DNA of 64,000 nt, from assembly GCA_023091665.1 (NCBI GenBank), contig JALJCQ010000001.1, positions 62,001 to 126,000 on the forward strand, in the 5' to 3' direction. The notes beneath the pieces were generated by a model. It did no database searches and had not been told where the DNA came from. It saw only the letters and a list, made by a program, of their open reading frames with translations. Below, piece by piece: positions 1-64,000 of the stretch. Within the stretch, counting starts at the first letter, position 1. Each line of letters opens with the position of its first letter. The DNA is from Pythium myriotylum (lineage: Eukaryota > Oomycota > Peronosporomycetes > Pythiales > Pythiaceae). The position numbers and the translations under genes were made by a program.

Positions 1-111
1 CACCGCCGCATCGCGCGCCTCGCACTGCTGCGCTCGCGCCACCAAGAGCTCGCCTTCCTCGAGAAAGGCGGCGTAGCTCCACATACTGTCACTACGAGCA
101 GCTCCCCCTGA
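1..111 (+). CDS. 3' end of an unidentified gene (partial)
   Basis: Frame 1 is open from the window edge to a TGA at 109-111, giving 36 residues rich in Arg, Leu and Ala with the GC-rich third positions of the neighbouring genes. It could be the last exon of a gene beginning left of the window. No domain is visible, and the piece is short enough that chance cannot be excluded. Confidence 0.35.
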   Translation, partial: HRRIARLALLRSRHQELAFLEKGGVAPHTVTTSSSP

Positions 112-201
112 TCACTGACCACGTCAAGTGGTCCACATGGCCAGCATCCTCCTTGAAGAAAACCCTCCCATCGTGCTGCCTGGAAGGCTCCCCTCGTCAT
201 C

Positions 202-1830
202 ATGGACCAGGCCACCGCGCTCGCGTGGCTGCTCTACGCGGCCGTGGGCGTCGTGCTGCTGCTGCTCAGCGCCTTTCTCGTGCTCTACTTCCAGCCGCGC
301 CACGCCGCGGCCTCGTCGCTCCCGGCGCTCGCCGGCGCCGCCTCCATCAGCGCCGCGCCGCTGCAGATCACGTCGCGCTTTGTCAACGTCGTCTGCATCC
401 TCGCGCTCTACTCGGCGCTGCTCTGTCTCTTCATGGCGCCCGTCGACGTCTATCTGCTCGAGAACGCGCTGCCGCACGTGCACGCGAACGCCGACGCGCT
501 GCGCATCATGTACCAGGTCTTCCTCGGCATTCTCGCCGCGTACTCGTTCGTCGGCGCGCCGCTCGTCTACAACTACGCGCGCCAGACCGAGATCGCGCAT
601 ATCACGATGCTCTTCCGCCCCAAGCAGCGCTTCTTCGTCGCGCTCAAACGCACGCTCTGCTTCCTGCTCGGCCTCAGCTTCCTCTTCGTGCTCGCGATCA
701 TGCTGCTGCTCTGCGGCAAGCCGACGTCCTCGGACATTGACTGGCTCAAGCCGCTGCTGCACTTTTCGTCCGATCTCGAGACTTTCTTCCGCCTCGTTGT
801 CGGTATCCTCGTGCTCTCGGGCGTCTACCTCTGGGTCTTTGTCTGTGCGAGAGGCCTCGCGTGCGTGCCGCTCGTCGGGCTGCTCATGGAGGACCACGGC
901 GAAGACGAGAACAAGAACACGTTCGAAGACCTGCTGCGTGAAAACGCCATGGAGACACAGGCTACCGACCAGACCAAAGACACGATCCTCAAGCGATACG
1001 CCGTCGAGCAGCAGCTGAGCAGGCTCGACCAGGAACGGCTCGAGCAGCTCAAGCTGCGGGAGAAGCTGCTGCGCGACCGCAAGGCCGTGCTCGAGGCCAA
1101 TCTGAAGCGCTTCTCGCTCACGAACCGCTGGGGGTGCTGGAAGATTCCAGTCGGAGTCGTGTTGTTGCTGCTGTCGTTGCTGATCCTCGTGTCCGTGCTG
1201 ATCACGAGCGTCGACAAGATGGCGCATTCGAGCTTTGAGAAAGGATTCCTGTTGGACCAGCCAGTGTTCCCGAACCCAATCGACGGGCTGCTCGTGATTG
1301 CCTCACGGTCGTTCCCGCTCGACTACATCCTTTTCGGCGTGCTCTTCCTGTACCTCTTCGCGGTGTCGTTCATTGTGCTCGTACGCCACGGCGTGCGCGT
1401 GCTCTGCTTCCGCCTCGATCGCCTTCAGCCGCGTCTCACGTCCGCCTCGACCATGGCCATCGTCGCGCTCGTGCTCATCTACATCGCGATTGTCGGGCTC
1501 TTTAGCGTGCTCACGCTCGCGCCGCAATACGCCACGTTCGGTCACCAGAGGTACGTGGATCCGAAGACGGGCGTCGTGCTGCCGTGCACGCTCGCCGAGG
1601 CTGCTCGTAGCGAGGCCGACCCGACTGCGCCTCGCCACTGTCGCACCACACAGCTCGCGCACTTCTACAACTCGCTCGCAGTCTCATTCCCCATGTTCGG
1701 TGCTGCATTCTTCGCCGGCCAGCTCGCGTTCGTCCTGGGCTTCTTCCCGTGGCTTTTCCACTCGTACTGCATGGCCAAACCCATCGCTGACCCGGACCCA
1801 AAGACCGTGCGCCTACTCAACGACTTCTAG
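202..1830 (+). CDS. LMBR1/LMBD1-like multi-pass membrane protein
   Basis: Single-exon frame of 542 residues. About nine hydrophobic segments are visible (roughly residues 9-30, 60-82, 105-125, 152-172, 198-222, 315-335, 375-400, 415-440 and 490-515), with a charged coiled-coil loop at about 260-310 between segments 5 and 6. That layout (five TMs, a large cytosolic coiled-coil loop, four TMs) and the segment near FPLDYILFGVLFLYLF are typical of the LMBR1-like family, which includes the lysosomal cobalamin exporter partner LMBRD1 and lipocalin receptors. I lean towards the LMBD1 branch from general resemblance only. The ATG at 202 is taken because the hydrophobic N-terminus starts immediately after it. 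Convergent with the J-protein gene downstream. Confidence 0.75.
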   Translation: MDQATALAWLLYAAVGVVLLLLSAFLVLYFQPRHAAASSLPALAGAASISAAPLQITSRFVNVVCILALYSALLCLFMAPVDVYLLENALPHVHANADALRIMYQVFLGILAAYSFVGAPLVYNYARQTEIAHITMLFRPKQRFFVALKRTLCFLLGLSFLFVLAIMLLLCGKPTSSDIDWLKPLLHFSSDLETFFRLVVGILVLSGVYLWVFVCARGLACVPLVGLLMEDHGEDENKNTFEDLLRENAMETQATDQTKDTILKRYAVEQQLSRLDQERLEQLKLREKLLRDRKAVLEANLKRFSLTNRWGCWKIPVGVVLLLLSLLILVSVLITSVDKMAHSSFEKGFLLDQPVFPNPIDGLLVIASRSFPLDYILFGVLFLYLFAVSFIVLVRHGVRVLCFRLDRLQPRLTSASTMAIVALVLIYIAIVGLFSVLTLAPQYATFGHQRYVDPKTGVVLPCTLAEAARSEADPTAPRHCRTTQLAHFYNSLAVSFPMFGAAFFAGQLAFVLGFFPWLFHSYCMAKPIADPDPKTVRLLNDF

Positions 1831-1924
1831 CCGGCTGTAGTCGGGAGGTTGTGGGTTCCTTCATATATCTTCTATGTAAACTTTGTCCATTCGATTGCTG
1901 GCTTTGTGATAACTACTACTACTA

Positions 1925-3169
1925 CTACTTGGACGTCGATTCGGTGGACGAGCGGTTGTCGTCTTTATTGTTGAAAAAGCGGTTCGAGAAGCCGCCGAAG
2001 ATTGACTTGACGCCGTCCGCACTCGTACTCGCGGATCGCCGAGCGTCCATCGAGCCAGGAGCACCACCGCCATTACTGGAGCCGACTGAGAGCGTCGCAG
2101 TCGGATCGCAGCCCTGCAGGAAGTTCTCGTACGCCACGTCGCGTGCACTCAATAGCTCATCCGTGCGCTTCTGTCGCGCCTCTACCTTGGCCGAGGCCTC
2201 CTCGAAGGCCTTGCGCGCCGCGACGTACTCCTTTTGCAAAGCGTCGAGCTCGAGCTTGATGCCCACGAGCTCTCGCTCGTTCGTCTGGATCGCACTCAGC
2301 CCGGCCGCGTTGTCGTCCATCTTGAGGCATTTGATCGAGTACTTGACGGCCGAGAGCCAGTTGTCGCCGTAGACGCAGAACAAGTGGTCGCCCTGCTCGA
2401 GCGCGATCGTGCGCTTGACCTCGAAGGTGGAGAGCTTGCTGAAGAGCTCGGGCAGGTCCGAGTCGTTGTTCAGATGCATCGGCCACGTCTCGTGGAGATC
2501 CATGAGCTCGACGTTGCTCGAGAGGAACATGTCGGCAGCCGTGCACTTGGGCTTCTTCAGGCTCTCCTGGACCATTCGCACGGCTCCCGACGAGTCAAAA
2601 AGCACGAGCTTGAACTTGGACTTGGACGCCGAGCGGCACATGAGCACGACCGACTCGCGCTCGCGCTCGACTGTGAACCGGTAGAAGTGCGCGTCCTGCT
2701 TGTCCACACGCGCGTTTCGCTCGACGCCGAAGGGCAGCGGCGTCACAGTCGCCTTTTGTGTCGCGTTGTTGCGCTCGTCGCAGAGATCGCGCGCCGCCGA
2801 GAGCACCGACTGCGAGATCTGCGTCGGAATAGGTAGTCCGATCTTGGTGAAGAGCGCGCCGACGACGCGTCCAAAGCCGCCCATGGACTCGACGTCGACG
2901 CTCTCAAACTCAATGTCCTTGCCCGACTCGCGCGCGAGATCGTACTGGCGGCGCTTGTTCGGGTCGCTCAGCACGGCGTAGGCCGTGGAGACCTGCTTGA
3001 ACTTGTCGGCGGCTTCTTCGTTGCCGGCATTGCGATCCGGATGGTACTTGAGCGCGAGCTTGCGGTAGGCCGTCTTGATCTCGAGCTCGGACGCCGCCTT
3101 CTCCACGCCCAGCACCTCGTAGTAGTTGAAGTTCTCTTCGGGCGCCGCGGCCACGGGCGCGCTGCTCAT
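1925..3169 (-). CDS. ARG1-like DnaJ (J-domain) protein
   Basis: 414 residues from ATG at 3169. A J domain lies at about residues 13-80 ([13 protein letters not shown]..., HPD motif in KYHPDRNAG). The rest is not the usual Gly/Phe and zinc-finger arrangement of DnaJ. It has a middle region with [16 protein letters not shown], a [11 protein letters not shown] block and a C-terminal coiled coil (about 325-375), followed by a Ser/Gly-rich tail. As I recall the plant family, this matches the ARG1/ARL type J proteins (gravity response co-chaperones). The frame stays open upstream to 3400 with another ATG at 3280 that would add a 37-residue basic, mitochondrial-looking leader. I prefer 3169 because the J domain then starts near the N-terminus as in the family. 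The protein presumably stimulates an Hsp70 ATPase. Confidence 0.85.
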
Positions 3170-3773
3170 GTTGCGAAGGGAGCGAGAGCTGTGAGGGGGC
3201 GAGAGAGAGAAACCTCGCGCTCGAGTCGAGGGAAGAGGTGGCAGTGCGGCGTTACCTGCACTTCTCCCAGTCAGTCCCATACAGTGTGGGTGAGAAACTC
3301 GCTTAAATACGAGTCTTTTCGCAGAAAGAGGTGAGACGTAGTAGCATGGTTCCGAAAAGAGGTGAGCTTTTGCCGATCGTCGAAGTTGACGTGAAGCCAT
3401 GTCAGTCTGCGCCGTTGGATTGCCTCAACATCAACCAAGGGAAATGGGTGGATCACGAGACGAACATTGGAGTACATGCATTTGCTCGTATATCAAAAAA
3501 GGCCAACGCGCACGTCTCCGCGCGCCGCTGGTTCTTTAACCTTACCACCGATTTCCCTCTCCTCCCGCCTTCTTGTGTCTGTCTTTGTCGTCAATTCCTC
3601 TCCTCTCGCAGGCACACCACCGGCACAAAGCCGCAACTCTGCAGCTGGCAGCGGCCGGGCGGACACTGTCTTTTCCCTATAGCTGTATTGAGCCACCACG
3701 ACGCCGATCGTACGCTTGCGTACCACACTCGCGTGCGCGTGTGCTCAGAACTACAACGCGACGATCGCGGTGC
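3170..3773. other. Intergenic: 5' leader of J-protein gene and 3' region of eIF4A gene
   Basis: Both flanking genes are on the minus strand. The first 230 bases next to the J protein stay open in its frame (see that entry). I see no domain-bearing frame, RNA gene or repeat in the rest. Confidence 0.4.
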
Positions 3774-5071
3774 TTAGATGAGGTCGGCGACGTTCATCGG
3801 CATCTCCTCGATCTGCGTGTTGTAGAACTGCTCGATATCGCGCAGGTATCGGACATCGTTGTGCGTCAGGAAGTTGATGGCCACACCCTTACGACCGAAA
3901 CGACCCGAACGACCGATACGGTGGATGTAGTTCTCACGGTTGGTCGGCAAGTCGTAGTTGATGACGAGCGACACCTGCTGCACATCGATACCACGAGCGA
4001 GCAAATCCGTCGTGATCAACACACGCGACGAGCCACTGCGGAACTCGCGCATGATAATGTCACGCTCGCGCTGCTCCATGTCACCGTGCATGGCCGAGAC
4101 GGTAAAGTCCTTCGACTGCATCTTCTCGGTGAGCCAGTCGACCTTTCGGCGCGTGTTACAGTAGATGATGGCCTGTGTGATCGTGAGCGTCTCGTAGAGA
4201 TCGCAGAGCGTGTCGAACTTCCACTCCTCGCGGTCGATGGCGATGAAGAACTGCTTGATACCTTCAAGCGTCAATTCGTCGCGCTTGACGAGAATGCGGA
4301 TCGGCTCGCGCATGAAGCGGTGGGTCACTTCGAGCACGTCGAGCGGCATGGTCGCCGAGAACAGAGCGACCTGCACCTTCTCTGGGAGGAATCGGAAGAC
4401 CTCGTAGATCTGGTCCTTGAAGCCACGCGAGAGCATCTCATCGGCCTCATCGAGCACGAAGAGCTTGACCTCGTCCGTGCGGAGCGCGCGGCGGTTGATC
4501 ATATCGCCGACACGGCCGGGCGTACCGACGACAATGTGGACACCCTGCTGGAGCGTGCGGATGTCGTCGCGCACCGCGGTACCGCCGACGCAGGCGTGGA
4601 CCTGGACGCTCATGTAGTCGCCGATCGCGACAATGACCTTGACGATCTGCTGCGCCAACTCACGCGTGGGCGCGAGGATCAGCGCCTGGGTCTCCTTGAG
4701 CGCGACGTCGATCTTCTGGAGGATCGAGACCGTGAACGTCGCGGTCTTGCCCGTACCGGACTGGGCCTGCGCGATGACGTCGTGGCCGAGCAGGATCGGC
4801 TTGACCGCGCGCTGCTGGATGGCCGACGGCTTCTCGAAACCGTAGGCGTAGATGCCGCGCAGCAAGTCCTCGCGCAGCTCCATGCCGTCAAAGCTCTCGA
4901 TCACTTCGTCCCAGTTGGTCTCAATGTCGCCGTCGGCGATCGGGATCGCGCCTTCCTGCTGCTCGTGGTCGCTGCATCCACACCGCGCGACGTCAGCTTC
5001 TCGCTCGCGACCAAAACACCACACAAACAAAAGAAAAGAGAAAAAACGCACCGGTGCTCGTCGTCGGCCAT
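3774..5071 (-). CDS. Eukaryotic initiation factor 4A (DEAD-box RNA helicase)
   Basis: Two exons: 5052-5071 (ATG, 20 nt) and 3774-4971, with an 80-nt intron 4972-5051 (donor GTGCGT, acceptor TGCAG, branch-like CTGAC). The spliced protein is 405 residues, the usual eIF4A length. It carries the complete motif set: AQSGTGKT (I), PTRELAQQ (Ia), GG and TPGR (Ib), DEAD (II), SAT (III), an IIYCNTRRK block, ARGID (V) and HRIGRSGR (VI). The N-terminal [29 protein letters not shown] holds the Q motif. It unwinds 5' UTR structure as part of the eIF4F cap complex in the cytosol. Without the intron, the frame continues into unlikely sequence upstream of residue 8, which is why the tiny first exon was sought. 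Confidence 0.96.
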
Positions 5072-5447
5072 GGTGTCTGGGGCGTTCGGGGGGTTCCTTG
5101 GGGGGGGGGGGGGGGGGCTTTCTTCGGGTTCTCGGTCACTTTCAATCGAGCGAATGGGAGGTCCGAGCGAGTGGCTGGTCGAAGAGCTCTCTCCAGGCCA
5201 GGGTGGGGCCGTTCACTTGCTTTTTGTATACCGCTACCAAAGGACTGGTGGGGCAGTCGACCATCACTCTGCCCGCCGCACGCTCTTCTGAGCAGCTCTT
5301 TTGAATTGAGGGAAGAGGAAGGGTGCAATTCAATATCGTGTGGACCACTTCCGCGTCATGTAGTCCACACAAGTAGATCTTTGCCCCCCCAAACGAGGGA
5401 CCTGGGTGGGTCCAACAAGGGACCAGCTACCCACCAGCGACGAGCGA
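5072..5447. promoter_or_regulatory. Divergent promoter region of eIF4A and importin genes with an 18-G run
   Basis: 376 bases lie between the eIF4A ATG (minus) and the importin ATG (plus), so both promoters must sit here. It contains an uninterrupted run of 18 G at 5100-5117, close to the eIF4A start. No further coding signal is seen. Confidence 0.5.
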
Positions 5448-8400
5448 ATGGAGCCCTCGCGCGCCGACGTGCTCGCGCTCTGCGCCTCGAGCCTCGCGGC
5501 GCCGGCGCCGCTGCGCGCCGAGGCCGAGCGCCAGCTCGCCGCGCTGCAGCAGAGCGCGCTCTCGGCGGCCACGGTGCGCGCGCTCTGCGAGCAGGTGCTC
5601 GTGCTGCCCAATGAGCCGCCGCCGTCGTGCGCCGACGCCGACGTGCGGCTGCTCGCCTGCATCTGGCTCAAGCACTTTGCCAAGCGCAATTGGAAGGCCA
5701 CGCGCGCGTGGACCGAGGACGAGCGGGCGCAGCTGCGCCGCGTGCTGCTGCTCGCGGCGCTCCACGAGCCGGCGCCCAACGTCGCGCTGCAGCTCGCGCT
5801 CGTGGTCGCGACCGTCGCGCGCGGCGACTTTCCGGCGCAATGGCCCTTTGAGCAGCTCTTCCCGCCCGTGATGCAGCCGCTGCAGAGCTTTGAAGCCACG
5901 CCGCTGCTGCGCCGCCGCCGGTGCGTCGATGTGACCTACCGACTCACCAAGGAACTCGCGACGAGACGACTCATGGTCCACCGCAAGCAGTTTGCCATGC
6001 TCGGCGTCGAGCTGCTGCCACTCGCGCTGCAGCACTGGCGCGCCACGGCGCACGGCGTCGACGCCTCGGCCAGCGACGACCACCTCGGCATGCTGCTCAC
6101 CAACACCAAGCTGCTCTCGACGCTGCTGCTCAACGCCTTCCGCGACCTCGCCATGCTCCAGAACGGAGAGCTCGTGCAGACCACGCTCGTGCAGTTCTAC
6201 GAACAGCTCGAGCGATTGATCTCGCTGCGCGTGGCCAGCAAGAGCGAGCTGCTCGACAAGATCTGCTTCCGCATGGCCGCTCTCGTCGTCGGCGTGCAGA
6301 AGGCGTACCCGGTCGAGTTCCGAGGCTACCTCGCGCCGTTCCTCTCGCTCTTCTGGAACGTGCTCACGGTGCCCGTGGAAGCTGCCGGCTCCCAGATCAC
6401 GCTGCCCAAGCGGCTCCAGATCGAGGCGCTCCAGTTCTTCTCCAACGTCATCAGCTGCCGCCTCTACAAGAGCGAGTCGCTGTCGTCCGAACACACGGGC
6501 GAGAGCTCGTCCATCGTGTGCAAGGTCATCACGGCCACGGGTGACGTGAACCTCACGGACGCCATGGTGCTCGAGGCGCAGGCCGCTGTCGACGCGTTCT
6601 TCGCCGACGCGCAGCCCACGAGTCGACTCGAACGGCTGCTCCACCTCGTCGTTATGCACTACATGAAGCTCCACGCGAGCGAGCTCGAGGAATGGCAGAG
6701 CGACCCCGAGGCCTTTGTGATCCTCGACGAGAGCCTCACGGCGCAGGAATCAGTGCGAGCCTGCGCCGAAGATCTCTTCCTCACGCTGCTGCAGACTTTC
6801 CCACAGCAAACGATCCCCGTGCTCACGCAGCTCACGTCGGCCACAGCGACCTGGCTCGGTGAAGTCATCGCCTCGGGCGTGCAGACGCGGATCCTGGACA
6901 TCGACGCCGTGTTGCTCGCCATCGGTCTCGGGTGCTACGATCTCCACGAGTGTTTCGAGTTCGAGCCGTGGTTCCTCACCAACCTCGTGCCGCTGCTCGT
7001 CTCCGGGACGTCGGCAGGCAGTGTCGACGGCGTGCCCGTGCTCAAGTACCGCATCGTGTGGCTTGTGAGCTGCTGGCTCGCGCAGCTCTCAGCCTCCATC
7101 CGCACGCCGCTTTACGATGCGCTGCTCAACGTCTCGGCTTTCTTCCAGTCGCCGGACGCTGACGCAGCGCTCAAGCTGCGCATCGTGCAGACACTCGAGT
7201 CCATGGTCAACGACTGGGGGTTCGAGCGCCACGTCTTTTCTCCATTCCTGCCGCGCGCGCTCGAGTGTCTCTACTCGTTCTTCCCACAGACCCACGAGTC
7301 CGAGAGCAAGATGAAGGTGCTCGGCTGTCTCGAGGCCATCCTCCAGGCTTGCGGCGCCGACGTCGTCAGCGTGAGCGAGCAGATCAGCGCGCCCCTGCCG
7401 ACCATGTGGAACGCCGGCGGCGAGGCTGAGAACCTCGTGCGTGGCAAGATCCTGCAGCTGCTGGCCAAGCTGCTGAGCTGCGTGCGCGAGTGCGAGCCCG
7501 TCATCGTGCAGCAGTACGCGGCGCAAATCCAAACGCTCCACGCCATGTGCTTGCAAGTCGTGCGTTTCGCGACCGACGTGAGCAACCCGGACGAGGTCTT
7601 CCTCATGGAAAGCGGGCTCGAGCTCTGGACCGAGACGCTCGAGATCTCGCCGACATACTCGGAGGAACTGCACACGCTCTTCGCCAACGCGCTGCGGCTC
7701 ATGGACCGCGACTACGAGCACGTCAAGCTCGTGCTTTCGCTACTCGAGCTCTACGTCAAGCTGGGCGGCGGCCACTTCTGGCAGTCCTACCACGCCGGCG
7801 TCGCCTCGCTACTGGGCGAGCTCGTGGGCAGCGTCAAGGCCGAGGCCTCGATCCAGATCGGGCGCACCGTTGAGCTGCTCGTGGCGTCGTTCCCGTCGGA
7901 CCAGCTCGTGGCCGTGACCCCAGCGATCAAGCTCATGATGGAGGCGTGCGTGGCCTACACGCGACGCCACGAAGCCGCAGATCCTCGTCGCGACGTCGAG
8001 CCTGAAGGCGTCGTGGTCGCGTACCTGAGCGTGCTGGCTCGGCTCTTGCTGCAGCATCTCGAGTTCGCGGTCGTCCATGTGCTCGCGAGCGACGTCGCGG
8101 CGCTCGTGGCGTTGCTCGATCTCATGCTTGACAAGTTTTTCGCGGTTGTCGCGTCGTCCATGACGCTGCGGAGACGGAAAGTCTGGGCGCTCGGGCTGCT
8201 GGCCGTGCTGGATCTCATCGAAGAGCCGATCCTCGAGCGTCTGGGCCCGATCCTCGAGGCGAGCGTAGACATTCTGGACGAAGAGCGCGAGCTCAAAGAC
8301 GCCAAGACCACCAACGGCGACGAGGACGGCGACGAAGACGAGCGTGAGCTCGAGGCCTCGGGCGGGGCCTACCGTGCGTACAAGAGCCACCGCCGGAAGC

Positions 8401-8567
8401 GCCAGGAGCAGGTCGAGAGCGAGACGGGCGACGCCGCGATCGCTGCAGCCGATCTGCGCGAGCTCGCACGCGCCAAGCTCGCGGCCATCAACGCCAAGCT
8501 GGGCGACGCTGTCTTCCACCAGCTCGTGCAGACCGTGGACACGTCGGTCGTGGCCAAGCTGCAGTGA
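5448..8567 (+). CDS. Importin-beta family karyopherin, importin-11-like
   Basis: Single exon, 1039 residues from ATG 5448 (an in-frame GTG further upstream was ignored). The N-terminus has an importin-beta N-terminal arrangement: a helical start rich in Ala/Leu, then RLLACIWLKHFAKRNWKA, resembling the usual LKNxIxxxW block. The whole protein is a string of amphipathic HEAT-like helices. The segment CVDVTYRLTKELATRRL resembles what I recall of importin-11/Kap120. An acidic insert (about residues 945-970, DGDEDGDEDERELE) precedes the C-terminal helices. It probably carries cargo through nuclear pores with RanGTP. The assignment to the importin-11 branch is from memory; membership in the karyopherin family is firmer. 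Confidence 0.82.
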   Translation: MEPSRADVLALCASSLAAPAPLRAEAERQLAALQQSALSAATVRALCEQVLVLPNEPPPSCADADVRLLACIWLKHFAKRNWKATRAWTEDERAQLRRVLLLAALHEPAPNVALQLALVVATVARGDFPAQWPFEQLFPPVMQPLQSFEATPLLRRRRCVDVTYRLTKELATRRLMVHRKQFAMLGVELLPLALQHWRATAHGVDASASDDHLGMLLTNTKLLSTLLLNAFRDLAMLQNGELVQTTLVQFYEQLERLISLRVASKSELLDKICFRMAALVVGVQKAYPVEFRGYLAPFLSLFWNVLTVPVEAAGSQITLPKRLQIEALQFFSNVISCRLYKSESLSSEHTGESSSIVCKVITATGDVNLTDAMVLEAQAAVDAFFADAQPTSRLERLLHLVVMHYMKLHASELEEWQSDPEAFVILDESLTAQESVRACAEDLFLTLLQTFPQQTIPVLTQLTSATATWLGEVIASGVQTRILDIDAVLLAIGLGCYDLHECFEFEPWFLTNLVPLLVSGTSAGSVDGVPVLKYRIVWLVSCWLAQLSASIRTPLYDALLNVSAFFQSPDADAALKLRIVQTLESMVNDWGFERHVFSPFLPRALECLYSFFPQTHESESKMKVLGCLEAILQACGADVVSVSEQISAPLPTMWNAGGEAENLVRGKILQLLAKLLSCVRECEPVIVQQYAAQIQTLHAMCLQVVRFATDVSNPDEVFLMESGLELWTETLEISPTYSEELHTLFANALRLMDRDYEHVKLVLSLLELYVKLGGGHFWQSYHAGVASLLGELVGSVKAEASIQIGRTVELLVASFPSDQLVAVTPAIKLMMEACVAYTRRHEAADPRRDVEPEGVVVAYLSVLARLLLQHLEFAVVHVLASDVAALVALLDLMLDKFFAVVASSMTLRRRKVWALGLLAVLDLIEEPILERLGPILEASVDILDEERELKDAKTTNGDEDGDEDERELEASGGAYRAYKSHRRKRQEQVESETGDAAIAAADLRELARAKLAAINAKLGDAVFHQLVQTVDTSVVAKLQ

Positions 8568-8697
8568 TCGAGCGAGCGAGCTCTCGAGGTCCATTTTAGA
8601 GTCGATAGCGATAGACAACAGACGTATATAAATGAATGCTTTTCTTTCTTTCCTTCCGTGGGCTTGCTATTCAATGGTTGGCTCCGATCGACTAGCC

Positions 8698-9624
8698 TCA
8701 GGACATGATGAAGTGGAGCCCGAGGCGCTGGGTCCTCGGCGACTCGGCCTCGACCTCGTGCTTGATCTCTTGCTTGATGAGCTCGTCCTCGTCATTCTCC
8801 TCGTCATTCTCTTCACGTTCCTCCTCCTCGTCTTCGTCGCTGGCCGGCAGCTCGCCCAGATGGCTCGAGTGCTTGATGAGCGCTCTCTTGAGCACGGCGG
8901 CCGTGACAAAAGGATCCCGCAGCACGGCGCCGAGTCCGGCCGTGAAGTCGACCGTGAAGTCCTGTCGGATGACCTGGATCTTGGAGTCAAAGACAAACTC
9001 GGTGCACGTCGTGTACTCGACCTGCTTGCCCACGAGCGCCTGCGCGAGCGCGTCGTCCGCGAGCACGTGCGGGAAGACGTTCTCGAGCGTGGCGCGGCTG
9101 AGCGTGACCGTGAGTTTGCCCGTGGCCTTGACGATCGGCGAGTCGGTCTCTTGTCCGAAGACGCGGCTCTCGAGCAGCTCGACGCCGAGCGCCGAGTGGT
9201 ACCGCGAGTACCGTCGCCACTGCTCGAGCACGGCGTCGATGCCGACGCCGCCGCCGCACTCGACGAGCGGGTCCATGAACGCGCGCAGAAAGCTCACTTG
9301 GATCTCGTAGCACTTGCGCACGTGCTCGCCGGCGTGCGGGTCGTGGAGCCCGTGCCGGAACATGGCGTAGTACTGCTCGACGGCCTTGCGCACCGAGTGC
9401 GTGAGCAGCTGCCGGTCGTGGTGGAGCTTGCTCTCGAGCAGCGCGCGCGCCTGCTTGAGGCGCTCGACGCTCTCGCGCAGGTTGTTGATGTCGAGCCGCA
9501 GATTGTACTCGGCCGAGCCTTTCTTGTCGCGGTAGCGGCGCTGGCTGATGCGGCACTGCTTGCGGCGGCGCTCGGTGCGGTCGGCCGACGAGAGCGGCGC
9601 GTCGGCGAGGCGGCGCTTGAGCAT
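8698..9624 (-). CDS. bZIP transcription factor with Cys replacing the invariant Asn
   Basis: 308 residues from ATG 9624. The basic region at residues 16-36 reads ERRRKQCRISQRRYRDKK, so the canonical N-x7-R is here C24-x7-R32. It is followed by a leucine-type zipper (about 40-80: L/I spaced through YNLRLDINNLRESVERLKQARALLESKL). Cys at this position is a described feature of a large oomycete-specific bZIP class. The C-terminal 200 residues form an undescribed globular region (about 95-245), then an acidic Glu/Asp stretch and a short basic tail. Nuclear; DNA target unknown and probably not the standard bZIP half-site. Shares a divergent upstream region with the ELM2-SANT-PHD gene. Confidence 0.88.
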   Translation of the reverse strand: MLKRRLADAPLSSADRTERRRKQCRISQRRYRDKKGSAEYNLRLDINNLRESVERLKQARALLESKLHHDRQLLTHSVRKAVEQYYAMFRHGLHDPHAGEHVRKCYEIQVSFLRAFMDPLVECGGGVGIDAVLEQWRRYSRYHSALGVELLESRVFGQETDSPIVKATGKLTVTLSRATLENVFPHVLADDALAQALVGKQVEYTTCTEFVFDSKIQVIRQDFTVDFTAGLGAVLRDPFVTAAVLKRALIKHSSHLGELPASDEDEEEEREENDEENDEDELIKQEIKHEVEAESPRTQRLGLHFIMS

Positions 9625-9971
9625 GGAGAGAGCGAGCGAGAGATGAGGAGCGAGAGAGAGATGAGGAATATATGGGGAGGCACCGAGCGCACGACCGGGA
9701 AGGGTACTGAAATAGCAGACGATAAATTCCCGAAACAGAGAAGTGGAAGCGGGAGGAGCGTTAGCTTTCGCTAATCTCTCCAGTTTCCAGAGATCCAGTT
9801 GACAGAAGGAAAAGTATAAAGTGTGAGAGGTCGACGCTGACGTGCTTTTGTGCACACAAAGGACAACCTGACCCAAACATACGGTGTATTCTGTGAGAAT
9901 ACGGTATTTTGGACATCCTCCTCCAACAAGAAGGGGAACGTTCACCTAGTGCGACACTTTAGACCGCGGCC
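9625..9971. promoter_or_regulatory. Divergent upstream region between bZIP and ELM2-SANT-PHD genes
   Basis: 347 bases between two opposite ATGs. It has GA-rich simple sequence next to the bZIP gene (9640-9670) and AT-richer sequence towards 9900. No gene is visible. Confidence 0.45.
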
Positions 9972-11307
9972 ATGATGAAGGTCGTGCCGACGCGCCTGGG
10001 CGAGGGCTTCCAGGCCGAGATCCCGGCGCTGCTCTCGGCGGCCGAGCGCGCGCAGGAGCAGAAGCGCGGCGCGCGGCCTGCGAGTCGCGCGCAGTGGGCG
10101 CCCGCGGCGTTCGGCGAGCGCGAGCTGGCCGAGTATCTGCGCTGCACGCGACTCAACGAGACCGAGGCCGTAGGTCGTCTTAAAGCCATGCGCCGATCGG
10201 CGAGCAGCTCCGTCTAAAAAGAAACACTCCGATGATGGTGGTGTAGGCGCTGCACTGTCTCTACGCGAGCGGCTTTGACGTGGACAAGGCGTCGCAGCTC
10301 CTGGCGAGCGACCGGCAGCGGCGCGCGCGCAGCCAGCGGCAGCAGCTCGCCGCGCTCTCGGACGAGGCGTTCGAGGCGGCGGTCGCGGCCCACGGCAAGC
10401 GCTTCTCCGTCATCCAGGTTGGGGCTCTCGGCGCGAGCTCGGGTCTATCTCGCGTCTGATTCCGGTGAAAAAGCGTCTAACTGCTGCGGGTCTAACGTTG
10501 CAGCAACATTACCCAGCGGCCAAGATCTCAGATCTCATCGCGCGCTTTTACAAGTGGAAGACCTCGACGAGCTACAAGAAATGGCACGAGCGCGCCAAGG
10601 CCAAGAAGAACAAAGAGGCCGCGCGGCTGCGGCAGTGGGCCGACGCCGAGGACTCGGAGCTCTCGGATTTCCACAACGAGTACTGCGAGCTCTGCTGCAC
10701 GGGCGGCCAGCTGCTCTGCTGCGACGGCTGCGAGCGCGCCTACCACTTCAGCTGCGTCGACCCGCCCATCAAGGACGTGCCCATGGGCGACTGGTTCTGC
10801 GCGGCCTGCGCCAAGATCCTCGGCACCAAGTGCAAGGCGCAGGCGAGCAAAGAGAACCCGTTCTGCGACGAGTTTGTCGTCCGCGAGAGCCCGACCCAGG
10901 CCGACGACATCGAGCACCAGGATGACATTGAGGACGACGTCGACGACCACGACGACGAGGTCGCCACAGACGGCAACGACACGGACGAGATCGAAGACTC
11001 GACCATGGACGACGACCTCGCCACGATCTCGACGCCCGTCAAGAAACTCGCCGTGAGCGACGACCGAGTCGTGATCAAACGAGAGCCCGTGGCGATCAAA
11101 CAAGAGCCCGTGGTCTACCAGCGGCAGCAGCTCTACACGCCCGAGCGGCCGCGGCAGTTCCCACAGGCCAAGCGCGCGCTTCTCGACAGCGACGCGCGCA
11201 CGCCGACGAGATCGCCGCTGCTGCTCGAGAGCACGAACCGCAAGCGCCAGCGCAAGACTGGCGCGCCGCGCCGCATCCTGCAGTCAGGTCTACCAAACAC
11301 GAGTTGA
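9972..11307 (+). CDS. ELM2-SANT-PHD chromatin protein
   Basis: Three exons: 9972-10169, 10247-10417 and 10504-11307 (introns of 77 and 86 nt; the second has a weak GTTGGG donor). All junctions are phase 0 and give 390 residues. RLGEGFQAEIPAL (residues 8-20) is the ELM2 signature. SANT runs from about 103 to 155 and spans the second intron (LSDEAFEAAVAAHGKRFSVIQ joined to QHYPAAKISDLIARFYKWK), a strong check on the splice model. A PHD finger follows at about 182-226 with the C4-H-C3 pattern (CELC...CDGC...H..C...C..C). ELM2-SANT recruits and activates class I histone deacetylases in MTA, CoREST and MIER proteins, and PHD reads histone H3 tails. The C-terminus is acidic and then basic. Nuclear corepressor subunit is the likely role. 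Confidence 0.9.
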
Positions 11308-11340
11308 AAAAAAAAATGTCTATTCTCGTTTGTGGATCAT

Positions 11341-11805
11341 CTAGAACTTGAGGTCCAAGTGGCGGTTGGGCGCGAGGCACTCGAGCTCGAGGCCCTGCAG
11401 CAGCTCGACCTCGACGCCGCCTTCTTGCAAGAGCCGCACGCCCTCGCAGACGACAAAGTTCTTGGGCTCCATGACGCCGACCACGACGCGCCGCACGCGC
11501 GCGCGCAGACAGCTCTGCACGCACGGCGTGTTGCCCGAGAGCCGCGCGCTGCAGGGCTCCATGGTCGTGTAGACGGTCGCGCCGGGCGCGTCGAAGCCGA
11601 GCTTGTGGAGCGCGACTTGCTCGGCGTGCGTGTTGCCCGGGAGCTCGCGCGAGAAGCCCGTGGCGAGCAGCTCGCCGTCGCGCACGACCACGCAGCCGAC
11701 GCAGAAGGCGTTCTCGGTCGGCTCCGACTTGTGGGCCTCGGCGATCGCCAGCCGCATGAACGCCACGTCCGCAGCAGACGAAGACGACGACGACGGATCG
11801 GTCAT
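11341..11805 (-). CDS. Zinc-dependent deaminase, RibD/Rib2-like (CMP/dCMP deaminase fold)
   Basis: 154 residues from ATG 11805; an upstream in-frame ATG at 11823 would add six. The zinc and catalytic signature is complete: HAE (in NTHAEQVAL) and PCSxR...C (EPCSARLSGNTPC). The VGCVVVRDGELLATGFS opening and the PKNFVVCEGVRLLQEGGVEVEL ending resemble the pyrimidine deaminase half of riboflavin biosynthesis (RibD, yeast Rib2). Substrate could be the riboflavin intermediate or a free cytidine compound; I cannot decide between these. Convergent with the PHD gene, separated by only 33 bases. Confidence 0.8.
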   Translation of the reverse strand: MTDPSSSSSSAADVAFMRLAIAEAHKSEPTENAFCVGCVVVRDGELLATGFSRELPGNTHAEQVALHKLGFDAPGATVYTTMEPCSARLSGNTPCVQSCLRARVRRVVVGVMEPKNFVVCEGVRLLQEGGVEVELLQGLELECLAPNRHLDLKF

Positions 11806-12193
11806 TTTTGAGAGTGGCAGCATCGCTTGAGGAGCTCCATTGGGTTCGTAACTGACGCGTGTTTAGGTTCTTAACATGGACCTCCGTCTCACCTTCTTTT
11901 GGTAAATGAGCTCGTGAGGAGCTCATTTACCAAAAGAAGGTGAGACGGAGGCGAATGGAAGAACTTGGCTGGTCCACAAAATGAACCCACGATATGACTA
12001 TCGCTGCCTGCATGCGAAACGCCCACGAGATGCAAAGAGAGAGAGAAGGATCGACTGGTCAGAAAACCACAGGCGACTCGCTTGCGTCCCGTTGGAAGAG
12101 AGGGGCGGAGGCGGTCGCGAGTGGGATTTTAGCGATAGGAATAAAAAAAGACAAAGGCTTCGGAGGCGTTCGTCGTCTCTATGACTCGCGCTC
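11806..12193. other. Intergenic region holding a 33-bp perfect inverted repeat
   Basis: 388 bases between the deaminase start and the 3' end of the MTAP gene, both on the minus strand. Apart from the hairpin at 11881-11951, which has its own entry, nothing recognisable is seen. Confidence 0.4.
11881..11951. repeat. 33-bp perfect inverted repeat with 5-nt loop
   Basis: Left arm 11881-11913 (CCTCCGTCTCACCTTC...) is the exact reverse complement of the right arm 11919-11951, with GTGAG as loop. The bases outside do not pair. Its centre, 11908-11924, is a one-mismatch copy of a 17-mer found near other start codons in the window. It could be a young miniature element, a fold-back insertion or a regulatory hairpin about 75 bases upstream of the deaminase ATG. 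Confidence 0.85.
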
Positions 12194-13100
12194 TCATGCC
12201 GTCGGTGCCTGCGGCAGCTGCGCGAGGAAGCGGTTCTTGGCGAGGTCGTCGAGCACGGCGCAGACGGCCGTCTCCATCTTGTTGCTGTTGATCTTCTGGG
12301 TCTCCTTGAAGGCTTCCAGCTGGAGGATACGAGGGAAAACAAAGTAAAAAAAATTAGTCGATCCGTCCTTCCAGAATCACTCCACAGACGGTACGCACCG
12401 TGAGCTGCTCGCCGATGCCGTTCGCGAGGTTGTCGACGATGCCGAACATGCCGAAGGGCACGCGCAGTTCGTTGATGAGCTCGGCCTCGTTGGCGCCCGT
12501 CATGCCGATGAGCTCGCCAAACTGCTTGAAGAAGCGGATCTCGGCCTTGGTCTCGAAGCGCGGGCCGGCCGTCTGGATGTACACGCCGCCGTCGTACGGG
12601 TCCAACTGCTTTTGCGTGAGCACGGCCAAGACGCGCTCGCGCAGCTCCTTGCTCACATCGGGCACGACGTGGGCTTCGTAGTGGTGCGACATATGGAGAA
12701 TGTCAAACGGGTTGAAATAGTCCTCGGGCACGACAATGCGGCCGACGCCGATCTGCGCGTCCATGGAGCCGACCGAGTAGATGCCGAGCACGGCCTCGCA
12801 CTTGGCGACCTTGAGCGCCGCGGCGATGGCCTTGAAGTTGATCTGCCGCGGCTGCTTGTACTGGCCGTCCGGGTCTGCGTGGTGGCGCTGCACGAACACG
12901 ACCTGGAGATCCCACTCGCGCCACGTGCCCACGTGGGCCACGACGCCGCCGAACTCGGTCTCGATCACGGTCTCGCGCAGTCCTTCGGAGAACGACTTGG
13001 CGTGGAAGAGCGCCGAGCCGCCGATCACGCCCAGCACGTGGGTCGGCGGCGCGGTCGTCGGCGCGACGCGGAGGCTCTCGGCGGCGGCGGACTCGGTCAT
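12194..13100 (-). CDS. S-methyl-5'-thioadenosine phosphorylase
   Basis: Two exons: 12399-13100 and 12194-12319 with a 79-nt intron (donor GTGCGT, acceptor CTCCAG), total 275 residues, close to the roughly 280 of the family. It contains VIGGSALFHAKS (phosphate loop), QRHHADPDGQYKQPRQINFKAIAAALK, ILGIYSVGSM and QTAGPRFETKAEIRFFKQFGELIGMTGANEAELINEL, all typical of the MTAP/PNP family. It phosphorolyses methylthioadenosine to adenine and methylthioribose-1-phosphate in the methionine salvage pathway. Without the splice the frame would end in a short unlikely tail (VRTVCGVILEGRID). ATG 13100 is preferred over an upstream in-frame one at 13199 because the domain begins soon after. Confidence 0.92.
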
Positions 13101-13432
13101 CACGAGGCGATTCGGGTTGTGGCAGTCGCGCAATCGGGCTCGAGAAGGCTCTCGCGACGGTCGATGATGATGCTCGGCTCTTGGAGGCGAAGCATTCACG
13201 ACGCCGGTTGTTCGTGCCCAGTCGGCCTAATGATATGTGGTACAATGCATGATATACTGGTTTAAAGCTTCAACTAGGACAATTTTGGGCGGATTGTCCT
13301 AGTTTCGAGGCCTAGTTTTGCCGACTCGACGCCAAGCAGAATCCTGATTGGGCACGAGCAGCTCCGCTGTACTTTCTCAGTGGGCAAATGCGAAGGGAAG
13401 GGAAGGGGAAGTTGAGAGAGAAGGGTCTCTAT
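13101..13432. other. Intergenic, upstream of MTAP, with a 12-bp inverted repeat
   Basis: 332 bases between the MTAP ATG and the 3' end of the IQ-motif gene. Contains AACTAGGACAAT at 13272-13283 and its reverse complement at 13293-13304 (9-nt loop). Nothing else is seen. Confidence 0.4.
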
Positions 13433-16036
13433 TTACTCGGCCTCGAAGTCGTCGTCGAAGAGCTCCGAGGCGTCGCTCGCGGTCGTCGGTGGACGATCGG
13501 CGGGCTCGGGAGTGTCCTCCGTCTCGTCTTCATCGTCTTCTTCCTCGGGCACGAGATCGCGCGGCGGCAGCCCCGTGGGCGTTCGCTGCATGAGCTTGAG
13601 GTGCGCCACGCGCTTCCGAGCCTGCTGTTGTCGTGCGAGGCTCTGGATCTTGATGGCCGACGTCTCTTGCTGCTGCTTGGCGAAGCGCACGTGGTGCACA
13701 CGGTTGCGTGCGTGACGCTGTCGTACGGCGCACTGGATCCGCAAGGCCGCGTCGTCCGGGTGGCTCTGTGGGCATTCAGCCACCGCTGGGTCATGTCGAC
13801 TGGTGGCGAGCCCATCTCGCGACGGAGGCGACATCATCGCATCGAGTCGAGTGAGGATGAGGTCGCAGAGGTGGCCGAACTCACGCCGCTGGAAAAATTC
13901 ATGAGCACTCGCGCCAAAGTCCAGCAGCAGGTCGTCAGGCGACACGAACATTTGCGACTCGACCGAGCTCATGGGCTCGTACATCTTGACGGAAAGCAGT
14001 TCGTGCGGTGCGTCGTCGCTCTTTTCCAGGAAGAAAGACACAAAGTACGTCACGCCACGGTGCGTCCACGGACTCGTGCGCAGTAGCACATGGCGGCGTG
14101 GCGCATGTGTGTTTACACACGATGACGGCGGCCGAGAGGAGCCGCTAGCCGAGGGAGGTGGTGACACGGGTTCATTCTCGTTGATGAACAGCACTTCGGC
14201 GCTGCCGATGCTCACACGTTTGCTGCCGCGTGAGTTTCGCGACACCGGGCGCAGCACGTCGGGCGTCATAGGTGGCAGGTCGTGCTCGTCCTGTTCGAGC
14301 TCTTCGAGCAGCTCTTGCCGGTCCTCGTCGCCTTTTGCTGCACGGTCGTTCTGCTGCGCTCGCTCGAGCACATGCAGCACCCAGGCGCAAAGTGTCGCGG
14401 CGGCGCTTGAGTATTCCATGAGGAACATCGGGTCATAATGCTCGTTCTGCAAAAAAGGCAGTAGAGCTTTCCATTTGAAGGCCGGGATCGCGTCCATGTT
14501 AACATCCTCGATTCGCTGGATGAGCTTGACCCCATTCGCGAGCATCTTTTGGCATGACGGCCAAGCGAGATCCTTCGGAATGCGATCGCTCGGACTGAGT
14601 AAGATGAGTACGCTTGCTGTGACGAGCGTCACGATGGCGTGCGGCGGCGCCTCGTTCGACCCGAGCACTTCAATGTCGAGCGCAGTCATACGGTACGCGA
14701 TGCCATCATGAGAGATCTCGAACGAGGAGAAGCAGTTGTTCTTGGTCGGTGACATGTAACCTCCTTTGTGAACGTTCTCCATTAGCTCAGTTAGCGTCTT
14801 CGGCGGTGACTGCGGTAGCGACGGTAAGTACCCCTTGCGTTTCATCATCCGTGACGAGTCCATCAAGCGAGCCTGGCCTGTTGGGGACTCGAGTGGCATC
14901 GACAGCAGACGCAACTGCTGCTCAGCGCGTTCTTGCCACGTGAGTAGCTCGCGTTTGCCTTGCGTCGTGAGTTGAGGCTGCTGGGGAGGAAGCTGCGTCG
15001 GCGGCGCTGTCTCTGGGTTATTGGTAGTCCCGATGTTGCCCATCCCTTCAGGAAGGTTGACGAGACTCCACACGAGATATTTTTCGGCCTCAGCGACCCG
15101 CTCAACTGGATCTGAGAAGGAAAACCTAGGCGGAGAAGAGGCGCTGAAGCCTTGCACATCAATAAACTCGCGATCCGGGATCGGGGACGGCATCATGAAT
15201 GGGTTTTGCTTCATTCTCGATGGGTCCACGCCAAGAACTCTTCCAAGAGAACTGAATCCAGCGAGAAAATTGAGATCTGAAACCATCTTGCCGCAGTAGT
15301 TGCGCCCTTTGAAAATGTACGCGGGTGGGCGGCTAGCGCGGGATGCGGTTGACTGGTGCCATTGCGACATGGCGCACATCACAGTGACGCTTGCGTCGCG
15401 AAGCTGCAGCAGCAGCTGCAACAACTCATTGCCTGTGTCTGCTTGAAACCCTCCAGCTGCTGCAGACTGAACAAGGCCCTTTAGTCGCTCTAAGATACCT
15501 TCCCGCATTGTGACCTGCTTGAGTAACTCGAGCTCCTGTCGATTGGGCGAAGGCGCGTTTGGAAACGAAGCCTTCTGGCTCACGGTAGGTTTTATGGGAA
15601 GGGTTGACCCGCTCACCACTGCGTTCGTAAGCTGTTGTTGATTGCGCTTCCGCTGATTGAGCTGCTCTTGATACGCGAGCGTCTGCTGATAGTCGTGTGT
15701 TTGGTGAGCGCGATGGTACTCAGCTGGAAACGACGAGGTCCACCCCATCTCGCGTCGCTTGTGCTCAGCCCTCGTTGGTGGTGTTTCATATCCCAAGCTT
15801 TCTTCCAAGTCGTCAAACGCTGGGGAAACTGCAGCCTCCCAAGACGACGGAGAAGGAGATATAGAGCCGTTTGCTCTGTGGCCTTGTCGTTCAGGCTCTA
15901 GTGGGTATGGGCGCGTGCGATATGCAGAGGCGGCTTGGTTTGGACTGGAGTAGAGCGAGACTCCAGCCCCATGCGGAAGTGGATCTCGAAAAGCACTCAG
16001 CTTTGCGTTAGCAGCATATTTCTTCTTCTTGCTCAT
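13433..16036 (-). CDS. Large IQ-motif protein of unknown function
   Basis: Single exon, 867 residues starting with a basic MSKKKKYAANAK. No catalytic domain is recognised. The N-terminal third is low-complexity and polar, the middle (about 400-600) is predicted mostly helical, and two IQ-like motifs lie near the C-terminus (about 758-780, ALRIQCAVRQRHARNRV; about 785-812, AIKIQSLARQQQARKRV), which would bind calmodulin or a light-chain-like protein. The tail is acidic (EEEDDEDETEDTPE). The shape resembles cytoskeletal or flagellar scaffolds, but that is an inference. Confidence 0.75.
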   Translation of the reverse strand: MSKKKKYAANAKLSAFRDPLPHGAGVSLYSSPNQAASAYRTRPYPLEPERQGHRANGSISPSPSSWEAAVSPAFDDLEESLGYETPPTRAEHKRREMGWTSSFPAEYHRAHQTHDYQQTLAYQEQLNQRKRNQQQLTNAVVSGSTLPIKPTVSQKASFPNAPSPNRQELELLKQVTMREGILERLKGLVQSAAAGGFQADTGNELLQLLLQLRDASVTVMCAMSQWHQSTASRASRPPAYIFKGRNYCGKMVSDLNFLAGFSSLGRVLGVDPSRMKQNPFMMPSPIPDREFIDVQGFSASSPPRFSFSDPVERVAEAEKYLVWSLVNLPEGMGNIGTTNNPETAPPTQLPPQQPQLTTQGKRELLTWQERAEQQLRLLSMPLESPTGQARLMDSSRMMKRKGYLPSLPQSPPKTLTELMENVHKGGYMSPTKNNCFSSFEISHDGIAYRMTALDIEVLGSNEAPPHAIVTLVTASVLILLSPSDRIPKDLAWPSCQKMLANGVKLIQRIEDVNMDAIPAFKWKALLPFLQNEHYDPMFLMEYSSAAATLCAWVLHVLERAQQNDRAAKGDEDRQELLEELEQDEHDLPPMTPDVLRPVSRNSRGSKRVSIGSAEVLFINENEPVSPPPSASGSSRPPSSCVNTHAPRRHVLLRTSPWTHRGVTYFVSFFLEKSDDAPHELLSVKMYEPMSSVESQMFVSPDDLLLDFGASAHEFFQRREFGHLCDLILTRLDAMMSPPSRDGLATSRHDPAVAECPQSHPDDAALRIQCAVRQRHARNRVHHVRFAKQQQETSAIKIQSLARQQQARKRVAHLKLMQRTPTGLPPRDLVPEEEDDEDETEDTPEPADRPPTTASDASELFDDDFEAE

Positions 16037-16217
16037 CCCGATCAGTCACGGCTTTCCTGCTGTCTTGATCGGATCAACTGGACCGACAAAACACTCTTTC
16101 ATTGGAGTATTTTTAGTCAGTGTCCTATCCGGCTTCCTTCGAACTTGTATCAATAGCCGAATTTCAGTTGTTTGGTCGTTGGAGGCTCGTCGGTCGACGA
16201 TGCCTCACACCCTCTAC

Positions 16218-19200
16218 TCATTCGAACGTTGCCTTGAAGATCGCTATTGCACTCTTCTTGACATTTTTCATGCGACCATAGAGTGACACGCCACCACTCT
16301 TCTTACGCGGACGTGTGGACGGAGGCGACTCCAGATTGTCATCTGTGCTTGCTCCATCACCACTTGCAGCTCCTAGGGCTAGTTTCGAGGTCCCAGAGTG
16401 ACCGAAGGTCGCTTTGACGGCCTGGACTCGAATCATGGCCGACTGAGGAGAATTAAAACCTTTGCACCACTTGCGTACGATCTGCGCCTTGATAGATGCG
16501 TGCTCCTTCTCGTCAATCTTGCCGCGTACAAACAAATCAGCCAAGTCATCGAGTTGCTCGTCCATCTTGGCCAGATCTTCGGCGTAGGTGCGGTTTGCTT
16601 CCAACACATCAACGCGCTGGTAAAACATATCGCGCGGGTTATCTTCGTTTGCTTTGCTCCCACCGCCAAGTATCGAAGGTTTGCTGATGTACGATGCCAA
16701 ACCGGAGCCTGTGCCACCACTGCTTGTTTTTTGTTTCACACTTGATCTCGACACGGATATTCCACTGGAGGAGGAACTACCGAGGTCTGACTTAGCCGGC
16801 GAAGGTGGAGCCGAGGACGCGGCCTTGTTAGCCGCTCTCACTTGTTCCATTTGCTGGCGCATTTCGATCTTCTTGGCCTCGAACGTTGCAAACCGCTCCA
16901 TGACTTCGTCTTTGTGGACGAGACGAAATTCTTCAACAATATCAGGTCTGAGCTGGTCAATCACATGATGACAGAAAGCAAGGAATGCGTCCATCTCCGC
17001 CGTCGTCTTCGTTACCTCTAGCGCGAAGTATTCGTTGAGGGCCATAAGCACTTCGCCAGCGTCCTTGGCATTCAGAAGGGCGCCACGGAGAGTGAAGAAG
17101 ATCGCCATTCCGACACCAAGTAGCACGCGCGAACCGCTTTGCTTCTCTTTCACACGCGCGAGCAGCATGTCCATGACTTTCAGCCCAGCAAACGGCGGGA
17201 GCGACGTCAGGAAGCACGTCACGAGCCACTTTGTGCAGAGAATTTCCATGTTGAGTCCTGTGTTCTGGATATGAGCGTGGAGCTCAGGGTCGTTCTGCTT
17301 CAGAAGGGTGTTCATCACAGCGCAATCGGTGTGCAGACCAATCATTGAGTCCACGTGGTAAGCAGGAAGAACAGTCTCGATCAGCAGCGAGAGTCCCAGT
17401 AGCGCTGTGCGCTCGTCAAGGTACTGGAGAAGCACCGCCAACACTTCGTTCATACCTTGACAGTAACCAACCCTTCGATTTCGCATCGCAAAGGCCTTGA
17501 GTACTCGTCGCATGGGTGCGTACTGCTCTTGTTTGAGATTTCTAGTGCGCGAAATGTCGTTCTCGATGGCCTTGACAACTTCTTGCTCGAGCAACTCGAA
17601 GTCGGACTCGTCTTTTGGCGGGAACGTCTTCGGGAAATTTTTGGGTGGTGGTGCTTGTGATAGAAGAATTGGCCAAACCCAGGACCTATTCTCATCGGGG
17701 ACGCCGTGCAGGCTCCTTCGAATTACACTATCATAGTCACCCACTTCTCGCAAAAAATCCCACGACACCATTGCAGTCGGATCATCTTCAAACTCACCGC
17801 TCGATCTGCGAGGACTCAGTATTCGAGGGCTCTCGAGGATGGATCCTGATAATGAAATCGGCCTGTTCGCGTACGGGCTAGCGCCGGGTGTGCCGTCCCC
17901 ACCGCTGGCTAATAAATTGAGGGACCGTAACGACGACGTCCTGGACCTCCGTCGATTGATCTTGTCTAATCCTTGGTAAACTTTCTCCAACACTTCGGTC
18001 TCAGTCGGCGTCGCCACGATCTCCAACTGGACCTCAGAGTCGTCGGCGTCGTCTCCGTTCCCGTTCGTGCTGCTCGCACGGCGAAGTCGATTTGCGGATG
18101 TTGTCGATGTCGGCGCAGAAGTGATTGTATGATCGTCGTCGTCGACTTTTTTCCACTGTATAATGAGTTTGATGCTCTGGCCCTTCCCTCGCCGCAGCGC
18201 CCGCGAGCTCGCGCTGCTACTCCGCTCCCGCTTGACGGCAGCGGCGTGGGACGCTGGATTCCGTAGTCGCGCCTCGTGCTCAAGCTGTGCTTTGTACTTT
18301 TTGCGCATAGCGCAAATATCGTCGTCCTTGAAATGATCGTGGATAAAGAGGACGAGGTCGATGAAAGTCTCGGCGACGGAAAAGTCGCTCAGCGTTGTGA
18401 GGCAGAACTCGCAAATGACCTCGACGATCACGCTCGGGTCCTGCATCTCCATGAGGATCTCGCTCAGGTACATGAAGACAGCGGTCGCGGTGGAGAAAAT
18501 GATCTTGGAGCTGAGCCGGCGGCAGCAAATGTCCACGAGCAGAATGTCATAGAGCCGACAGACGACTTCAAAGGGCATCGACTCGGCGAAGAACGAGAAG
18601 AACCACTTTGTGCAGAGCACCTGGATCGTCACACCCGCGGTGGCGAGGTGGTCAGCGAGCGCCGGCTCGCGCCGCTCGAGCAGCTCCTGCAGCACGAGGC
18701 AGTCGATCTGGAAGTCGACGATCGATTCCTCGTGGTATTTCGGCAGCAGCATCTCGAGCAGCAGTCGGAACGCCCAGAACGCTTCTTCCTCGCTCAGAAA
18801 CGTGCTGAGCACGGCGCAGATCTCGACCATGCCCTGTGGAAAATCCCCCATTAATTCCACATCGTTCTTTCGTGAAAAGTTCCCCTTCCATGTAGACCTC
18901 GTACATGGCAGTAGTAGAACGCGTCGCGCGACTTGACGTAGGCGAGCAGGATGCGCTTGATCTTGCGCTCCTGGAACGGGTTCAAGTGCACGAACCGCTC
19001 CATGGCCATCTCGTGGGCCTGCTGCAGCTCGCTGTCGCTGCGCGTGGCGCGCGCGTCCGGCTCGCCGCCGTCCTCGAGCCCTTCCAGCAGCTGCGCGTAC
19101 GTCGCGAAGCTGCTCGACTGCCGCTGCAGCTTCTGCTTCTACACACACACACATCAACATCCTCAGCTCTCTGTCTCTCTGTCTTCCCCCCCCCTCTCTC

Positions 19201-19423
19201 CCCCCCCTTCTCCCTCGCTGCAAAACCGCCAACGGCAACTTACGTGCGCGTGGAGCAGAATGGGCCAGACCCACTCGCGGTGCTCGGGCGGCACGCCGCG
19301 CGCGCGCACGGCGTCCAGCAGCGCGCCGGGCCGCGCCAGCGCGTGGTGCTCGCGCCCCGAGGCGCCCACGTCGGCCGCGAGCGCGCGCGCCTCGTCCTTG
19401 AGCTCGCCCCACCGGAGGTCCAT
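16218..19423 (-). CDS. Protein with two TBC (Rab-GAP) domains, first one degenerate
   Basis: Three exons: 19244-19423, 18905-19138 and 16218-18833 (introns 105 and 71 nt; donors GTAAGT and GTACGA). All junctions are phase 0 and give 1009 residues. The second TBC (about 505-770) has both catalytic fingers: IENDISRTR (IxxDxxR) and YCQG. The first (about 45-330, built across all exons) keeps the fold landmarks VWPILL, LLLEMLLPKYHEESI and LCTKWFFSFF. However, YxQ is YYCHG (about 134-139), so the Gln finger is His, and no IxxDxxR is found. Between the two lies a Ser/Arg-rich linker. The C-terminal 200 residues hold coiled coil and a basic tail. Likely stimulates GTP hydrolysis by a Rab through the second domain only. 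Confidence 0.88.
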
Positions 19424-19528
19424 GGCGGTGTCGTGTCGTGGTCTGGGGGAAAGGAAGCAAAGCAAGCGGCGGGGCGCCCGAAATAACGTACATTCGAACC
19501 CAAAATAACGTATATATAGACCCCCCCT

Positions 19529-20470
19529 TTAGAGCGACGCCGACGACGGCGGCCGCTTGAGCGCCATGCGCTCGGCGTGCTGCGCGCGCAGCAGCTCGAG
19601 CTTCTCGCGCTTGAGCGCGAGCTTCTCGCGTTTCAGCGCGAGCAGCTGCTGCCGGAACTCGCTCTCGCTCAGCGACGGCTTCTTGGCCGCGCGCGGCGGC
19701 TCCCTCTCGAGAAGAAGCGCCGACGCGGCGTGCTCGTCGTGCGCGGGTGTGGGCGCGGCCGGTCCAGCGTCGTCGCCCGAGTTGTCGTCGTCGTCGTCAC
19801 CAAGCGACGAGGCGCTGCGCTTGCGCGACTCGAGCGGCGCCGAGTCGACCATCGCCGAGAGCGAGCTGCGGCCGTTCGACGACGACGGCGTGCGCTTGGC
19901 CGTGGCGCTCTTCTTGTTGCGGATCTCGGCGAGCCGCGCCGAGATCTGCCGGAAGAGGTTCTGCACGAGCGAGGCCTTCTCTTCGCCGTCGGGCGTGTCG
20001 GTCCAGCGCTTGAGCTTGAGCGTGCCTTGCTCGTAGCGCAGCAGCAAGTGGTGGAAGCTGGCGAGCGTCGTACCAACAACAACAAAAATGGAGCCATCTC
20101 AGATCAGTCCGTGGAGCTCGGGAGCAGCGCAATCCACACACACACACACAGACGCACCGATCGGTGACCGCGCGACGCGACGACGGCACGTCGCGCAGCT
20201 TGGCTGCGGTCGCGTAGACTTCGTCGGCGACTTGGTCCCAGGCCTTGAGCTTGGTGCCGTGGTCCGCGGCGTACGGCTCGCGCTTGACGACCGCGAGCAG
20301 CAGCCGCAGATCGGCCTCGGCGTCGAAGCGCACGCGGCGCTTCACTGCAGAGAGAAAGCATCAGCAGGCGCGTCGTCGTCAGTCCCGTCTGCTTCGTGCG
20401 GCGCGCGGCACGTCGCGCAGCACGCACCGTCGTCGTCCGCGGGCGGCGCGGTCTCGGCTTCGACGATCAT
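19529..20470 (-). CDS. Myb/SANT-like DNA-binding protein
   Basis: Three exons: 20428-20470, 20158-20344 and 19529-20057 (introns 83 and 100 nt), total 252 residues. The reading frame closes exactly across both junctions, and the second one joins VTDR to FHHLLLRYEQG, the typical end of a Myb/SANT-like (MADF-type) trihelix domain (about residues 17-110; F..E.D..LL..V....P, W..V, R.V.DRF..LL). The C-terminus has a Ser/Asp region and a charged coiled coil (KREKLALKREKLELLRAQHAERMALKR). Nuclear DNA-binding factor of unknown target. Downstream and in the same direction as the Cys-rich gene at 20619. Confidence 0.75.
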
Positions 20471-20618
20471 CTCGGCGCGGGCGACGGAAGGGGAAGGCGG
20501 CGTTTGTTGGAGGGAGGCGCCGCGCCAAAATAACGCTTCTCTGTGGACGAACGACCAGGCTAAAATAACGTTATATTCAAAGTAGTACTACTTTATCTCT
20601 TCCTTGTTCCCAGGTTAC

Positions 20619-21437
20619 TCATGAGGCGAGCAGCTTCGGCGCCGACGCGGACGCGAGGCGGAGATGGAGCGGCACGGACGAGTGGAAGCGGCAGCGGTCG
20701 CCCGTCTTGGCGTAGAAGCGGCACTTGGGCACGGCGCAGAAGATCGCGAGCGGCTCCGGCAGCGCGCGCGCGTCCGGCTCGGGGGCTGGCGGCTTGGGCT
20801 GCGGCTCGGGCGCCGCCATGCGCGCCTTGTCGGCCTCGGCGCGCTTGGCGTTGTTTTCCCAGAGGAACATCGCTTTGACTTGGATGTTGCCGAGGCTCCA
20901 CTCGATGGCGCGCAGCCGCTCGCGGTCGCAGATCTGCTGCAGCGTGCGCGCCGACCGCCGCTTCTTCGCCGACGAGGACCCCGACGAGAACGGCGACGCC
21001 GCCACGCGCAGCCTCGCCTTGCCCTTTGCAGCGCGCACGGGGCTCTGGAACGCCATCTCGTCGCGCTTCTCGAGCGTCGCCGCGTCGATATACCGCACGG
21101 TGACGCCGCGGCTCTTGCGGGCCTCGTCGCTGGGCGCGAGCACGAACCACACCTCGCGCTGCTCTTGGAAGAGGAAGAGCGCGCTTTGCCTGCAGCCGGC
21201 GCATGCGCGCACGGGGATCTGGTGGAGCCACGCGAGCTCAAAGTCGAGCACGTGGTCGGCGCAGAGGCGGCCGCGCAGCTGGAGCTCGACGCAGTCGGCC
21301 GCCGCGCAGACGTCGCGCAGCAGCAGCGCGCCGCTCTCGGGGTCGGCGAGCGCGGCGAGCCGCTCGCTGTGGTCGTCGCGCTGTCGACACACGTCGCAGA
21401 TCACGAGCGCCGGGCTCAGCGCGCGCAGCAGCGCCAT
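20619..21437 (-). CDS. Cys-rich protein of unknown function
   Basis: 272 residues. Two cysteine-rich areas could bind zinc: the N-terminal half (CDVC, CAAADC, LCADH, CAGC between about residues 14 and 85) and a C-terminal CAVPKCRFYAKTGDRCRFH block (about 232-250). A basic Ser/Arg linker (about 150-175) lies between. I do not recognise the family. GC-rich third positions and the well-ordered Cys pairs support a real gene. Confidence 0.6.
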   Translation of the reverse strand: MALLRALSPALVICDVCRQRDDHSERLAALADPESGALLLRDVCAAADCVELQLRGRLCADHVLDFELAWLHQIPVRACAGCRQSALFLFQEQREVWFVLAPSDEARKSRGVTVRYIDAATLEKRDEMAFQSPVRAAKGKARLRVAASPFSSGSSSAKKRRSARTLQQICDRERLRAIEWSLGNIQVKAMFLWENNAKRAEADKARMAAPEPQPKPPAPEPDARALPEPLAIFCAVPKCRFYAKTGDRCRFHSSVPLHLRLASASAPKLLAS

Positions 21438-21977
21438 GCTGCTCGGAAGGTGGCGGGCGCGTCGAGCGAGATCCGCGCGCTTTTTGACAGAAGGAGCTCT
21501 TCGGAAGCGACCGCCGCGGGCCGCTAATTTTAAAAGTCACTAAAAGCAGTATTATAGCCTTGTCAATGAGGTGCATTACGACCAAACCAACAATCGCACG
21601 ACAAGGTACTTGTCCGTAACTCGAGGGGAGATCCCGCCCATTACCTTCTGTTGGCGCGGTGTCTGCTTTTCATTGGTCGAAAGTTAAGAATTCCAATCTC
21701 TCATTCGCTGAAAATACGACTAGAACCATAGGGTTCGGGTTGCAAGCGCCACGGTACCACACTCGCGAGAACTATACGTCCTTCGCAGCCTTGGGCGAGA
21801 ACGGAGGAGCGGCCGCGGAAGGCGCGGAACCACCGCGCGACCCCCAGTGCAATCGACCGCGAGAGGCGCCGCGTTCCGCCCGCCGCCACGCGCGCCAGAC
21901 GCGCCGCACCGCCTCGAGACCGCGCGCATCGTCTTCTGCGTGAGCTGCGCTTTCGAACGAGCCCGCCCACGCGCGCC
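21438..21977. promoter_or_regulatory. Divergent upstream region of Cys-rich gene and NCoR-like gene
   Basis: 540 bases between two opposite ATGs. It includes an AT-rich part (21520-21600) and an inverted CCAAT box (CATTGG near 21670). The last 150 bases before 21978 are GC-rich and look like a 5' leader. No gene is supported. Confidence 0.4.
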
Positions 21978-24900
21978 ATGGCCGACGCGCCGCCGAAAGA
22001 CGCGGCCGCGAAGCCGGCCAAGTCCCGCATCGTCAACCTCACGAACCGCGCGAAGCGAGAGCTCCCCGAGGCCCCCGCAGCGAGCCCCACGCCCGCGGCG
22101 GCTCGCCCAGCGACTGCGGCGCCCGCCACGGGCTCGCCGGCGCGCCGAGCGCCCGCTGGCGCCGCCGCGACGACCACGACCACCGGCAACAGCAATACCA
22201 ACCAGCAGGCTCCACCCTGGCGCTCCTCGCCCAGCAGCGGCAACAACAACAACAACAGCAGCAACAGACCAGGCGGCAACAGCCGCTTCCCGCAAGGCGC
22301 GCGCGACTCGCGCGACCGCGGCGGCCCCGCGGGCTTCCTGCGCCGACAGAACTCGCAGGGCGGCGGCGGCCGGCCCTTCGACAACGCGCCGCCGTTCGAC
22401 CGGAGAGACCGCTTTGGACGGCCGCGCTCGCGCTCGCCGTCGCCGGGGCGCATGCGCATGCGCTCTCGCTCGCCCTCGAGGCCGCGAATGATGCGCTCGC
22501 GGTCCCGGTCGCCGCCGCCCCACGGGCGCTCGCGGTCGCGGTCTCCGCCGCCACGCTTCCGATCGCGCTCGCGCTCGCCGCCGCCGCGGTATCGCATGAT
22601 GCGCGACGACTCGTGGGACCGCGGAGGGCGAGGCGGCGGCCCGCCGTCGCGCTACGGCGACCGCTCGATGGGCGGACGAGGAGGCGGTCGCGGCGGCTTC
22701 TACGACCGCGACTTTTACGACCGCGAGCGAGATCGAAGCCGAGATCGAAGTCGCGATCGCAGTCGAGACCGCGGATGGCCAGGCGGTCGAGGAGGTGGAG
22801 GAGGAGGCGGAGGAGCGCCAGGGCTCTCGCGATACGGCAGCAACTACGGAGGAGGAGGCCGCGGCGGAGGAGGTCCACCTGCCGGCCAAGGATCAAGCGG
22901 GAGCACTGCGCCAGCGAATGCATCCAACTCGTCTGGAGGCCCAGGAGGAGCGAATTCGCGGCAAGGATCGTGGCGAGACGGCCCGCGAGGCAACGCGCCG
23001 CGACGGAGTCGGAGCCGATCGCCGCCAGGGGGACGAGGCCCGCAAGAGCCGACCAAGACGCCGGCCAAGAAGGAAGATGCGGCGCGCTCGAGACCGTCCA
23101 ACGCGACGCCATCCAAGACTGCGACCGATTCGTCGACAGCCCAGCCGCAACCACCGGCTGCTGAGTCCACAGCGTCGCCAGCCAAGCCAGACAAAGATAA
23201 AGCAGAGAAGTCTGAGGCCGCAGTACCCGAGGAAAAAGCTGCAGTCGAGTCATCGGAAGGCTCGTCCGAGGCTGTGGTTACTGACGGCAAGGGCGACACT
23301 GAGGCACCTCTAAGCGCAAGTGAGGATCTACCGAGTACCTCGGCAGTGGAAGATGCAAGTCGCGAGTCCAGTGAGAGGACAGAGAAAGCCGCGGCAGTGG
23401 TGCCGAGTGAAGATCACGTGATTAATGCTGCCGAGGACACTCAGGAGCAAACGGCAAAGCCAGAGCGAGATGAACAAAAGATCGGATCTGTCACAGATAC
23501 TAACTCTGCCGCAAAGGTCGATGATGAGGAAACGCATCAGCCCAGAAGTTCTGACGTTGAGGTGGCAGAAAGCTCGACTTCGGAGAAAGGAAGCGCAGAC
23601 AGTGAGAAAGATGTGGTTCATCATGAGGCATCAGTCAGATCGAGCGATACTGCCGTGGTCGAAGGTGTTGAAGCGTCAGGAAAGGGCTCTGGAGTAACCT
23701 CTGAGTCTGGAACGCCTGCAAAACCTCCCAAGGAGACGAAAACCTCGCCCTTAAAGACGCCAGCCAAGGTTGAAGAAACAAGTGACAAGAAGAATAAATC
23801 GCCTCCGCTGAAGCCTGTTCAGGATCGTCAACACGGAGGCCAACTGGCTAGCAAGGTCGACGAGAAGGCTGCACTCTCGGCTGAGGAGGACGGTGAGATC
23901 CCGAACGAGCCACAGGTGAAGAAGGAGACTCCTGTGCAGAAGGATGCGGTATCGTCAGCAAAGAAATTACCGGCGCAGACAGGCACGACTTCTGCAAATA
24001 CTAGCTCCCGACGAGAGACTGGCTCAAGTGGGTCAAGGAAAGAGCCTAAGGCAGAAAATGTTCCTGGCCAGGATGTGAAGCGAGGATTGGAGAGAATACA
24101 GTCCTTCTCAGAGCGCGCGAAGGCGGAGAGTGCTCGCCAAGCTGAGAAGCGTGCTGTAGAGGGAAAGTCAGCGCTCCCGTCTCGGAGAGGAAGTGGAGAG
24201 TGGAAGGAGTCTGACGCTAAGGTCAGGGTAGCTGGTGGTGATTCGCGACGGAACTCTCCCACCCTACCTCCCCAACCTTCTCGCCCTTCGTTTGATCGAC
24301 ATGCATCTATGTCATCGTTGTACGAGAGGAGTGGCAGCGATCGACCATCTCACGGTCCTGGAGGTCTCTCCAAGTCGAGATCATCCGCAGGGAACCAAGG
24401 TGGTCGCGACTCGCCAATTCGATCGCATGATCTTGGTGGTGATCGACGACGATCTCGTGTGGAAGATATCAAGAAGGAGAGCTCCCGTGATCGCGAGGCC
24501 AGAGGGAATGCGTCCGGTCCATCGTCACCCTCTGCTAGTTCACGTGGGCAGGTTTCTCGAGGATCAGCACCCTCATCTGCCCACAGTTCCCCTGTCACGT
24601 CGAAAAATGATGCTGCGTTAACACGTGAGGAGTTGCCTCCACTTCCAGAAATCCCGCATTTACCCGGGCTTACTCCACCACCATCCACTGTCAGTGAGTC
24701 GGCGGATTCGACACCAACAAAGCTAAGCAAGCGACCGCGCCTCGGTTGGGGGCAAGGACTTGTGGCTGTTTCACCTTCGGAGCCTACCAAACGCCCTCGC
24801 ATCGGGTGGGGTGAAGGGCTGGTTCAAGGTGACGATCCGCCGTCCTCATCGAGCAGCCCAGCACCTCCAAACACCACGGGATCCCCAGTTGCGACCACAA

Positions 24901-27900
24901 ACCAGGAAGAAGTCCCTGCTAGTGACGTACTGGGAGAGACCGGTAGCGATAGCGTTGCTCCTGACAACTGCGAAGACGTTCCAAAATCGCCAGGAGCTGC
25001 AGCAGAGCAGCTCGTCGAACAAAATGAGGAGCTACCAGCGTTCTCGTCTCAACGAGATGACACTTGCGAAGCTGTAGTGTCGAGCGTTGCTGCTGAAGGT
25101 GAAGACGAGTCGATGGAAGAAGCAGACACGATCAAAATTTCCAAGGAGGCCATCCTGAAGTCGATTGACGAATTGGACTCGGGAATTAGTGATCTCAAGA
25201 AGCAGATCCGAGAAATGAAAAGGTCTGTGGAAGAACGTGAAGCGAAGCTCGCTCAAGTTGATGATGTTGTTATGGTCGGTGAGGAGCAGCAACAGTCGCC
25301 CGCGGCCGTGGAGGAGGCTCCGGTGGCTGAAGTGGTCGAAGCACAACCTGAGGCAAACGCGAACCCACTCGAAAATGACGAGGGCTCGAAGCCGTTAACG
25401 AAAGTTGCCGTTGATGTTGCTTTCGTGTCTCTTTTATCGAAGATCTTCAAAGAGAATGCTGAGCGCGCGTCTGTTGCCAACGACCTGGTACCTAAACGTT
25501 ACGAGAACGGCGTCCTCGCGACCAGAATCTACCACCATCCAAGCGATTATACGTTTTACCAATCTAACATCGACATGGGTATCGACCTGTGCGATCGTGT
25601 GAGGTTGAACGTGCAGCGTCGGAATCGTCATCGGTATGAGAAGCTGCGCAATCTGGCACGCGACTACATCGACCTCAAGAAGATTTGGAAGCAAAAGGTG
25701 AAGAAGCTTGAGAAAGATCGAAAGCGGCAGGACAAGCTAAGAAATAAGCAGTTGAAGAACAAGCAACACAAGCAGAAGACAGGCGAGGGTGGATCATCGA
25801 CGTCCGTGGGATTTTCTCAGCTATACACCGCTGGTTCGAGTGCATCCGTGCTGACCAGTGGCTTAAGTAGCGATGGTACGAGCGGCGTGAACTCTGGACC
25901 TTTTGGGGGCAGCGACGGAAACGGATCGACAAACTCAGTTGTTCGATCATCTTCTCGCTTGACCAATAATTCGAGCAGTGCTGATCTGCAATCTAAGAGT
26001 GAATTGGAGAAGATCGAGCAAGCAAAGAAGCAGGCGCTTGCAGAACAGGAATCTCGGAAGAAGCGGCTGAAGAATGCAATGACTACGATCCTACCTGATA
26101 TGATCGTCTCGGAAGAAGACCGCCGAAGTCGTCGCTTCGAACGCACCGTGTATGGCCAGGGTGCGATGTCGAATGGACTTGTTCTCGATCTTGCTGAACG
26201 AGAGCTGGCTGAAAAAGTCGTCAATCCGTGGAACGATCTCGAGAAGTGTATCTTTGTCGACAAATTCCTTCAGTACCCAAAAAACTTCGCGCGGATCGCT
26301 TCATACCTGGCAAACAAGACAACGGGAGACGTGATTTGCTATTACTATAGGTCCAAGAAGGTCGTAGACTTCAAAGCGTTGCTGCGGGAACAACAGTTGC
26401 GCCGCCGTGGGGCAGGATCGAAGAACACGTGGAGCTGCTGGAACTTGTCCGCATGTGCTGCTATCTGCCTCGGTGTCAAATTTCCAGAGCACATTGCAAA
26501 AATCCTACTCCACCCGTCGAACTTCCGTTCACATCAGGCATCGGATAACGTGATCAACTCGGCTGGAGCGCAGGCGCTGATGATGAAATCGGGGGAGAAT
26601 GGAAATAGTGATGATCGTAAGTCAGTGATGTCAGCTCTGAAGTGGATCTCTCACATCGAGACCAATACACCACTGGAAATGAAGACCCCATCGACGGAGA
26701 ATGGCGAATCCGAAGATCGAAAGTCGTCGCTTGCTGAGCCGAGCAATCTATACGCACAGCGTCTGAGTGAGTTCGTGCCTGGACAACAACAGCCATTCTT
26801 AGTCGACTACGCTTCGTTCGTGAGTGATAATGCGTACAGCACGGGGTACGAAGCGACTACACTATCGGTTGCTGAGCGTATTAAGCGCTATAGACTGCCA
26901 ATGGACGAGGAGCCTGCATCGGCTAAGCTGGCTGCTGACGTTCAATCGAAGGTGCAGACAGCCTCGAGCTCGGGATCCGGTACGAACAAAAAGGATTCAA
27001 AGCAGCGGAAGCAGAAGAAGAATCAAGAAGGGGCAGCCGCTGCACCAGTGCCGGTAAGTACTCCTAGCGGTACTGCGTCGACTCTAGCGATTCAGCCGCC
27101 CACAACCGCACCAGTGCCATCTCCGTCGGTTAGTCAGAAGAAGAAGACGATGGCCTCTCCTGTGGTGGCGAATGCAACTGCAAGCCGGAACTCGCCGCGA
27201 CTGTCGAGTGCGCCCGCACCGGAGGAGAAGGCAGCGGCTGTGAAAAAGAGTACGAAGGGATCAAGTTCCGCGTCCAACACGCCACCGAACTCTCGTCGAG
27301 CCAGCACGGGTGGCATCTCCTCACCTCGTGTCGGACCGACAATTGTCGTACCCTCCGGGCCTGCGCCACCGTTCTTCGCCAACGATGAGGCGCAGGCTGC
27401 ATACGCTCTCATGGGTGGCGGAATGTCTGTCGGCACCCCTACGGGATCAGGTGGCGCACCTGCAAAGCGCGTGGTCCAGAAGTGGACAGAGGGCGAGAAA
27501 GCTGACTTCCTCAAGTTCTTTCAGGTGAGTGCAGTTGTCTTTTTCTCTACCCTATTTATCTGACGATTTTTTTCCCTTTCCCGTGTTCTAGATGTACGGG
27601 AAGGATTGGGCCACGCTGACCGACAGTATTCCGACAAAGACGGCTGCTCAGATCAAGAACTACTACCAGAACTACAAGAACCGACTTGGCCTACAAGACA
27701 TTCTCAAGAAGCGTGTCGATGTTGGTGGAGGAAAGGGATCATCTGGCTCCGTGGGATCTAACTCGCCTCGGTCTGCAGCCTTGGCATCTGCTGAGTCGCT
27801 CGCTGTTGAGTACGGATCACAAGAAATGGCAGTGTCCCCCGCGCCAATGCCGGCCATGGATGGAACTACACAGGCCATGGCAGGTATGCCAGAGATGGCG

Positions 27901-30135
27901 CACCCAGCCTATGGCCTGCTTCCGGCTCACGCGCACGGTTTAGCCCGCGGGGGCGAGATGTATGCAGCGAACGCCGCAAACTCGGAGCGCTACCTCAACT
28001 TTCTCAACCAGCAGCATCAGCTTCATATGTACCAGTTGCAGCACAACCCGAATGCAATGCTTGCTGAACAAGGAGGAAGTCCCTACAACGATGCTAGTAT
28101 GAAGGGAGCGCCGGGCCAGCGAGTACCGACCAGCATGCCATATGGACGAGATCCTACCGCGGGTGTCTCGCAAGGATTGTCTTTGCATTCCTTGCACCAG
28201 GCTGTTGCTCATGCTCAAGCCCAAGCTCATGCTCAAGCCAGTGCCCACGCTCACGTGCAGGCGCAAGCACAACTCGCCCACGCCCATGCGATGCTTCAGA
28301 TGCAACAACCACCGCCGACGTACACAGACTTACAGCATGCTGGTTACTATCACCGGATGGGTGGGCACCCCCATGCACACCCCGGCTTGGCAGCTCACAT
28401 GCAGGTTCAAGCCAGCAGAGGATACGTGCCACTTGAGTCCCCGATGGCCGTCGAAGCGCGACCAGGAGTATTGCTTCCGAGTTCCTACGTTGCGACTAGC
28501 GGGCGGGATAGCTCCGCTCGCACGATGCTCACTCTGATGACTAATCCAGGTCCCGGCGTTATGCTTCGTCCCGCGAGTAGCCCTCTTCGTCAAGCCGGAG
28601 TCGACCACGGAGAAGTGCCTCGTGAGATGTCTCATCATGTGATTTATACCCACGATGGTCCGTCTCCGCCCAACTACGTTGGGTACGTCGTACGTGAGGA
28701 GCGCGAGTCTCACGACGCAGTGAAGTCGGAAGGCTCGCGTGAGCATGATTACTCGGATCGCAGGTCAGAGGATGAGGGGATCCATCAGCAGCAACAGCAG
28801 CAGCAACACCAGCAGCAGCAACAACAGCGGCAACAACAACAACAGCTCCAACAACAGCTGCAGCAACAGCAGCAGCAACAACAGGAACAGCAACAGCACT
28901 ATCACCAACAGCAAGAGCAGCAGTATCACCAAGAGCAAGAGCATCAACAACAGTATCAGCAGCAGCAGCAGTCACAGCAGCAGCACGAAGAAGAGGAAAA
29001 GCCTGCCGTTGTCCAGCAGGAGCCTGAGCCGCCGATCCAGAAGATTCGCATTCCGCCTTCGAGCCGAATGTCGTTCTCCTCAATCCTTAACGAGAGTGAG
29101 TCGCCGCATTCAGCGGCACCGACACCACGTGAGGAAGGCGTCTCGTATGTACCGGCGCAAAGCAACTCGCGACCTAACATCCCGATCCACCGTGTGCTCT
29201 CCCAAGACTCCCCGGCGACGGCGCGCAGCCCAACGGAGCATCTGCTGCCGCGGCGCGCGCCAAGTAAAATGGGTCTGATGGCAAATTTGCTGAATGTTGC
29301 GTCTCCAACCGACACGCGTAGCCCTCGAGTCGAATCGCCGGCCGTAGTACAGCATTCAAGTCCTCCTCGGACAAACGATCAACCCAAGGAAGCGCCAATC
29401 AAGCTATCACCACATGGAGTTGTGCACTCGCAGCGAGCAGGAGGCATCGGCGTCATGCTTAACGACCAGGACACGAGCGACCACCAACGGAATAGCGAAG
29501 ACAACTCTCACCACCAGGAACCGATGGTCTCGAGCTCTATGGGAAGTTCTATGGCCGCATCCATCGCGTACTCGACCGCTCCCGTTGAAGCGACGACGGC
29601 GGCAGCGACAGCCGGCGTGATAGCCCCAGGGCAGCCCGAGGTGCTTTGGCGGTACCACACGCCTGTGAGCTACGCCGAAGAGGCCGAGATGTTGCGTCGC
29701 GCTGCGTTCGAAAAGGAGCAGCTCGCTCGCCAAGCAGAGGAAGAGGCGGCTCGAGCGGCGGCCGCTGCCGAAGCTGCCGCTCGCGCGCTGCACGAAGCTC
29801 GAAAGGCGAGACAGGAAGTTATGGACATGATGACGGCCAAGTACATGGCGATGCAACAGCAACAGCAGCAGCAGCAGGCGTATCCGCAGCCGCCCGTGGT
29901 GCCCACGCCACACCACCTCCTCCACCCGTCGGTGGCTGCGACTCAGCCGCCGGCGCAATACCAGCAGCACTACGAGTACCAGCAGCAACAGCTCCATCAG
30001 CAGCTTCAGCACCAGCAGGCCGTGCAGCAGCACTTGCAGATGCTCCACCACCACCAGCAACAGCAGCAGCATCAGCAGCAACAGCGCGGGCCGGAGGACC
30101 ACCGTGACGGCGGCCCCGACCCGCGACCCATGTGA
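21978..30135 (+). CDS. Very large NCoR/SMRT-like corepressor with two SANT domains
   Basis: Two exons, 21978-27524 and 27592-30135, with a 67-nt intron (GTGAGT...TTCTAG) giving 2696 residues. SANT1 at about 1405-1475 (VDKFLQYPKNFARIASYLANKTTGDVICYYY...) is very like the deacetylase-activating SANT of NCoR, SMRT and yeast Snt1. SANT2 at about 1835-1890 is cut by the intron (WTEGEKADFLKFFQ joined to MYGKDWATLTDSIPTKTAAQIKNYYQNYK), which confirms the splice. The N-terminus is an RS/RG-rich region (about 140-300). The C-terminal exon holds a Gln tract (about 2245-2315), His/Gln-rich stretches and a second Gln/His block near 2600. The role is expected to be as scaffold of a class I histone deacetylase (SET3/NCoR type) complex. 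Confidence 0.88.
28785..28985 (+). repeat. CAG/CAA-rich tract encoding polyglutamine
   Basis: About 200 bases of mixed CAG and CAA codons with interspersed CAC and GAG inside the NCoR-like gene. Interruption by CAA suggests selection for the Gln tract rather than pure slippage. Length is likely to vary between strains. Confidence 0.85.
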
Positions 30136-30197
30136 GTCGACTCTGTGTGTGGCGTATACTAATAGCACGCATCGTATTCATTTCTTTTCCAACGCGG

Positions 30198-30881
30198 CTA
30201 CTTGTCTTCGGTGATGGCGGGTGAGGCCGTGATGCGCACGTACGACTTGATCTCGTAAAAGCCCTGCGGGAAAAGCTTCTTGGCAGCGTCGGCGGCGATG
30301 TCGGGTTCGATGAAGACGTCCTCGTTCACCTTCCAATTGGTCGGCGTCACGACCTGGTTGAACGTCGCGAGCTGGAACGCGTCGAGCATGCGCAGCACCT
30401 CGTACAGGTTGCGGCCCACGCACATGGGGTAGTACGACACGGAGCGCACCGTGAGGTCGATGTCGAGCACGATCGTGCAGCTGAAGGGCAGGCGATGAGC
30501 GTCGGCCGCGAGCTTGGGCGCGCCGGCCGGCACGAGCCCAAGTGCTCGCGACAGCTCGCCGTCAGCGTCAGCCAACACGGGGAAGCTCAGTTTGACCTCC
30601 TGCGTCTCGTTGACATCAGCAAGAAAAGCCTCCTGGCGCGCGAGCGAGCCCACGTGGAGCGCGAGCAGCTTGCAGTGGCGCGCGTCGAACTGGTCCTTGA
30701 GCTTTTGCAGCATGCCGAGCTCCGAGAGCCAAACCGGGTGGTGGGTCTGCGGGAACGTGCAGATGACGCCCCAGGCGCCGTCCATGTAGTCGTGCACGCG
30801 CACGACGCCGACCTGCGACTGGCCGATGAGGTTGGGCAGCTTGGCGCCTACCTGGAGCTCCTTGGGCACGCCAGGCGGCAT
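30198..30881 (-). CDS. Peroxiredoxin-6-like protein lacking the peroxidatic cysteine
   Basis: 227 residues from ATG 30881 (an in-frame ATG at 30911 would add ten). The thioredoxin fold and C-terminal part follow the 1-Cys Prx6 group: WGVICTFPQTHHPV, KLLALHVGS, a YYPMCVGRNLYEVLRMLDAFQLA block, TPTNWKVNEDVFIEPDI and KLFPQGFYEIKSYVR. In active Prx6 the active-site loop is TPVCTTEL; here it reads HPVWLSEL, so the catalytic Cys is Trp and its Thr partner is changed. The family peroxidase reaction should therefore be lost. Chaperone-like or other roles are possible but unproven. It shares a 160-bp divergent region with CC2D2A. Confidence 0.88.
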   Translation of the reverse strand: MPPGVPKELQVGAKLPNLIGQSQVGVVRVHDYMDGAWGVICTFPQTHHPVWLSELGMLQKLKDQFDARHCKLLALHVGSLARQEAFLADVNETQEVKLSFPVLADADGELSRALGLVPAGAPKLAADAHRLPFSCTIVLDIDLTVRSVSYYPMCVGRNLYEVLRMLDAFQLATFNQVVTPTNWKVNEDVFIEPDIAADAAKKLFPQGFYEIKSYVRITASPAITEDK

Positions 30882-30901
30882 GTTCCTTGATCGGAGACCG
30901 T

Positions 30902-31040
30902 GGCTTTTCAAGATCGTAACGTAAACTACGTCTCAAATCAGTGTTTTGGGAGTTTAAAGAGTGTTTTGAAGGGAATATTACGGTCTACAAACAGTGTTTT
31001 GAATAAATTACTGGATTTAACTCCTAGATCTTGAAAAGCC
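30902..31040. repeat. Element-like segment with 14-bp inverted termini between divergent genes
   Basis: GGCTTTTCAAGATC at 30902-30915 is repeated inverted at 31027-31040. The AT-rich interior carries three copies of AGTGTTTTG (about 30941, 30960 and 30991). The segment fills the space between the Prx6-like and CC2D2A start codons, so it may be a small inverted-repeat transposon remnant or a bidirectional promoter. Confidence 0.5.
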
Positions 31041-31073
31041 GCGAAGATTTCAAGCGAGTGCAATGGGGACAAG

Positions 31074-34000
31074 ATGATGGCCCCGGCAGACGACGACGGC
31101 GAGTCCCACGTGGCTGAGGAGCCCCAAGAGAGCGATCCACTGACCAAGCAGACGCCAGATGTCGACAATCAGCGAGACGAGCGCGGCGCGAGTCGTCGAT
31201 TGAGCGACGCCGCTCGCCGAGACGAGCTCGAGGCCCAGCGCAGTGAGCACCACAAGGAGAAACAGCGTCGCTCGCTGCTCAACAACCGCTTTCTCCAGCG
31301 TAGCGAGCCATCCGCGACGAGCCGAAGCGCACCTGGCTCACCACCACGACGTCCGGAGCGGAAAGAAAAGCAACAGGAGCCACAAGAGGAGGAGGAGGAG
31401 TTGTCGCCTCGTATCATCGAGGAGAAGGCGCTCGTAGTAACGCGACGACGCTCTTCGGCGGCGTCTTCGGCTGCGGCGATTGAAAAGGCCAAGCGAGAGC
31501 GTGGTGCGAGCCCTCGCACAGCCGCAGCGATCGTCGTAAGGCCGGAAAGACACGTGATCCCGGCACTGGCGCTGACGCGATCCAAGTGGACGCGCGAGCT
31601 CGACGAGGACGCTGCGTGTGGGCTCTTTGTGGACCATGAGCGACGTGAGCTCGCGCAGATCGCGAGCAGTACGCTAGTGAGGCTGGAAGACCGACTGCGG
31701 CGCGAGACGCCGACTTCCACGACGCGCTTGAACGATCTGGTGTGTTTGCCATCGCAAGACGACGACAGCCGAGTCGTATCTAGCTTCCACTCGCTGGCGA
31801 AACCGACGCGCCCTCTTCGCGAAGCACATACCACGGAACGAGCACAGCCGTGGAGTGTCGCGATACTCGAGATCACGATCGATCGGCTTGTGCTAGACGA
31901 CCACGCGAGCTTCTCACTCGCTGACCGGGTGGAGACCCAGCTGCGCTCGCTCTACGTCTCCTACACGCACTTGCTTCACGCGCAGCCGTGGGCGTCGCTG
32001 CTTCAGCGGGTTGACGCGTATGTCGATGCAAGGCTCGTCGCCGCCGAACGAGCGACGCAAGCGTGGAAAGTGCAGACCATGAGCGACACACAGATGCTGC
32101 TGCAGTCGCTCGGCTCGCTGCAGCAGCTCCACTACCAGCTCCTGGCCAGGTGGCACGAGCTGCAGGACTGCTACCGCCAGCCGATACCGCCCGCTCGCCC
32201 CGTGAAGCTTCGTGTGGACCAGCAGCCTCGAGCGCAGTCGCTGAGCCTCGCGACTGTGCGAGCCTTCCTTGAACTGGACCACGACGAGGCCGACGACGAC
32301 GCCTTTGCCAACCTCACCAAACGCCTTGATGAACTGGAGACCAAAGACCAGTACCTCCATACCGTCCTCACACTTCAATCCGTGGTCACCGAGTCCACCA
32401 CCTCCCCCTCTTCCGCTTCTCCGTCTCAAGCCTCGCTCTTCCACGCGTTCACACTCCGCTCGTGCTTGGCCCACCGATCAATGATGTTGACTCCGCCCAA
32501 ATTCTACGTTGCACTCTTCATCAACGACAAGGAGGTAGGGCGCACGAAAGCTGCAAGTTGGACCACTCGCAGCCGCGACTCTAGGCCGTCCATCGGAGTC
32601 GTCCACCTCGACGAAACACTTCGCACACAGTTGCATTTCTTCCCAGACTCGGTCTCCCTGCGCGTCTTCGAGCGTGGGCTGCTTGTTGACTCGGTCCTCT
32701 CGACCACAGCCATACCACTGCTCGTGCCCGGCCACGACCTCGCAACCACTGGCACCCTCAGCGAGCCGCGCCACCGCGTCGCTGCCGCTAGTCTCGCGCC
32801 GTCGATCGAGTGGTATCAGTTCAGCAGCGTGCGACCAATCGCGCGGTCCCGGTGGCATGCTTCGTTCCTCAACTCGTCGCTCTTCACCAACTTCCAGCGC
32901 CATCCGCATGGTCGTGTGCGGGTTTACGTCGCGTGGGTCGCACCGCCGACAATCGCAGAACACGAAGACCATAAACACCCGCTCGAGACCACGCAGGTCG
33001 TTATCCCGCCTCGACGACAGCCTGTCGCTGCGAGAGGCAACGCCAAGCTCATCGGGCCGCGAATTGACCGAAGGCAGCTCTTCAAGGACGACAACGGTGA
33101 GCAATTCGGTCGTCGAGCGGAGACACGAGGCTTCAGCTACGAGCGCGACTTCCTCGTGCACGTGGCCGACGATGTGCTCGACCGCAACGACCCACAGAAC
33201 GCCGCCGTCGTACGGCTCCAGGACCACGTCCATGCCCAGTCGTCATTGCTGCAGCGCCGAGACATCTTCCGCGCGGCCGCACTTGTCTACGATGCCGACT
33301 TGCTGCGTCCGTCGTCGTTGGCCGTGGGCGTCGGCCCAACGGCACTGACGCGACGCAACTTGCTGCTGCAGCTGCGCGACCGTGAGCACATGGCCAAGCA
33401 TGGCACGAGTATGACCATAGCTGCGACGCTGCGTGAGCCGACCGCCAAGATCTGGGACCACGACGTCTTCGACGAGCCGATTCCGTTGTCCGAACACGTG
33501 ATCACGCGCAACGCCAAGTTCTTGAGCCTTCTGCGACCCGAGCTACCAGCCTTCGACCTGCGTCAGCGGCTTGACGACGCGCTTGCGGCGGGCGGTGAGG
33601 CGCAGCTGAGCCTGGAGCGAGAGCGCAAGCTGCAGCAGCTGCGGCTGCAGGCCTTCGTGGACCGCGTTCGCGCCTCCCACGTCGCTCGTGCCCACCGGCA
33701 GGCCCAGGCGAGCGCCGGACAACAGCGCACTAAGACGCTCGCGACCATCCTCCAAGAGCAGCCCATGCCGTTGCTACCGGGAGCTTTCGATTTGTCTGGA
33801 CTTGGCAATCTCTTCTCGCGACGACGAAGACTGCGACCACGAGTCGAGCAACGCTCCGCACCTGCGACCATGGCTGACTGGCCTCGACGGTGCACTGTAT
33901 ACGTGCAAGTCAAAGGCGCCACGAACGTACCTGTGCGAGTCGCAGCGACCAAGAGGGAGACGCCAGCACTGCCGAAGACGAAAGCGAAGCGTGGAGAAAG

Positions 34001-35927
34001 AGGAGGTGGGCTCACAGATGATGAAGATGACGACACACCTGGGGAGACTGAGGTCAAGGATCCAGCTAACAGCAGCCACGTCTTCGTGGAGATCTCCTTC
34101 CAAGGTCGACGCCGCCGCACGACGAGCACACATGCGCACGCCACGGGGGCCGTGTGGATGGAGACCGCCGCGTTCCCGTTCCACGCGCCGCAAGATGACT
34201 GGTCGCCCGACTCGCTGCAGAAAACGCCGGACGTGATCCGCCTCAGCCTCTTCGACCAGCTTGTGCGAACGTCGACTTCTGACGCGAGTGACGACGCATT
34301 CCTGATGGCGAACCGAAAGAAGAGTGACACTGACGGCGTGGGCCAGACATTCGAGCAGCAGAAGCAGCGAGTCCAGTCGTTCCACCAGGAGAACCGGTAC
34401 TTGGGCTGCCTGGAGATCCCGTTTACGACGCTCTACCACAACCAAGGCACGCTCGACGCCACGCTTCGCTGCGAGATGCCCGTCGTGAACGTAGGCTACG
34501 GCAACGCCAAGCACGCGACCAGTTCCGACTTCGTAGATGCCGCAAACGAGTCGAACCCGACAGCGGCAGGTGTTGAGCGAGACGACGACGGCGTACTGCA
34601 GAGCAGCCGGGAGGCGACTTTCCTCAGCGTCATGATGACGCTCGACCCGTTGTTGCCCATGCCCATCAAGGCCTTCGAAGAGAACGTCATCAGCGCCGGC
34701 GACGACTACGCGATGCTCGCGGCCTACGCCTCTCAGTGGACGAAGTCCACGCAGAGCATGAACGCCGCGACGAGGCACCGTGACTTCCACGTCTTCGCTC
34801 ACAATCTCGCGCACGGCCAGACTTTCCTCACGCGCTACGTAGCCCCACAAATGCCCCCGCCACTCAGTGTCGACAAGGCAAAACGATTCACAGTCACGCA
34901 GCTTGTTCGCTTCGTGCGGATGATTCCATTTCTTGATGACTGGCAGCTCTTTGACGGTGGAGGCGAGCTCGACGTGTGGACGACATCGCAGGAACTGCTC
35001 GAATTGAATGCTGGAGACTTTGAGGAGCACGCCGTGCTGTTATGCAACTACTTGAACTGGCTCGACCGCGACGAAGTGAACCTCCGCAGCTTCCTCGTCT
35101 TGGCGACGGCTGTGCCGGAGGGGAAAACGGTATACGTACTTCGTCAAGACTCGTACAAGATCCCACAACGCAGTATCCTATGGAACGCGAGCACAGGTGC
35201 CGGATACAGCGTCACAGATGACCGGTGCCCGGTGTTGGACATCTCGCTCGTCGTGTCGAGCGACAATATCTACGCGAATATCCAACCGCGCAAACGGCTG
35301 AGCGAGATGAGCTGGGACATCGAGACCAACACGAAAGCCTGGAAGCCGTTCTTTCACGGTGCGCACAAGAAGGAGCACTTCACGTTGCCGTCCGTGCAAA
35401 CACCGTCGCTGACTTACGCCGAGACACCACCTGAGCTGGTGAAGCAGGTAGAAGTGGAACTGCGTGAGGCGCTCAAACTGGAGATCCGTCGCTGGCGCAG
35501 CGTCAAGTACACGACGACCTTCAATATGGACACGAGTCTCAAGCTACGCAGCGAACTGGAGCGGCTCGAGCTTGCTCTGTTGTATGGATCGACGCGAGCC
35601 AATGGACGTTTGAAGAAACCCGGGGCCGACGAGAAGGATCTGATCCAGGAGCTGCAGCGGACTCGCCGCGTGAGCGGGTTGCCGCTGAACACGACCTTCA
35701 CGGACCTGAATAAAATCATCGCTACGGTACAGAACACAGTACGTGCGGAGGATGGCAACGGTCCATTATCAGAGACGTTAACACTTACTGATTGTTTTGG
35801 CGCGTAGAACATTTACTGGAACGACCACGCGCAGGTCGAGTTCGGACTCGCCGTCTACGTCCACGCGTACCCCAACTGTGTGCTCTCGGTCTGGGTCTAC
35901 CTCGTCGCACTCGAGCCGCTGGACTGA
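31074..35927 (+). CDS. CC2D2A: CC2D2A homologue (ciliary transition-zone protein)
   Basis: Two exons: 31074-35738 and 35808-35927 (intron 69 nt, GTACGT...CGTAG), 1594 residues. The last exon ends in NIYWNDHAQVEFGLAVYVHAYPNCVLSVWVY, matching the conserved C-terminus of CC2D2A; without it the frame would read into intron sequence. A C2 domain lies at about 932-1075 (CTVYVQVKGATNVPV...SHVFVEISF). A transglutaminase-like module lies at about 1325-1410 (EHAVLLCNYLNWL, ...SILWNASTGAGYSV...CP). The N-terminus is charged and disordered. CC2D2A belongs to the MKS module at the base of cilia, so the organism should make flagellated zoospores. Confidence 0.9.
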
Positions 35928-35989
35928 CTAGTGGTATAGCTACGTACTGTACATCATCATCGGAGGAAGGGAATAGCGAGCGGTTCGAG

Positions 35990-37176
35990 TCACTTGAACT
36001 GCCGCAGCAGCGCGTTGACCTTGGCCTGCAGCGCCATGAGCTTGGCTCGCGCCTGGGCCTTGGTCTCGTCGTTGAGCAGCTCCGGGTTGGTGAGGTCCAC
36101 GGCCGTCTCGTTGTCCAGTGTGATACTCGTGAGCGGCTCGGCGTCGTCCTGGAACGTCGCGACAAGCGAGCCGACCGGTGCCTTGGTCATGCTGCCCGGC
36201 GCGATCGGCGACCCCCGGATCGAGTAAGTCATCTCTCCCTTGCGCGCTGTCCGGATTACGGTCTAGAACAACATCGCCCCCCAAGAAAGAGTCTTGTCAG
36301 AAGAGACTAAGTTCAAACCAAGACTCCCAGAACCAGCGTTTTACTCACCGATGGAATATTGGACGAGGGCGTGCAGAGCGGCGTCTGGTAGTTGGAGATG
36401 CTGCCGCGCACCGAGTTGCTGGGCGTCGTGAGTCCGAGCGACACGGGCAGTCCGGGCGTGTTGCCATTGCTGCGGCGGTCCTTGGATCGCACCGTGGACG
36501 GCACGGGGCGGATCTTGAGCGCCGACTTGGGCGACGAGACCGCCGCGAGCCCGTGCTGGCTCGTGACGTAGTTGATGTAGTCCTGCTCCTTGACGTTCTG
36601 GATCACGTTCTCGAGGCTGCCGCCAAAGTCCTCGATGAACGTCTTCCACGGCATCGCGCGCACGGCCTCGGGCAGAAACATGAGCTGCACCTTGAGCTCC
36701 ATGCGGAGCTCCTCCGACTTGCGCTCGGCCTCGGCCAGCAGCTCGGCGCACCGCTTGTCCACTGCCACACACACGTCCACAGCGTCGCGTCACTACACTC
36801 GCACTCTCCCAAGCCCCCCCAGGTCACAAAAGTCACAACACTACGCACACTGCTTCTCGAGCTCGGCCAGCAGCAGCTCGGCCTTCTGGGTCTTGCGGTC
36901 GAACTCGGCGGCCGACGCGCGCGCGGCGTCTCGCGTGGCCTTTTTCTTCGCAGGCGCCTTGCCCGTCGGCTCGTCGCGACGGCGCTTCGTGGTCGACGGC
37001 TCCGACGCGGCCGCGGCCGAGAGCGAGACGGAGCTCTTGAGCGGCGCCGCCACGGGCGCGGCCACGACCGCGTTCTCTTCGAGCGGCTGCAGCGCATGCG
37101 ACGCTGTCCCGTCTTTGCGCGTGCGGCGCAGCGTGCGCCCCACGCGCTTGCGCGCGCCGAGCGAAGTCGGCGCCAT
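35990..37176 (-). CDS. Borealin-like chromosomal passenger complex subunit
   Basis: Three exons: 36849-37176, 36349-36761 and 35990-36262 (introns 87 and 86 nt; donors GTGCGT and GTGAGT), 337 residues. Exon 1 ends and exon 2 begins within a continuous coiled coil (LLLAELEKQ joined to LDKRCAELLAEAERK). This leads to MELKVQLMFLPEAVRAMPWKTFIEDFGG, resembling the vertebrate borealin helix that ends LPKALREMNWLDY. The C-terminal exon (MTYSIRGSPI...VGSLVATF...LNDETKAQARAKLMALQAKVNALLRQF) resembles the borealin dimerisation domain. Borealin bridges survivin and INCENP at centromeres for Aurora B. The N-terminus is very basic. Sequence similarity is moderate and judged by eye. Confidence 0.75.
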
Positions 37177-37380
37177 ACTCGTTGTGGTTCGGACGTTTGA
37201 AAACTGGCGGCAACGGGGGGCGAATATGGGTAATTCCCGATACATTTGGTGCTATAATTGCAATAGTCTATATCCATATATTTAAAATTGTATTGAAAGG
37301 ACATAGAATGGGTATATATGAAATACATCATGGACCAGACCCCGCCTCCGATTGCCCTCTGAGCTCTTCGCGTTGACACG

Positions 37381-37761
37381 ATGGCGAAGAAGAAGGCCGG
37401 CAGGAGCGAGACGCCGCAGGCCAGGGCGGCGAGCAAACGCGACGGCGTGGCGGCCACGCGCGGCAGCGAGAACAACAACAATAACAGCAACAATAACAGC
37501 AACAACGACGACGACGACGGGCCGCCGCTGCCGTTCGTGTCGCGCGTGGTGATCATCGTCGTGACGTCCTTTCTCGCCGAAAAGATCTGGCGGTATCGCT
37601 CCGTGGTGAGCGCCGGCTGGTACTCGGAGCGCCAGAGCCCGTGGGAGCAGGCCATGGTCACGGGCTTTGAGTACACGCTCGCCATGGGCGCGCTCTTCTT
37701 CGTCGGCATCCTCGTCAGCGTCGCCACGGTCTCGGTCCAGAAACGCGTCTTCGGCGTCTGA
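37381..37761 (+). CDS. Small two-TM membrane protein, unknown function
   Basis: 126 residues: a basic start (MAKKKAGRSET), an Asn/Asp low-complexity stretch (about 35-48) and two hydrophobic segments (about 53-68 and 98-118). The spacing and low-complexity linker look like a small organelle or ER protein. Family not recognised. It is divergent from borealin across 204 bases. Confidence 0.6.
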   Translation: MAKKKAGRSETPQARAASKRDGVAATRGSENNNNNSNNNSNNDDDDGPPLPFVSRVVIIVVTSFLAEKIWRYRSVVSAGWYSERQSPWEQAMVTGFEYTLAMGALFFVGILVSVATVSVQKRVFGV

Positions 37762-37960
37762 GCCCCGTGCCAAAAACATCGTTAATACACCGTCTTTTTC
37801 GCTAGGTATACACACATACAGCAGCAGCTCCCTGACAACAATAATGCTCTTCCATGGTCCTCGCCAAAGCTGCGAGGTGAGCTCGATCTCACACGTCGCA
37901 GATTCCACGTCTAAAACCTCACGCTTTCCCGTGAGGTTTTACGCCGTCCTGTGGTGGCTG

Positions 37961-37977
37961 GAGCTGCTCACGAGCTC
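37961..37977 (+). promoter_or_regulatory. 17-mer GAGCTGCTCACGAGCTC just upstream of bL36 start
   Basis: Exact copy of the 17-mer also found at 45754-45770 upstream of the PDH E1 beta gene. It ends 18 bases before the ATG at 37996. Near copies occur at 11908-11924, 40654-40670 and 40830-40844. Confidence 0.45.
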
Positions 37978-37995
37978 CCACAAACCCAAGTCGCC

Positions 37996-38286
37996 ATGAA
38001 GGTCCGCTCGTCGGTCAAGCGCATCTGCGACGGCTGCAAGATCGTGCGCCGCCGGCGAAAGGTCTACGTGATCTGCGACCGCTCGCCCAAGCACAAGCAG
38101 CGCCAGGGCTTCCACACGAGCTGCGCCTGCTGCGCCGCGAGCTCGGCGCCCGTGGCCGTGGCCGACGCGGCCGCGGGGCTCTCGCCCAACGCCGCGTTCC
38201 AGCGCATGCTGCGCGAGCTCCAGTTCCCGGGGCTCGCGCCCTTCAAGGCCTTCCGCGACGCCTCGATCCAGATCCCCAAGCTCTAG
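37996..38286 (+). CDS. Ribosomal protein bL36 (mitochondrial)
   Basis: 96 residues. The first 38 are classic bL36: [27 protein letters not shown] followed by [10 protein letters not shown], with the zinc-ribbon residues C11, C14, C27 and H33. A 58-residue extension follows, containing CACC and [22 protein letters not shown], as in some eukaryotic organellar versions. It should be part of the mitochondrial large subunit. No separate presequence precedes the conserved start, so import may use the basic N-terminus. Confidence 0.92.
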
Positions 38287-38652
38287 ACGACGACGATAAG
38301 GACGAGAGAGACGGCGAGATGGAGAACAACGAGCCACGCCAGCCAAAATAGAATCGAGTTCTTGCCTCCCATGGCCGTCGCCAGTGCGCGTGCACGCCGG
38401 TGTCTTCTTATCTCTCTCTCTCTCTACGCGCACGAGGCCGCGGAGGCCCTCGTCATCTCATGCTCACGCTCTTCCATCGAAGCATTTTAGTTACGAACCT
38501 CTCCTCCAGGCGGGCTGACTCAGTGGCTCCTATCAGTTCGTAACCGACGGTTCAGTCCACGTGGGCAGTAGCTGTTCAGTCCTGCCTCTCCCCAGCAGCT
38601 CCATTCCTCGTCTCGCTGAGATCCTCTCCATCGCTCGTGCTCGCTCGCTACG
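38287..38652. other. Intergenic upstream of TTL-EGF gene
   Basis: 366 bases with a TC microsatellite (38409-38424) and a spaced inverted repeat GTTACGAAC (38490-38498) / GTTCGTAAC (38536-38544). The same GTTCGTAAC occurs at 11844-11852. No gene. Confidence 0.4.
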
Positions 38653-40638
38653 ATGCTCTCGCCCGCGCGCGCGCTCTCGCTGCTCGCGCTGCTCGCGCGC
38701 GCCGACGCCGCGACCTTTTACCTGCCCGAGAAAGAGCGCAGCGAGCACAAACCCGTCGAGGCGGCGCTCGCGGCGCTCGGCATCGACCGCTTCTCGCCGT
38801 CCGTGCCGCCCGGACAAGAGAGCGACGCGGCGCATCTCTGGTCGCTCGTGTCGGCGCACCAGAGCGAGATCGACCTCGTCTGGAGCGCCGACGCGGCGCC
38901 GCCGCCCTTCAGCAAGCTCAGCTTCTCGACCACGTTCAGCGGCAAGCTCAACCACATCCCCGGCTCGAATCTGCGGCTCACGAACGCCGACGCGTTCTAC
39001 AAACACATCCGCGAGAACCAGCGCAAGAAAGAAAAGTTCTTCTTCAACTTTGTGCCGCAGTACTTTGTGCTGCCGCGCGACCAGGCCGAGATGCCCAAGG
39101 TCTTTGCCGAGACAGCCAAGAAAGTCGAGTACGAGCTCAAGCGAGAGGACGACGAGTTCATCTACCAGCGCTTCCTCGTGCGCGATTTGCCCGTGGACGG
39201 TAACGAGGAGACGCTGCGCCACGGCTCGATCATCACCAACAACGAGGAGCTGCTGGCGCGCATGAATGCCGACCACCAGGGCAGCAGCGCCGAGGTCACG
39301 CAGTACATCGAGCCCTACCTCATCGACGGCCACAAGTTCCAGGCCGGCTTCTACGTGGCCATCACGTCGGTCGATCCGCTGCGAATCTACTACTACGGCC
39401 ATCCGTTGATCCGGATCGCCAAGACGCCGTACCCGACCCGCTTGAAACTCTCGACGGATCGCTCGGCGTACAACTTTGACGAGTACATTGCACCGTGGGA
39501 CTTCCCGGATCTACAAAAGCTTTACTACGAATTCCCGTCCGCGACGCGCCCCGGTACCAACGCGTGGAACGTCGTGAAGCGCTACATGATGCTCCACGGA
39601 CTCGACACGACGCGTCTCCAGCAGGAGATCGACGCGGCGATTGTCACATCTATCATCGGCAGCCGCGGGTTCTTCAAGACAGAGATCAGCAAGATCCAGC
39701 GCACGACGGCCAATGGACAAGAGCACGTCGACCGCACCGACTTGGACGACAGCTTCTTCGAGCTGCTGCGCTTCGACTTTGAGCTCGACGACAATGGCAA
39801 GCCCTGGCTCACGCGCATCCATTCGAACCCGTCGATGGTGCCTCACACGACTGTGTTTGGCACGGACGAAGCCATCAAAAACAACCTGCTCTACGATCTC
39901 TTCAACCTCGTCGGCGTGCACCCACAGGCCAAGCCATCATTCGAAAAGGCGTTTGTGCACGACAGCAAGTACTGCGCCGACAAATGCACGGACATGAGCC
40001 GCGTCTGGGACTCGAACTGTTGGTCGTGCCCGGGCGGCTTTGCGCCGTACGTGGCGCGCCGCTTGTTCGACAGCATGAACGAGTACGCGCGCCGCGGCAA
40101 CTTCAAGCTCATCTACCCGTCCTTCGACCAGCAGTACGACAAGTTTTTCGACGGCCCGCTCTCGGAGCACGACACGGCCTTCACGCGCTACATCAAGAGC
40201 CTCTCGGCCGCGTACGCCGAGAAGCAGGACGTCCCGGTCTTCGACCGCGTGCTCTCGTGCGCCTACCGCGAGCACTGCAGCGGCAACGGCGACTGCGTCA
40301 ACGGCAAATGCGTCTGCGACGACGAGTACGAAGGCGCCACGTGCTACGTGCCCAAGGACGTCGCGCGCGAGAAGCGCCTGAAAGAAGAGCAGGCGCGCGC
40401 CAAGGACTCGTGGATGAACAACCTCTGGAACCGCGCGCCCGCGGCGGGCGCTAAGGCCGACGACGTCGCCGGCGCCGGGCTCGCCGACGCCAAGCTCGCG
40501 CAGCCGCCGAGCGAGCCCGCCGCGGCGTCGGGCGGCAGCGTGGTCTTCGGCTTGCTCTTCGTCGGCGTCTTCGCGTACGGCGGCTACCAGTTCTTCGTCG
40601 CGCACTACGGCGCCGGCGCCGCGGCCAAAGACCATTGA
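38653..40638 (+). CDS. Secretory-pathway tubulin-tyrosine-ligase-like protein with EGF domain and C-terminal TM
   Basis: 661 residues. The N-terminal signal peptide is clear (LSPARALSLLALLARADAATF). A TTL-type ATP-grasp domain covers about 75-440, with KLNHIPGS, FFFNFVPQYFVLPRD, YIEPYLIDGHKFQAGFYVAI, RSAYNFDEYIAPWDF and FELLRFDFELDDNGKPWLTRIHSNPSM. A Cys-rich patch follows (about 440-460). An EGF-like domain lies at about 535-567 (C.YREHC.GNGDC.NGKCVC....G.TC) and a TM segment at about 628-648. TTL family enzymes add amino acids to tubulin tails in the cytosol, but this topology puts the domain in the lumen or outside the cell, so the substrate must be different. The HSNPSM ending stands where TTLs have the Mg-binding N.x.P motif. 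Confidence 0.85.
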   Translation: MLSPARALSLLALLARADAATFYLPEKERSEHKPVEAALAALGIDRFSPSVPPGQESDAAHLWSLVSAHQSEIDLVWSADAAPPPFSKLSFSTTFSGKLNHIPGSNLRLTNADAFYKHIRENQRKKEKFFFNFVPQYFVLPRDQAEMPKVFAETAKKVEYELKREDDEFIYQRFLVRDLPVDGNEETLRHGSIITNNEELLARMNADHQGSSAEVTQYIEPYLIDGHKFQAGFYVAITSVDPLRIYYYGHPLIRIAKTPYPTRLKLSTDRSAYNFDEYIAPWDFPDLQKLYYEFPSATRPGTNAWNVVKRYMMLHGLDTTRLQQEIDAAIVTSIIGSRGFFKTEISKIQRTTANGQEHVDRTDLDDSFFELLRFDFELDDNGKPWLTRIHSNPSMVPHTTVFGTDEAIKNNLLYDLFNLVGVHPQAKPSFEKAFVHDSKYCADKCTDMSRVWDSNCWSCPGGFAPYVARRLFDSMNEYARRGNFKLIYPSFDQQYDKFFDGPLSEHDTAFTRYIKSLSAAYAEKQDVPVFDRVLSCAYREHCSGNGDCVNGKCVCDDEYEGATCYVPKDVAREKRLKEEQARAKDSWMNNLWNRAPAAGAKADDVAGAGLADAKLAQPPSEPAAASGGSVVFGLLFVGVFAYGGYQFFVAHYGAGAAAKDH

Positions 40639-40856
40639 TGATGAGAAAGGGCGGAGCTCCTCACCAGCTCATCATGCCCCCCATGTTGAAGTGACCTTGT
40701 TAGATAACAGGTATTGTTGCCCTCCCAAATATAACGGTTCGTATCATACATTCCCTCGTTAAAGTGACCGCCCTCCCTCGTTTCAGTGCCCTCGTTTTTT
40801 TGTCAGTACGCGTGGCTCCAATACATGCGGAGCTGCTCACGAGGTCCCGGAGCCCC

Positions 40857-42460
40857 ATGGAGCCGTCGCGCGTCGTGTCGCTGCCCGTGTTCGCGCTGCT
40901 GCAGGAGAACGTGTCGCTGCTGACGATCGAGGTCGTCTCGCTGCTCGCGTCGTTCCTGCTGCTGCTGCACATCCACTCGTCGGGCAAGCGCAACGCCACC
41001 GTGTTCGCCGCCGTCGCCGTGCAGCTGCTCGCGATGGAGCTCGTTTTCTTCCGCGAGAAGCGCTGGCACGCGCAGTCGCTGGTGGGTTTTTTTCGTGTTC
41101 TGCGAGAGAAAGGCGGATCGCGTTTTCGTGCGTTTGCTCACGTCGTATCCGTGTTTTTGCGCGTCGTGGATGGTGGGAACAGATCATGCTGATCCCGGAG
41201 CGACTGCCGCTCTTCACGATCGTCGTCCAGGCCCACTTCTACTACATGTTGGTTCTCGTCGTCGATTGCAATGTGCTATTGATCGTCTATGAACTAACTG
41301 ATCATGGGTGTGGTGGGGTGGCACAGGGCTTTTGTGGCGTCGTCTCGCCTGCGGATAGACAACTTCCTGCAGCCGTTTGCGATGGGCTGCTTGGTCGTGC
41401 TGCTGCTGCTGCCGTTCGAGATCTTTGGCGCCAAGTTTCTGTGGTGGACGTGGCACGACACGGACCCGCTACTCGAGGCCCGTGTCTATGGCGTGCCGTT
41501 CCACGTGTTGTTCAACCATTTCTTCTTCTCGTTCTCGTTCTTGACCGGCCACCACATCTTCCGCTGGTTCGTTATACCCTCGACCATTGGCCGTACCCTA
41601 CGCGATAAACTCACATCGACCTGGACGCATGTAGGACGTTACTTGACGGCGACTACTACGAAGAGCAAAACTGGACACTCGAGTGGAGTTACGTGCTCTT
41701 CATCCCGGCGATGGCCACGATGTTTGGCGTCGTGCTGCTCATCCTCTTCTACCATCTCTTCACCGATCTGTTCATGGTCGACTCGCAGGTGAGCCAAGAT
41801 TGATACTCATACCTTTCATAACTTGCGGTATTCATGGTGTTGAACGATTCCCCAGACTTGCTTCATTCTGCTAATCGGTCTCAGCCTTGTCGTGTTCTGG
41901 ATGGCTGACCGAGAGCGAGACGAGCCGTACGTGCAACAGCTTCTGGCCGCGGTCGACGCCTACGACAGCGACTGGCTTTACCCGTGCATCGACCACGCCG
42001 TCAACCAGATGGTCTTCGTGTACTCGCTCATTCTCATCGTTCTCATCAGCACCGTGGATCCGGCCAACATCGTATCACTCGGCCACCACCAAGCGCTCGG
42101 CAACTGCGTCGAAGAAGAAGAGTTCCGATCCGTGCTCGGGCTTCGCCACATCCGCAAGAAGTATCTCTGCGTGCACGAGTACGACGAAGAGTTCAACTTT
42201 TGCAATTACCCTCTCACACAGGTGAGCATACTCGCGAATCGCTGCTCCAAACACACCTCCAAAATTCACACTTGTGATCCGCTGAGCAGCTCAACTACGA
42301 AGAGACCTGGTACATGATCTGCGGTCGCGGGTACAACGCCTACCCCTCGTACTTGGCCGTGATCCTCGCGCTCGTGTTCTTCACGAACTTGCTCTTCTTC
42401 CAGATCCTCAAGCGCCCCAACAACGCTCGCCGCGTCTCGTTCTCGCGCAAGCACATCTGA
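40857..42460 (+). CDS. Polytopic membrane protein of unknown function, six exons
   Basis: Exons 40857-41081, 41183-41247, 41327-41566, 41635-41788, 41856-42221 and 42290-42460; introns 101, 79, 68, 67 and 68 nt; 406 residues. Two donors are unusual (GTTGGT and GTTCGT) but are the only ones that keep frame. About seven TM segments are seen (first two about 20-62, others near 75-95, 108-128, 155-180, 205-235, 265-295 and 375-392). Landmarks are KFLWWTWHDTDPLLEARVYGVPFHV and FSFLTGHHIF. The WTWHDTD block reminds me of an uncharacterised family (DUF7802), but that recall is weak. The C-terminus ends KRPNNARRVSFSRKHI, basic and cytosolic-looking. Confidence 0.7.
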
Positions 42461-42786
42461 CCCCCTCCCCGAGACCCCGACATGGCTACATATGTCACTA
42501 CACCCAACGTCACTGTAAAGAGGGAGATGATGATCCGGAAGAAGTCCCACCCACTGATTGATCGGAACATGGCACTCGTTTATTGGTTAGATCTAGACGC
42601 TGGAATTCATTGGTTAGATTTAGACGCTCAAAGCCTAACCATTGGTCGAAACCCCACCCGACGACCAACCTTTCTACCGAACTGCCTGACGTCGTCGCGT
42701 TCTGGCTCGCGGCCCGCCGCGTCGTCCGCTCGCCCGCTCGCTTCAGGAAGCGCGCTAACGTTATTCCTTCCTTTCCCCTCGCAGCC
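42461..42786. promoter_or_regulatory. ArfGAP upstream region with paired CCAAT-type repeats
   Basis: 326 bases. ATTGGTTAGATYTAGACGCT occurs at 42582-42601 and 42609-42628 (19 of 20 identical, 27-base spacing) and a further ATTGG at 42641. Each ATTGG is an inverted CCAAT box, so this may be a promoter array for the ArfGAP gene. Confidence 0.45.
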
Positions 42787-44342
42787 ATGTCGGCGCATCA
42801 AATGGCCGTCGAGACCCAGCAGGAGCTGCGGCGGCTCCCGGGCAACAACGTACGTTTGGCGGTCGGTCGGTCGTCGTGGTTAGCTCCCATGGACTAACCG
42901 CCTCCTCTCCCTCCGTGATGCGACCGGCAGCGCTGCGTCGACTGCGATGCGCCGTACCCGCAGTGGGCCACGGTCTCCTACGGCACGTTCATGTGCCTCG
43001 AGTGCTCGGGTCGCCACCGCGGGCTCGGCGTCCACATCTCGTTCGTGCGCTCGGTGACCATGGACTCGTGGACCGACAAGCAGATCCTCCAGATGCAGGT
43101 ACGACCACGTCCACGGTTAGGCCTCGCAAAAGGCTAACCACGACCGTAGCTCCTCACTGGCTGCACACGTCGCATGATACTCAATGATGGCTCTCTGTCT
43201 CTGTATGTATGTATCTCTAGCGAGGAGGCAACGACACGTTCCGCGAGGCCTTCGCGGCCGCCGGCGTGCCCACGACGCTCTCGATCCAGCAAAAGTACAA
43301 CACGCCACAGGCCGAGGCCTACCGCGCCCGGCTCACGGCGCTCGTTGAAGGGCGCGCGGCGACGCCGCTGCCGCGCTGGGACCCCAACTGCATCAAGCCG
43401 GCGCCCGGCGCGTCCTTCTCGAGCGCCTCGGCGGGCGACGCGCGCGGCGTCGAAGCGCTCAAGGGCGAGACCGAGGAGGACTACGTGGCGCGCCAGACGC
43501 GGCTCCGCGAGGAAGCGCGAGCGCGCATGGCCGCCAAGTTTGGTGGCAACGGGCTCCAGGGCATCGGCAGCGGAGGCGAGACGCGCGCGCCGGCCAACAA
43601 TGGCGGCATCACGGACCTCTCGAGCGCGTTCGGCTACCTGACGACCACGGTCGCGTCGGCCGCGTCCACGGCGGTGAACCTCGTCAAGGACCAGGACCTG
43701 ACCACCAAGGTCTCGTCCGGGTGGTCCTACGTGCAGAGCAGCCTCGGCGACCCGGCGCTCACGCAGAACGTCAAGTCGACCGCGACCACGGGCTGGTCGG
43801 CGCTCGCGACGGGCGCGACCGCTGTGTGGCAGAAGGCTGTCACGGGGCAGCCGGCGCCGACGGGCCCGGCTGAGATTCCGCGATTCAACGGTGCACTCGC
43901 GCCGACCGGCAAGTACTCGGGCATCGGCAACGACGCCCGCGACCACGACAACGACTCGTGGCTCGACTCGCAGCTCAACAACACGAGTCCGCCCAAGGCC
44001 AACTCGTTCAACGGCTCCACGGTCACGGCCAAGCCCGCGGCGCCTTCGTCCCACTCGGCGAGTTTCACATCCTCGTCGTCGTCGTCGTCGACGTTCTCCA
44101 GCCAGCCGTCTTTCAAGGGCCAGTCGCTCAAGCCAGCGACGACGCTGTCGGCGCCTTCGTCCACCGGCAGCAGCACGAGCAGCTTCTCGTCTGCCCCCAG
44201 CAGCTTCTCCTCCGTCCCGGCCGCGCCGCTCTCGGCGCCGCTTGCTCCTGCTGCGCCAGTCGCCGCTGCACCAGCACCTGCACCGGCCCCGGCAAAGGAA
44301 AAGAAGAAGGACGTGGATTTCTTCGCCGAGTTTGGATTCTGA
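42787..44342 (+). CDS. ArfGAP1-like Arf GTPase-activating protein
   Basis: Three exons: 42787-42849, 42931-43098 and 43221-44342 (introns 81 and 122 nt), 450 residues. The zinc finger is C23-x2-C26-x16-C43-x2-C46, with the Arg finger in CSGRHRGLGVHISFVRS. The motif ends at LQMQRGGNDTFREAF. The C-terminal half carries amphipathic Ser/Thr/Gly-rich stretches (for example DLSSAFGYLTTTVASAASTAV) reminiscent of ALPS lipid-packing sensors of ArfGAP1, and a Ser/Pro/Ala-rich tail ending KEKKKDVDFFAEFGF. It acts on Arf1 in Golgi COPI traffic. The finger is split by the first intron, and the frame closes exactly. Confidence 0.92.
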
Positions 44343-44568
44343 GAGAAGACGCTTTCGTATGTAGGACACTAGATAGAGTCCCAAATTGTTCGTTCGAGTT
44401 GCACATACCAGCTAGAGCAAATTGACTGTGGATGGATTTGAACGCCGTTCGCATCCGTTGATCGGCATGGTGCAGGACGGAAGAGATCACGGGAGACAAC
44501 TCCTTTGGCTGCCGAAAACCAACGTGGAGGGCAGAGCCAAGTGTATTAGCTTAGGAGGGACTGCGCAC

Positions 44569-45713
44569 TTACAACTTACGCGCGAGCGTGCGGCGCGCCG
44601 CCGCGAGGATGTCCTCGACCTGAGGCACACAGAGTCGCTCGAGGTTCTCGGCGTATGGCATGGGCACATCCGTGCCCGTGACACGCTCCAGCGGCGCGTC
44701 GAGGTAGTCGAACGCCTCGGTCTCCATGAGGATACCGGCGACCTCGGCACCGATGCCGTGCTGGCCCCAGCCTTCCTCGACGGTCACGATGCGGTTGGTC
44801 TTCTTGACCGAGTTGATGATCGCCTCACGGTCGAACGGGCGAATGGAGCGGAGGTTGATGACCTCGGCGCTCACGCCTTCCTTCTCGAGCGTGGCCGCGA
44901 CCTCGAGCGCGTAGCCGACCATGCGCGAGAACGCCACGATGGTCACGTCCGAGCCTTCCTTCATGATCTTGGCCTTGCCGATCGGCACGACAAAGTCCTT
45001 GGACTGGGCCTCCTCGCTCAGCGGGAACGAGACGCCGTAGAGCAGCTCGTTCTCGAGCACGACGACCGGGTTCGGGTCGCGGATCGCGGCCTTGAGCAGA
45101 CCGCGCGCGTCCTCGGCGTCGTACGGCACGACGACCTTGAGGCCCGGCACGGAGCCGTACCAGGCGGCGAAGCACTGCGAGTGCTGGGCAGCTACAACGA
45201 CAACGACACACACATACACCGCGTGAGCGAATCCCGAGGAATTCCAACGGCAGAAAGCTACGTACCGACACCGGCGGCAGCGCCGTTGGGGCCGCGGAAG
45301 ACGATGGGCACGTTGATATCGCCGGCCGACATGTAGTACTGCTTGGCGGCCGAGTTGATGATGTGGTCGATGGCCTGCATGGCGAAGTTGAACGTCATGA
45401 ACTCGAGCACGGGCTTGGTGTCGTGGTAGGCGGCGCCGACCGCGAGCCCCGTGAAGCCCATCTCGGTGATGGGCGTGTCGATCACGCGCTTGTCGCCGTA
45501 CTTTTCCCAGAGGCCCTTGGAGACCTTGTAGGCGCCGTTGTACTTGGCGACTTCTTCGCCCATGAGGAAGACCTTGTCGTCGCGCTCGAGCTCTTCGTCG
45601 AGCGCCGAGTTGAGCGCGTCGCGCACGGTCATTTCGCTGGCGACCGTGGCCATGGCGCGGCGCGAGGGGCGCGCGGCCGTCGAGAGCGTCGGGCGCAGCA
45701 GGCGCGAGAGCAT
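44569..45713 (-). CDS. Pyruvate dehydrogenase E1 component, beta subunit (mitochondrial)
   Basis: Two exons: 45266-45713 and 44569-45191 (74-nt intron, GTACGT...TTGTAG), 356 residues. The junction forms [22 protein letters not shown], an invariant E1 beta segment, which fixes the splice. The N-terminus [21 protein letters not shown] is an Arg-rich mitochondrial presequence. [46 protein letters not shown] and the transketolase C-terminal part ([46 protein letters not shown]) are canonical. With E1 alpha it decarboxylates pyruvate using thiamine diphosphate. Confidence 0.97.
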
Positions 45714-46085
45714 TTGCGGGTGCGAGAAGAATGGAGGATTCGCGTGTGTGGTGGAGCTGCTCACGAGCTCTGTCACACCACTTGGGGACCCCAAGCAGCC
45801 GACGGAGGTTGCACGAAGGTCGCAGGAAGAGGTGACGTCATGGGCGAGGTGACTGGCCAATCAGTTTCTGCTTGGGAGAGACTAGATGACGGCGTCACGC
45901 TGCTTCGTCATGGGCGACTTGAATGGAGACAGAGAGAGAAGAGAAGAGAATGCTTATGTTGCACGAAGAAGATGAAGAGATGGTTATCGGTGGGTGGATT
46001 TAGACACAGGGAGAACGGAGCAGCGAGTGCGAATGCAAAGAGAGAGAGAGAGAGACGAGATGAGATGAGATGAGATCGGACGGGG
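45714..46085. other. Intergenic, upstream of PDH E1 beta, with 17-mer and GA microsatellite
   Basis: 372 bases between two minus-strand genes. GAGCTGCTCACGAGCTC lies at 45754-45770, about 41 bases upstream of the E1 beta ATG. A GA/GATGA simple repeat occupies roughly 46038-46077 beside the 3' end of the mucin-like gene. Confidence 0.45.
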
Positions 46086-47879
46086 CTACACGACGAGGGC
46101 TCCGTTCGTGAAGGCGCCTTCTTCTTCTTCTTCTTTCTCTTCCTTGTTGAGCGCTTCCTCGAGGTCGACGCTCGAGGACGCGAGTGCGTCTTCGCCTAAG
46201 GACACATTCGTGGCCTCGAACGCGTCGTCGCGGCCTGTTTGCGGCTCTGGGAGCTCGGCCGCGAGCGTGCTCTGCTCGGACTCGCTCTGCTGGCGACGGA
46301 GGTGCAGGACGCCCACGATCACGGCCAGCACGCCCACGACAGCACCGACGATCGAGCCGATCAGCATCAGCGGCTGGTACCCGTCGACGTGGAAGGCCGA
46401 CGAGTCGACCCGCGTCGCGAGCTGCGAGCCGGCCCTCTCGCTCGCCTTGTCGTCCTTGGTTGCCTTGGCATTGGGCTGCTTGGCGTGCTTAGTCGAGGTC
46501 TCCTTCTTGGAAGAAGTGTCCTTTTTCGGAGACGCGTGCTTCTTGGGCTTGTGCTCGTGCTTGGTCGCTGGCTTCTTCGGAGCGGTCTTGTGGTCGGCCT
46601 TCTTGAGATGCTTCAAATCGTCAATGTCCTGAGTGCTACCGACCGGGTCTTCCGACTCCGAAGACTCGTCATCACCGTCGTCGTCTCCTTCCGAGCCTTC
46701 CTCGGAGCCGTCGACCTTGTCGAAGAGACCGATGGCTGTGCTTTCGTCCTCGCCGCTCCCTGAGGACTCCTCGGTGCCCGACAAGTTCGAGGGAGTCTCT
46801 CTGCCTTCGTGGCTTCCATCGGTCGAGTCGACGTTGTTCCAGTGCTCGATCACACCGCTGCCATCGCCCGAGTCGTCGCTCTCGGCATTCACCGACTCGT
46901 CGCTTCCGTCGCCGGACTCTTCGCTCTCCAAGTTCTCAGTCTCGTCGCTACCGTCACTTCCGTCGCCTGACTCCACGCTCTCGGTGCTCTCCGACACACC
47001 GCTGCCCGAGCCTGAGTCGTCCCACTTGTCCGACTCGTTGCTGCCCGAGCCCGAGTGGTCCAAGCTGTCACTGGCCGGAGTCTCCTCGTGTTTGCCCAAG
47101 AGCGTAGTGCGCGGTCCTTCGAAAGGGCCGCGGAGCACGTCGCGGTTGCCTTCGCCCTCGTTGAGGTCGCTGGCTTCGAGCTTGGGCTTGTGGGCAGCGC
47201 TCGCGATGTTCTTGAGCGTGACCTTGAAGCTCGGCGCCACTGGCTTGCGCATATGGACCACAGGCTTCTTCGCGACCGTCTTCGCCTGCACCTTCTTCGG
47301 CGCTGCGTTGTGAGCCTTGGCTGGGGCCATCTTGATGACAGGCTTCTTGGCGACAGGCTTCTTGACCACTGGCATCTTGACCACGGGCTTCTTGACCACG
47401 GGCTTCAACACGTCGGCCATCTTAACGACGGGCTTCACAATCTTCTTCGGGTCCGCCTTCTTGGCCTCCGGCTTCTTGGCCACAGGCCTGGGAGCCTCAG
47501 GCTTTTTCACCACGGGCTTTTTCACCACGGGCTTCTTGGCCTCCGGGTTCTTGGCCACAGCCTTGGGAGCCTCAGGTTTCTTCACCACGGGCTTCTTGGG
47601 TTGCTCCACCTTCTTGGCGACAGGCTTCTTAGCCTCGACTTTCTTCGCCACGGGCTTCTTGGCCTCTGCCTTCTTGGCCTCGACATGCTTGGGCGCTGGT
47701 TTCTTGTTCTCGACGTGCTTGCCCTCATGGCTCTTCGCGAGCGGATGGAAGAGGCGCTGCTTGATGGCTTTGGCCTGCTGCGGCGTGAGGTGCGCGCGAG
47801 GAGCCTCGGCGGTCGTCGACTCGACCGCGAGAGCGGCAAAGGCGACCGTTGCGAGCAGAAGCGTGGAGGCGATCTTCAT
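46086..47879 (-). CDS. Mucin-like single-pass surface protein with Lys/Pro repeats and acidic Ser-rich domain
   Basis: 597 residues from ATG 47879. The signal peptide MKIASTLLLATVAFAALAVESTTA is followed by a short globular part. Next is a long tandem array of KKPVAKKxEAKKP-type units (about 55-230), an acidic Ser/Gly/Asp/Glu region with many SGDGSDES-like units (about 270-420), a second basic stretch (about 430-480), one TM (about 503-525, LMLIGSIVGAVVGVLAVIVGVL) and a cytosolic acidic tail. The charge-block pattern suggests a glycosylated cell-wall or adhesive protein. Family unknown. An in-frame extension upstream to 48200 lacks a signal peptide and is not used. Confidence 0.75.
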   Translation of the reverse strand: MKIASTLLLATVAFAALAVESTTAEAPRAHLTPQQAKAIKQRLFHPLAKSHEGKHVENKKPAPKHVEAKKAEAKKPVAKKVEAKKPVAKKVEQPKKPVVKKPEAPKAVAKNPEAKKPVVKKPVVKKPEAPRPVAKKPEAKKADPKKIVKPVVKMADVLKPVVKKPVVKMPVVKKPVAKKPVIKMAPAKAHNAAPKKVQAKTVAKKPVVHMRKPVAPSFKVTLKNIASAAHKPKLEASDLNEGEGNRDVLRGPFEGPRTTLLGKHEETPASDSLDHSGSGSNESDKWDDSGSGSGVSESTESVESGDGSDGSDETENLESEESGDGSDESVNAESDDSGDGSGVIEHWNNVDSTDGSHEGRETPSNLSGTEESSGSGEDESTAIGLFDKVDGSEEGSEGDDDGDDESSESEDPVGSTQDIDDLKHLKKADHKTAPKKPATKHEHKPKKHASPKKDTSSKKETSTKHAKQPNAKATKDDKASERAGSQLATRVDSSAFHVDGYQPLMLIGSIVGAVVGVLAVIVGVLHLRRQQSESEQSTLAAELPEPQTGRDDAFEATNVSLGEDALASSSVDLEEALNKEEKEEEEEGAFTNGALVV

Positions 47880-48592
47880 AGCAGGAGGTGGTAGGGGGGA
47901 TGCGCGGCGCGTTGCAAAGTGAGCCGTCGCCGGAAGAAGCGGAGCCGAGCCGAGGGAGCTCGCTGGTGAGCCCAAACGCGACGGCTCGCAGCCCCCGTCG
48001 CGTTGGGAAACGCCTCTCGTCATCTTGGAGACCAAGGGGCAGCACTCGCAGCTGCGACAGCGTGGGTTTCGCCTGCGCGACGGAAGCGAGCTGTTTTCTC
48101 CTGCTGTGGGCTCCATTGGGCCGCCCAAGCAGGAGCTCTTCGCACGAAAGCGGAACGTTCCGAAACTGGCGCGTGGTTTCAGGAACCTCTCGGAATACAT
48201 TTAGGCACCTCGAGAAGATCCATTTGAATCCATCTACACGCATTTCATGGTCGAAATTGAAACTGCGAAATATAGTACCCGGTCAAATGCGGTGATTGAT
48301 GAGTTGCGATCTTGAAGAGACACTCGCGAAGATGCAGCGCTGGACGCGTTCGGCGTCATCTTCAGAATTTACGATCTTTAGTGCCCCATCGGCTGTACAA
48401 AAGACTAAGAACTCCCACGTTGAAGTGAGCATCTCTGCGACGAGGTTGTCCTTCTCTTCTTCTCTCTCGCTCATGAATGCTACGGTTGCTCCCGGGCTCG
48501 CCGCGTCGCTCACCAACGCCAGCTCCTCGCTTCATGCCGCCGTTGGTCCACACGAAAGCACCTTGCACAATTGGATTTGAGCTCACACCAGC
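47880..48592. other. Divergent intergenic region between mucin-like and MDR dehydrogenase genes
   Basis: 713 bases with both promoters. A possible small minus-strand frame (48283-48474) is listed separately; otherwise no gene, repeat or RNA is seen. Confidence 0.4.
48283..48474 (-). CDS. Possible small ORF, unknown
   Basis: 63 residues starting MSEREEEKDNLVAEMLTS, with balanced charged and hydrophobic content (EFLVFCTADGALKIV, SEDDAERVQRC) that looks more protein-like than most shadow frames here. No family is recognised and it sits in a promoter-like gap, so it could be a gene remnant or chance. Confidence 0.25.
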   Translation of the reverse strand: MSEREEEKDNLVAEMLTSTWEFLVFCTADGALKIVNSEDDAERVQRCIFASVSSRSQLINHRI

Positions 48593-49849
48593 ATGGACTA
48601 CGTCAAAAGATTCACCAGCACCCACGGCGAAGAGCGCCACCTCGGGCCAGCGCCTCCGGGCCAGATGAAGGCGGTCGTGTGGCACGGCGGCAAGAGCGTG
48701 CGCGTCGAGCACGTACCCAAGCCCAAGCTGCAGGAGGGCGCCGACCTGATCGTTCGCGTGACCGCAGCCTCGATCTGCCCGGGCTTCTCGACGCAAGTGT
48801 GCGCAGGCGACATCCCGGGTATGGAGAAAGGCCAGATCCTGGGTCGTGAGGCTGTCGGGGTCATCGATGAAGTCGGGTCGGAGATCGTCAAGTTCAAGCG
48901 AGGCGACCGCGTGGTGATCTCGTTCGTGATCGCCTGTGGCGAGTGCTCGTTCTGTCGACGCCGAGAGTTCAGCGCCTGCAACCGCACGAACGACTCGAGG
49001 GAGTTTGCCGAAACCTACGGCGGTTGGGCGCCTGCAGCGATCTTTGGATCCTCACGGCTGCTTGGCAACGTTCCAGGCTCACAGGCTGAGTACGTGCGCG
49101 TGCCCTTCGGTGATGTCAACTGCTACAAGGTCCCCAACGGCATGTCGGACGAGAAGGCTCTCTTCGCCGCTGAGACAGCGACTTCGGGACTTCACGCTGT
49201 TGAAATGGCACAGATCAAGCGCGACGATGTTGTGGTGATCTGGGGTCTTGGACCCATCGGTCTGATGGCAGCGAAGTGGGCCAAGCTTAAGGGCGCCAAA
49301 CGCGTGATCGGCGTGGACATGATCCACGAGCGACTGCAAACTGCCTACGGCAAGTTCGATCTCGACGTGCTCGACCGCACGGGGCTCTCAACAAGCGACG
49401 TGACCAAGAAGTTATTGCAGATGCTACCCGAGAGCGGCGCCGACGCGACCATCGACGCTTGTGGGTACTCAGGTAACCAAGGCTGGATGAAGCGCGTTGG
49501 TAAGGCTGTGGGCGCGGACAAGGAGTCGTCGGACGTGCTCACCGAGTGCATGACGGTCACTCGCAAGTTTGGCCACGTCGGTATCATCGCTGACTACTCG
49601 GGCTACGCCGACAGCTTCCCAATCGGCCACGTGATGATGAAGCACCTGACGCTGCGCGCCGGGCAGACGCCCGTGCAGCACTACTTTAAGCAGGTTTTGG
49701 ACGCTATCGACGCCGGGGAACTGGATCCGACGGCGCTGATCACGCACGAAGTCGCGCTGGATGACGCGGCCGAGGCTTACGAACACGTCTGCAAGAAGGA
49801 GGAAGGATATCTGAAGGTAGTCATTCGTCCACATGCCTCGACGTTGTAA
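48593..49849 (+). CDS. Zinc-type MDR alcohol dehydrogenase with altered catalytic zinc site
   Basis: 418 residues. GroES-like N-terminal domain: MKAVVWHGGKSVRVEHVPKPKLQ. Structural-zinc loop CGECSFCRRREFSAC is intact, and the nucleotide site VVVIWGLGPIGLMAAKWAK with GVD points to NAD(H). The catalytic zinc motif, normally GHE, is GRE (LGREAVGVIDEVG), and the usual CGSD is CPGF, so the active-site His is Arg. It resembles formaldehyde-dehydrogenase-like members of the superfamily. Either the enzyme does not need catalytic zinc or it has lost dehydrogenase activity. Substrate unknown. Convergent with the pseudokinase. Confidence 0.85.
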   Translation: MDYVKRFTSTHGEERHLGPAPPGQMKAVVWHGGKSVRVEHVPKPKLQEGADLIVRVTAASICPGFSTQVCAGDIPGMEKGQILGREAVGVIDEVGSEIVKFKRGDRVVISFVIACGECSFCRRREFSACNRTNDSREFAETYGGWAPAAIFGSSRLLGNVPGSQAEYVRVPFGDVNCYKVPNGMSDEKALFAAETATSGLHAVEMAQIKRDDVVVIWGLGPIGLMAAKWAKLKGAKRVIGVDMIHERLQTAYGKFDLDVLDRTGLSTSDVTKKLLQMLPESGADATIDACGYSGNQGWMKRVGKAVGADKESSDVLTECMTVTRKFGHVGIIADYSGYADSFPIGHVMMKHLTLRAGQTPVQHYFKQVLDAIDAGELDPTALITHEVALDDAAEAYEHVCKKEEGYLKVVIRPHASTL

Positions 49850-49994
49850 GGCGAGTCAGGCAGCGACTCTAGGCATCGTAATTTTTGCATTTGCTGTGTG
49901 TGTGAGTAGCTTGGAAGCGAGATTTACCACTGGAAAGACAAGACAACGACGATCTGGGTTAGTCATTTTGATGGTCGTTTATCTCGTTCTTTTT

Positions 49995-51602
49995 TCAGAG
50001 ATCGTTCTTGAGGATCTCGCGCAGAGCATACGCAACGGACATGAGCGACGGTCGGCTCTCGAAGTCGTAGCTCAGACACTGCTGACCGAGGCTCTTGATC
50101 GGCTCCGGGCATTCGTCTGAGAACGGTGGCAGCGAACGTGTGCCTGTGATGACTTGCTGGGCGATCAGTTCGTTTTCTACGGGCGAACCGTTCGGGTTGA
50201 CAACGTCACCGAAAGGGAGTTTTGTGGTGTCAAGTTCCCACAGCAAAACACCGACAGAGTAGACTGTCGCCCTCTGCGTCACCTTCTCGCCTTTGAGCAC
50301 TTCTGGTGCGACCCATCGAATGGAATCGAACATTCGATCCCGCAACAGATCCGAACAGGAAAGCAGGTTGATCTTCGCGCGGCCATTCTTGTCGAGGAAC
50401 ACTTTACGGGACGTGAGTGTCGGCACGAGCAATGTAATCGAGCGATTCCACATGTGCTGCTTCCACATGTGCTCGAGACCTGAGACAACGTCAATGGCAA
50501 TTTCACACTTGAATGCACCCCACGACGACGAGTCGACTTGACTTGAGGCGAGTAGTGTGCGCAAATCTCCGAGCTCGAGCCACTCGAAAACCGCCTGGGT
50601 CTCGAGGCCGTCGCCCCACTCCACGCCGATGAACGCGACAATATTCTCGTGAAAGATGCGCGCGAAGCCTTTGATTTGGCTCGAAAAGGCGATTACGTTC
50701 GCGAGCGTTTGCTCTCCCTCTGCGAGTCGTTTGATCGCAACGACTCTCGACTGGTACTGACCGCGCCAGAGCTCCGAGATGCCAGTAGAGAACTCAAGCT
50801 TCTCCTTGGTGAGCGCTGTCGAGTCGAGACGTTTCGAATGGAGGAAATGGTGATCTCGAATCTCCGACAGACTGCCGAGCGTCTTCTCCACGAGAAAGCC
50901 GTCGAAAGCGTACCTAGAAACCTCAGGGTGAGCCAATTCTTGAGCCTCTCGCAGAGCGTAAGCGCCGGCATCGTCAGGGCTTCCCTTCTGTACGGTGCAT
51001 TCCATATACACGTCACCTTCTGGGTAACCCAGATCGTTTGTGTACGAGGGACTCATGTCGGCCATAATCGGACATTGCTTCCCCACTAACGGGCAGCCAA
51101 TTTCCGGGTGCTCGGGTGCCACATGAGGGTGATTACCCGCTGGGCCAAACTGCTCCACGTGCTTATTGTACGCATCCACGACCAACTCGAACACGTCCTC
51201 GAGAGTCTTAAACCAGTCGTACTTGCGCTTTGTGAGTTCATTGTCTTGTTCGCTCCTCCACGTCTCACCAAGATCGCGCAAGTGGAGATGGAGCGCACGA
51301 CGTTCAGTCACAGTTAGGCCTGTCACGCGGAGGTTCTCTAGCAAAGAGGGGTGGCTCTTTGCGACGTCTTTTGGGTCCCTTCGCAGCAACTCGAGCACGT
51401 TTGTGCGCTTGAACTTGCGCGCAAGCTCACGCGCCATCATTTTGCCGTTATGGGATTTCTGGGTCTGGAGTTCGGCCTCTGACAGGTTTTTGACGCAGAC
51501 AGGCATGCACCGACGGATTGCTTTGAGCGCCTCAAGGTTGGCTGCGTGGTTTTCCTCCTCCCACTGAGGCGTGGCCAGAGCCTTTTCGGCCTCGTACTCG
51601 TC
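49995..51602 (-). CDS. TKL-type pseudokinase reading frame, in phase with the upstream PDZ-PH frame
   Basis: From the TAA at 51603-51605 the frame is open to the stop at 49995; the first ATG is at 51506 (503 residues). The kinase domain covers about 230-500 of the ATG form: VVAIKRL (ATP Lys present), HENIVAFIGVEW, VFEWLELGDLRTLL, a catalytic loop VPTLTSRKVFL where HRDLxxRN is expected, KINLLSCSD where KISDFG is expected, and WVAPEVLKG (APE-like). HRD Asp, the loop Asn and the whole DFG are gone, so it should be catalytically dead. The 32 codons between the stop and the ATG (DEYEAEKALATPQWEEENHAA...) look coding and helical. A start at 51506 or read-through from the upstream frame are both possible. 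Confidence 0.7.
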   Translation of the reverse strand, partial: DEYEAEKALATPQWEEENHAANLEALKAIRRCMPVCVKNLSEAELQTQKSHNGKMMARELARKFKRTNVLELLRRDPKDVAKSHPSLLENLRVTGLTVTERRALHLHLRDLGETWRSEQDNELTKRKYDWFKTLEDVFELVVDAYNKHVEQFGPAGNHPHVAPEHPEIGCPLVGKQCPIMADMSPSYTNDLGYPEGDVYMECTVQKGSPDDAGAYALREAQELAHPEVSRYAFDGFLVEKTLGSLSEIRDHHFLHSKRLDSTALTKEKLEFSTGISELWRGQYQSRVVAIKRLAEGEQTLANVIAFSSQIKGFARIFHENIVAFIGVEWGDGLETQAVFEWLELGDLRTLLASSQVDSSSWGAFKCEIAIDVVSGLEHMWKQHMWNRSITLLVPTLTSRKVFLDKNGRAKINLLSCSDLLRDRMFDSIRWVAPEVLKGEKVTQRATVYSVGVLLWELDTTKLPFGDVVNPNGSPVENELIAQQVITGTRSLPPFSDECPEPIKSLGQQCLSYDFESRPSLMSVAYALREILKNDL

Positions 51603-53063
51603 TTAGAGGAGTATCGCTGTGTTGAACTTGTCTAAATCCTGCTCCAGACGGATGTACTCTTGGCGACGCGAGTGTTCGACCTCAGGATCTGGGTGCGGAA
51701 CATCCAACGAGCCGATTTTAGCCATGCGCACGGCGACTTCATGGACTTTTAGCTTGATCTCGTCGTGCAAAACCTTTGCCATGAGCGCAAAAGCAGCTTT
51801 TCGCAGCCGCTTTTCGATCGAAAGAAGATGCTGCAGCAATTCGACTTGCTTCAAGTCAAGAGGTGACGGTGGATCCTCAGGATTTGGCTCTTCCTGCAAA
51901 ACGTCTTTGTGGGCATTCAAGTCCTCGCTTGCGTTCTTATCTGCTAATTCGCTTTTCGATAAATCCATCTTATCGACACGATGCATCTCCTTGGACGCGT
52001 CGATTGCCAAATTCAACGCATCCATCCAATTGTTTGTATCCGATTCCGACTCGCAAGCCACCACCAACTTCTGCTCGCCAACTTCCAGCAGGAACTGCTT
52101 CCCCGACCACTTTGATTCGCACAACGCCTCAGTCGGCAGCAGAGCCCGCACCGAGCAGCGAGGGCCGACGAAACTGATCTCCTCACGGGAAGTATTTGAC
52201 GACACGCGCTTCAAGATCTCGATCTTGGACAATCGAAGGACAACGAATTTCAACTTCCAATCGCCAGTCGCAGTGTTCTGGATATGCAGACGACCTTTCT
52301 TGATCACATTGCTTCGATTGTCCTGAATAAGTTGCACGATCGACTCATGGTCATACAAAAAACCTTCTGCATCGTTGTTTTCGTCCTCGGGCGTCGTCTC
52401 TTGCTGCCGAGAGAGAAACTTCTCCACATCTGCGAGACTGTTTTTGGGCACAAACTGCAACGTCTTGGGCGGCGGAGTCAAGCGTAACACGTCCTTGACC
52501 TGTGCGCACGACATACCCAGCACGCTCGTGCGATTCACTCGGCTCACCATGTCACCCACTGCCACTTGCCCTCCGGTTTTTGCCTGACCCTTGATCGCGC
52601 GCACGACGGCGCCTTGAATTCCGATACCCTCGGCGTCGCCTAGGTTGATCCCCATGGGACCTTCGTCAAACGCTACGACGTACGGGGTCAGCTTGAATTC
52701 CTCCATTGGCCGTGCTGTGGCTCGTTGCATCTCGTCGACTTGGAACTTGACCACGAGTGGTCGAGAGAGCTCTCTGAAGAGCCCGACGGCGTCCGCGAAA
52801 CCCATTCCATCGAGATCTCGTCCGCCGATCTCGACAAGCTGGTCGCCCGGTTTGACTCGCCCTTCTAACTCGACATTCTCGACGCCTTCGACGCGCAGGC
52901 CGCCACGAACCACGCCGTCTCGCGGGGCTCGCAGCTTCACGCCGAGCGCCGCATTGTCCAGCAGCTCGAAAGTCACAGTAGAAAGCAGCACGGAGCCATT
53001 TATTATGGCGGAGGTGTCGTGCTCTTGCTGCGCGCCATCGCACTCGTGACACGTCGGCGGCAT
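51603..53063 (-). CDS. PDZ-PDZ-PH protein, possibly the first part of a pseudokinase gene
   Basis: 486 residues from ATG 53063. PDZ1 lies at about 30-112 (LGVKLRAPRDGVVRGGLRVEGVENV...VKPGDQLVEIGG) and PDZ2 at about 125-205 (GPMGINLGD...AVGDMVSRVNRTSVLGMS). A PH domain lies at about 260-365 (VIKKGRLHIQNTATGDWKLKFVVLRLSKIEIL...ESDTNNWMDALNLAIDAS). The C-terminus is helical and charged. It ends at a single TAA, beyond which the same frame continues into the pseudokinase. A gene with phosphoinositide-binding PH, PDZ and kinase-like parts would be a membrane scaffold. Confidence 0.75.
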   Translation of the reverse strand: MPPTCHECDGAQQEHDTSAIINGSVLLSTVTFELLDNAALGVKLRAPRDGVVRGGLRVEGVENVELEGRVKPGDQLVEIGGRDLDGMGFADAVGLFRELSRPLVVKFQVDEMQRATARPMEEFKLTPYVVAFDEGPMGINLGDAEGIGIQGAVVRAIKGQAKTGGQVAVGDMVSRVNRTSVLGMSCAQVKDVLRLTPPPKTLQFVPKNSLADVEKFLSRQQETTPEDENNDAEGFLYDHESIVQLIQDNRSNVIKKGRLHIQNTATGDWKLKFVVLRLSKIEILKRVSSNTSREEISFVGPRCSVRALLPTEALCESKWSGKQFLLEVGEQKLVVACESESDTNNWMDALNLAIDASKEMHRVDKMDLSKSELADKNASEDLNAHKDVLQEEPNPEDPPSPLDLKQVELLQHLLSIEKRLRKAAFALMAKVLHDEIKLKVHEVAVRMAKIGSLDVPHPDPEVEHSRRQEYIRLEQDLDKFNTAILL

Positions 53064-53129
53064 GGTCTCACTTATTCGACGGTCTCACTTATTCGACGGT
53101 CTCACTTATTCGACGGTCTCACTTATTCG
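53064..53129. repeat. 17-bp tandem repeat, about 3.9 copies
   Basis: GGTCTCACTTATTCGAC at 53064-53080, 53081-53097 and 53098-53114, with a partial copy at 53115-53129, directly abutting the ATG of the PDZ-PH gene (5' leader on the minus strand). Copies are identical, which suggests recent expansion. Confidence 0.92.
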
Positions 53130-54112
53130 CCGATCTTTAACGTGGCGCTGCGTACGGTTCTGATCGCGCTGGCGCGGATCTTTCGCGAGTGAGATGCGCT
53201 AAGTGGGAAAGAAGCAACGAGAGCAGCGGCTGCCGGTGGGTTCGAAGGGCTCACGTCCATCTCATCGGAGAGAGATATGCTGAGTCAGGTGGTGCTCGGT
53301 TAAGTACGATTTGTGCTCGAGCGCACCCCACGCTTCTGCTTCTGGGCTCCGCCATGACGAGCATGCTCCTGCGTGGATGGTCTGCGTCATCTGCGCGATG
53401 CGTAGTCCCTGGTTGGTCCCTTGAGGCGCTGACAAAGCTCGATGCTGCACTAAGCTCTCGAGTCGACCACGTGGACGAGTAGCCGCGTTTCTAAGGCCGG
53501 CGGTGACATCACCATGACGATGTGCTGAAGCTGTCCTTCATGGTTATCTGGAGGCAGGGGGCTGTCGAGCGCTGTCGCGGTGAGGAGGGCGAGCACGTCG
53601 TGTCGGAAACTGGAGATTCACTATGGGCGGCGGTGAGAAGCTGAGACGCCAGCGTTCAATTGAGTAAGACGACGCTCCATTGAGCTTGGCTGTGGGGTCG
53701 TCAAGGTTCAGCGCGAATTCGTGATCCAGGAAGACCGTATCGACGCTACCACCAACTCAAATATACAAGCCTACGTTTTGGAAACTTTCAAAAAGCCATC
53801 GAGACTGTCTTGGATAATCATCCGAGGCAGTGGGTCATCTTTGAAGACACCGCATGGATGCCAGGCGAATGGGCACTTGAAAATGCGATTGCGAGTAAGA
53901 AGACACGCCAACATCGCACTGAAGAAGCTCTTCTGATCGATGCGATAACCTGCAATTTTTGTGTCGTGGGATGCAAGATGGGACCCATTTCGAACCCATC
54001 GCCCCTGAGATGGCTACATTCCCACGTGGTTCAGTCGCTCTCCTCCCCCACCTCCAATCCAGTCTCTCCCGCCGTGAGTCGTCAGTTTGCTCATCCATCA
54101 GTGGATCTCCTC
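53130..54112. other. Gene-poor stretch before the GTPase/coiled-coil cluster
   Basis: About 980 bases without a convincing gene. The frame of the CC1 gene is open upstream from about 53678 and contains a protein-like segment near 53770-53900 (for example FQKAIETVLDNHPRQWVIF and MPGEWALENAIASKK), which may be an eroded gene fragment rather than part of CC1. Nothing else is recognised. Confidence 0.4.
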
Positions 54113-54976
54113 ATGGGCAACAAGCTCTTCAAGGGCTCCTACGACGAGCGCATCGTGGTTGTGCGCTCGCACACGGCCGAGTGCGAGCGAGACTGTCGCG
54201 CCATCGGCCTGAGCGAGGTCGACTCGTTCGACGCGGCCGGCTTCACCGAGCGCCGCGACGCGTATCTCGCACCGGGTATCACGTGCTGGTGGGAGAAACC
54301 CGACGAGGACGCCATTCGGCGGCGTGAGCAGCGCGAGGCCGACGAGCGACGCCGCCAGCAGGAGCAAGAGGCTCAAGCTCAGCGCGCGCAGCAACAGGCC
54401 GAGGAACGGCGCCGCCAGGAGGAACGACAGGCTGAGGAGCGGCGTCGCCAACAGCAGCAAGAGGCCGAGGCTCATCGCCAGGCTGAGGAGCGCCGGCATC
54501 AGCAGCAGCGAGAGGCCGAGGCGGCCCAGGCCCATCACGAGGCCCAAGAGCGAGATGCAGCGGAGGCTCGACGCGTTGAGGGAACCCAGGCTCGCGCGGA
54601 AGCGGCGGTGAGCAAAGCACGACAGCACGTTAGTGAGGCAATCGAGAACGCGAGGGTGGCAGTTGAGGCGCACGCAACGAGAGAATTGGAGACTGCGCGG
54701 CGTGTTGAAGAGGCGAGGAAGAAGAGGGTTGAGGAGCTGGAGACTGCAGAGCGCGAGCGTCAGGAGAGACTGCGAGCCTCACGTACGCAGGGCCTGGCGA
54801 ACGCTGAGTCGGTGCATGACGACCATCTCGACGCCGCGTTCCACGCTTTAGACTTGTATGCTGATGAGATGGGGGCTCGACTGGATGACGAACGATGGGA
54901 AGATATGGTGGAGCGAGACGCGGAGATGCAGGAGGAAGGCCAGCGTCGGCGTGTGCAACAGCAAGTGCAGTGGTGA
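54113..54976 (+). CDS. CC1: head plus coiled-coil protein, GTPase-cluster partner
   Basis: 287 residues from ATG 54113. Head domain about 1-65 (FKGSYDERIVVVRS...IGLSEV...FTERRDAYLAPGITCWWEKPD), then about 190 residues of continuous coiled coil rich in Arg, Glu, Gln and Ala, and a conserved C-terminus ending QQQVQW. The start MGNKLFKGS has Gly2 and could be N-myristoylated, though Ser/Thr is not at position 6. Related to CC2, CC3 and CC4. Convergent with CC2 across 164 bases. Function unknown. The recurring divergent pairing of such genes with dynamin-like GTPases suggests an adaptor or membrane tether for the GTPase. Confidence 0.75.
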   Translation: MGNKLFKGSYDERIVVVRSHTAECERDCRAIGLSEVDSFDAAGFTERRDAYLAPGITCWWEKPDEDAIRRREQREADERRRQQEQEAQAQRAQQQAEERRRQEERQAEERRRQQQQEAEAHRQAEERRHQQQREAEAAQAHHEAQERDAAEARRVEGTQARAEAAVSKARQHVSEAIENARVAVEAHATRELETARRVEEARKKRVEELETAERERQERLRASRTQGLANAESVHDDHLDAAFHALDLYADEMGARLDDERWEDMVERDAEMQEEGQRRRVQQQVQW

Positions 54977-55025
54977 GATAAAATATGAAAAGTAATGAGA
55001 TGGAAAACACGGCTGCAAGTTTACA

Positions 55026-55046
55026 CCTTACAAACGACTTGTAAGG
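55026..55046. other. Short hairpin between convergent CC1 and CC2 genes
   Basis: CCTTACAA (55026-55033) and TTGTAAGG (55039-55046) with a 5-nt loop; the same hairpin is conserved at about 61723-61743 between CC3 and CC4. It may help 3' end formation of the convergent transcripts. Confidence 0.4.
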
Positions 55047-55140
55047 CTACACTAGGGTAGTCTGGTTGTTCACCAGTCTAGAAGATAAGCCACAGTCTAG
55101 TTGCGCAGGAAGCAAAACACTAACAGGAGTTCTCTGCTTC

Positions 55141-56076
55141 TCACCACTGCACTTGCTGCTGCACAAGTTCGCGCTGGGCCATCGCCAATGTGGGCGCCTC
55201 GCTCTCCTCCACTCGTTCCCAGTGTTCCTCTTCCGCTCGAGCGCCCGCCACTGCACCGTACGCGTCCAGCAGAGTCAACGCGGCCTCAAGCTCCTCGTCG
55301 ACACTCAACGACGTTGGCGTTTGGTCTTGTGCGCGTGTTTCTTCTTGAAGTCTGCCTCGGCGCTCGCGCTCGATATGCCTTAGGGCTTCCGATCGACGAC
55401 GTCTCGCCTTTTCGATGCGGCGCGCTGACTCCGCCTCGGAGACCGCGAGACGCTCAAATGCTCCACGAGCATCTGCGACTGCCGTCTCGATAGTTTGATT
55501 ACCGTTGGTAACTTCGGTTGCTACTCGCAAACAAGTTTCCTTAACGCGTCGAGCAGCAGACTCGTGTTCCAACTCACGACGCTCTGCAGCCGCTTGCAGC
55601 TCACGGCCCACCGCCTCTTCGATCTCTTGTTGCCGACGTCGCTCTTCTCTCTCTCGGTCCTGTGTTTCCCGCGCCTGGTCCGCTTGCTCACGCCGACTCG
55701 TCTCGGCGTCGCGCTGCTGGCGGAGTTTCTCGGTTGTATGCTGTTGCTCTTTGAGAACTTCGTCCAGTTTGATCTGGAACTGGTGGCGGATCTCGGCCTC
55801 TCGCTCGGCGGCTTCGCGCTTCTCTCGAATCCGGATGGCTTCCCAGTCGGGCTTTTCATGCCAGAACGTGATTCCAGGCGCCAGGAACCCGGTGCGGCAC
55901 GTGAAGGTGCTGAAGTCGATGGAGTCCGCCGGCACTTGTTGAAGGCCGATTGCCTCACAGTCGCGGTGGTGTTGAAAGAGGGATGCACGGGCGACCACGA
56001 TTTTCTCGTTGTACGAGCCCGAGTAGACGTTGCTCTGGAAAGAGACATAGCCCGAGACGGTGTTGTACCGGAACAT
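55141..56076 (-). CDS. CC2: head plus coiled-coil protein, divergent from GTP1
   Basis: 311 residues from ATG 56076. Head about 1-80 (YSGSYNEKIVVARAS...CEAIGLQQV...CRTGFLAPGITFWHEKPD), then a coiled coil of about 200 residues and a C-terminus ending QQQVQW. From about residue 73 to the end the DNA is nearly identical to CC4 (61843-62556; four substitutions noticed in 714 bases, no indels), while the heads share only scattered residues. The start MFRYNT is not a myristoylation site, unlike CC1 and CC4. Head-to-head with GTP1 across 447 bases. Confidence 0.78.
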   Translation of the reverse strand: MFRYNTVSGYVSFQSNVYSGSYNEKIVVARASLFQHHRDCEAIGLQQVPADSIDFSTFTCRTGFLAPGITFWHEKPDWEAIRIREKREAAEREAEIRHQFQIKLDEVLKEQQHTTEKLRQQRDAETSRREQADQARETQDREREERRRQQEIEEAVGRELQAAAERRELEHESAARRVKETCLRVATEVTNGNQTIETAVADARGAFERLAVSEAESARRIEKARRRRSEALRHIERERRGRLQEETRAQDQTPTSLSVDEELEAALTLLDAYGAVAGARAEEEHWERVEESEAPTLAMAQRELVQQQVQW

Positions 56077-56523
56077 TGGTCTCTGGAACGCGAATGTCGA
56101 ATTGGCGCGAGAGTTCTTGGACCACTGCAGCGAATTGACTACAGGTCAGTCTCGTCTGACACAACGTCGAGCACGAGAAGAAGACTTTGGAAACTCTTCC
56201 ACAGAAAACTCTTCGTCAATGCTGCTCACTCAGTACCCAACTCAGAACTAGACCTCGATTGTAGAGACTTCGTTTGTCACGAGCCCCACTCCCGCAACGA
56301 CGAACCCAAATCAGAAATCTCGCCAATTGGCGTTTCAGGGGTAACGATCTTTTTCTCTCTCGCTCAACCAATAGCCACACTCCACGAAGACAAATCGTTC
56401 TGTGAACTCTCCACTCGACTGGAGCGAAAGAGTCAACGACTGATCTCATGTCCGGGCCCACCAACTTGCAGTGCTCCACGGATCCTCGTCGCATTGGCCC
56501 TCCACGTCATTATCGTTTTAAGC
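56077..56523. promoter_or_regulatory. Divergent region between CC2 and GTP1
   Basis: 447 bases between opposite start codons; expected to hold a shared bidirectional promoter. AT-richer than the coding parts. No other gene or clear repeat seen. Confidence 0.45.
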
Positions 56524-59055
56524 ATGGCGTCGCCTCAAGTGCTTCGCGACGAGCTGCTCTTCGCGATCGCCGACGCTCTTGGCCAGTGCCACGCGATCCG
56601 TTCGTCAATCGACGACGACGCAACGTCTCCCGTCGACTCGCTGAAAGATTCCACACAGACTATCGTGGAATCACTGACAGGACTTCACGGACGCGTGGAG
56701 GGCTACTCGCTCTCTGTGCTGGTCGCTGGCTTGCTCAAGAGTGGCAAGAGCTCGCTCATCAATTCGCTTCTTAGCGCTCTGTGCAGCCCCATCGACGACG
56801 ATGCCGCCACGTCTGTGCTACTCACGGCAGTTGAAGACACCGAACGACGCGACTTCTCGCTCTCAACCATGAGCGGACGAGAGCTCGAGCGAGGTGGTCC
56901 TCGCGCGATCAAGACGCGAGTGCAACAAATCAATGGCCAGCTGCGAAGTGATGACCTGGCGGAGAGTGAGGAGACCGAGCTGCTGCTGCGGATGCCACCG
57001 CGAGCGTACTCGCGCGACGGACTCTCGCTTCACATCGTCGACTCGCCCGGCGTGAACGAGGACCAGTCGCCCAACATCCGCCAGCGTTGGCTGCAGGCCG
57101 TCGCGAGTGCCGACGTGTTCGTCATGGTCGTGCCGTACTCACCCAGCGGATCAAGAGACGAAGGCGACCTGTGGCGCCAGCTTGCGGACGAGCTGCCTCG
57201 ACATGCCATTGAGAACCTCGTGCTCTTCATCAACAAGTACGATCTGGCAATTGTGAACCCACGGGATAAGGAAGCCCACCGCCTACGGACCAAGCAGGCG
57301 CGCGCCACATATGTGCGCAAAGCCACGAACGGCCGCATCAACATCGATATCTCGCACGTCTTTCTCGGTTGCGCACGCGACGCGATGATCGCTCGCACGA
57401 TCTTGGAGCTGTCCACCGACAGAGAGAGTGAGCTGAACACCGAGGCCTTCGTGGAAGAGCACGAGGCGCTTATTGGGCTCGTTCGCCATGTCTTTCTCAA
57501 GCGCCGAAACCGAGTCGATCTCTCAAGCGCACATGCGCTACACAGCGTAGAAGACTGGACGGAAGTGCTGGAAGGGAGCGGCTTCAACCAACTGGACGCA
57601 TTCCTGCGCACGAGGGCTCGCGTCTGCGCCGTCGCTCACGTCCGCAAGCTGCTGACAGAGGTACAGTCGTACTGCAACCGCGTCCAGCAGTTGACTCGGT
57701 TGGGTATTGAGTCAGTGACGGGAGCCGAACGCTCAGAGGCATCCAGACTCGCCGATAATGCTAGCGCGAACCGGCTGGTTGGCAAGTACTTTTCGGAAGA
57801 GACTCAAGAGGAAGACGACGCCTGCTGCGTGCAGATACGTCAGTCGCTGAAGCGACTAGCAGCTGACATTTGCTTGGAGCTGGCAGAAATTCGCAACGAC
57901 TCGGTCTTCGCCGAGATCCCAGAACGACTGGATCCAGCACAGAGCGATGAACTTGTACGAATTGTCGAAACTTTTCGAGACAAAGTACATGTGGTCGTCA
58001 GCAACAAGCTGCAGCTCTTCGGTGAGCGAGTGGGTCAGCTTACGCAGCGTCGCCGGGAGCTGCGTAGGTCTTTCCGCGAGCCTGTTGAGCAGATCATCGA
58101 AGCACATGGCATCGCAATGCCGAACGATTTCTTTTCGTTGAATGAAGACAGTGGTTCTGGTGATGACTCAGCCGAACAGTTCTTAGCCCTCTTGCTCTCG
58201 CGGATCGAGGATTTCGGCCGATTGGATGTTGAGCAGCTTCTGCTAATCGCACGACGAGTGACAAAACCGGCACTTGCCGCAGGAGACCGTTTTGCAGCCG
58301 AAGGCGATTTCGCCCAGAATCCTCAACACGACGCACGATTGTCAGGGCACTGGAACTGGCACGAGCAGACGTGTATGCTCGGAAACCGCGAGGACGAGTT
58401 CGTGGCGACAGTCAACATCGATCCAACTTTCGTGGGCCAGCATTTCGTGCTCAAACTCGAGCACCTCACGACCAACGAAGGCGACCGCCCACGCGCAGCC
58501 GTAGCTGTGACAATCAACGGAACGACAGTGCGGACGGCGTTCGTTCCGCTAGCTTCTGGCCAAATGAGTAACACCAACGTTGGTTCATTCAGCTACGTCA
58601 CCGACCGCTGGTTCCTCGCGCCGGAGTGGATCCAAGCCGGCGACAATGTGCTCAAGATTGCCTACGTCGATGGCAGTTCGCATTATTGGCTGAAACGCTG
58701 GTCTCTCAGCGCTTCAGTGCCACCGTCCGAAGAGGAACTCCTGAGCCGAGACGACGTGCTCACCCTGCTCACCGCGTCGGCTATCGCAATCCTCGGGGCT
58801 TCCGACGATCACGATTTACAGCTTGAGCAGATCGTCACCACAACGTCACCGGCGGGCGTACGAGAAAACGCGAGCGAGAGGTGTGCGCAGTTGCTCGACG
58901 AGCTCGCGCGATCGAGTCGAGACCGACTCGAGAGCTTGGTGCAGCATCGAGCAATGCTGTCGCAGATTGCCGAGCAGAGCGAATGCCTGAAAGACTCGAC
59001 CAGGAACGCGGTGATACGCCTCGCGCGGCTCACGCAGACTGTGCAGAGAGCGTGA
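56524..59055 (+). CDS. GTP1: dynamin-like GTPase with C-terminal beta-rich domain
   Basis: 843 residues, intact. GTPase motifs: P-loop GLLKSGKSS (from residue 69), switch region Thr/Ser in AATSVLLTA (about 96-104), DSPG (from 173) and NKYD (from 237). This is the dynamin-superfamily pattern rather than Ras type. A long helical part follows (about 300-560, with QRRRELRRSFREPVEQIIEAHGI). Next is a beta-strand-rich module at about 585-730 (FAAEGDFAQNPQHDARLSG, TVNIDPTFVGQHFVLKLEHL, VTINGTTVRTAF, VLKIAYVDGSSHYWLKRWSLSAS) that looks like a jelly-roll or carbohydrate-binding fold, then a C-terminal helical tail. I do not recognise this architecture as a named family. No TM is seen. Divergent from CC2. 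Confidence 0.8.
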   Translation: MASPQVLRDELLFAIADALGQCHAIRSSIDDDATSPVDSLKDSTQTIVESLTGLHGRVEGYSLSVLVAGLLKSGKSSLINSLLSALCSPIDDDAATSVLLTAVEDTERRDFSLSTMSGRELERGGPRAIKTRVQQINGQLRSDDLAESEETELLLRMPPRAYSRDGLSLHIVDSPGVNEDQSPNIRQRWLQAVASADVFVMVVPYSPSGSRDEGDLWRQLADELPRHAIENLVLFINKYDLAIVNPRDKEAHRLRTKQARATYVRKATNGRINIDISHVFLGCARDAMIARTILELSTDRESELNTEAFVEEHEALIGLVRHVFLKRRNRVDLSSAHALHSVEDWTEVLEGSGFNQLDAFLRTRARVCAVAHVRKLLTEVQSYCNRVQQLTRLGIESVTGAERSEASRLADNASANRLVGKYFSEETQEEDDACCVQIRQSLKRLAADICLELAEIRNDSVFAEIPERLDPAQSDELVRIVETFRDKVHVVVSNKLQLFGERVGQLTQRRRELRRSFREPVEQIIEAHGIAMPNDFFSLNEDSGSGDDSAEQFLALLLSRIEDFGRLDVEQLLLIARRVTKPALAAGDRFAAEGDFAQNPQHDARLSGHWNWHEQTCMLGNREDEFVATVNIDPTFVGQHFVLKLEHLTTNEGDRPRAAVAVTINGTTVRTAFVPLASGQMSNTNVGSFSYVTDRWFLAPEWIQAGDNVLKIAYVDGSSHYWLKRWSLSASVPPSEEELLSRDDVLTLLTASAIAILGASDDHDLQLEQIVTTTSPAGVRENASERCAQLLDELARSSRDRLESLVQHRAMLSQIAEQSECLKDSTRNAVIRLARLTQTVQRA

Positions 59056-59517
59056 ATGTCGTGACTGTTTTTTTCCCGTATCGTGTAGGATAGAAGGTTC
59101 ATCACGATTTGTAGGGAGATTGATCTCGAAAAAGTAATGGCGAAGATGTCTCCCATATCTTTGTCCATCCTAGATTTACAATCTGCAGATCTACGAGCAA
59201 TTTGGAGGTGTCGAAGGCCCCCGCACGCGGTTCAGTTGAGATCACCGATAGAATGCTCGCACGAGGCAGGATCCCTCGCCGTGGGTTTGCATTCCGCGTC
59301 CCGCAACTCGCAAGAGGCAAGTAGTCACCGATGTGACTACTCTGCTGGACTCATGACTTCGTGTTTCGACAAGAGGTCAGAGTAGCATAGATCTTCTTGC
59401 GAGTCAACGGTGGAGACTGAAGCCTGAGAGCTGCTGTCAAAGTCTGCACGTGATGCTGGGTGAAATCGCCTCGTTAAGATCTTCAATTTTACGTCAGAAA
59501 TCTCCACGTCCTCTCAC
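59056..59517. other. Convergent intergenic region between GTP1 and GTP2
   Basis: 462 bases between two facing 3' ends. No gene, repeat or element recognised. Confidence 0.4.
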
Positions 59518-61113
59518 TCAATCCTGGAGCTCTTGCTGGATCTTGCGAGCTAGTTGTACAAGCCCTTCGACTGCGTGCTCGGTCGACTCTTTGAGCTTCC
59601 TAACCTGCTCGACCAGCTGCGCCAGAGCCTCGCGGGTCTCCGTGTGTCCTCCAAGATCTTCGTGGCTTGTTCTCGCCAGCTCCCGGAGCAACTGCGTGTA
59701 GTGCTCACTGGCCACGCGCTGCACCGCTAGCGGTGAGGTCACCGTGATGATCTGCTCGAGCTCCTTGCGGTGATCATCGTCGGGTACGACGGTCGTTAGC
59801 ACCGTCGCCATCACAGTCGTAAGCACGTCCTCTCGTCGCAGGAATCGGTGCTCGGTCGCCGGCAGCGAGGCGCTGACCGACCAGCGCTTGAGCCAGTAGC
59901 GCGACGTGCCGTCGACGTAGGCGATCTGGAGCACGTTCGTGCCGGCTCGAACCCACTCGGGTGCGACGAGCCAGCGATCGACGACGAAGCTGAAGAGCCC
60001 GACTTTGTTGTCGTTAACCTCGTGGACCGCGCGAGGATCGAATGCCGTGCGCACCGCTGTGCCATTGATGGTCGCGGTCACAGCCGAGCGTGAGCTCTCG
60101 CCAACGTTGCTCGTGAGATGCTCGAGCTCAAGCACGAAAGGCTGGCCTACAAAGGCCGAGTCGACCTCGATCGTCGCGATGAACTCGTTATGGTAACCTA
60201 GAAGACACGTCTCGTTGTACCAGATCCAGTTACCGGACAGCCGAGGATCGCGGCGAGGATCCTGTGCAAAGTCTCCAGCTGCGGTGAAGCTCGCCCCAGC
60301 GACTAGCGTCGACTGGATGGCGAGTCTCACGTTGCGCATGAGTTGGCCCGTGTCAAAGTGGACAAATCCGTGAAGCCATGACAGCGACCGATCGATCGAT
60401 CCGGCGACCAGTTCACTGCTGTCGTCTCTGCTATCATCTTCTTCGACATGAACAAGGAAATTACTGGGCGTATTGATCCCATGTGCGCGAAGAATCTCCT
60501 CAATTCTCTCTCGGAAGGATCGGCGTAGCTCTTGGCGTCGCGTGGTAAGTAGCTGGATGCTCTCACGGAAATGTTTGCGCTCATCATTCACTACCGACTG
60601 TACCTGTGCTCGGATCGTCTCTAAAAGCCCTTCGAGCAAGTCGTTCTGTTCCGGGTCGATGTGTTCGGGAAACTCATTGAGGCTGCCACTCTCGCGAATG
60701 CGGTCGAGCGCCAGTCGGATACGAGACGTCAGCGTGTTCAGAGACTCGCGCAGCTGGGTGCAGTAAGCCTCATCCTCGACACGAGCTTCTTCCGTCAAGA
60801 ACGTCTGGATCAATCGCTCGGCGTTCGCGATGTCGGCAAGCGTAACCTCTCCCGAGCGGCCATCAGCGAATGACGCAGTCACTGGCTGGACGCGGTTGCA
60901 GGACAACTGCACGATGGACAAGAGCTTGCGAATATGGGCGACAGCACAAACGCGAGCCCGCGCGCGTAAGAACGCATCCAACTTGTCGAAGCCACTTGCT
61001 TCGAGCACTTCGTCCCAGTCTTCCACACTATGCAGCGCACGAGCACTGCTTAGCTGGGCGCTGCTGCTGCCATGGAGGAACACGCTTTGTACCAATCCAA
61101 TGAGCTTGTTATG
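59518..61113 (-). pseudogene. GTP2: truncated copy of the dynamin-like GTPase, G domain missing
   Basis: The frame matches GTP1 from LIGLV...FL (GTP1 about residue 320) to the end, including HSVEDW, RTRARVCAVAHIRKLL-like, RRQELRRSFRERIEEIL and the whole beta-rich module (LVAGASFTAAGDFAQDPRRDPRLSGNW...VLQIAYVDGTSRYWLKRWSVSAS). The P-loop, DxPG and NKxD parts are absent because the gene ends at the fold-back palindrome at 61081-61197. The frame stays open and begins at an ATG (61170) supplied by the palindrome. Similarity to GTP1 is moderate, so the two copies are older than the CC2/CC4 identity. A stable GTPase-free product cannot be ruled out. Confidence 0.75.
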
Positions 61114-61197
61114 CAGCATAACAAGCTCATTGGATTGATACAAAGCGTGGAAGAGTTCCGTGAGGAGCATAACTTATGCTCCTCACGGAACTCTTCC
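61081..61197. repeat. Double fold-back palindrome joining truncated GTP2 and CC3
   Basis: First palindrome: 61081-61114 and 61116-61149, 34-nt arms with one mismatch and a 1-nt loop. Second: 61149-61172 and 61174-61197, perfect 24-nt arms and a 1-nt loop. Read through, the arms are pieces of the GTPase coding sequence (EEFREEH and NKLIGL-type codons) in alternating orientation, so the structure arose by copying GTPase DNA back and forth. It is placed exactly at the truncation points of both neighbouring genes. Confidence 0.9.
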
Positions 61198-61673
61198 AGC
61201 AGCAGCGAGAGGCCGAGGCGGCCCAGGCCCATCACGAAGCGCAAGAGCGAGCAGCAGCGGAGGCTCGACGTGTTGAGGGAGCCCAGGCTCGCGCCGAGGC
61301 GGCGGTGGAGGAAACCCGGCAGCACGTTGATGAGGTAATCGAGAACGCGAGGGTGGCGGTTGAGGCGCACGCAACGGGAGAATCGGAGACTGCCCGGCGT
61401 GTCGAAGAGGCGAGGAAGAAGAGGGTTGAGGAGCTGGAGACTGCGGAACGCGAGCGTCAGGAGAGACTGCGAGCCTCACGTACGCAGGGCCTGGCGAACG
61501 CTGAGTCGGCGCATGACGACCATCTCGATGCCGCGTTCCACGCTTTAGACTTGTATGCTGATGAGATGGGGGCTCGCTTGGAGGACGAGCGATGGGAAGA
61601 AATGGTGGAGCGAGACGTGGAGATGCAGGAGGAAGGCCAGCGCCTGCGCATGCACCAGCAAGTGCAGTGGTGA
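61176..61673 (+). pseudogene. CC3: truncated head-less coiled-coil copy
   Basis: From 61197 the sequence matches CC1 from about 54500 to its stop (offset 6697, scattered substitutions). The head and first part of the coiled coil are missing. The frame is open from ATG 61176 inside the palindrome (MLLTELFQQQREAEA), giving 165 residues ending HQQVQW. Probably a relic. It would be divergent from GTP2 in the same way as the other pairs. Confidence 0.7.
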
Positions 61674-61842
61674 GATAAAGATATGGAAAGTAATGGGATG
61701 GAAGCCACGGCTGCAAGTTTACACCTTACAAACGACTTGTAAGGCTACACTAGGGTAGTCTGGTTGTTCACCAGTCACTGTAGAAGATAAGCCACAGTCT
61801 AGTTGCACAGGAAACAAGCCACTCGCAGGAGACCTCTGCTTC

Positions 61843-62772
61843 TCACCACTGCACTTGCTGCTGCACAAGTTCGCGCTGGGCCATCGCCAATGTGGGCGCC
61901 TCGCTCTCCTCCACTCGTTCCCAGTGTTCCTCTTCCGCTCGAGCGCCCGCCACTGCACCGTACGCGTCCAGCAGAGTCAACGCGGCCTCAAGCTCCTCGT
62001 CGACATTCAACGACATTGGCGTTTGGTCTTGTGCGCGTGTTTCTTCTTGAAGTCTGCCTCGGCGCTCGCGCTCGATATGCCTTAGGGCTTCCGATCGACG
62101 ACGTCTCGCCTTTTCGATGCGGCGCGCTGACTCCGCCTCGGAGACCGCGAGACGCTCAAATGCTCCACGAGCATCTGCGACTGCCGTCTCGATAGTTTGA
62201 TTACCGTTGGTAACTTCGGTTGCTACTCGCAAACAAGTTTCCTTAACGCGTCGAGCAGCAGACTCGTGTTCCAACTCACGACGCTCTGCAGCCGCTTGCA
62301 GCTCACGGCCCACCGCCTCTTCGATCTCTTGTTGCCGACGTCGCTCTTCTCTCTCTCGGTCCTGTGTTTCCCGCGCCTGGTCCGCTTGCTCACGCCGACT
62401 CGTCTCGGCGTCGCGCTGCTGGCGGAGTTTCTCGGTTGTATGCTGTTGCTCTTTGAGAACTTCGTCCAGTTTGATCTGGAACTGGTGGCGGATCTCGGCC
62501 TCTCGCTCGGCGGCTTCGCGCTTCTCTCGAATACAGATGGCTTCCCAGTCGGGCTTCTCCCACCAGCGTGTAATGCCCAGCGCGAGACTTCCTCGGCGCT
62601 CCGTGAAACCCGTGAGATCGTAGGATCTGGTCATGTGCAGGCCGATTCGTTCGCTGTCATTGGGGCGGCCGCCGAGATGCCACTCAGTATCATCGAAATG
62701 GTAGGTTTCGAACACGACCACGATCCGGCCATCGTACGAGCCCGTGAAGGCTACGGACGATGTCGACCCCAT
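61843..62772 (-). CDS. CC4: head plus coiled-coil protein, divergent from GTP3
   Basis: 309 residues from ATG 62772. MGSTSS is a good N-myristoylation start (Gly2, Ser6). Head about 1-75 (FTGSYDGRIVVVFE...ERIGLHMTRSYDLTGFTERRGSLALGITRWWEKPD), closer to CC1 than to CC2 in the FTERR...GIT.WWEKPD part. From about residue 73 it is almost identical to CC2, including the C-terminal QQQVQW. The head/tail identity boundary is abrupt at about 62556. Head-to-head with GTP3 across 265 bases. Confidence 0.78.
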   Translation of the reverse strand: MGSTSSVAFTGSYDGRIVVVFETYHFDDTEWHLGGRPNDSERIGLHMTRSYDLTGFTERRGSLALGITRWWEKPDWEAICIREKREAAEREAEIRHQFQIKLDEVLKEQQHTTEKLRQQRDAETSRREQADQARETQDREREERRRQQEIEEAVGRELQAAAERRELEHESAARRVKETCLRVATEVTNGNQTIETAVADARGAFERLAVSEAESARRIEKARRRRSEALRHIERERRGRLQEETRAQDQTPMSLNVDEELEAALTLLDAYGAVAGARAEEEHWERVEESEAPTLAMAQRELVQQQVQW

Positions 62773-63037
62773 GAGTCTTCGAGCTCGGAAAGGAAAGTGA
62801 GACCCTGGACTTGGATCTGACTTCCGATAGGTGGCACGGATCGAAACGTATCTTCAATCTGTTTTAATGGGATACGCCACTTCACAGGTTATCACACTTT
62901 GCTTTGGAGCATGGATTCTTTTCTGTTTGACGGGGTATTCGAATTCCTCTCAACGAGAAGATCTTGGCGTGCTCTGGCGGCTGTTAGACGTCTGCAAAGA
63001 CCGCATGTCTTGTCAGTCCGGACGCGTCGCCACCGCC

Positions 63038-64000
63038 ATGGCGCTGGCCCACGCGCGGCTACGAGAGGCTCTGCGACGCGAGATCGCCGATGTGACGGCC
63101 CAGAGCCTCGCGATCCGCTCGTCCATCGACGCACTCGCGTCTTCATCGTCCTCGTCTCCTCTCGCAGCTCTGCTCGAGCCCACGCAGGCGGCTACCACAG
63201 CACTGGCGTCGCTGGATGAACGAGCGATGAGCTGCTCGCTCTCCGTGTTGGTCGCGGGTCTGCCACAGAGTGGCAAGAGCTCGCTCGTCAATGCACTGCT
63301 GGGCTCGCTGTGCATCCCCACGGGCGACGAGGCCGCCACGTCTGTTTGATGATGATGATGAAGTCTATTGAGTTCAACTAGTGAATCCTAATAGCTCCAC
63401 TGGGTTTCGACTGTTTTAAAGCTCAACGCTACTCGCGGTGGAAGCCGCGAGCCACGGAAGTAGGTCGTTGTACAGCATCACCGAGAGATCAGAGTGACCG
63501 CCTCGGGTGGTTGGGTGAAGGACTTGCGAGCTAGATCGCAATTCCATCGCAAGATTGGCGAGTAGATCAGCCATCTTGTTGTACAGCCGCAACCGCCCGG
63601 TGACACCATCCGGTTTACGGGGCCGAGGCACCGCCCGCCCTGAGTGTGACCGGCGTTAACAGTCAACAAATAAAAGTCAATAAAAGATTGGGTTGGACAC
63701 TGGTGTGCGTAGCGAGTTCCCACGCGCGAGGCGGCGAGTACGGCAGTCGTAGCCCGAAGATGGCGTGGAGGAGGAGAGGGGTCGCTGTTGACTCTTCTTC
63801 ACACTCAAGATCTAGTGTAGTCCACCAGGTACGAGGCCGCCACGTCTGTGCTGCTCACGGCAGTCGACGACGCGTCCGAGCGACGCGCGTTCTCGATCTC
63901 AACCAGGAGCGGCCGAGAGATTGAACGTGGCACAGCACGGAGTATCCAGGCACGTATTCAGGAGATCAACACAGTGGTCAATCGTGACAACGTGGCCGAG
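63038..64000 (+). pseudogene. GTP3: dynamin-like GTPase split by an insertion (partial, runs off window)
   Basis: Start taken at 63038 (MALAHARLREALRREIADV) because it lines up with MASPQVLRDELLFAIADAL of GTP1. The P-loop GLPQSGKSS is present, then the frame stops at 63347-63349 just after EAATSV. Homology to GTP1 resumes at 63831 (EAATSVLLTAVDDASERRAFSISTRSGREIERG) in a consistent frame and is open to the window end. The break is caused by the 485-bp insertion, not by point mutation. The product as it stands would be about 103 residues and lacks most of the G domain. Confidence 0.75.
63346..63830 (-). mobile_element. 485-bp insertion with 19-bp target duplication, likely 5'-truncated non-LTR retroelement
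   Basis: ACGAGGCCGCCACGTCTGT at 63327-63345 recurs at 63831-63849, flanking the insert. Read on the minus strand the insert ends in a (TCA)n simple tail (63346-63361), as LINE 3' ends often do. A frame (63416-63631, minus) contains LYNKMADLLANLAMELRSS, which resembles the RNase H-like end of non-LTR polyproteins as I remember them. No intron reading fits: splicing at its GT and AG would shift the frame. Confidence 0.55.

Follow-up and report, generated by a model that had tools for sequence, protein, structure and literature searches.

A two-gene oomycete module is proposed here, in which a GTPase of the BDLP/mitofusin type that bears a jelly roll would tether or reshape a membrane together with a divergently encoded partner, a head mounted on a charged helix. 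We give this reading an even chance. It comes from a 64,000-nucleotide stretch of the Pythium myriotylum genome ("the window"), positions 62001-126000 of contig JALJCQ010000001.1; numbers prefixed C1 count along the whole contig, and the genome searched comprises 58.7 Mb in 55 contigs. An earlier note on the window had described three GTPase genes and four coiled-coil (CC) genes with the order GTPase(-)/CC(+)/CC(-)/GTPase(+). All seven loci lie at the coordinates it gave, and that order is present. The observation as a whole is partly confirmed and its interpretation partly supported: the window holds one intact GTPase and its partner, the remainder is decaying, and its repeat has decayed from an inverted duplication whose intact cluster lies 74 kb off, which corrects the picture drawn from the window alone.

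The intact GTPase, GTP1 (window 56524-59055, + strand, 843 aa), belongs to what we call the A type, and its frame is uninterrupted. The earlier note's dynamin-like GTPase is borne out by its Dynamin_N match (PF00350, E 8e-9), and the G domain has the motifs GLLKSGKS, DSPG and NKYD. The protein is laid out as N helices, G domain, neck/trunk helices, a CBM35-like jelly roll and C-terminal helices. In the structure model, helices 354-565 and 742-842 give a neck/trunk that a C-terminal helix closes, and the beta sandwich (residues 586-732, window 58279-58719, + strand) sits in the stretch of the trunk where a paddle or transmembrane element would be. It had been taken for a beta-rich tail, which it is not, as about 110 mostly helical residues come after it. 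The best fold matches of GTP1 are mitofusins and bacterial dynamin-like proteins, the highest structural Z being that of mitofusin-1 (19.9). The GTPase is thus modeled as a member of the dynamin superfamily with a BDLP/mitofusin-type fold, its membrane-facing slot filled by the jelly roll. PF00350 also scores above cut-off in two copies from the intact cluster, GTPA' (A type) and GTPB (B type), and in one related protein, P0010. The motifs GxxxxGKS, DSPG and NKYD are all present in GTP1, GTPA' and P0010, and both the G and the beta domains are conserved. The CBM35-like jelly-roll fold is a structure prediction: no CBM35 profile in Pfam was listed for GTP1 at E up to 1, or for P0010, GTPB and GTPA' at E up to 5, and the beta domain alone found nothing better than E 0.69 among PDB sequences. 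The CBM-like profile PF14683 (polysaccharide-lyase domain III) matches P0010 too weakly to count as evidence (E 0.12) and has two matches in this genome. Descent of the beta domain from a PF14683 domain encoded in this genome was considered and dropped, since profile comparison aligned nothing meaningful (12 columns, probability 0.2%).

Relatives are few in the searches made. Full-length GTP1 found none at E<=1e-3 among 8,000 candidates scored, region 330-847 of GTPB found only P0010 at E<=1 among 7,989, and the CC1 head found none at E<=10 among 130; matches in these searches need shared 5-residue words. Viral contigs scanned with GTPB, the A2 alignment, P0010 and the CC alignment gave no confirmed match, nor did prokaryote genome contigs scanned with the A2 alignment and P0010. 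The GTPase is a genuine variant of the bacterial/mitofusin-type dynamins, marked by the unusual domain inserted in it and by a divergent neighbor that recurs, and it is apparently confined to a few lineages. As a separate observation, the elicitin family, not known outside oomycetes, has 135 matches in this genome and none in 14 control genomes, of which those named are prokaryotic, so that the count is silent on other eukaryotes. In the literature, searched mostly among papers outside subscription, neither such an oomycete GTPase nor a CBM-like domain in a dynamin was found; PADS, a lineage of dynamins in oomycetes (PMC11789081), comes nearest.

The partner of GTP1 is the A-type protein CC2 (window 55141-56076, - strand, 311 aa). 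At lower coordinates in the window lies CC1 (54113-54976, + strand, 287 aa, starting MGNKLF), a headed rod protein whose head has no adjoining GTPase. The CC1 head (residues 1-63) is predicted, with good confidence, to fold as beta-beta-alpha-beta-beta and to be followed by a 162-residue helix and then a second helix (mean pLDDT 88, pTM 0.33). Family profiles give no match for these headed proteins in Pfam (CC1, CC2 and CC4), NCBIfam (all five) or PADLOC (CC1, CCA' and CCB), and the fold search against the PDB gives no trustworthy one. In five rod segments from four proteins, Glu, Arg and Gln abound, large hydrophobics make up 8-16%, and the heptad power has p values of 0.06-0.67 (ILVMFYW) or 0.016-0.46 when Ala is added. 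Residues of opposite charge occur at i+3/i+4 more often than by chance (p 0.002-0.008), the salt-bridge pattern of single alpha helices. With heptad order mostly at chance, the label "coiled coil" is unsupported for the long rod, which from its sequence is likelier to be a charged single helix. A myristoylated-looking start had also been ascribed to the partner. By the myristoylation-type start pattern, this holds for CC4, CCA' and CCB (three of the five headed proteins) and fails for CC1 and CC2; in CC2 an insertion after the start codon has displaced the Gly-2 that is kept in its 84%-identical copy, CCA'. The CC1 rod is 59% identical to that of CCB and 40% to that of CC2. A CC1-like rod fragment also lies at C1:151220-151562, with no GTPase match found nearby.

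The other copies in the window are broken. GTP2 (59518-61170, - strand) is a 5'-truncated B-type copy, a 550-aa ORF without the G domain, and CC3 (61176-61673, + strand) is a 165-aa ORF without the head, a 5'-truncated copy of CC1 (88% identical). They meet at two adjacent imperfect palindromes of 69 and 51 bp (61081-61198), the first at 61081-61149 with 66/69 bases self-complementary and the second at 61148-61198 with 50/51. The arms of both are B-type GTPase codons around VEEFREEHNKLIG, and inside the palindrome the two ORFs have an identical accidental start, MLLTELF, one on each strand. This boundary looks like a template-switch junction joining two truncated genes, so GTP2/CC3 is not a genuine pair. 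The earlier statement that all the GTPases have a CC gene head-to-head with them is therefore exact for CC2/GTP1 (447 bp, 56077-56523) and CC4/GTP3 (265 bp, 62773-63037) and fails for GTP2/CC3, both of whose ORFs lack their 5' parts. GTP3, of B type, begins at 63038 on the + strand and runs through 64000 to about C1:126308, outside the window. It is disrupted by a dispersed repeat element (63346-63830) flanked by a 19-bp target duplication (63327-63345 and 63831-63849), and outside the window by a frameshift; its truncated end, near C1:126308, abuts an inverted A-type GTPase 5' end. Judged on these lesions it is a non-working copy, a pseudogene, which leaves GTP1 as the one intact GTPase of the three. 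The element has at least 47 matches in the genome, the window copy included, with 40 of 284 candidates scored. In at least four other copies (C31, C34, C9 and C7) the same two ends lie about 1 kb apart, and for this reason the window copy looks internally shortened. CC4 (61843-62772, - strand) has a rod identical to that of CC2 at 220/222 residues and a head 60% identical to that of CCB; by this comparison it is a chimaera, a B-type head joined to an A-type rod. To the right of the cluster, C1:129524-135026 has Ty3-like retroelement ORFs with a gag match (PF03732), and a 792-bp direct repeat (99%) occupies C1:128726-129513 and 141854-142645.

The intact cluster lies at C1:34-43 kb, in the order CCB(-)/GTPB(+)/GTPA'(-)/CCA'(+)/CC fragment(-), with the first four genes full-length and open. 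Window 54675-61114 and C1:36080-42493 form the 6.4-kb arms of an inverted duplication with 95.9% identity, 74 kb apart. It follows that GTP1 is a copy of GTPA' (98%) and GTP2 a truncated copy of GTPB (98% to residues 316-847). The likeness among the window copies is itself far beyond chance, with 95.7% identity across 1,364 bp and an E of 1e-24 for the first palindrome. GTPases A and B share 53% identity at a dS of 1.39, by which they are old paralogues, and their tail-to-tail arrangement is the one expected if a divergent pair had been duplicated in mirror image. In 250-column bins, identity along the inverted repeat ranges from 81% to 100%: the divergent promoter and the CC head show 81-90%, whereas most of the GTPase and CC 3' halves reach 98-100%. 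Such a drop implies that gene conversion spares the head end or has replaced it. Several neighbors may be recorded alongside. An inverted pair of 1,251 bp (99.4%) at C1:20593-21843 and 22467-23717 has twin ORFs starting MKTASYL, secreted-looking by eye. Flanking the left cluster at C1:29471-33989 is an ORF matching the SecA P-loop (PF21090, E 2e-7), followed by an ORF that is OTU-like by eye only. Adjoining the cluster, two related genes (C1:43536-45518 and 45888-47915) form another inverted duplication, 90% over 1,435 bp, the first with a weak LRR match (E 0.009); mirror-image copying seems to be frequent at this end of the contig. A further palindrome of 71 bp, 95.8% self-complementary, occupies window 11881-11951.

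The firmness of the pairing can be counted from both sides. Each of the five GTPase 5' ends found faces a CC head encoded on the other strand, 447 bp away for GTP1, 460 for GTPA', 285 for GTPB, 265 for GTP3, and about 460 for the decayed third A copy past GTP3, whose own head is decayed as well. Conversely, five of the seven CC heads found are divergent from a GTPase, the unpaired ones being CC1 and a fragment at C1:128474 (the headless fragments at C1:151220-151562 and 42192-42515 are left out of this count). Both partners are full-length frames in CC2/GTP1, CCA'/GTPA' and CCB/GTPB. Since the copies share their descent, these pairings amount to about one independent adjacency, kept through the old A/B split. 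Head type tracks GTPase type (CC2-CCA' 70%, CC4-CCB 60%, across types 44-49%) while the rod of CC4 has been exchanged, a pattern that physical linkage alone could produce. The 447-bp CC2/GTP1 gap, which on its GTPase side hardly differs among three A-type copies, is a candidate bidirectional promoter from which the two genes may be co-regulated. The adjacency might instead be simply inherited, chance divergent neighbors having been copied by repeated mirror-image duplications without functional coupling. We consider this unlikely, but it has weight: all GTPase and CC matches listed in the whole-genome search, which scored the best candidates and so counts copies found, lie on C1 between 34 and 152 kb (a span of about 118 kb), the duplication is inverted and copied the whole block, and the CC1 head lacks a GTPase, as one of the two unpaired heads. 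Against it, the A and B pairs both retain the arrangement despite their divergence, and all four genes of the left cluster remain open. Far less probable is that misassembly at the palindrome created part of the window cluster. Fold-back junctions are typical signatures of chimaeric reads; however, the palindrome arms are not identical, the GTP2 and CC3 segments bear substitutions of their own, and the left cluster, which lacks the junction, is intact.

With P0010 as single outgroup, 823 sites (gapped columns left out) and p values uncorrected for the number of domains compared, the two paralogues have changed to the same extent in total (80 and 82 sites) but in opposite domains. In the G domain, B has 39 changes and A has 14 (p 0.0008). 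The counts for B and A are 8 and 21 in the sandwich (p 0.024) and 7 and 17 in the C-helices (p 0.064); in the trunk (22 and 25) and N-helices (4 and 5) they do not differ. Swapping GTPA' in for GTP1 gives the same directions. With caution, such opposite change suggests a division of labor in a heterotypic A+B pair. Given the single outgroup, recombination long ago explains the pattern almost as well, and we rate it somewhat below an even chance: the outgroup or an ancestor would have an A-type 5' half joined to a B-type 3' half. Gene conversion is evident at this locus, in CC4 and in the uneven identity along the inverted repeat, but the G4 motif is lost in GTPB (NNFK for NKYD) and kept in GTPA and P0010, which argues for a real change on the B side. 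It is also possible, though improbable in our estimate, that the GTPase is a housekeeping or developmental membrane-remodeling dynamin, acting for example on mitochondria or vesicles and uninvolved in defense. Its closest folds are those of mitofusins and bacterial dynamin-like proteins, and dN/dS between the GTPase copies is below 1 (gapped codons left out). The single relative found, and the copy-number churn, pseudogenes and gene conversion, are unlike a conserved housekeeping gene, and 10 of the genome's 13 Dynamin_N matches belong outside this family.

For the two-gene module, the following sequence of events can be proposed. The partner would be held on the membrane through its N-terminus, for which myristoylation is predicted in several copies, and its rod would space or recruit the GTPase. 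The jelly roll would recognize a glycan or lipid headgroup, and GTP would drive the G domains to dimerize, so that the membrane is tethered or reshaped. After the A/B duplication, A and B may have come to act as a heterotypic pair, A hydrolyzing and B binding, by analogy with paired bacterial dynamins. A role in surveillance or defense is plausible. A far more specific version, which we regard as a long shot, is an oomycete-specific intracellular surveillance system that detects damaged or foreign membranes, wraps them and thus fills the GBP/IRG role with unrelated parts: hydrolysis by A, glycan or lipid recognition by B through the CBM35-like tip, a myristoylated single-helix ruler that fixes the distance of the pair from membranes and has a GTPase-matched head, and a shared bidirectional promoter. 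If the module is real, it presents a dynamin architecture new to these searches, with a carbohydrate-binding-type sandwich in the slot by which other dynamins hold membranes. It would also give the bacterial-type dynamins a second lineage among eukaryotes next to mitofusins, in which they may act as paralogue pairs, would add a partner family without a match in the profile databases searched, and would offer a testable entry to how oomycetes, major parasites of plants and animals, remodel or guard their internal membranes.

Comparison with known systems places these features in context. Mitofusins have a transmembrane hairpin in the trunk. Mitofusins and Fzo1 resemble GTP1 in that the N- and C-terminal helices align together with the G domain, but sequence identity is about 12% and the Pythium GTPase has its jelly roll where mitofusin has the hairpin. 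The predicted fold of the sandwich is like that of family 35 carbohydrate-binding modules, without a sequence match, and it sits inside a dynamin rather than beside a glycosidase. The bacterial dynamin-like proteins (BDLP, IniA, LeoA, Cj-DLP1/2, SynDLP) are like GTP1 in the G domain and neck/trunk helices and match it best in sequence and fold. In bacteria, such paralogues usually sit next to each other in pairs (PMC6104087). The Pythium GTPase differs in its eukaryotic host, its trunk CBM35-like jelly roll, its tail-to-tail A/B pair and its divergent rod-protein partner. The Phytophthora-associated dynamins (PADS) are, like it, oomycete dynamin-superfamily genes outside the Dyn/Drp core (PMC11789081). 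In the tree of that paper, from which mitofusins and Fzo were left out, PADS lie near the Mx-like clade, whereas the Pythium GTPase matches the bacterial/mitofusin side, the two being placed by separate comparisons rather than in one tree; the Pythium GTPase seems to fall on the mitofusin/Fzo branch.
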